A stretch of DNA of 23,234 nt from a virus. The stretch lies in IMG/VR virus record IMGVR_UViG_3300046005_000608, positions 1 to 23,234 of that record; one strand, written 5' to 3'. This document shows positions 1 to 23,234 of the stretch, one piece after another. The stretch's first letter is position 1; each line of letters begins with the position of its first letter. The translations under genes and the position numbers were made by a program. The notes beneath the pieces are model-generated. The model was not told where the DNA came from. It searched no databases and saw only the letters and a program-made list of their open reading frames with translations.

Positions 1-2
1 TT

Positions 3-659
3 AAGGATTGGTCAACAAAGTCAGTGACCGCTGTCGAGAACGCTATCAGGGTCGGCTTCTTTGAGGGCCAGACGAATCAGCAGATATTGAAGCAGGTAAT
101 CGGGACGAAGGCTAACCGCTATGCTGATGGCGTTGTTGATGCGACGGCGCGCAATGCTAGGGCGGTTATCCAGACGTCTATTCAGCACGTTGCGCAGGTG
201 GCCAGAAGCGAAGTCTTTGCGAACAACGCAGACATAGTGGCGGAGTATGAGTGGGTTTCAACCCTCGACAGCCGCACGACTCCGCAATGTCAGGGACTCG
301 ATGGCCGCACGTTTGCTGTCGGAAAAGGCCCGCTCCCGCCAATACATATAAACTGCCGGTCCAGCGTTACGCCCGTTATCAACAACAAGTATATCCGCGA
401 GACGCTTCGACAAGGCCAGACGCGCGCATCGGTAGACGGTCAGGTGCCGGCCAATCTGTCATATTATGAGTGGCTGAAGACACAGCCTGAAGCATTTCAA
501 GACCAAGCACTCGGGCCGATGCGCGGCCAGTTACTGCGTGACGGCGGACTGTCTGCCCAACGATTTCAAGAGCTTCAGCTAGGCAAGAACTTCGAGCCTC
601 TGACGCTTGAACAAATGCGCGCCCTTGAGCCAGTGGCTTTTGAGCGTGCAGGACTATGA
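3..659 (+). CDS. Mu F / SPP1 gp7-like head morphogenesis protein, 5'-truncated by window edge
   Basis: The frame is open to the left edge, so only the C-terminal part (about 218 codons) is present; the GTG at 24 is unlikely to be the true start. The segment with STLDSRTTPQCQGLDG followed by PPIHINCRS is the signature of the Mu F/SPP1 gp7 minor head family (cysteine pair plus PP-x-H-x-NCR). These proteins sit at the portal in few copies and help head assembly or DNA ejection. The 50 residues after the NCR motif are rich in Gln and Leu and look helical. The position just before the scaffold and coat genes is the usual place for this family, after the portal gene, which is presumably outside the window. 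Family assignment is from motif recognition only. Confidence 0.85.
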   Translation, partial: KDWSTKSVTAVENAIRVGFFEGQTNQQILKQVIGTKANRYADGVVDATARNARAVIQTSIQHVAQVARSEVFANNADIVAEYEWVSTLDSRTTPQCQGLDGRTFAVGKGPLPPIHINCRSSVTPVINNKYIRETLRQGQTRASVDGQVPANLSYYEWLKTQPEAFQDQALGPMRGQLLRDGGLSAQRFQELQLGKNFEPLTLEQMRALEPVAFERAGL

Positions 660-691
660 TTCGCGGCTGTGCCGCTAAAACCGCCCGGAGG
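655..691 (+). promoter_or_regulatory. Possible late promoter -10 plus hairpin leader before the scaffold gene
   Basis: TATGAT (655-660) overlaps the stop of the preceding gene. It is followed by the hairpin GCGGC-TGT-GCCGC (663-675) and a strong ribosome binding site GGAGGG (686-691) for the scaffold start at 700. No TTGACA-like -35 box lies at 16-18 bases. The layout closely resembles the leader of the tail tube gene (5551-5583), which is the main reason to list it. Confidence 0.3.
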
Positions 692-699
692 GCACTGTA

Positions 700-1398
700 A
701 TGTTGAAACTTGAAGCTGATACCCTTGATAGCATTGATGAGCCGTTGCGCGGCTTGTACGAAGAGAAGGATGGCAAGTTCAGGCTGAAGGTGGACGGCAT
801 TCCTGATGTGGAAGGCATCAAGAAAAAGAACAATGAATTGCTGGACGAACTGAAGGGATACAAGCGAACCCAGAAGGAAAAGGAGGAGCAGCTTGAGCGG
901 GAACGTCAAGAATTGCTCGCCAAAAATGGCGACGTGGAAAGTCTGCGAAAGAGCTATGACGACAAGATCGGCAAGCTCACCAACGACTATACGTCACGCG
1001 AACAGAATTACCAGCAGCAGCTCCAGCGACTTACTGTAGGCCAGACTGCTACCACACTGGCGTCTGAACTTGCAATCCCGGGTTCTGCTGCTGTACTATT
1101 GCCACATATACAGGCGCGTCTGTCGATGGAAATACGCGACGGCGAGCCTGTTACGGTTGTCATTGGTCCAGATGGTAAGCCGTCTGCACTGACAATTGAT
1201 GACCTCAAGTCCGAGATTGCTGCAAATCAGGCGTTCGCGCCAATCATCGCAGCAAGCAAGGCAGCCGGAGGCGGGGCCTCTGGTAGTGGAAATGGCGGCG
1301 GGGCCGCAAAAAAGAATGTAACCCGTAGCCAATTCGACAGCATGACACCATCGGCAAAGGCCGAGCACGTCAGGTCTGGCGGAACCATTACCAATTGA
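700..1398 (+). CDS. Phage capsid scaffolding protein
   Basis: This 232-residue protein lies directly upstream of the coat gene. It starts with a short motif with an EKDGKFRLKVDG core, seen in many phage scaffolds. A long charged coiled-coil segment follows at about residues 36-112, rich in Lys, Glu and Gln. Next is a compact region ending near 180, then a Gly/Ser/Ala-rich linker (about 189-203) and a short C-terminal tail that may contact the coat protein. Scaffolds of this type guide procapsid assembly and then leave or are degraded; no protease domain is visible here, so maturation cleavage is not evident. The start is supported by GGAGGG eight bases upstream. It does not look like the P22 gp8 scaffold although the coat protein is P22-like. 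Confidence 0.85.
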   Translation: MLKLEADTLDSIDEPLRGLYEEKDGKFRLKVDGIPDVEGIKKKNNELLDELKGYKRTQKEKEEQLERERQELLAKNGDVESLRKSYDDKIGKLTNDYTSREQNYQQQLQRLTVGQTATTLASELAIPGSAAVLLPHIQARLSMEIRDGEPVTVVIGPDGKPSALTIDDLKSEIAANQAFAPIIAASKAAGGGASGSGNGGGAAKKNVTRSQFDSMTPSAKAEHVRSGGTITN

Positions 1399-1409
1399 GG
1401 CATTGAACC

Positions 1410-2576
1410 ATGACTACCAATACCCTGACTTCCCTGATCCCCGATGTGTATGCCGCGCTTGATGTTGTCTCGCGTGAGCTTACCGGTTTCATCCCTGCCG
1501 TTACTGTTGACGCACAGGCCAATCGTGCTGCTGTCAACCAGTCCGTCCGTGTGCCGATTGTGCCTTCCAGCAACTCTATGGTCGACACCACTCCGGCGAT
1601 GGCGATCCCTGCTGAAGCTGACCAGACCATCGGTAACGCTGAAATCAAGATCACCAAGTCCAAGGCTGTGCCGTTCTCGTGGCAGGGCAATGAACAGGTC
1701 GGTCTGAACTCTGGCGTTGGCTATCTGAACATCCGCCAGAACCAGATTGCACAGGCCATGCGCACGCTGGTCAATGACATTGAAGCCGACCTCGGCAACC
1801 TTGCCATTACCGCCTCCCGCGCTGCCGGCACTGTGACCACAACTCCGTTTGCTTCGACTCTTGAAGGCGCGATGAATGCCCGCAAGATTCTGGTAGACAA
1901 CGGCGCTCCGACCTCTGACCTGCAACTGGTTGTCGATACCGCTGCTGGCGCCAAGCTGCGCACGCTGTTCGGTATTCAGACCACTCGCAGCAATGACCTT
2001 GCCCAACTGTCTGAACAGGGTACGCTGATTAACGCATCCGGCGTGAACATCCGCGAGTCTGCCCAGATTTATCAGGGCACTGCCGGCGCAATGGCTAACG
2101 CTACTTCGACCTCTGCTGCCTTCACTGTCGGCCAGACCGTGATCCCGCTGGCCACTGCTGGTACTGGCGTGGTTGCTGCTGGTGACGTGATTACCTTTGC
2201 CAACGATACCAACAAGTACGTTGTCGCATCGGCCACCTTCGCAGGTGCCAACCCGGCTTCTGGCGATTCCATCACGCTGGCCGCACCAGGCCTGCGCAAG
2301 GCACAGGGCGTCGCAACTCGCGCCATCACTGTGGAGGCTTCTGGTCCTCGCAATCTGGCATTCGCCCGCTCTGCTATCGTTCTGGCTACCCGTATGCCTG
2401 AGCGTCCGCAGGAAGGTGACCTCGCGCTGGATGTGATGGAAATCACTGACCCTCGCACTGGCCTGACCTTCGAGCTGGCAATCTACGGCGGCTATCGCAA
2501 GATCCGCTATGAGATTGCTCTGGCTTGGGGCGTCAAGAACATCAAGGCAGAACACTCCGCTTTGCTGCTCGGCTAA
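1410..2576 (+). CDS. Major capsid protein, P22 coat-like
   Basis: This 388-residue protein resembles the P22 gp5 coat family (HK97 fold). Its N-terminus TNTLTSLIPDVYAALDVVSR, the SVRVPI and AVPFSW segments and the C-terminal IYGGYRKIRYEIALAWGVK are typical of that group. A beta-rich, Ala/Thr/Val/Gly-rich stretch at about residues 225-300, including GDVITFANDTNKYVV, probably corresponds to the insertion domain that stabilises P22-like coat subunits. It forms the icosahedral shell. The gene lies 11 bases after the scaffold, with GAGG upstream of the start. Codon use is strongly biased to C-ending codons (ACC, CGC, AAC, AAG) compared with neighbours, as expected for the most abundant virion protein. 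A strong intrinsic terminator follows. Confidence 0.92.
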   Translation: MTTNTLTSLIPDVYAALDVVSRELTGFIPAVTVDAQANRAAVNQSVRVPIVPSSNSMVDTTPAMAIPAEADQTIGNAEIKITKSKAVPFSWQGNEQVGLNSGVGYLNIRQNQIAQAMRTLVNDIEADLGNLAITASRAAGTVTTTPFASTLEGAMNARKILVDNGAPTSDLQLVVDTAAGAKLRTLFGIQTTRSNDLAQLSEQGTLINASGVNIRESAQIYQGTAGAMANATSTSAAFTVGQTVIPLATAGTGVVAAGDVITFANDTNKYVVASATFAGANPASGDSITLAAPGLRKAQGVATRAITVEASGPRNLAFARSAIVLATRMPERPQEGDLALDVMEITDPRTGLTFELAIYGGYRKIRYEIALAWGVKNIKAEHSALLLG

Positions 2577-2583
2577 TGAAACG

Positions 2584-2610
2584 GGGGGAGTTTCGGCTCC
2601 CCCTTTTTCT
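2584..2610 (+). terminator. Intrinsic terminator after the major capsid gene
   Basis: A perfect 7-bp stem GGGGGAG (2584-2590) / CTCCCCC (2597-2603) with loop TTTCGG is followed at once by TTTTTCT (2604-2610). It sits 7 bases past the coat stop. It probably makes a partial stop so that coat mRNA exceeds downstream neck and tail mRNA. Confidence 0.88.
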
Positions 2611-2638
2611 ATCTAATTTCTAATCAGTCGGGGCTGAC

Positions 2639-3139
2639 ATGGAGTTGATAGTTGAAACTGGCGCAATCGTTTCAGGCGCAAATACCTACGTCTCCCGCGC
2701 TGATGCTATCGCTTACGCTGCCGCTCGTGGCGTAACGCTCGCTGATACGACCGCCACTGATGTGATGATTATCAAGGCAGCGGACTATCTCGAATCCTTT
2801 CGCGCCCGGTATCGTGGCATTCTTGTCGACCGTGACCAACCGCTCGCATGGCCTCGCTATGACGCTGTGATCGAGGGCTATTCGTGGGCATCTGATGAAA
2901 TCCCGCGCCAGGTAATCAATGCGCAGCTTGCTACACTGATCGAACTGAACGCAGGCGATGACCCGTTCAACCCGACACCATTGCAGGGGCAGGTCACACA
3001 GAAGTCAGTGTCTGGCGCTGTTTCCGTGTCGTATGCTGCTGGCCCGTCTGGTAGCGTCAAGGTGAATAAGAACAGGGAATCACAGGCAATCATCAATCTG
3101 CTGCTGGCCCGTTCTGGCCTGTTTGCGGTGCGCGCCTGA
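2639..3139 (+). CDS. Head completion / head-tail adaptor, 'DnaT-like' family
   Basis: This 166-residue protein begins with a segment of the form ETGAIVSGANTYVSRADAIA. It continues with the helical core AADYLESFRARYRGILVDRDQPLAWPRYDA, quoted here only for its YRG and LAWPR landmarks. This is the family often labelled putative DnaT-like ssDNA-binding protein in phage annotation. Its constant position right after the coat gene, and its helical fold, point to the head adaptor that docks on the portal (gp6/gp15-like role). A replication role is unlikely here. It is the first gene after the capsid terminator, so it needs read-through or its own promoter. Its stop overlaps the next start as TGATG. 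Confidence 0.75.
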   Translation: MELIVETGAIVSGANTYVSRADAIAYAAARGVTLADTTATDVMIIKAADYLESFRARYRGILVDRDQPLAWPRYDAVIEGYSWASDEIPRQVINAQLATLIELNAGDDPFNPTPLQGQVTQKSVSGAVSVSYAAGPSGSVKVNKNRESQAIINLLLARSGLFAVRA

Positions 3140-4137
3140 TGGCTTTCTATGATGACATGCAAGATGTGGCAACCGACCTGCTGACAGAGTTTGGCCGGAC
3201 GCTGACGTTTCAGCGTGTCACGGATGTATTCGACACTATCACTGGCCGCAGCACTTCACGGACTACCGTGGAATACTCGCCGGTTGGCGTTGAAGTCCCA
3301 ATCCGCAATAACCTGATTGACGGGTCACGCATTCAGGTGGGCGACCGCTTCATTGTCATTGATGCCGCGACCGGCTACGTCCCTGACATGGCGGACCTGC
3401 TGGCCGATGCTGCTATTGTTGACGCTGCCTATCCGATGGATGCCAGTGCCATTGATGTGATTGCGGCTGGCTATGATGGCCGGCTCGCTCTGTCCAACAG
3501 CGACCAGACGGGAACGTATACCGTACAGGGCGGGCTGGCGCTGCAAGAGGAATACGCTTGCGGCTCGCTGACTGATGCAATTGACATGACCGCAGGCACT
3601 GATTCTGTCGAATGGGTTTACTCGCTGCCGACCATTACCGGCGGAACTGGCGACCCTGCTATTGTTGCAACTGGGAACATCGTAGAGAACCCATTACAGA
3701 TACCGGCTATGGTGCTGGTTCGAGTCATTGCCAAGGATAACGGCACGTTCTCGTACAACGTCGAGCGATCAGGTAGCGTGGTAGCATCGGCATCATGTAG
3801 CGCCACAGGCAGATTCACTATTAGCATGAATGGCACAGCAGGCACGTTCGCTGTGAAGCTGGATAACGTCCCTATCACGTTATCTAACAGCACGTTCACG
3901 CCACAGGATGCACTGCTGGCCGCTTCTGTAATCGAGTACGCTGGTGTATCCGGAACGTTCACAGGCGATACGGCAAGCATGACGCTAGTGTCTCAAGGCG
4001 ATGACCTGCTGTACGCAGACGGCACGACTGACATAGCCGGAAACGTGGTTCCAATGCCGAAGTGGTCAATCGTGGCCATTGAGCCAATCCGGCCAGCATC
4101 TACTCCGGTAGCCTACCGATTGCAGGTGCGCAAATGA
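3139..4137 (+). CDS. Head-tail connector (stopper-like) with a ~200-residue inserted domain
   Basis: The 332-residue product has two parts of a small connector separated by an insert. Residues 1-88 begin with an AFYDDM-DVATDLLTEFGR helix followed by beta strands ending in VGDRFIVIDA. Residues 292-332 contain VVPMPKWSIVAIEPIRPAST and a final YRLQVR strand. Together they would be a normal connector of about 129 residues that caps the head after packaging. The interior (about 89-291) is beta-rich and Ser/Thr/Gly-rich, with alternating strands such as TISMNGTAGTFAVKLDN; it looks like an Ig- or lectin-like decoration domain. GACCTGCTG occurs at both edges of the insert in the same frame. Its function is unknown; exposure at the neck is an inference. 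Translation is coupled to the upstream gene by TGATG and to the downstream gene by ATGA. Confidence 0.75.
   Translation: MAFYDDMQDVATDLLTEFGRTLTFQRVTDVFDTITGRSTSRTTVEYSPVGVEVPIRNNLIDGSRIQVGDRFIVIDAATGYVPDMADLLADAAIVDAAYPMDASAIDVIAAGYDGRLALSNSDQTGTYTVQGGLALQEEYACGSLTDAIDMTAGTDSVEWVYSLPTITGGTGDPAIVATGNIVENPLQIPAMVLVRVIAKDNGTFSYNVERSGSVVASASCSATGRFTISMNGTAGTFAVKLDNVPITLSNSTFTPQDALLAASVIEYAGVSGTFTGDTASMTLVSQGDDLLYADGTTDIAGNVVPMPKWSIVAIEPIRPASTPVAYRLQVRK
3394..3402 (+). repeat. Left copy of 9-bp direct repeat flanking the connector insert
   Basis: GACCTGCTG encodes Asp-Leu-Leu (residues 86-88 of the connector). The same nine bases recur at 4003-4011 in the same frame, 609 bases away (203 codons). 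Confidence 0.7.
4003..4011 (+). repeat. Right copy of 9-bp direct repeat flanking the connector insert
   Basis: GACCTGCTG encodes residues 289-291 of the connector. Loss of one copy plus the intervening DNA would keep the frame and leave a 129-residue protein. Confidence 0.7.
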
Positions 4138-4616
4138 GACTTGCAGATATTTACGCAGCACTGATGACTCGCGTTGAGTCTGGCGCGTTTAATCTGGCGA
4201 TATACGACCCGAACAGGGACAAGAATCCTACCGCAGGCCGCGAACATGCGCGCTTGTGGTTTATGCCATCGCAGTCCGATGCGGCATCTCTCGGCGGTAA
4301 CGGTCTGGAAATCCAGACGGGCATCCTGCAAATCGACCTGATGTACCCGACAAACAAGGGCATCGGTGACATTCTGATTAAGGCAGATGCTATCGCTCTG
4401 CACTTCCAGCGCGGGCAGTCACAGGATTACAACTCGCTGTGCGTATCGTTCACAGGCACGAATGTCACAGAGCCGCGTAATGAGGACGGATGGATGCGCT
4501 GTATCTGCTCGATTGGCTGGTATGCGCACATTGCGCGAAGTGTAGAGACACAACTCATATCCGAATCTGGCGCATTCCTGCTGACGGAATCCGGCCTGTT
4601 ACTGTCGAGAGAATGA
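4134..4616 (+). CDS. Tail terminator / minor tail protein (DUF4128-like)
   Basis: This 160-residue protein follows the connector by an ATGA overlap. The segments LQIDLMYPTNKGIGDILIKADAI (landmarks DLMYP and ADAI), LHFQRG and the late CSIGWYAHI strand match the small alpha/beta tail terminator family, which forms a ring where the tail joins the head. The order connector, terminator, neck protein, tube supports this. The last 20 residues carry two related units, SESGAFLL and TESGLLLS, a repeating tail seen in some phage structural proteins. It could act as an anchor or trimer tail for the fibre-like protein encoded next; that is inference. Confidence 0.7.
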   Translation: MRLADIYAALMTRVESGAFNLAIYDPNRDKNPTAGREHARLWFMPSQSDAASLGGNGLEIQTGILQIDLMYPTNKGIGDILIKADAIALHFQRGQSQDYNSLCVSFTGTNVTEPRNEDGWMRCICSIGWYAHIARSVETQLISESGAFLLTESGLLLSRE

Positions 4617-4617
4617 C

Positions 4618-5073
4618 ATGACCACAGTTAAAGTATCATCCCTGACAGCATCAACCGCACTTGATGACGATGACATCCTGTATGTAGTTGAGGACGGCAC
4701 GTCCAAGAAAATGACAGTGGCCAACCTTCGCAGCACGATGAACGGTAGCGGCGTCGCTTGGATTGCTCCAACATTGCTCAACTCGTGGGTAAACTACGGC
4801 GGTTCGGAACAGCCTGCCCAGTATCGCAAGGTTGGGACTCGCGTAGATGTGCGCATGGCTGTAAAGCATGGCACGACAAGTCCAATATTTAACCTGCCAG
4901 CCGGTTACCGGCCAACATACAACCTCGGTTTCTCTGGCAACGTACACGACAACACCAGTGCGCCGGACTACTGCCATATCCGCGTACTGACGACTGGTGA
5001 CGTACAGCTTGAACATCCAGGATCGCTATCGAATCACAGCGTCTGGTCTACATTCTCGTTTTATGTGGACTGA
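4618..5073 (+). CDS. Small virion decoration / fibre-like protein
   Basis: The 151-residue product begins with TTVKVSSLTASTALDDDDI and then YVVEDGTSKKMTVANLR, a short N-terminal module common at the head of phage fibres and adhesins. It continues with LLNSWVNYG, PAQYRKVG and IFNLPAGYRP, a C-terminal beta-domain signature found in many phage tail and head decoration proteins. It has no membrane segment or signal peptide. It sits between the tail terminator and the neck gene, a place where such proteins are not required, so it looks like an added gene. Surface attachment to host glycans is a reasonable but unproven role. It starts one base after the previous stop. Confidence 0.65.
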   Translation: MTTVKVSSLTASTALDDDDILYVVEDGTSKKMTVANLRSTMNGSGVAWIAPTLLNSWVNYGGSEQPAQYRKVGTRVDVRMAVKHGTTSPIFNLPAGYRPTYNLGFSGNVHDNTSAPDYCHIRVLTTGDVQLEHPGSLSNHSVWSTFSFYVD

Positions 5074-5075
5074 TT

Positions 5076-5555
5076 ATGCCTTTCTCGGCTGACCTTGAGG
5101 AGTTTGCTAAAGCGGCTAATGAGTCGCTGGATAAGACTGTGCGAATGGTCACGCTGGAACTATTCTCGTCAGTCATCAAGTCGACCCCAGTAGGTAATCC
5201 AGACCTGTGGGCAAGCCTGAATCCACAGACTGATATTGATACGCGAGAGACAACTAGGCGAGACGCGCCGGATGGATACGTTGGTGGGCGCGCTCGGGGT
5301 AACTGGCAGACGACTACGATGATCCCAGCACAAGGCGTAATTGATGGCGTCCGCAGCGGGGAGTCCGCAGAGTCAGAGCTTGAATCAAGATGCGGCGGAT
5401 ATGGCGAGATCACATATCTAACTAATAACCTTCCGTACATCATGAGGCTTGAGGAAGGATGGTCTACACAGTCTCCGCCACAAGCAATGGTGCGGCGTAA
5501 TTTCAGGCGAATACGGGCCATGATAGCTAGGGCCGTTTCGAAGAATAAGGTATAA
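5076..5555 (+). CDS. HK97 gp10-like neck / tail completion protein
   Basis: The 159-residue product contains TPVGNPDLW, then YVGGRARGNWQ, then YLTNNLPYIMRLEEGWSTQ and a final MVRRNFRRI helix. These landmarks define the HK97 gp10-like/neck protein family (TPVDTG-type motif, GR-x-RxNW and NNLPYA-x-LE-x-G-x-S). The protein joins head completion proteins to the tail. It lies two bases after the decoration gene; the start has only a weak ribosome binding site, which suggests coupling. Its stop overlaps a TATAAT sequence that may belong to the tail tube promoter. Confidence 0.8.
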   Translation: MPFSADLEEFAKAANESLDKTVRMVTLELFSSVIKSTPVGNPDLWASLNPQTDIDTRETTRRDAPDGYVGGRARGNWQTTTMIPAQGVIDGVRSGESAESELESRCGGYGEITYLTNNLPYIMRLEEGWSTQSPPQAMVRRNFRRIRAMIARAVSKNKV

Positions 5556-5583
5556 TCAACCCGGCAACTGTGCCGACTGAGGG
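5551..5583 (+). promoter_or_regulatory. Possible promoter -10 and hairpin leader before the tail tube gene
   Basis: A consensus TATAAT (5551-5556) is followed by a small hairpin CGGCA-ACTG-TGCCG (5562-5575) and GAGGG (5579-5583), eight bases before the tail tube start. No -35 box is evident. The order -10, hairpin with CTGTGCCG, GAGGGC, AATG is shared with the scaffold leader. Confidence 0.35.
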
Positions 5584-5591
5584 CTAATACA

Positions 5592-6503
5592 ATGACTATC
5601 GCATCCGGCAGCCGGCACCGTCTCGCTGCAATCGCTGAAGTGACCTACGGCACGACCCCGGCCACTCCGGCGTTCACTACGCTGCGTCACAATTCCTGCA
5701 ATATCGGACTGAGTAAGGATGCTGTGGAGTCTGAAGAGATTCGCGGCGACCGCCAGATCACTTGCTTCCGTCATGGCAACAAGTCAGTCGGTGGCGACAT
5801 TGAAGGCGAACTGGTATACGGCGAATATGACGACCTGATTCAAGCGGCTCTCTGCGGCACATGGAATACCGATGTGCTGAAGGCTGGCACCACTCGTCGC
5901 TCGTTCACCATTGAGCGCACGTTCCAAGACATTACGCAGTTCGTCCGCTATACCGGCTGTGAAGTCAACAGCATGAACATTTCTCTGTCACCAAATAGCA
6001 TGGTGTCGGTGTCGTTCGGCTTTGTCGGCAAGGATCAGTCCATCGCACAGACGGCCATCGCAAGCTCTACCTATTCGGCACTGACCGATACTTGCCAGTT
6101 CGACAGCTTCACGGCAACGATTAACGAGGGCGGCTCTGCTATCGCTCTGGTGACTGAGGCTAACATCACGCTTGAGAACGGCATCGAGCCACAGTTTGTG
6201 GTTGGCTCTGCAACGACTCTCCGGCCTTCGATTGGCCGCAGCAACGTGACCGGCTCGATCACGGTTTACTTTGAAGATCAGGGGATGTTGACGAAGTTTC
6301 AGAACGAAACGGAATCCAGTCTGGACATTACGCTGACCGACCCGGACGGCAATACATTGCAGTTCGACATTCCAAAGCTGAAGTACACCAGCGGGCAGCC
6401 TGATGTAAGCGGCGAGGGTTCGGTAACTGTCAGCATGGACTTCCAAGCCATCTACGACAGTGTTGATGCCAGCAATATCGTGATTACGCGCAACCCCATC
6501 TAA
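5592..6503 (+). CDS. Major tail tube protein
   Basis: The 303-residue protein opens with ASGSRHRLAAIAEVTYGTTP, the typical N-terminus of the siphovirus tail tube family Phage_tube_2 (often 300-320 residues). It continues with beta-sheet segments and the conserved ELVYGEYDDLIQAALCG. The C-terminal half has LDITLTDPDGNTLQFDIPKL and a final VSMDFQAIYD strand, matching the tube subunit fold. It polymerises into the tail tube around the tape measure. GAGGG lies eight bases before the start, and codon use is of the same high-expression kind as the coat gene. It is followed by a GC hairpin and the chaperone genes. Confidence 0.88.
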   Translation: MTIASGSRHRLAAIAEVTYGTTPATPAFTTLRHNSCNIGLSKDAVESEEIRGDRQITCFRHGNKSVGGDIEGELVYGEYDDLIQAALCGTWNTDVLKAGTTRRSFTIERTFQDITQFVRYTGCEVNSMNISLSPNSMVSVSFGFVGKDQSIAQTAIASSTYSALTDTCQFDSFTATINEGGSAIALVTEANITLENGIEPQFVVGSATTLRPSIGRSNVTGSITVYFEDQGMLTKFQNETESSLDITLTDPDGNTLQFDIPKLKYTSGQPDVSGEGSVTVSMDFQAIYDSVDASNIVITRNPI

Positions 6504-6516
6504 GATTTACCCGACA

Positions 6517-6532
6517 GGCTCACGGATGAGCC
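6517..6532 (+). other. Hairpin between tail tube and chaperone genes
   Basis: GGCTCA-CGGA-TGAGCC forms a perfect 6-bp stem with a 4-base loop, 14 bases past the tail tube stop. No T-run follows, so it is not a standard terminator. It may protect the tube mRNA 3' end or lower downstream expression. Confidence 0.5.
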
Positions 6533-6551
6533 ACCTTATACCGGAGTGACA

Positions 6552-6899
6552 ATGAAACTTGACGACCTGCTGACAGCACCGGCGCACGAAGAAGGCGCGG
6601 AAATGGAAGTGATCCACCCTGCTACTGGAGAGGCTACAGGCGTGTTCCTTCGCATTCGTGGCGTCGACTCGGCAACCTTCCGAGCAGCATCCATCGAGTT
6701 CAATCGCAAGCGGCTGGACAAGTCGAATGAGGATAAAGACATTGCGCTAGACCTGACTGTCGCAATTACTGCCGGCTGGCGCGGAATGGATGAGCCGTTC
6801 TCGCCTGAACTGGCACGCAAGCTGTATACGGATTCTCCGGCTATTCGCGCACAAGTCGACTCGTTCTTCACTGTCCGCAGAAATTTTACGAAGGGCTGA
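6552..6899 (+). CDS. Tail assembly chaperone, short form (lambda G-like)
   Basis: This is a 115-residue soluble protein with MKLDDLLTAP at the start and a central FLRIRGVDSATFRAASIEF segment, typical of small tail chaperones encoded between tube and tape measure. These proteins coat the tape measure before tube polymerisation. I chose ATG at 6552 over an in-frame GTG at 6546 because GGAG (6543-6546) is correctly spaced for the ATG. The last codons before the stop contain a slippery sequence, so a minority of ribosomes should continue in the -1 frame to make the long form. Confidence 0.8.
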   Translation: MKLDDLLTAPAHEEGAEMEVIHPATGEATGVFLRIRGVDSATFRAASIEFNRKRLDKSNEDKDIALDLTVAITAGWRGMDEPFSPELARKLYTDSPAIRAQVDSFFTVRRNFTKG

Positions 6900-7216
6900 T
6901 CGATGGCCTGATGAAGTATGCAGATCACCAGTTCTGGCTTGATGGCATACCGAAAGGGCAAAAGATCAGCCGGCGAGAATCGCTCGGGCATGTAGCAAAG
7001 TCACTAGGCAGGATGCCGAAGGAAATACAGAACGCGCCAAAGTGTCCAGAAGGAACTGACTATATCTGGCGGATATTTGTAGACCTGAAGAACGCAGGGA
7101 GTGCGTCATTCAGTGAGATGGCGGCATATCAACAAATGACCGGAGAGCGCCTTACACCGTTCGAGGTTGATTGCATCAGACGGCTAGACGAGGCACACGC
7201 GAGGGCGCAACGATGA
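6552..7216 (+). CDS. Tail assembly chaperone, long frameshift form (lambda GT-like)
   Basis: Joining the zero frame through 6887 to the -1 frame from 6887 gives a product of about 221 residues: 112 from the short form, then YEGLIDGLMKYADHQFWLDG and onward. The -1 segment would otherwise look like a separate 101-residue gene starting at ATG 6911, but that ATG has no ribosome binding site. The sequence before it (YEGLIDGL) continues naturally from the upstream protein, which supports fusion. In lambda the T part of GT recruits tube subunits to the tape measure. The C-terminal region with ISRRESLGHVAKSLGRMPKE and LNAGSASFSEMAAYQ-type landmarks is helical. Its stop overlaps the tape measure start as ATGA. 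Confidence 0.8.
6881..6887 (+). other. -1 programmed ribosomal frameshift slippery heptamer AAATTTT
   Basis: Read in the chaperone frame this is A AAT TTT, an exact X XXY YYZ heptamer. Slipping back one base re-pairs as AAA TTT and continues TAC GAA GGG CTG ATC GAT with no stop until 7216. It lies ten codons or fewer upstream of the zero-frame stop, as in lambda G-GT. Confidence 0.85.
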
Positions 7217-9033
7217 CTGAATACGCGAAGCTGGTACTAGCTGTCGACTCTACACAGGCGAAGGGCGCGCAAGGCGACCTAGACGGCCTGACTGAATCCG
7301 GCAAGAAAACAGAGGGGCAGCTTGCCAACCTGAAATCGGTTGCGGCGGCTGCTGGCGTTGCGATTGCTGCTGCTGCTACTGCTGTAGTTGCGATGACAAA
7401 GGCCAACATAGACGCAGCCGATGCGGCTGGGGAATCCGCTGCTGCTGCTGGCATCTCTGTCGAGAACTATACGCGCCTTGGCTACGCAATGAAGTTCAGC
7501 GTAGGCGGTGCGGACGCGCTTGACGGGTCAATGAAGTTTCTCAACAAGTCGATGTACGATGCCGCTAATGGGTCGAAGTCTGCCCAGACTGCCTTTGACT
7601 CGCTCGGCGTTTCTTATAAAAATGCCGATGGCTCTCTCCGCGAATCCACAGACGTATTGCTAGACGTTGCTGACAAGTTCAGCACAATGAAGGATGGCGC
7701 GCAGAAGTCCGCTATGGCTATGGACATATTCGGGAAGTCTGGCGCGGATATGGTGCCGTTCCTGAATCAGGGTCGCGAAGGTATCACGGCGCTGACAGAT
7801 CAGGCTGACCGGCTCGGCGTTACGCTGACTGGCGATGTAGCCAATGCAGCAGGCCAGTTCAACGACAACATTGACGTACTCAAGGGCGCGGCGAAGGGTT
7901 TCGGTAACGAGATCATGAAAGGGCTGTTGCCGTCGCTGAATAATCTGGGTAATGAGTTTGTCGCAACTGCCGACAATGGCGACCAGATGAAGGGCGCGGC
8001 GGATGGCGTGGTCGCAATCCTGAAAGGCGTTGTCACTGTAGGCGTTACCGCATCGGCTACCTTGCAGGCAATCGGTAACGGCATCGGCGGCATTGCTGCT
8101 GCAACCGTGGCCGCACTGTCCGGCGACTTCAAGGGCGCGGCTGACATCATGCGGCAGGTATATGATGATACCGTCAACGTGGCCAGCAACACCATGAGCC
8201 GCATTGATGCGATATGGTCGGCATCGGCGTCGACAGTTGAGGCAGCAGAGGAGCGAAAGCGGACGGCGGTTCATGCCACGATGGCTGCTGTCGGAGGAGA
8301 TACATCGGCTGCACCTGGCGGCATCAAGAATGCTGCAACGGCGGCGGCTCCGGCTGCTGCTCCGGTAGTCGGCCCTACTGAAGAGGATTTAACGGCATGG
8401 CTTGAACGTGAGGACGCTGCACAAGCTCAAGTCAACAGCATGAAGGACTGGTATCGCCAGCAGGATATTGCGGCAGAGGAAGCGGCGTCACAGTCACGGA
8501 TTCAGATGGCACAATATGAGGCCGATGCGCGCCGGTCTGCAATGGATGGCATGTTCTCCAACCTTATCAGCCTGATGAGCAGCCGCTCTAAAACGATGTT
8601 TAACATCGGCAAGGCTGCTGCTATCACACAGACTGTACTGTCCACCTATGAGGGCGCGCAGAAGGCATACGCATCACTGGCCGGCATTCCTATCGTTGGC
8701 CCTGCATTGGGTATCGCTGCCGCTGGTGCGGCTATCGCTGCTGGTGCGGCTCGCGTGTCTGCCATCCGTTCGCAATCGTTCGGCGGTGGGAGCGTGTCAA
8801 ACGTAGGTGGCGGCGGTGGCGTGTCGTCTGGCGGCGGCTTCTCTGGCTCAACTGGTGGCGGCGGACTTATTGCACAGCAGCCACTGAAGCAAACAACCGA
8901 CATTCGTCTGACAGGCATCAAGCCAGATGATATGATAACTGGCAGCTACCTTCAGAAAATCATTGAAGGCATTGGCGAGACGCTGGCCGATAACGGCGGG
9001 CGCATGGGACGCGTAGAACTGGTGACGACATGA
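7213..9033 (+). CDS. Tail tape measure protein
   Basis: This protein of 606 residues starts at ATG 7213 (an in-frame ATG at 7171 lies inside the chaperone; GAGGG at 7201-7205 favours 7213). It has a helical N-terminal region with LVLAVDSTQAKGAQGDLDGL, typical of tape measures, and a hydrophobic stretch near 42-62. A long Ala/Gly/Asp-rich body follows, with the FGKSGADMVPFLNQG motif common to this family. A C-terminal block (MFNIGKAAAITQTVLSTYEG, then a hydrophobic GIPIVGPALG segment at about 490-517) precedes a Gly/Ser-rich linker near 523-551. With the usual 1.5 Angstrom per residue, the tail would be about 90 nm. No lysozyme or peptidase domain is visible. Confidence 0.92.
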   Translation: MTEYAKLVLAVDSTQAKGAQGDLDGLTESGKKTEGQLANLKSVAAAAGVAIAAAATAVVAMTKANIDAADAAGESAAAAGISVENYTRLGYAMKFSVGGADALDGSMKFLNKSMYDAANGSKSAQTAFDSLGVSYKNADGSLRESTDVLLDVADKFSTMKDGAQKSAMAMDIFGKSGADMVPFLNQGREGITALTDQADRLGVTLTGDVANAAGQFNDNIDVLKGAAKGFGNEIMKGLLPSLNNLGNEFVATADNGDQMKGAADGVVAILKGVVTVGVTASATLQAIGNGIGGIAAATVAALSGDFKGAADIMRQVYDDTVNVASNTMSRIDAIWSASASTVEAAEERKRTAVHATMAAVGGDTSAAPGGIKNAATAAAPAAAPVVGPTEEDLTAWLEREDAAQAQVNSMKDWYRQQDIAAEEAASQSRIQMAQYEADARRSAMDGMFSNLISLMSSRSKTMFNIGKAAAITQTVLSTYEGAQKAYASLAGIPIVGPALGIAAAGAAIAAGAARVSAIRSQSFGGGSVSNVGGGGGVSSGGGFSGSTGGGGLIAQQPLKQTTDIRLTGIKPDDMITGSYLQKIIEGIGETLADNGGRMGRVELVTT

Positions 9034-9818
9034 GCCGTATAACACTGACAAGCGGGACGGATGCGGAATGGTTCTACCCACGTCTGTGCATTGCGCACCA
9101 GTCCGGCACCGTGACTGCATCAAGCACGTCGACCGGCTACAGTGCGACGGCCATCACATCTCCACTGACCTATACGGCATGGAAGGGTGACAGCCTGCCG
9201 GACACAATCGAGATTGACTTCGGCAGCACAAAGACAATTTCATACGTCGCTATGTACATCAAAGACATTGGCACCGGCGCAACCGTGGAGCCGGAATACT
9301 GGAACGGCAGCGCATGGGTATCGTTTGGGACTGCTGCCAGTGTAACCAAGACCGGCCCGCTCGCTTGGATGAAGCTGTCCGGCGTATCGACTAGCAAGGT
9401 GCGCGCATCGGTGACCGGGACGACTAGTCCACAGTTCGCATTCATCGGCTCTGGCGATGCTCTCAAGTTTGAGTGCGGCATTCCACCAGGTTTCGCTCCG
9501 GCATCACTGAATCAGGACGATGAGTTTACCAACGTATTCAGCGAAGGTGGGCAGGTACTCGGCACGCAGAAACTCCGCAGCAGCGCAAAGCAAGACATTG
9601 CAATGGACGGAGTATCACCGACATGGGTTAACACAAACTGGCCAGCCGTTCGCGCTCTGATGAATACTAACGGGATGTTCTTCGCGTTCAATCCTAAGGA
9701 CTCGGCAGACGAACTAATCTACGGGATGCGAGGCAAGAATGCGCCATCAGTCAGCTACAGCAGCACGCAATATATGGCGCTGTCGTTCTCGATAGAGGGG
9801 CCTGAAATTGAGTTATGA
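9030..9818 (+). CDS. Distal tail protein with discoidin-like domain
   Basis: The 262-residue product overlaps the tape measure stop by ATGA, the usual place for the distal tail protein. The first half has a jelly-roll look like F5/8 type C (discoidin) domains: TASSTSTGYSATAI, then TAWKGDSLPDTIEIDFG, then VAMYIKDIG and an EYWNGSAW segment. The second half (about 155-262) carries ALMNTNGMFFAFNPKD and ends with a strand LSFSIEGPEIEL, likely the part docking on the tube or hub. Discoidin-like domains in phage tails bind carbohydrate or stabilise the tip. Assignment rests on position and fold pattern, not on a recognised catalytic motif. Confidence 0.65.
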   Translation: MSRITLTSGTDAEWFYPRLCIAHQSGTVTASSTSTGYSATAITSPLTYTAWKGDSLPDTIEIDFGSTKTISYVAMYIKDIGTGATVEPEYWNGSAWVSFGTAASVTKTGPLAWMKLSGVSTSKVRASVTGTTSPQFAFIGSGDALKFECGIPPGFAPASLNQDDEFTNVFSEGGQVLGTQKLRSSAKQDIAMDGVSPTWVNTNWPAVRALMNTNGMFFAFNPKDSADELIYGMRGKNAPSVSYSSTQYMALSFSIEGPEIEL

Positions 9819-12102
9819 CACGCTGAAACTTGAGCCGGGCAAACAGCGCATTGACGTTGTGGACATTACGCTTGAAGGTTGCGGGGAGGTTTACGGGGTT
9901 GCGCCGTGCACGGCTACGTCATCTGAAAACCTGCTAACATATTCAGAGACGTTTGCGGGACTTACTGACGAGTATGCAAACTTATCAATTGCTGTCGTCA
10001 ATCCAGGATCGTATCCATCTCTTGCAACTCAGGCCGCGAGAATTGAATCAGACACAGTTTCTATTGATTTTTACGAGCTATCCACACCTCAAGTATTTAA
10101 TGTAGGGCATGCCTCGTTTTCTTGCTCATTTCTTAAGGACCAGATTACATCGGTTATCCTTCTCGCAGGGGATTTATACGCAGTATTCGACTTGTCAGCA
10201 GGCACATTTTCTGGTGCTACTCCGGGCACAACGGCAACTATCACTTCTGATGGCGGGCTGTGGTACAAATGCACTATATCTGGCGACATAACCACGGCCG
10301 GACAAGTTATCATATCGCTAGGTGCGGGGATTGGGGTCGGTGATGGTCTGTGGGCGACAAAACTGCAATTGATTCAGCAGTCTGCGGCATCAGGCGACTA
10401 CGTTAAGACCACATCAGTAGCGCGACACATGAGCGGCGCTGATAAGTGCTTCAACTCATGGGCAACCTGTCAGGACACAGCAAACTATCTTCCTGAAGAC
10501 AAGGTAATCTCATTCTGCACGCCAGTCAGCGACATACCAGACGGCTGTATTCCGCTGCTTGACCGTGTGCGCGGTGACGCTGGCCAGCTTGACCCGGAGA
10601 ACAGCCTTGGAAAGTGTGGGCAAATCACAGTTGTTGTGACAGACGCACCACACGATGACACCGGCATAGACCCTTACGTTGACGAACGAGCATACAGTGC
10701 GCTGGAGCGTGGCACTTTCTGGCCTCGATTTCGCGCACGCTTTCCGTACTATCAGGGACGCAAGCTGGAATGGTATCAGGGGTATTATCCTTTCACTCGT
10801 GCGAATGCTAAAAAGCGGACGTACATAGTTGAGGATTTGCGCGGATGGGGCCGGTCTGGAAAGATAACGATTGTCGCCAAGGACCCGTTAAAGCTGGCAG
10901 ACGATAAGCGTGCGCAATGGCCAAGAGCATCAACTGGCCTGCTGACTGCTGCCATGACTGATGTGGCGTCTCCTACAACGATTGATATTACAACATCGAA
11001 CACGACCGAGTACGACCTTGAGGACTATGAGACTGTCGGCGTAGTGCTGATAGGATCTGAGTGCATCCAGTATACAGGCGTGACAGTCATCACTGATGGC
11101 GTGCGTCTGACTGGCGTGTCGCGTGGTCCGATTGGGAAATACTCGACAGTGCAGGCCGCACACAACATCGGCGCAGCGGTGCAGAAATGCGCATACTTCA
11201 ATGCGATGAAGGTTCCGAAGGTTTTCCAGATACTGCTAGAGCGTGGCGGCAATGTGCCGTCATCATATATCGACTACCCGACATGGGAAGCCGAATATGA
11301 CACATGGCTCGGCGGTATGACGGTTACTCGCCTTATCTGCAAGCCAGAAGGCGTGACGGCCATAATAAAGGAACTGATCCCGCAGTCGAACACATGGGCG
11401 CTGTGGTGGGACAACGAATCAGCCTCAATCAAGTACCAGGTAGTGCGCCCGCTTGATTATGATGAAGTCATCGAGACACTGACAGACGACAACCACATCA
11501 TTGCTGGTTCTCTCGCTGTTCAAGATGATGACAGCCGACTCATGAATCAGGTACTTGTGCAATATGGCCAGATTGACCCGACGAAGGACGCGAAGGAAGG
11601 AACTAACTACGAGTTCGGCTTTGTGGCCATTGACGTAGGCAGTCAGTCGGCTCGCGAGCATGGGCAGGTGTTTAGCAACACAATCAACGGGCGGTGGCAT
11701 CCGTCTACCAACCGTACCGAACTTATCGGGATTGCTGACAGGTTGCTACAGGCTAGGTCTGATGTGCCTGTTAAAGTAGAATTCGAGGTTGACCGCAAGG
11801 ATGATGCTGTCAAAACTGCGCAGTTCATATCGCTAGAAACGGCGGCTATCTGCGATGTGTTTGGCCTGCCACAAACAACTATTGTCCGAGTGATTCAGCA
11901 GGACGCAGGGGATGACACGGTTAAGTACGTTGCTCGGCAAGAGCTACTGGCTACAGGCTTTGCGCGATGGGCACCTGACTCGATAGCGGCTGGCACGACA
12001 TATAATGCGGCGACAGATGACGAGAAACGGCGCTATCTGTTCTGGGCTGACGACACAACCGGGCTGCTAGGCGGCTCGGCCAACGGGAAGAAATGGCTAT
12101 GA
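9808..12102 (+). CDS. Tail hub / tip protein with an inserted lectin-like domain
   Basis: This product of 764 residues uses TTG at 9808, preceded by GAGGGG (9795-9800); the nearest ATG (9815) is out of frame. Residues 1-36 and 207 onward form one conserved core: YDTLKLEPGKQRIDVVDI, YGVAPCTA, then CFNSWATCQDTANY, a segment typical of siphovirus tip proteins that follow the distal tail gene (hub role, analogous to DUF2163/gpJ-region proteins). Residues about 38-205 look inserted: they start with ENLLTYSETF and have SDGGLWYKCTISG, the usual pattern of a beta-sandwich module found in phage adhesins. That insert is visibly AT-richer than the flanks. The C-terminal region (about 500-764) is beta-rich and ends near a Gly-rich tail. 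Confidence 0.75.
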   Translation: MSYDTLKLEPGKQRIDVVDITLEGCGEVYGVAPCTATSSENLLTYSETFAGLTDEYANLSIAVVNPGSYPSLATQAARIESDTVSIDFYELSTPQVFNVGHASFSCSFLKDQITSVILLAGDLYAVFDLSAGTFSGATPGTTATITSDGGLWYKCTISGDITTAGQVIISLGAGIGVGDGLWATKLQLIQQSAASGDYVKTTSVARHMSGADKCFNSWATCQDTANYLPEDKVISFCTPVSDIPDGCIPLLDRVRGDAGQLDPENSLGKCGQITVVVTDAPHDDTGIDPYVDERAYSALERGTFWPRFRARFPYYQGRKLEWYQGYYPFTRANAKKRTYIVEDLRGWGRSGKITIVAKDPLKLADDKRAQWPRASTGLLTAAMTDVASPTTIDITTSNTTEYDLEDYETVGVVLIGSECIQYTGVTVITDGVRLTGVSRGPIGKYSTVQAAHNIGAAVQKCAYFNAMKVPKVFQILLERGGNVPSSYIDYPTWEAEYDTWLGGMTVTRLICKPEGVTAIIKELIPQSNTWALWWDNESASIKYQVVRPLDYDEVIETLTDDNHIIAGSLAVQDDDSRLMNQVLVQYGQIDPTKDAKEGTNYEFGFVAIDVGSQSAREHGQVFSNTINGRWHPSTNRTELIGIADRLLQARSDVPVKVEFEVDRKDDAVKTAQFISLETAAICDVFGLPQTTIVRVIQQDAGDDTVKYVARQELLATGFARWAPDSIAAGTTYNAATDDEKRRYLFWADDTTGLLGGSANGKKWL

Positions 12103-12947
12103 GTACACAAGACTTCACGACGCAAGATGCCACGAATCTCGGGGCAGACAAGATCGCCCGTTCTGTGACGGCCTACGCGCTCTACAATAACGGCATCTGG
12201 GCTGGTGACAAGGGCTTAGGCACAGTCGACACGACAACGACATATAACAGCGGGTCTGGAACGTGGAGCAAGCCGGCTGGTTTTGATGACCGCGACACTG
12301 TACTTATTCGCGTCTGGGGCGGCGGCGGCTCTGGGGCTGCTGCTAACCTTGCCAGTGGTAATTCTTCGGGTGGCGGCGGCGGTGCATTCTCTGAGCTGGC
12401 GCTGTTGTATGTTGACTGCCCATCAACGCTGTCATACACGGTAGGCGCTGGCGGTGCGGCTCGCACATCTACACAGAATGGCGCAAGCGGTGGCGCGTCA
12501 CATGTGTCATGGGGCAGCATTGAGCTTATCCGAGCATCAGGCGGCGTAGGTGGGACATACAACACCACAACGCAGGCAGGCGGCGCGGCTGGTACGGCGT
12601 CATTCTTCAGTGCTGCCGTGTCTCCGGCTCACTACAACGGCGCACAGGGCGGTGACGCTGGCAATGGGGTATCAACTAATGGCCGGTCTGCATCACATGG
12701 TTCGGCTGGTGGCGGAGCGGCTACCCTCACTGGCGGCGGTGTTCTGACTAATGGCGGGACATCATTCGCTGGTGGTGCTGGTGGGAACGGGGATTACTCT
12801 ACCGCATCGGCTGGCACTGCTCCCGGTGGCGGTGGTGGTGGCGCGGTCAATACAGTGCCTTGCACATCAGGTGCCGGCGCTGCCGGACGTGTAGAAATCA
12901 GCATCCTTCGCGGACGCCACACTACCTACCACTCATGGCTGAAATAA
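12099..12947 (+). CDS. Glycine-rich tail adhesin-like protein
   Basis: I chose ATG 12099 (282 residues), which overlaps the hub stop as ATGA and has GGGAAG eight bases upstream; ATG 12093 is too close to that site. After about 45 residues for docking, the protein becomes a glycine-rich domain: TWSKPAGFDDRDTVLIRVWG followed by runs of Gly/Ala/Ser (GGGGSGAAA, GGGGGAFSE, YTVGAGGAA) up to about residue 265. This pattern matches phage glycine-rich domains thought to fold as packed polyglycine helices and to act in receptor contact. It ends in a strand AAGRVEISIL. No enzyme motif is seen. Confidence 0.7.
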   Translation: MSTQDFTTQDATNLGADKIARSVTAYALYNNGIWAGDKGLGTVDTTTTYNSGSGTWSKPAGFDDRDTVLIRVWGGGGSGAAANLASGNSSGGGGGAFSELALLYVDCPSTLSYTVGAGGAARTSTQNGASGGASHVSWGSIELIRASGGVGGTYNTTTQAGGAAGTASFFSAAVSPAHYNGAQGGDAGNGVSTNGRSASHGSAGGGAATLTGGGVLTNGGTSFAGGAGGNGDYSTASAGTAPGGGGGGAVNTVPCTSGAGAAGRVEISILRGRHTTYHSWLK

Positions 12948-12982
12948 GCTAAACTGTCAACATTCAAATAGGAGCCGCTGAC

Positions 12983-13330
12983 ATGGCCAACCCGTACAAG
13001 GTTCTCCCGTTTACCATCGCCAGCGGCGCTACTGAATCGTCTGTCATTCTGCTGAATGATGACGGCCCGCGTCTGGCCATATCCCGTATTGACATCACCG
13101 GCGCGCTGACTGCACAGACTGCATGGCTGGAAGACAGCATGGACGTGGCCGGCACGCACAAGGCACTGTATGACGAGAACGGCGTAAAGCTGACATTCGT
13201 CATTGGCGGCGACCGCGCAATCAGGTTGCGCCCGTCTGATTACACAATCTGCAAGGCATCGACGAAGGTAGTGCTGACCGGTGCAGCATCTGGCGCGGTA
13301 TCCGGCAAGATTTTCTTCCGCGAGGCGTAA
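12983..13330 (+). CDS. Small beta-rich tail-tip accessory protein, unknown
   Basis: This 115-residue protein lies between the glycine-rich protein and the large fibre, with AGGAG (12970-12974) upstream of ATG 12983. It has repeated short strands (YKVLPFTIASGATESSVILL, landmarks TIASGA and VILL; then LTFVIGGDRAIRLRP; then KVVLTGAASGAVSGKIFF) and no signal peptide or membrane segment. The amphipathic beta pattern and location suggest a structural part of the tail tip or fibre. I do not recognise a named family. Confidence 0.5.
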   Translation: MANPYKVLPFTIASGATESSVILLNDDGPRLAISRIDITGALTAQTAWLEDSMDVAGTHKALYDENGVKLTFVIGGDRAIRLRPSDYTICKASTKVVLTGAASGAVSGKIFFREA

Positions 13331-13333
13331 GTC

Positions 13334-14512
13334 ATGAGCCTGCTATTGCTGCATGATGGTGGCCGCAATCAAGCCTTGCAGTTTAACTCCCCTCTGCGGG
13401 CGTTGCCAGCATCGCTTATCAGTCTTGGCGCAACCTACACCCGCAACTCGCCCAAGCATGTTGTCGACGCTGCGGGCACGCGCACATTCCTGTCTGCTAA
13501 CCAGTTCGGCACAACGTTCGATTCTGTAACTGGGCTGTACGGATACACAGCAGAGCCGGCGGCCACGAATATGGAAGTCTCGTCAGAGGGTAACGTAGCA
13601 TCGGCAACTGGCAGCAACGTAACTGATGGGGCGCTGGCCACATTCGACGCTGCCATAGTGTATGGCGACAACTCGGTTGAGCGCTCCCTTTATCGCTCGC
13701 TGACTGTTACCGCACAGCGTTATAGCTGGTCAACCTACATTGTCATGGATGACGGTGGCGCTCCGGTTATCGGCTCCACAAACACCACTGGCGACTTTTC
13801 AATCATCGTGGCTGGCGTTATCGGCACGGCTAATGTGCTGGTGTTCCGGCTTGGCAACAGCAACGTATACCGTGTGTCGGCGGCTAATCCATCCAATGCC
13901 ACGGCTGGCTCGCAGACGTTTGGGCTTGTGAAGTATACAGGCCAGTCTGCTCGCACCTTCAAGATTGCAGGCCGGCAGGCTGAAACCGGAACCCGCGCAA
14001 CATCCTACATCAAGACGACTGGCGTTACTGCTGCTCGCGCTGCTGATGTGCTGGAATTCCCAACAGCCAATATTCCCGGATTTAGTGCGGCAGGCTATAC
14101 GCTGTGGACGGACTCACGCTTTGATGTGCCTTTCGGCGCTGGCACAGCAGGACGCAGGCTGAGTGTGGACGATGCCTCAGCAAACAACGTGGCATCTATT
14201 ACAGTCAACAGCGCGGCCCAACAGTCTGTGGCTGTCGTTTCTGGCGGCGTAACAGTGTCCAGCTATTCGCAGTCAGTCGGGACCGCTCGCAGCAAGTTTG
14301 CAGTATCTTGCGCTGCAAATAGCTTCTTGTCCGCTGCTGATGGCGTTGCCGGTGCTGGCGATACTAGCGGCGCCATGCCGGTATCACCAACGACTGTGCA
14401 TGTCGGGTGCAGGTACGACAATGCCGCACAATGCAATCACATCATCTACGGCTTCGCTATCATCCCAGTCGCCTATTCACAGGCACAGCTCAACGGGATC
14501 ACGACGCTATGA
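13334..14512 (+). CDS. Receptor-binding tail fibre / spike protein
   Basis: The 392-residue product has an N-terminal segment ending in LLLHDGGRNQALQFNSPLRA and a repeated beta-domain architecture. It contains AEPAATNMEVSS (a 'PAATN' element very common in phage adhesins), YSWSTYIVMDDGG, then ARTFKIAGRQAETGTRATSY, where the QAE-x-G-x-x-ATSY element typically closes a carbohydrate-binding module. A further module follows from about 235 (AGYTLWTDSRFDVPF) to the C-terminal YGFAIIPVAYSQAQLNGITT, which resembles the closing strand and helix of concanavalin/LamG-like domains. These features suggest two tandem lectin-like domains and no hydrolase. It starts four bases after the previous stop. Confidence 0.75.
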   Translation: MSLLLLHDGGRNQALQFNSPLRALPASLISLGATYTRNSPKHVVDAAGTRTFLSANQFGTTFDSVTGLYGYTAEPAATNMEVSSEGNVASATGSNVTDGALATFDAAIVYGDNSVERSLYRSLTVTAQRYSWSTYIVMDDGGAPVIGSTNTTGDFSIIVAGVIGTANVLVFRLGNSNVYRVSAANPSNATAGSQTFGLVKYTGQSARTFKIAGRQAETGTRATSYIKTTGVTAARAADVLEFPTANIPGFSAAGYTLWTDSRFDVPFGAGTAGRRLSVDDASANNVASITVNSAAQQSVAVVSGGVTVSSYSQSVGTARSKFAVSCAANSFLSAADGVAGAGDTSGAMPVSPTTVHVGCRYDNAAQCNHIIYGFAIIPVAYSQAQLNGITTL

Positions 14513-14742
14513 CCGTTTACTTGAAGTTCGCTAACCAGTCAGAGGCCGTCAAGGCGCTGGAATCGGCTGGATTCGTTATCGATCGCGACATGTTCACCGG
14601 CAAGGGATGGGGCTGGCATGGCGCAATCGAAGCGACGAATGGCTATCATGCCAACTTGTACGATAGCGAATGTCCGGCTACTCTCACTACATACAAGGTG
14701 GCCGCACCGGCTACTCCGTACAATGTGAGGTGGGGAGAATGA
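14509..14742 (+). CDS. Small fibre-associated protein, unknown function
   Basis: This 77-residue protein overlaps the fibre gene by ATGA and is itself followed by an ATGA overlap. It begins MTVYLKFANQSEAVKALESA and has GYHANLYDSE and a C-terminal TPYNVRWGE strand. Small proteins with an initial strand-helix, a W-H-V/A-N-L element and a closing P-Y-R/N-V-W strand are common just after phage fibre genes; a chaperone or fibre-tip role is often guessed but I know of no firm function. The true start is 14509, with an upstream extension to 14407 lying inside the fibre gene. Confidence 0.6.
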   Translation: MTVYLKFANQSEAVKALESAGFVIDRDMFTGKGWGWHGAIEATNGYHANLYDSECPATLTTYKVAAPATPYNVRWGE

Positions 14743-15125
14743 GAGTCTGGCTAACCTTTGCGGCATTGATCTTTCTGGCTATCATGGTGACTGGCTGTGC
14801 TTCGGTGCCTGAGAAGTATTGGGAAATCAACCGTGCCACATCGCACAAATTTACCTACATCTCTGACATTGAGAAGCATGGCGTGCATCACTTCGTTGAG
14901 TACGGCACGACCGGTAACAGCCGTTTTACAGGCGATTGTGAGGAGTACGCATTGGCCATCCAGTATCAGCTTGCCACTATAGGCGTTAATTCTGTTATCT
15001 GGGTCACAAAGCGCCGCGCCGGACTTCACGCGCTGACCTGCTCCGATGACGGATGGTGTTTCGATGCTTTCACTGTCCCAGAGCGCCGCGAGAGCGTTCA
15101 GGATGTTTTCATTACCAGAATGTAA
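14739..15125 (+). CDS. Lipoprotein with transglutaminase-like cysteine peptidase motif
   Basis: This 128-residue protein has a signal peptide MRVWLTFAALIFLAIMVTGC with lipobox VTGC, so Cys20 should be lipidated and the protein placed in the host envelope. The mature part contains GDCEEYAL (Cys67), GLHALTC (His97) and CFDAF (Asp109). Cys, His and Asp in this order, with D-C-E-x-Y-A-L, are the pattern of bacterial transglutaminase-like cysteine peptidases (BTLCP, DUF920-like). The real start is ATG 14739, overlapping the previous stop as ATGA. It sits between the fibre and lysis genes. Possible roles are cell-wall or pilus processing, superinfection exclusion, or a lysis helper; none is shown here. 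The domain is short for the family. Confidence 0.65.
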   Translation: MRVWLTFAALIFLAIMVTGCASVPEKYWEINRATSHKFTYISDIEKHGVHHFVEYGTTGNSRFTGDCEEYALAIQYQLATIGVNSVIWVTKRRAGLHALTCSDDGWCFDAFTVPERRESVQDVFITRM

Positions 15126-15135
15126 GGATTGCGCC

Positions 15136-15363
15136 ATGCCACCCGAAAGCCACGAAGTTGACATTGCACTGCTGAAAAAGGAAATGGAGCAGATGCGCTC
15201 TGATGTGGCTGAAATCAAGGATTCCGTGGAGTCATTGGTTGATGCGTGGAAGGCAGCCGGCGTGCTGGTGTCAGCGGTAAAGATGGCGGCGGCGGTAGTG
15301 CTGGCCATTGGCGTTATCATCGGGTCAATCAAGTTCGGCATCAGTCCGACCGAGGCCAAGTGA
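15136..15363 (+). CDS. XhlA-like membrane protein (holin-associated)
   Basis: The 75-residue product has an N-terminal coiled coil (residues 7-36, LLKKEMEQMRSDVAEIKDSV) and one transmembrane helix at about 46-66. This matches the haemolysin XhlA type that works with a holin and amidase in phage lysis. AAGGA (15124-15128) supports ATG 15136. It is followed directly by the endolysin gene (stop TGA then ATG). Other small N-coiled-coil membrane proteins exist, so the family call is tentative. Confidence 0.6.
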   Translation: MPPESHEVDIALLKKEMEQMRSDVAEIKDSVESLVDAWKAAGVLVSAVKMAAAVVLAIGVIIGSIKFGISPTEAK

Positions 15364-15801
15364 ATGATAAACAGCCGTTCAATGGATGATCTTCATCCAG
15401 CCGTTAAGAAGCGGGCGCGTCTCTTTCTGGATGCGTGTAAGGCCAACGGCATAGATATCCTCGTTACTTCAACATACCGTGATGCAGAGAGCCAGCAGGC
15501 GCTGTACGACCAAGGCCGCATCAAACCGGGCAAGAAGGTAACCAACGCCAAGCCGGGGCAGTCGTGGCATAACTGGCGCTGCGCCTTCGATATCGTTCCT
15601 TTGCGCAATGGCAAGCCTGTCTGGGGCACTGCTGGCGATGATGGCATCTTGTGGCAGCGTATCGGCGCAATCGGCAAGCAATGCGGGCTGGAGTGGGCCG
15701 GCGAGTGGCGCAAATTCAAAGAGATGGCACACTTTCAATTCACAGGCGGTCTGTCATTGGCCGACCTTCAGTCAGGCAAAAAGATACCGGAGTCCGCATG
15801 A
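15364..15801 (+). CDS. Endolysin, M15-family L,D-type peptidase (Ply500/T5 lysin-like)
   Basis: The 145-residue product is one compact M15 peptidase domain with no binding module. Zinc ligands are expected at His69 and Asp76 (SWHNWRCAFD) and His123 (EMAHFQF), with Glu120 as catalytic base three residues before the last His. STYRDAESQQALYDQGR at 36-52 is the conserved substrate-side helix of D-Ala-D-Ala/L-Ala-D-Glu carboxypeptidase-like lysins. It should cut the peptide stems of Gram-negative murein. The usual glycine of S-x-H-x-x-G-x-A-x-D is replaced by Arg72. The start is spaced eight bases from GAGG. No signal peptide is present, so export needs a holin. It overlaps the holin-like gene by ATGA. 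Confidence 0.88.
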   Translation: MINSRSMDDLHPAVKKRARLFLDACKANGIDILVTSTYRDAESQQALYDQGRIKPGKKVTNAKPGQSWHNWRCAFDIVPLRNGKPVWGTAGDDGILWQRIGAIGKQCGLEWAGEWRKFKEMAHFQFTGGLSLADLQSGKKIPESA

Positions 15802-15980
15802 AACTCATCGAGCATTGGTGGAAGAAATGGTCTGTACAGTTGCTGGCAGGCTGTATTGCTGTGGCTGAACTGGCTCCGTATCTGCCAGAAGTTGAGGCGC
15901 ATTTGCCGGCAGACTGGTACAGGTTCGCATTCTATGCTGTACTCATGGCTCGAATTGTGAGACAAAAGAACGAATCATAA
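15798..15980 (+). CDS. Holin-like small membrane protein
   Basis: This 60-residue protein starts MKLIEHWWKKWSVQLLAG and has two hydrophobic segments (about 12-29 and 40-53) and a positively charged C-terminus ARIVRQKN. This resembles DUF7940-type phage holins, which have a tryptophan-rich N-terminus. It overlaps the endolysin stop by ATGA, so the two are translated together. I infer it forms the lysis pore, perhaps with the XhlA-like protein. Which of the two is the timing holin cannot be told from sequence. Confidence 0.65.
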   Translation: MKLIEHWWKKWSVQLLAGCIAVAELAPYLPEVEAHLPADWYRFAFYAVLMARIVRQKNES

Positions 15981-15995
15981 AAATAAGGAGCCGCC

Positions 15996-17156
15996 ATGCT
16001 CGCCGCTGAAGTTGAGGGACTGCTACCATACTGCACAACCGACCGACAGCGAGAGGTGCTTAACGCTTGCCGTGATGTGACGATGAAGGTTGCGGCAGCC
16101 GATGCCGGACTATCAGAGCGTAAGTTGTTTGAGACTGTCCGGCTCATTAAGCAACGCGCTACCCTGCAAGGCTTCAATCCTGAACACGGCTTAAACCATC
16201 CCGTCCCTGCACCGCTTGAGCTTACCGGCACATCACAGTATCACTCGACCGACAAGATATGGATTAAGACGAAAGTCTCCGACCTACTCAAGCGGCAGAT
16301 GTTCGAGGACGCTGCCTGTGCAATGGCTGAAACGCTGCCGCGGCTTAAACCTGTTCCTGCGCCTAAGTTCTCTTCCCCTGATTTCGTCAACGTCTACACG
16401 TTCACCGACTGCCATGTCGGCGGGCTAGTTAGGGCTGACCAGTGCGGAGAGGACTGGAATCTTGAGATTGCCGAGTCTGTGCTAACCGGCTGCCTAGACG
16501 AGATGCTGAGGCGGTCTGTAAAGGCTGACGATGGAATCCTTGTTATCCAAGGTGATTGGCTACACCAGAATGGGAGCAAGCCATTCACGCCTACGTCTGG
16601 ACACCTGCTGGACGCTGAAGGCTTTGCGCCTACTGTCCGCGCCTGTATTCGTATCCTGCGACGCATGGTTCAGCGTATGCTGGCCAGACACCATAACGTC
16701 CGCATTATAATCTGCGAAGGCAACCACGATATTGACCCGTCCGTCTGGCTCCGTGAGATGTTCGCGGCATGGCTTGATGATGAACCACGGGCGACGGTTG
16801 AACAGTCCGAGCACCCTTACTACGTTGCCCAGTACGGCGAGGTGATGCTCGCATGGCATCATGGCCACCTGAAAAAGAATCAGGAGCTCCCGCTGTACTT
16901 CGCTGCCTACTTTCCGACCATCTGGGGCAGCACGCGATTCCGGTACGTCAACACTGGCCACATGCACCACAGGCAGGTACATGAGCATGCTGGCATCGAG
17001 TTACAGCAGCACCCGACCATAACCGCACCTGACAGCCATTCCAGCCGGCACGCCTACCTATCACACCGGGTTGCGATAGCCACCACATATCATCGCCGGC
17101 ATGGGCGGTACAATGAATACTTCGTCACGCCTGGCATGCTGGAGTACAAGCCATGA
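15996..17156 (+). CDS. Phage metallophosphoesterase (calcineurin-like) with N-terminal HTH
   Basis: This 386-residue protein has the full metallophosphoesterase motif set: TDCHVG (Asp138, His140), QGDWLH (Asp187), EGNHDID (Asn243-His244), AWHHGH (His289-291 region) and NTGHMHH (His322, His324). The first 70 residues look like a winged or simple helix-turn-helix (TDRQREVLNACRD, then AAADAGLSERKLFETVRLI), followed by FNPEHGLNHPVPAP, a known arrangement in phage metallophosphoesterases. Activity could be a nuclease or nucleotidase; the DNA-binding front end favours nucleic acid. AAGGAG supports the start at 15996. It begins after a 15-base gap and overlaps the next gene by ATGA, so it heads a three-gene set placed inside the lysis region. 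Confidence 0.85.
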   Translation: MLAAEVEGLLPYCTTDRQREVLNACRDVTMKVAAADAGLSERKLFETVRLIKQRATLQGFNPEHGLNHPVPAPLELTGTSQYHSTDKIWIKTKVSDLLKRQMFEDAACAMAETLPRLKPVPAPKFSSPDFVNVYTFTDCHVGGLVRADQCGEDWNLEIAESVLTGCLDEMLRRSVKADDGILVIQGDWLHQNGSKPFTPTSGHLLDAEGFAPTVRACIRILRRMVQRMLARHHNVRIIICEGNHDIDPSVWLREMFAAWLDDEPRATVEQSEHPYYVAQYGEVMLAWHHGHLKKNQELPLYFAAYFPTIWGSTRFRYVNTGHMHHRQVHEHAGIELQQHPTITAPDSHSSRHAYLSHRVAIATTYHRRHGRYNEYFVTPGMLEYKP

Positions 17157-17527
17157 AATACTTCCCGACCGGCCCGCTCCCGTTCTATTTCGCAATGGCG
17201 ACAAGCAAGCGGCAGTTTGAGAAGGGATGCGAGAAGCTAGGCATTAGCCCGGCTCCTGACTTTCTCTGCAATGGCGCTGGCGCGACCATGCACTCATTCT
17301 GCAATACGTTCAATAATGGGCTTGTATGCGTAGTCTGCATTGACAAGAAAAGCACGAAGGAATACAGCGACATTCAAATCCATGCGCTGCTTGCACATGA
17401 GGCCGTCCATGTATGGCAGCAGGTCAAGGAGAACATGGGAGAGGATGCACCCGGCCATGAGATTGAAGCCTATACGATTCAGTGGATGATGCAGTGCATG
17501 GCTGAACATCTGGAGTCTGGCAAATGA
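17153..17527 (+). CDS. HExxH zincin-like protein
   Basis: The 124-residue product has LLAHEAVHVWQQ (His82, Glu83, His86) and a downstream HEIEAYTIQWM (Glu103 or Glu105 as third ligand), the arrangement of a small zinc peptidase or zincin-like fold. Upstream is a cysteine-containing region (C39, C50, C59, C62) that may be structural. Phages often encode this type next to other accessory genes; substrates are not known to me. No signal peptide is seen, so it should act in the cytoplasm. It is linked by ATGA to both neighbours. Confidence 0.7.
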   Translation: MKYFPTGPLPFYFAMATSKRQFEKGCEKLGISPAPDFLCNGAGATMHSFCNTFNNGLVCVVCIDKKSTKEYSDIQIHALLAHEAVHVWQQVKENMGEDAPGHEIEAYTIQWMMQCMAEHLESGK

Positions 17528-17745
17528 AGCTCAAAGCCTACACCTGCGACTGCTGCGGATTCGCTGACTTCGGCCAGCCGTTTACTAAAGACCTGCCGGT
17601 AACTATCTGGCATCGAGGCATACGTCTGGACCGGATCTATAGCGACGTGTGCGAGGGCTGCGCTATACTGCTAGGCAAGAGCACAGAGGCGGCGCTAAAC
17701 ATCATCCAGAAGCAGGCGGATACGCCTCGGGATGAATACCATTGA
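17524..17745 (+). CDS. Small CxxC zinc-ribbon-like protein
   Basis: This 73-residue protein has two CxxC pairs, CDCC (Cys8, Cys11) and CEGC (Cys43, Cys46), 32 residues apart, the spacing of a zinc ribbon. The last 20 residues are charged and helical. No known family is recognised. It follows the HExxH gene by an ATGA overlap, so the three genes from 15996 are likely one functional set. A DNA- or protein-binding role is plausible but unproven. Confidence 0.55.
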   Translation: MKLKAYTCDCCGFADFGQPFTKDLPVTIWHRGIRLDRIYSDVCEGCAILLGKSTEAALNIIQKQADTPRDEYH

Positions 17746-17773
17746 TATGAGGTAGCAGTCATGAGAGGTTGCC

Positions 17774-17872
17774 ATGCGTGTCGTCTACGCGCTGTACTGG
17801 CTGGCGCTGCTTCTCATGATGGCTGTCATCATGCTAACCGTTGGGATGCCTGATAATGAGTATCTGGACTGA
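17774..17872 (+). CDS. 32-residue single-pass membrane peptide
   Basis: ATG 17774 is preceded by AGAGG (17763-17767). The product has one hydrophobic helix (residues 4-24, ALYWLALLLMMAVIMLTVG) and the tail GMPDNEYLD. The tail shares GxPDNEYLD with the end of the next protein. It has the same size and shape as a pinholin or phage lysis peptide, but no function is known. Its last 17 bases include the start codon of the next gene. Confidence 0.6.
   Translation: MRVVYALYWLALLLMMAVIMLTVGMPDNEYLD
17840..17869 (+). repeat. Start/stop module, copy 1
   Basis: This 30-base segment matches 17958-17987 at 24 of 30 positions. It encodes GMPDNEYLD in one frame and contains ATGAGTATC, the start of the next gene, in another. 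Confidence 0.65.
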
Positions 17873-18002
17873 GCGGGCGCGTGGCATCCTTCTGGCAGTG
17901 ATTGCATGGCCTATCCTGCTGGCTCTTGTATGGTTCATTCTAATTTTCGTGGCTGTCGTGGGGTTCCCTGACAATGAGTATCTTGATACCTCCCCAGATT
18001 AA
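17856..18002 (+). CDS. 48-residue single-pass membrane peptide
   Basis: ATG 17856 lies inside the end of the preceding gene in another frame. The product has a charged N-terminus SIWTERARG, a long hydrophobic helix (about 11-36) and the tail GFPDNEYLDTSPD. The shared GxPDNEYLD tail and the shared DNA around it suggest it and the previous gene come from one duplicated unit. The last 29 bases contain the start of the spanin gene. A lysis-related membrane role is inferred from location only. Confidence 0.55.
   Translation: MSIWTERARGILLAVIAWPILLALVWFILIFVAVVGFPDNEYLDTSPD
17958..17987 (+). repeat. Start/stop module, copy 2
   Basis: This segment encodes GFPDNEYLD in one frame and contains ATGAGTATC, the start of the inner-membrane spanin, in another. 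The start-to-start distance between copies is 118 bases. Confidence 0.65.
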
Positions 18003-18351
18003 GGTGGCGCTGATTGGCGCTGCTGCTGTCGCTCTATTCGCGTCCGGCTGGACTGTTCGCGGCTGGTATGAATCTGACAAGCAGAAGGCAGCGATTGCAG
18101 CACAAGCGAAGGCGGAAAAGGCGGCGCTGGTGCGCGAGTCAGAGATTGCGGCTGTCGTTGAGGAACACTTGACGCAGGTCAACAAGTCGAGAGGCGTGGT
18201 GTATCGTGAAACTATCAAGACTATCCAAAAGCCTGTTTATGTGTCTGATTGCATTGACGGCGACGGGCTGTCACTTATCAACCAAGCCGCCGGTTATCCA
18301 GCAGAGCCTGTTGAAAAAGTGCCCGCCACTGCCAAGGCTGGAAGGCACTAA
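17974..18351 (+). CDS. Inner-membrane spanin (Rz-like)
   Basis: The 125-residue product has an N-terminal transmembrane anchor (about 9-25) followed by a charged, Ala-rich coiled coil (YESDKQKAAIAAQAKAEKAA, then EIAAVVEEHLTQVNKSRG). This is the layout of an i-spanin that spans the periplasm and pairs with an outer-membrane lipoprotein to fuse the membranes. The last segment is looser and Pro/Val-rich. The gene encoding the lipoprotein partner overlaps its end in the +1 frame, the classic overlapping Rz/Rz1 arrangement. The start overlaps the end of the preceding small gene by 29 bases. Confidence 0.82.
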   Translation: MSILIPPQIKVALIGAAAVALFASGWTVRGWYESDKQKAAIAAQAKAEKAALVRESEIAAVVEEHLTQVNKSRGVVYRETIKTIQKPVYVSDCIDGDGLSLINQAAGYPAEPVEKVPATAKAGRH

Positions 18352-18475
18352 AGGTTCTGACGTGCTGCCTGTGATGATTGAATGGGGATTCATGTACCGA
18401 GAGTGCGCCTCTCGCCATGACGGGCTTGTGTGTTCCATTTCGCCCGTCAAGGGAGAGTGTTCGATTAGTCGGTGA
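18206..18475 (+). CDS. Outer-membrane spanin lipoprotein (Rz1-like)
   Basis: The 89-residue product has a signal peptide with lipobox TATGC (Cys22) and a Pro-rich mature part (KPPVI, KKCPPLP). The rest contains EGTKGSDVLPVMIEWGFMYR and ECASRHDGLV, the core of a widespread Rz1-like family. It starts inside the i-spanin gene (146 bases shared, different frame) and runs 124 bases past its end. It should dimerise with the i-spanin coiled coil and disrupt the outer membrane at the end of lysis. Its end overlaps the convergent exonuclease gene by 11 bases. Confidence 0.85.
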   Translation: MKLSRLSKSLFMCLIALTATGCHLSTKPPVIQQSLLKKCPPLPRLEGTKGSDVLPVMIEWGFMYRECASRHDGLVCSISPVKGECSISR

Positions 18476-18887
18476 CTTGTTTTGAGCGACAGAGATAGTC
18501 TCTGATCCCTCTTGCGTCATATAGAGCATTATGAGGCACTTTGCTAGGTGCATCTATACGAAAAACCTCCATTGTTAGAGGCGGCGTATTTATCCGCATT
18601 CCCGGGCCAATGATAAGTGCATCGCAGAAGTGCTTAATATCCTCTGGCCAGTCTGCGATAACGTGTATTGAATCAAACTGCGCAAGCCATGAATGTAGGC
18701 TATGTTGCATCTGTATAAGCGTTACAGCAGGCTTCCCGAGTACAGGAATGACATGCTGCGCAACCCACTCGCCAGGTTTGTCACATGGCAAAACCTCGTA
18801 CCATTCTCGACCATCCTCAGAGACGACAGCCATTGAGATGAGCTCGCCTTTAAACTCATTGAATTCGCAATCTATAAACAGACGCAT
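18465..18887 (-). CDS. DEDDh-type 3'-5' exonuclease
   Basis: The 140-residue product has Asp6-x-Glu8 (IDCEF), a middle Asp at 79 or 83 (ADWPED) and HNALYD (His119, Asp124), the full DEDDh set with the H-x-A-x-x-D final motif. This matches small phage 3'-5' exonucleases of the Rv2179c/RNase T-like group; RNA or ssDNA could be the substrate. I took ATG 18887 because it overlaps the upstream stop as TGATG and follows GAGGGG; a GTG at 18890 is also possible. It is the last gene of the minus-strand operon and meets the spanin gene head-on. Confidence 0.8.
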   Translation of the reverse strand: MRLFIDCEFNEFKGELISMAVVSEDGREWYEVLPCDKPGEWVAQHVIPVLGKPAVTLIQMQHSLHSWLAQFDSIHVIADWPEDIKHFCDALIIGPGMRINTPPLTMEVFRIDAPSKVPHNALYDARGIRDYLCRSKQVTD

Positions 18888-19189
18888 CACAGCCCCTCGC
18901 CTTCTTCGTATTCTTGGATGATGTGGAGGCAGGCGATGCGACCTGGACCACGACTAGCATCAGCCTCAGCCCTTGATGCATGTACGCATTGTGGATTCTT
19001 AGCATAAACATTCAGCCACACATCAACCTTCCGCTTCTCTGGCTTGATGCGGTATCTGTCGGGGGCATGGATAAATTGTAGTGATGGCAATGACACCCAC
19101 CCGGCTATATCAGACTTAAACTCTATTTCCTTTCCATCTACAAATGCTTTAATAATTGGAAGCATATCCTTCGCGTGTTCCCTATCCAT
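18887..19189 (-). CDS. Conserved phage hypothetical protein ('YRIKPE' family)
   Basis: The 100-residue product starts MDREHAKDMLPIIKAFVDGK and has a small beta region ending DRYRIKPEK. This N-terminal module (helix for protein binding, then GWVSLPS and YRIKP) appears in many early phage proteins of unknown role. The second half includes CVHASRAEADA and a short Glu-rich tail. ATG 19189 overlaps the upstream stop as TGATG, with AGGTGG nearby; GTG 19198 is an alternative. No enzyme motif is seen. Confidence 0.65.
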   Translation of the reverse strand: MDREHAKDMLPIIKAFVDGKEIEFKSDIAGWVSLPSLQFIHAPDRYRIKPEKRKVDVWLNVYAKNPQCVHASRAEADASRGPGRIACLHIIQEYEEGEGL

Positions 19190-19674
19190 CACAACCACCT
19201 CATTGTCAGCGCACGATTAACCACGTTCATCTCCGGCATACCATCCCACAGCGAGCCGGCTGATGCCATCTTTTTGTGAGCCTCAACCATTGCGCCGTAT
19301 CTGGCTTCTTTGTTCATGCTTAGGTTAAGCGAACAGGCGCGGCTCTTAATGCTTGCCTCATTACGCGAAGGCAGCTTGGCATGTACCATCCGCCAGCCTC
19401 CGCGCTCGTAAAGCTCATACATGACAGCGTCCTCTTCCGGCGTCCAGTATTTCAGCTTGGCCCGTTCGGTAGCGCGGCAGATTTGCAGGAATGACTTCTT
19501 GCTAACGCTAAGCCCGAGAGATGACGCCTTGGCACTGATTGCGCTTGCTGACCGCTGGATAACGTCACGGCAGGCTCGTACACCTCCGGTCGGGTAGTTG
19601 TCGCGCAGGTGCTGGAGTTCAGCGTCTGTCCATTCGTTCGACTGTTTCTTTATTGCGCGTAGTCCATTGTTCAC
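19189..19674 (-). CDS. Double SANT/Myb-like DNA-binding protein
   Basis: This protein of about 161 residues has two related modules. The first begins EWTDAELQHLRDNYPTGG (Trp15) and ends SAISAKASSLGL. The second begins YWTPEEDAVMYELYERGGW (Trp77) and ends ASIKSRACSLNL. The W-T-x-x-E/A pattern with I-x-x-K-x-x-x-L at the end of each module is the SANT/Myb-like fold used by phage DNA-binding proteins. It may regulate early or replication genes. I chose GTG 19674, which overlaps the upstream stop as GTGA and is spaced from AGAGAGAGG; GTG 19680 is possible. The C-terminal 25 residues are uncharacterised. Confidence 0.7.
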   Translation of the reverse strand: MNNGLRAIKKQSNEWTDAELQHLRDNYPTGGVRACRDVIQRSASAISAKASSLGLSVSKKSFLQICRATERAKLKYWTPEEDAVMYELYERGGWRMVHAKLPSRNEASIKSRACSLNLSMNKEARYGAMVEAHKKMASAGSLWDGMPEMNVVNRALTMRWL

Positions 19675-19931
19675 ATCCACCTCTCTCTATATTTCCTCAC
19701 AGTAGCCGGGCACCTGCCAGACTGCCTGCTCGCCTCTGCTATCGTGTCGCACCGCTCGATGATCTGCTGGAGACTGTAGCCTGTTTCCGCTCGCGTCCGA
19801 TGTAGTGCTGGCGTGTGGCCTAGCACCATGCGTAACGCGCCGTTTATGTCGGCTTGGACTCTGCGGGATGTCCAGCCGTGGAGGTAGCGGTTAATGCTTA
19901 TCAAGTTTTTCAGCGCCGCCAGCTTTCGCAT
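19671..19931 (-). CDS. Putative helix-turn-helix protein, start uncertain
   Basis: The C-terminal part reads as a helix-turn-helix (SLQQIIERCDTIAEASRQSG followed by CPATVRKYRERWM), a pattern of homeodomain-like DNA-binding folds. The N-terminal part is MRKLAALKN and then a basic segment with LHGWTSRRVQADINGALRMV. No good ribosome binding site precedes ATG 19931; ATG 19973 or TTG 19904 are alternatives, and the gene overlaps the upstream gene by about 41 bases if 19931 is used. Its stop overlaps the next start as GTGA. Function unknown. Confidence 0.5.
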   Translation of the reverse strand: MRKLAALKNLISINRYLHGWTSRRVQADINGALRMVLGHTPALHRTRAETGYSLQQIIERCDTIAEASRQSGRCPATVRKYRERWM

Positions 19932-20289
19932 TTTCAAGACGTGAAGCCTTAATATCAGAAGCACACTTCCCAAGAGCTAACGACCTAACTTGATCCTCAA
20001 GCCACTTAATCCTTGCATCCTTTTCTGCAAGCTCTGCCGCTGTGATGCTAGTTGGTGGCTTGGAAGCAATAACAATTTCCATTCCGTCAAACGGCCTCAA
20101 GAATCCATAAGTTAGGCTACTATCCAGCGCAATAGGGTCATTGCGAGATAAGTCAATCCGCCCGATTGCCACGGCCGGCCCCATCACCGGCACAGACTGC
20201 TCCCGCAAAGCCGCCTCGATCAACTCAACAACCGACACCTCGCCGTTAGGCATCCACTGCGCGGCGTATTTCTCTGCGATGCTTTTCAT
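19891..20289 (-). CDS. Hypothetical phage protein with C-terminal coiled coil
   Basis: The 132-residue product begins MKSIAEKYAAQWMPNGEVSV. A helical C-terminal region (about 82-125, SITAAELAEKDARIKWLEDQ) looks like a coiled coil. The middle contains FLRPFDGMEIVIASKPP, with the last part common in phage 'EAP30/DUF'-like unknowns; I cannot name it. GAGGAAG supports ATG 20289, which follows the previous stop by one base. It may have a regulatory or assembly role in the early operon; no catalytic motif is visible. Confidence 0.55.
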   Translation of the reverse strand: MKSIAEKYAAQWMPNGEVSVVELIEAALREQSVPVMGPAVAIGRIDLSRNDPIALDSSLTYGFLRPFDGMEIVIASKPPTSITAAELAEKDARIKWLEDQVRSLALGKCASDIKASRLENAKAGGAEKLDKH

Positions 20290-20290
20290 C

Positions 20291-20560
20291 TCACTTCCTC
20301 ACGTTCACAAGCTGGTGACGCTCATCAAACCGATACTCTGGATGCAAGCAGCATTCCTTTCCCATACGCTCGCGGCACTCGTCAAGCTGGCGCTGCAATG
20401 CCTTTGCTTGTGCCAAATCTTGCACCAGGTATCCGTTAGACCGGCGGACGGCTTCGGCATCATCTCGGCTATCCTTGACGCATGACCGGATGATAAGCAG
20501 CAGGCCGACTACCATGATGATACCGCCGGCGGCTGCGCTGATGTATGCGATTCCGTTCAT
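20291..20560 (-). CDS. Small membrane protein with cytoplasmic coiled-coil tail
   Basis: The 89-residue product has one transmembrane helix near its N-terminus (residues 5-25, AYISAAAGGIIMVVGLLLII) followed by a charged helix with DLAQAKALQRQLDECRERMG. The last 20 residues hold two adjacent cysteines (ECCLH). It overlaps the upstream gene by ATGA. The function is unknown; it could be a membrane-located early protein. Confidence 0.6.
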   Translation of the reverse strand: MNGIAYISAAAGGIIMVVGLLLIIRSCVKDSRDDAEAVRRSNGYLVQDLAQAKALQRQLDECRERMGKECCLHPEYRFDERHQLVNVRK

Positions 20561-20796
20561 ACGTTACCCTCTACTGAAATTATGTCGCTTGCTCTAACCC
20601 AGTAAGTAGAACCGGTGGCAGCATTCGTAACCTTAACGCTACCCATGAACGACTTTTCTATCAGGCCGGAACAGCGCCTGCCACATTTAAGCCATGATGC
20701 CCATTTGCCCGGCAGTGTTTCTACCACAGCGTAAAGCACAAATTTCGATGACCTCACATCATCTAACGCAGTGGTCAACTTATCCATGTGATTCAT
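20557..20796 (-). CDS. Hypothetical small protein, possibly beta-barrel
   Basis: The 79-residue product has NHMDKLTTALDDVRSSKFVL at its start and ends in alternating strands (GSVKVTNAATGSTYWVRASD). Start ATG 20796 overlaps the preceding 34-residue gene as ATGA; ATG 20787 is an alternative. Two cysteines in KCGRRC could bind metal, but one pair is weak evidence. No family is recognised. Confidence 0.5.
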   Translation of the reverse strand: MNHMDKLTTALDDVRSSKFVLYAVVETLPGKWASWLKCGRRCSGLIEKSFMGSVKVTNAATGSTYWVRASDIISVEGNV

Positions 20797-20897
20797 ACGC
20801 CACCCCAGTAAGCCAGCACGACAGCGCCGACCACAGCGCCGATTGCGATGCCTGAAACGATCAGGCGCTCGATGCGGAGTTGTTCGTCGTAGTTCAT
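20793..20897 (-). CDS. 34-residue single-pass membrane peptide
   Basis: The ATG at 20897 shares one base with the upstream stop (TAATG) and the gene ends at 20793, overlapping the next start as ATGA. The product has a charged N-terminus NYDEQLRIERLIVSG and a hydrophobic helix (about 12-31) with a G-x-x-x-G-type face (GIAIGAVVGAVVLAYWGG). Both overlaps fit the coupling pattern of this operon, which argues that it is real despite its size. Function unknown. Confidence 0.6.
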   Translation of the reverse strand: MNYDEQLRIERLIVSGIAIGAVVGAVVLAYWGGV

Positions 20898-21253
20898 TAT
20901 TTTATCCTTGTAACTTCAATTGTATTGCCGAAAACCCTAGTAGCAACACTGGATTTCCCGAACAGATAAAAGCATGAAGCGCACAGAGCATTACGAAATT
21001 TAAAAGGGTTGTAATAACCACAATCAATTACGATTGTATCTCCAGCCTTCATTTCCTTTAACTTATCAACATACCCTGTTGATTTGTAATCCGTCCTTTC
21101 GATCATTCTGTTTTCTGCAATACTTTTCGTCGATGTGATTCCAGCAAAATCACCAACAATCGTTCCATCTGGCTTTTTAACGACGTAAGCGCATCCACAT
21201 AATCCAAGGTTGCGGATAGCCTGCTCCATTATTTCTTGAATAATCTCATTCAT
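20897..21253 (-). CDS. Hypothetical protein, low-GC gene
   Basis: The 118-residue product opens with a helix MNEIIQEIMEQAIRNLGLCG and has cysteines at LGLCGCAYVV and ALCASCF. Its DNA is clearly AT-richer than neighbours: 46 of 120 bases are G or C at 20941-21060, compared with 35 of 60 at 21301-21360. The AAGGA ribosome binding site supports ATG 21253. The CxC and CxxC clusters could bind metal. No function is recognised; the composition suggests separate acquisition. Confidence 0.55.
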   Translation of the reverse strand: MNEIIQEIMEQAIRNLGLCGCAYVVKKPDGTIVGDFAGITSTKSIAENRMIERTDYKSTGYVDKLKEMKAGDTIVIDCGYYNPFKFRNALCASCFYLFGKSSVATRVFGNTIEVTRIK

Positions 21254-21264
21254 TGCATTTTTCC

Positions 21265-21549
21265 TTATGCCCGTCCAATCACAGTCTGTTCGGCACGCAC
21301 GCGGCGCGACTCTTCGTAGGCGGCCAGAAATGCTCGCAATGTAGCGGATTCTGTCAATGCGCCTCGCTTGTACAGCCGGATGATCTCGGCAAGCTGCTCG
21401 CGGACGTTATCCGTTGCGGCCATTGACAGCCAGCAGCCGAATTCGTAGACGTCGTCGCCTTTGTCATCTTCGGACATTATGCGGTTAATGGCAGGCTCAT
21501 AGTCGTTGGACGACTCGTGTGGATTGATTGCGTGTGCGTATGGATTCAT
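21265..21549 (-). CDS. Hypothetical protein, helical
   Basis: The 94-residue product begins MNPYAHAINPHESSNDYEPA (acidic, flexible) and ends with a helical region (VREQLAEIIRLYKRGALTES, then LRAFLAAYEESRR). ATG 21549 has AGGGA eight bases upstream. It starts 3 bases after the upstream stop. No family is recognised. Confidence 0.5.
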   Translation of the reverse strand: MNPYAHAINPHESSNDYEPAINRIMSEDDKGDDVYEFGCWLSMAATDNVREQLAEIIRLYKRGALTESATLRAFLAAYEESRRVRAEQTVIGRA

Positions 21550-21552
21550 GAT

Positions 21553-21750
21553 TCAGTCCCTGATTACGATTGATGATGAGCGGCCAGACTCGCCGGCGCG
21601 CATTGAGTGATCCGTGTAGTTGCCGTGGCAGCCACAGCGGCAGAAGCGCAGACCTTCGTCAAAGGCGCGTGTCTCTGGCGCCACTGTCGTGACCTTGCCG
21701 CCCTTCGCGAAGAAGGCTTCGATCTGCTGGTTTATGTCGTCGCGTGTCAT
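21553..21750 (-). CDS. Short phage protein with Cys/His cluster
   Basis: The real start is ATG 21750 (65 residues), with GGGAG upstream; an in-frame extension to 21849 is less likely. INQQIEAFFAKGGKVTTVAP is the short helix-strand element common in small early phage proteins of unknown role. It is followed by a Cys/His cluster RFCRCGCHGNYTDHS (C37, C39, C41, H42, H48) that may bind zinc. It has an unusual 76-base leader containing a 12-base motif shared with another gene. Confidence 0.55.
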   Translation of the reverse strand: MTRDDINQQIEAFFAKGGKVTTVAPETRAFDEGLRFCRCGCHGNYTDHSMRAGESGRSSSIVIRD

Positions 21751-21776
21751 ATCGTTTCTCCCGTTTCGATATGCGA

Positions 21777-21819
21777 ACAGTAGCCGCTGCCGTCCTTGGC
21801 GTAAAGTACCGTTCGTCGG
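21777..21819 (-). promoter_or_regulatory. Candidate promoter with upstream 12-base motif for the gene at 21750
   Basis: On the minus strand CCGACGAACGGT (21819-21808) lies just before TTTACG (21805-21800). A 17-base spacer and TACTGT (21782-21777) follow. Both hexamers are weak matches to -35/-10. The same order occurs before the gene at 22545. Confidence 0.35.
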
Positions 21820-21826
21820 GTTAAAA

Positions 21827-22093
21827 TCAAGTAATGCAGCAGGGCGCAAATAGCATCTGCCAGTGCGTCACAGTCTTCTCTGATTCCCAGTCCTGAAAGA
21901 ATCGGTTATATGGTGCAGGCATGTACTCGTCATAGTCGAAGCCTTTTTCTCCAAACGTCACTACCTTCCTCCCTTTCGGTGGATCAAGATCATCAACAGA
22001 AATCCATCCGCCATTCTTCTGCGCAAGTTTGTTATACTCGTTTGGAGTTGGGCCGCCTTGCCATAATGGTATTTCAATCCCAATCTGTTGCAT
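21827..22093 (-). CDS. DUF551-like phage protein
   Basis: The 88-residue product from ATG 22093 (AAGGGG upstream) starts MQQIGIEIPLWQGG. Its main domain begins GGWISVDDLDPPKGRKVVTF and ends VTHWQMLFAPC. The W-I-S-V-x-D-x-L-P and T-H-W-x-x-L-x-x-P-P ends match DUF551, a common phage domain of unknown function, usually early. Upstream ATG 22141 would overlap the Lar-like gene and lacks a better ribosome site. It is part of the minus-strand operon. Confidence 0.78.
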   Translation of the reverse strand: MQQIGIEIPLWQGGPTPNEYNKLAQKNGGWISVDDLDPPKGRKVVTFGEKGFDYDEYMPAPYNRFFQDWESEKTVTHWQMLFAPCCIT

Positions 22094-22103
22094 TACAGTC
22101 CCC

Positions 22104-22304
22104 TTATGTATCAATTCTGGTATTCCACTCCGTGGAAGCAATCATCTTTGTTATGCAATTTCCTTCATGATCTGTTGTCATTGCAACGTCTATGGAAGGA
22201 CCAGAAGCATCACACCCAAGGCACTTCATCCGCACCTTGCCTTTCTTCTTAACTTGGTAAGCAATCTTGAATGATCCGCAGAACGGGCATGGCTTAATGT
22301 TCAT
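22104..22304 (-). CDS. Lar-like restriction alleviation / zinc-ribbon protein
   Basis: From ATG 22304 (GGGGAAGGATA upstream) the 66-residue product reads MNIKPCPFCGS, then CLGCDASGPS and TEWNTR. Two CxxC pairs (Cys6/Cys9, Cys28/Cys31) form a zinc ribbon, and the K-P-C-P-F-C-G start with a W-N-x-R end is the Lar family. Rac-prophage Lar modulates type I restriction; whether this one does so is inference. An upstream in-frame extension (to 22379) overlaps the neighbour too far. It overlaps the upstream membrane gene by 11 bases. Confidence 0.78.
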   Translation of the reverse strand: MNIKPCPFCGSFKIAYQVKKKGKVRMKCLGCDASGPSIDVAMTTDHEGNCITKMIASTEWNTRIDT

Positions 22305-22545
22305 TATCCTTCCCCTGATTTTCGGTAGTAATCTCTTCAATCTTAAGCGTATGCCCCTTCTGGCTTGATGAGCGAACACGGTGAGACAATTCGCAGTAAA
22401 TCTGCATGATTATTGCTTGAATAACAGAAAGCGTAATTAGCTTCCACGTCTGGTAATCCAGATCAAGCACCCATCCCCATGCAATAGAAACAATCAGCGA
22501 GTAGCAAAAAGAAGACAGTGCAATAATAATCAATAATACTTTCAT
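22294..22545 (-). CDS. Two-pass small membrane protein
   Basis: The 83-residue product has two hydrophobic segments (about 2-26 and 36-50) and a charged hydrophilic tail (SHRVRSSSQKG, KIEEITTENQGKD). GGGAGAAATCT supports ATG 22545. It is the first gene of the minus-strand operon next to the control region. The gene is AT-rich. Function unknown; the tail may interact with a cytoplasmic partner. Confidence 0.55.
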   Translation of the reverse strand: MKVLLIIIALSSFCYSLIVSIAWGWVLDLDYQTWKLITLSVIQAIIMQIYCELSHRVRSSSQKGHTLKIEEITTENQGKDNEH

Positions 22546-22570
22546 AGATTTCTCCCATTCGACAGCCGCA

Positions 22571-22612
22571 ACATTACCGCCACGGATGCCGACTGTCTAC
22601 ACCGTTCGTCGG
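22571..22612 (-). promoter_or_regulatory. Candidate promoter for the minus-strand operon with upstream 12-base motif
   Basis: On the minus strand CCGACGAACGGT (22612-22601) is followed by TAGACA (22599-22594; 5 of 6 to TTGACA), 17 bases, and TAATGT (22576-22571; weak). The motif lies 68 bases before the start codon; in the leader of the gene at 21750 it lies 70 bases before. An inverted repeat overlaps the -35 box. Confidence 0.4.
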
Positions 22613-22632
22613 CTAGCCACCCGACAGACGGC
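22588..22632. promoter_or_regulatory. Inverted repeat, possible operator in the divergent gap
   Basis: GCCGACTGTC (22588-22597) and GACAGACGGC (22623-22632) are inverted copies with 9 of 10 matches, 25 bases apart, with GGCTAGCC (22611-22618) between them. The gap 22546-22688 (143 bases) separates divergent genes and contains no ORF of note, so a repressor or activator could bind here. Confidence 0.4.
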
Positions 22633-22688
22633 ATGGCAATCCGGCATTGCTTGCATTATGCTCGGGGCTTCGGAAATGGGAGAGTGAC

Positions 22689-22991
22689 ATGGACACAAAG
22701 AGCATCAAGGAATTATGCCTTAAACTTGAGGCAGCAATGGCATCACTTCAAGCGGCAAAAGAAGCTAGAAATCTTCTTGATTTTAAGGGCCATCAAAAAC
22801 AAGTGGCTGTGCGAATTGGTGATTACACACTCAGCGTATCAGACTTCAATGGCAGTTATGCCAGCAAGGTTATCCGTGGGCGAGAAATGATCCATCTTGG
22901 AATGATAAAAGTGGCAAATGCAAATATTGATATGTGGCATCAAGAGGTTGAAACGATTCAGTCATTAATCAAAGCAGCAGCCGGAGAGTAA
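22689..22991 (+). CDS. Hypothetical helical protein, first plus-strand gene after the control region
   Basis: The 100-residue product from ATG 22689 (GGGAGA upstream) is mostly helical with a coiled-coil-like N-terminus (IKELCLKLEAAMASLQAAKE) and ends VETIQSLIKAAAGE. A short beta region (VAVRIGDYTLSVSDFNGSY) lies in the middle. It is AT-richer than the late genes. No family is recognised. It starts the rightward transcript with the Cro-like gene two bases after it. Confidence 0.6.
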   Translation: MDTKSIKELCLKLEAAMASLQAAKEARNLLDFKGHQKQVAVRIGDYTLSVSDFNGSYASKVIRGREMIHLGMIKVANANIDMWHQEVETIQSLIKAAAGE

Positions 22992-22993
22992 TC

Positions 22994-23185
22994 GTGACAC
23001 CACAAGAAAAAACCACACTTATTATCGAGGACTGCGGCGGCACTCACGCGCTGGCTACGCTTCTGCATCTGCCGGAATCAATCGTCTCTAGCTGGCGCAG
23101 TCGCGGCGAGATTCCGCGCCGGCATCATGCGGCGATAGTGCGCGCTGGGCTGGCTACGGCTGAACGGCTGCGGGGGGATGTATGA
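22994..23185 (+). CDS. Cro-like helix-turn-helix protein
   Basis: The 63-residue product uses GTG 22994 (GGAG seven bases upstream). It has ECGG-like DCGGTHALATLLHLPESIVS and then SWRSRGEIPRRHHAAIV. This is the small Cro/YdaS-like helix-turn-helix pattern G-G-x-x-A-L-A-x-x-L-x-x-x-x-x-x-V-x-x-W-x-x-x-G-x-I-P found in phages and plasmids. It may control the divergent promoters nearby, but its place after another gene is unusual for a sole repressor. Its stop overlaps the next start as ATGA. Confidence 0.72.
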   Translation: MTPQEKTTLIIEDCGGTHALATLLHLPESIVSSWRSRGEIPRRHHAAIVRAGLATAERLRGDV

Positions 23186-23234
23186 AGCCTTACCAGATCA
23201 GCGAGCCTACCCAAATTTGCTTTTCTGGTGGCAG
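23182..23234 (+). CDS. PAPS reductase / PP-loop family protein, 3'-truncated by window edge
   Basis: Only the first 17 codons are present: MKPYQISEPTQICFSGG. The phrase ICFSGG, with the next bases AG, is the beginning of the SGG[RK][TD]S PP-loop that binds ATP pyrophosphate in PAPS reductase-like enzymes, and phage members of this family begin very much like this. Translation is coupled to the helix-turn-helix gene by ATGA. Phage members may act in sulphur chemistry or DNA/RNA modification; the rest of the gene is outside the window. Confidence 0.6.
   Translation, partial: MKPYQISEPTQICFSGG

Follow-up and report, generated by a model that had tools for sequence, protein, structure and literature searches.

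Results

A head-closure stopper with an additional segment

The window analysed here is a 23,234-base virus record from IMG/VR (IMGVR_UViG_3300046005_000608), and its left part is occupied by a siphophage virion module (Table 1). One gene of this module encodes a 332-residue product that is the head-closure stopper Hc1 of PHROG 161, and its position beside the adaptor, terminator, neck and tail tube genes is the one expected for this family. Stopper residues 1-88 match positions 1-90 of the 120-position PHROG 161 profile (E 2e-22), and the last 25 residues match positions 95-119 (E 2e-5). The two matches are in order, and nothing matches between them.

The adaptor gene upstream also matches the Pfam family DnaT_2, ‘putative DnaT-like ssDNA binding protein’ (E 1.6e-39). 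This name is probably misleading because the gene sits in the neck cluster.

Table 1. Virion genes of the window and features of the stopper gene
Feature	Position	Strand	Evidence or remark
Capsid protein	1410-2576		Virion module of the window
Head-tail adaptor Ad1	2639..3139	+	PHROG 477, E 3e-40
Stopper Hc1 with inserted domain, 332 aa	3139..4137	+	phrog_161, E 2e-22
Stopper core, N-terminal part, residues 1 to ~90	3139..3408	+	Aligned with short stoppers; pLDDT 77-91; 60.7% identity to L003
Third GACCTGCTG copy, stopper residues 13-15	3175..3183	+	Same gene and frame, Asp-Leu-Leu
GACCTGCTG copy	3394..3402	+	Coincides with 5′ junction of insert
Inserted domain, residues ~91-308, ~218 aa, ~654 bp	~3409..4062	+	No counterpart in ~40 distinct stoppers
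GACCTGCTG copy	4003..4011	+	Inside insert, 51 nt before core resumes
Stopper core, C-terminal part, residues 309-332	4063..4134	+	Homology resumes; pLDDT ~90; 86% identity to L003
Tail terminator	4134..4616	+	PHROG 179, E 2e-27
Fibre-like gene, 151 aa	4618-5073		Between tail terminator and Neck1
Tail completion/Neck1 protein	5076..5555	+	PHROG 169, E 4e-32
Tail tube protein	5592..6503	+	Pfam Phage_tube_2, E 2e-62

Short relatives carry the empty site

Stopper loci were fetched through capsid, tail tube and stopper searches, yielding 42 distinct stopper sequences. Complete, uninterrupted short forms of 114-143 residues account for 38 of these, and two others also lack the insert, one in L007, where a short form is joined to the following gene, and the other in L130, a partial sequence. 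The long form occurs in only two distinct stoppers, those of the window and of contig L003, and their extra segments sit at the same core position, about 92/96 of the profile. Another metagenome contributed L083, whose stopper is that of L003 with one base different. Among the relatives found, the long form is limited to the window and this one closely related virus population.

The stoppers of L002 and L004 have 114 residues and accompany capsid proteins 75% and 70% identical to that of the window, with the remaining neck genes distant from the window's. Of 398 genomes in the phylum to which a Hyphomicrobiales MAG belongs, 14 carry the stopper family, and all 14 match contiguously over 340-390 nt. 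The stopper gene of cultured Kagunavirus spans 360 bp and encodes 119 residues. In L007 (3992-4807), stopper and Neck1 share one 272-residue frame, which may be a fusion or a sequencing frameshift.

In the short relatives, connector homology jumps from residue ~88-91 of the window protein straight to Trp309 (nt 4063). The alignment of empty sites took in L124-L129, and the nearest short forms (L124, L127, L126 and L128) place the junctions at residues ~88-91 and 309. The empty site of L124 reads PVLTDKVLVGAEYWSIIDI, where the window has VPDMADLLADA, the insert and then MPKWSIVAI. Base composition gives no sign of a recent foreign origin for the insert, which has a GC content of 0.554 and a GC3 of 0.575 beside values of 0.561 and 0.659 for the core and a GC3 of 0.584 for the adaptor.

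The predicted core is complete without the insert

AlphaFold predictions were made for the window stopper with 24 sequences and for the L003 insert alone with 2 sequences. The stopper core was modelled with pLDDT values of 77-92 overall, residues 1-90 scoring 77-91 and residues 310-332 about 90. Over most of the insert the values were about 30-40, rising to 60-68 around residues 201-230, and the L003 insert alone gave a mean pLDDT of 30 with strands only.

When residues 2-332 minus the low-confidence stretch were used for structural alignment, the core aligned to solved stoppers over ~94-110 residues with Z scores of 8.6-11.1 (phiCD508 11.1, T1 10.9, FCWL1 10.7, T4 gp14 9.7, SPP1 gp16 8.8, lambda gpFII 8.8 and phage 812 8.6). 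Foldseek alone ranked the same stoppers first, with E-values no better than 0.085. Because the core alone aligns to solved stoppers at confident pLDDT, the insert lies outside the confidently modelled stopper core.

A preliminary description of the locus had proposed that a domain is inserted in the connector, and the comparison with related connectors bears this out. Shorter forms without the domain were found in about 40 distinct relatives, all lacking it at the same point and with the core complete, which supports insertion of a domain of about 200 residues. The prediction agrees that the segment is not part of the connector core and yields no usable fold model for it. Likewise, the description of the insert as beta-rich is compatible with strands as the sole predicted elements, and the fold itself was not obtained at pLDDT values of about 30-40.

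The insert matched no family of Pfam, PHROGs or NCBIfam and no PDB sequence. Searches for Ig-like families (Big_2, I-set and FN3) gave no Pfam match below E 3, a missing profile match that does not exclude the fold. A match to a gelsolin nanobody (E 0.05) covers only 42 residues and was treated as chance. No homologues of the insert were found by tblastn in phage and plasmid collections, by profile in the 398 genomes (a search run without a positive control), or, beyond L003 and L083, in the fetched open reading frames and scans of viral contigs. A scan with the adaptor as query gave no matches, and one with the tape measure returned only L083 among close relatives.

The insert diverges faster than its surroundings

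Between the window and L003 the inserts are 23.5% identical, whereas the flanking core and the neighbouring virion proteins range from 57 to 91%. The two parts of the stopper core are 61% (N-terminal) and 86% (C-terminal) identical, and among the other proteins the tail tube reaches 91%, the product of the next gene 81%, the adaptor Ad1 75%, the capsid protein 73%, the terminator 64% and Neck1 57%. The global alignment of the two inserts scores better than all of 1000 shuffles (z 3.2), and its local score was reached by 13 of 1000. This modest evidence suggests that the two inserts are probably one fast-diverged domain rather than two unrelated ones. Relaxed constraint could be an alternative source of the fast divergence.

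Placement and possible role of the domain

In known phages the stopper assembles as a hexamer, flanked by the dodecameric adaptor on one side and the tail terminator on the other, and a hairpin in its channel serves as the gate (PMC12886913; PMC10721106; PMC11945409). The segments of T1 gp44 that face the adaptor and terminator are residues 1-17, 30-44 and 58-71, of which the first holds the adaptor and the other two form the hairpin (PMC11945409). The insert appears to fall later than these segments, in the beta-sandwich part, with the T1 equivalence taken from alignment ranges rather than coordinates. Known members of the family, including T1 gp44, lambda gpFII and SPP1 gp16, share with the window protein the profile on both sides of the insert, the core fold and the gene order, but they have 110-140 residues and no inserted domain.

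We propose that a normal stopper subunit gained an independent domain of ~218 residues within one turn, and that this domain was acquired by their shared ancestor before the lineages of the window and L003 parted. Six such subunits would form the usual gated ring below the adaptor. Since a channel of ~4 nm has no room for six domains of ~22 kDa, the natural reading is that they are displayed outward, standing as six knobs around the neck. The insertion site and the precedent of the phage 812 stopper make this a reasonable inference, and the domain is likely exposed on the outside of the neck. There the knobs would most probably touch the surface of the host or of the particle, and they may act as an accessory decoration that binds a surface, either the host envelope or a glycan. 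The whole explanation, a stopper with an inserted, outward, surface-binding accessory domain, seems to us evenly poised between right and wrong.

The direct precedent for an outward stopper domain is gp97 of Staphylococcus phage 812 (PDB 8qgr and 8qkh), in which a beta-barrel core carries an external beta-sandwich that is absent from the E217 and Pa193 homologues (PMC12886913). Phage 812 is a myophage of another lineage, and its extra domain is a beta-sandwich whereas only strands are predicted here. A stopper with an external domain is therefore already known from phage 812, and the present case would be a further variant of this type. On the adaptor of roseophage R4C an accessory beta domain likewise decorates the outer neck side of a connector ring (PMC10276861). 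That domain is Ig-like and belongs to the dodecameric adaptor, not to the stopper, and the window insert has no Ig family match.

The main competing account of the domain's role is that it is an accessory that strengthens the neck or contacts the capsid, clamping the stopper to the adaptor, terminator or capsid instead of binding a surface. This is a tentative reading, somewhat less probable than the one just given. Its models are the peripheral Ig-like attachment domain of the R4C adaptor, which was assigned to local stability and not to adsorption (PMC10276861), and the neck decoration proteins of phage 812, which were proposed to reinforce joints (PMC12886913). However, an identity of 23.5% beside partners at 57-91% exceeds what would be expected for a domain held by contacts, and most relatives manage without it. 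Surface binding would explain why the insert diverges far more than everything around it, so that the fast divergence leans towards binding over strengthening, as an argument rather than a test.

An adhesin role of the surface-binding domain is possible. Binding modules have been added to structural proteins of 936-group lactococcal phages in some members of the group only, with carbohydrate-binding modules in the neck passage structure, the tail protein and the ‘evolved’ Dit, the last as an internal insertion (PMC6669499). The neck passage structure is a collar protein in its own right, and binding was assayed in those phages whereas here it is a hypothesis. The strongest form of the proposal, in which the stopper ring has turned into a hypervariable adhesin whose six beta domains on the neck, of a kind not described before, bind the host and are exchanged or diversify faster than neighbouring virion parts, is doubtful and ranks slightly below neck strengthening.

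In either role, a compact, essential neck protein accommodates, within a single defined turn, an insert nearly double its size. The empty site can be seen in relatives, and the rest of the virion changes much more slowly than the insert. Provided that the domain is external, the stopper would offer a natural docking point and would be one more siphophage structure to bear variable surface modules.

Origin of the segment

Gain of the domain has to be weighed against an ancestral long stopper, from which the short forms would have lost it. The segment would then be an intrinsic part of the connector in this group. In favour of this, the closest lineage sampled has the segment in both its members. 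Against it, the short form prevails across the family and in cultured phages such as Kagunavirus, solved stoppers with the same core are short, and the core model is complete without the segment. Taxon sampling already disfavours an ancestral long form, which we consider improbable.

A self-removing element (an intein) or an assembly error would also interrupt a conserved, essential protein in frame, but such an origin outside the virion protein is very improbable, given that the segment ends ...VVPMPK before Trp309 with no terminal His-Asn followed by Cys, Ser or Thr, that it has no match to endonuclease families or Rfam, and that L003 and L083, contigs of two other metagenome datasets, share the arrangement. 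On these junction residues, the Rfam search and the two contigs, we rejected intein, intron and assembly artefact.

The preliminary description had proposed that the insertion arose by recombination at a 9-bp direct repeat, one copy of which stands at each end. The copies exist as described: GACCTGCTG stands at 3394-3402 and 4003-4011, 609 nt apart, and both encode Asp-Leu-Leu in the frame of the 332-residue protein. The 5′ copy lies at the true junction, but the 3′ copy stops 51 nt short of the other end, within the insert. The proposed join of residues 1-88 to 292-332 would accordingly retain 17 residues to which nothing in relatives corresponds, and this part of the proposal falls.

The third copy of GACCTGCTG in the stopper gene had gone unmentioned, and a different virion gene has a fourth at 6564. 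Asp-Leu-Leu occurs four times in the virion genes checked, each time spelled GACCTGCTG. Simulated genes that kept the stopper protein and resampled synonymous codons from the phage's own usage contained at least one in-frame repeated 9-mer pair in 91% of cases, and the real gene contains 10 pairs. A longer exact repeat of ten bases, CTGCTGGCCG at 3397 and 3913, spans most of the insert as well. L003 has no repeat at either end of its insert, the corresponding sites being Asp-Arg-Leu and Phe-Glu-Arg, and in protein alignments the short forms recovered lack Asp-Leu-Leu at the junction.

Because of the third copy, the codon preference, the misplaced 3′ boundary and the lack of a repeat in L003, the repeat is uninformative about how the domain entered. 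Judged from these comparisons, the pair is a coincidence of codon usage and not an insertion scar. Two in-frame copies with one at a junction are what had made repeat-mediated insertion attractive, and we now regard it as highly improbable; the proposed gain of the domain would be unrelated to the repeat. More generally, where codon usage is biased, a short in-frame repeat in a gene is weak evidence that an insertion left a scar.

Other differences among the neck genes

Other neck genes also differ between the window and L003. About 30 residues of Neck1 around NPDLWASLNPQTDIDTRETTRRDAPDGYVG are missing from L003, as is a C-terminal extension of 23 residues in the tail terminator (4545-4613), which reads ETQLISESGAFLLTESGLLLSRE, contains a repeated ESG-x-LL motif and lies directly 5′ of the fibre-like gene. 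The product of the fibre-like gene matches C-terminal domains of minor tail and tail-fibre proteins (phrog_3285, E 6e-13) as well as a Geobacillus phage tail fibre (E 3e-6). This gene is absent in L003 and L083, where Neck1 directly follows the terminator, and it is possibly a neck fibre gained in the window's lineage.
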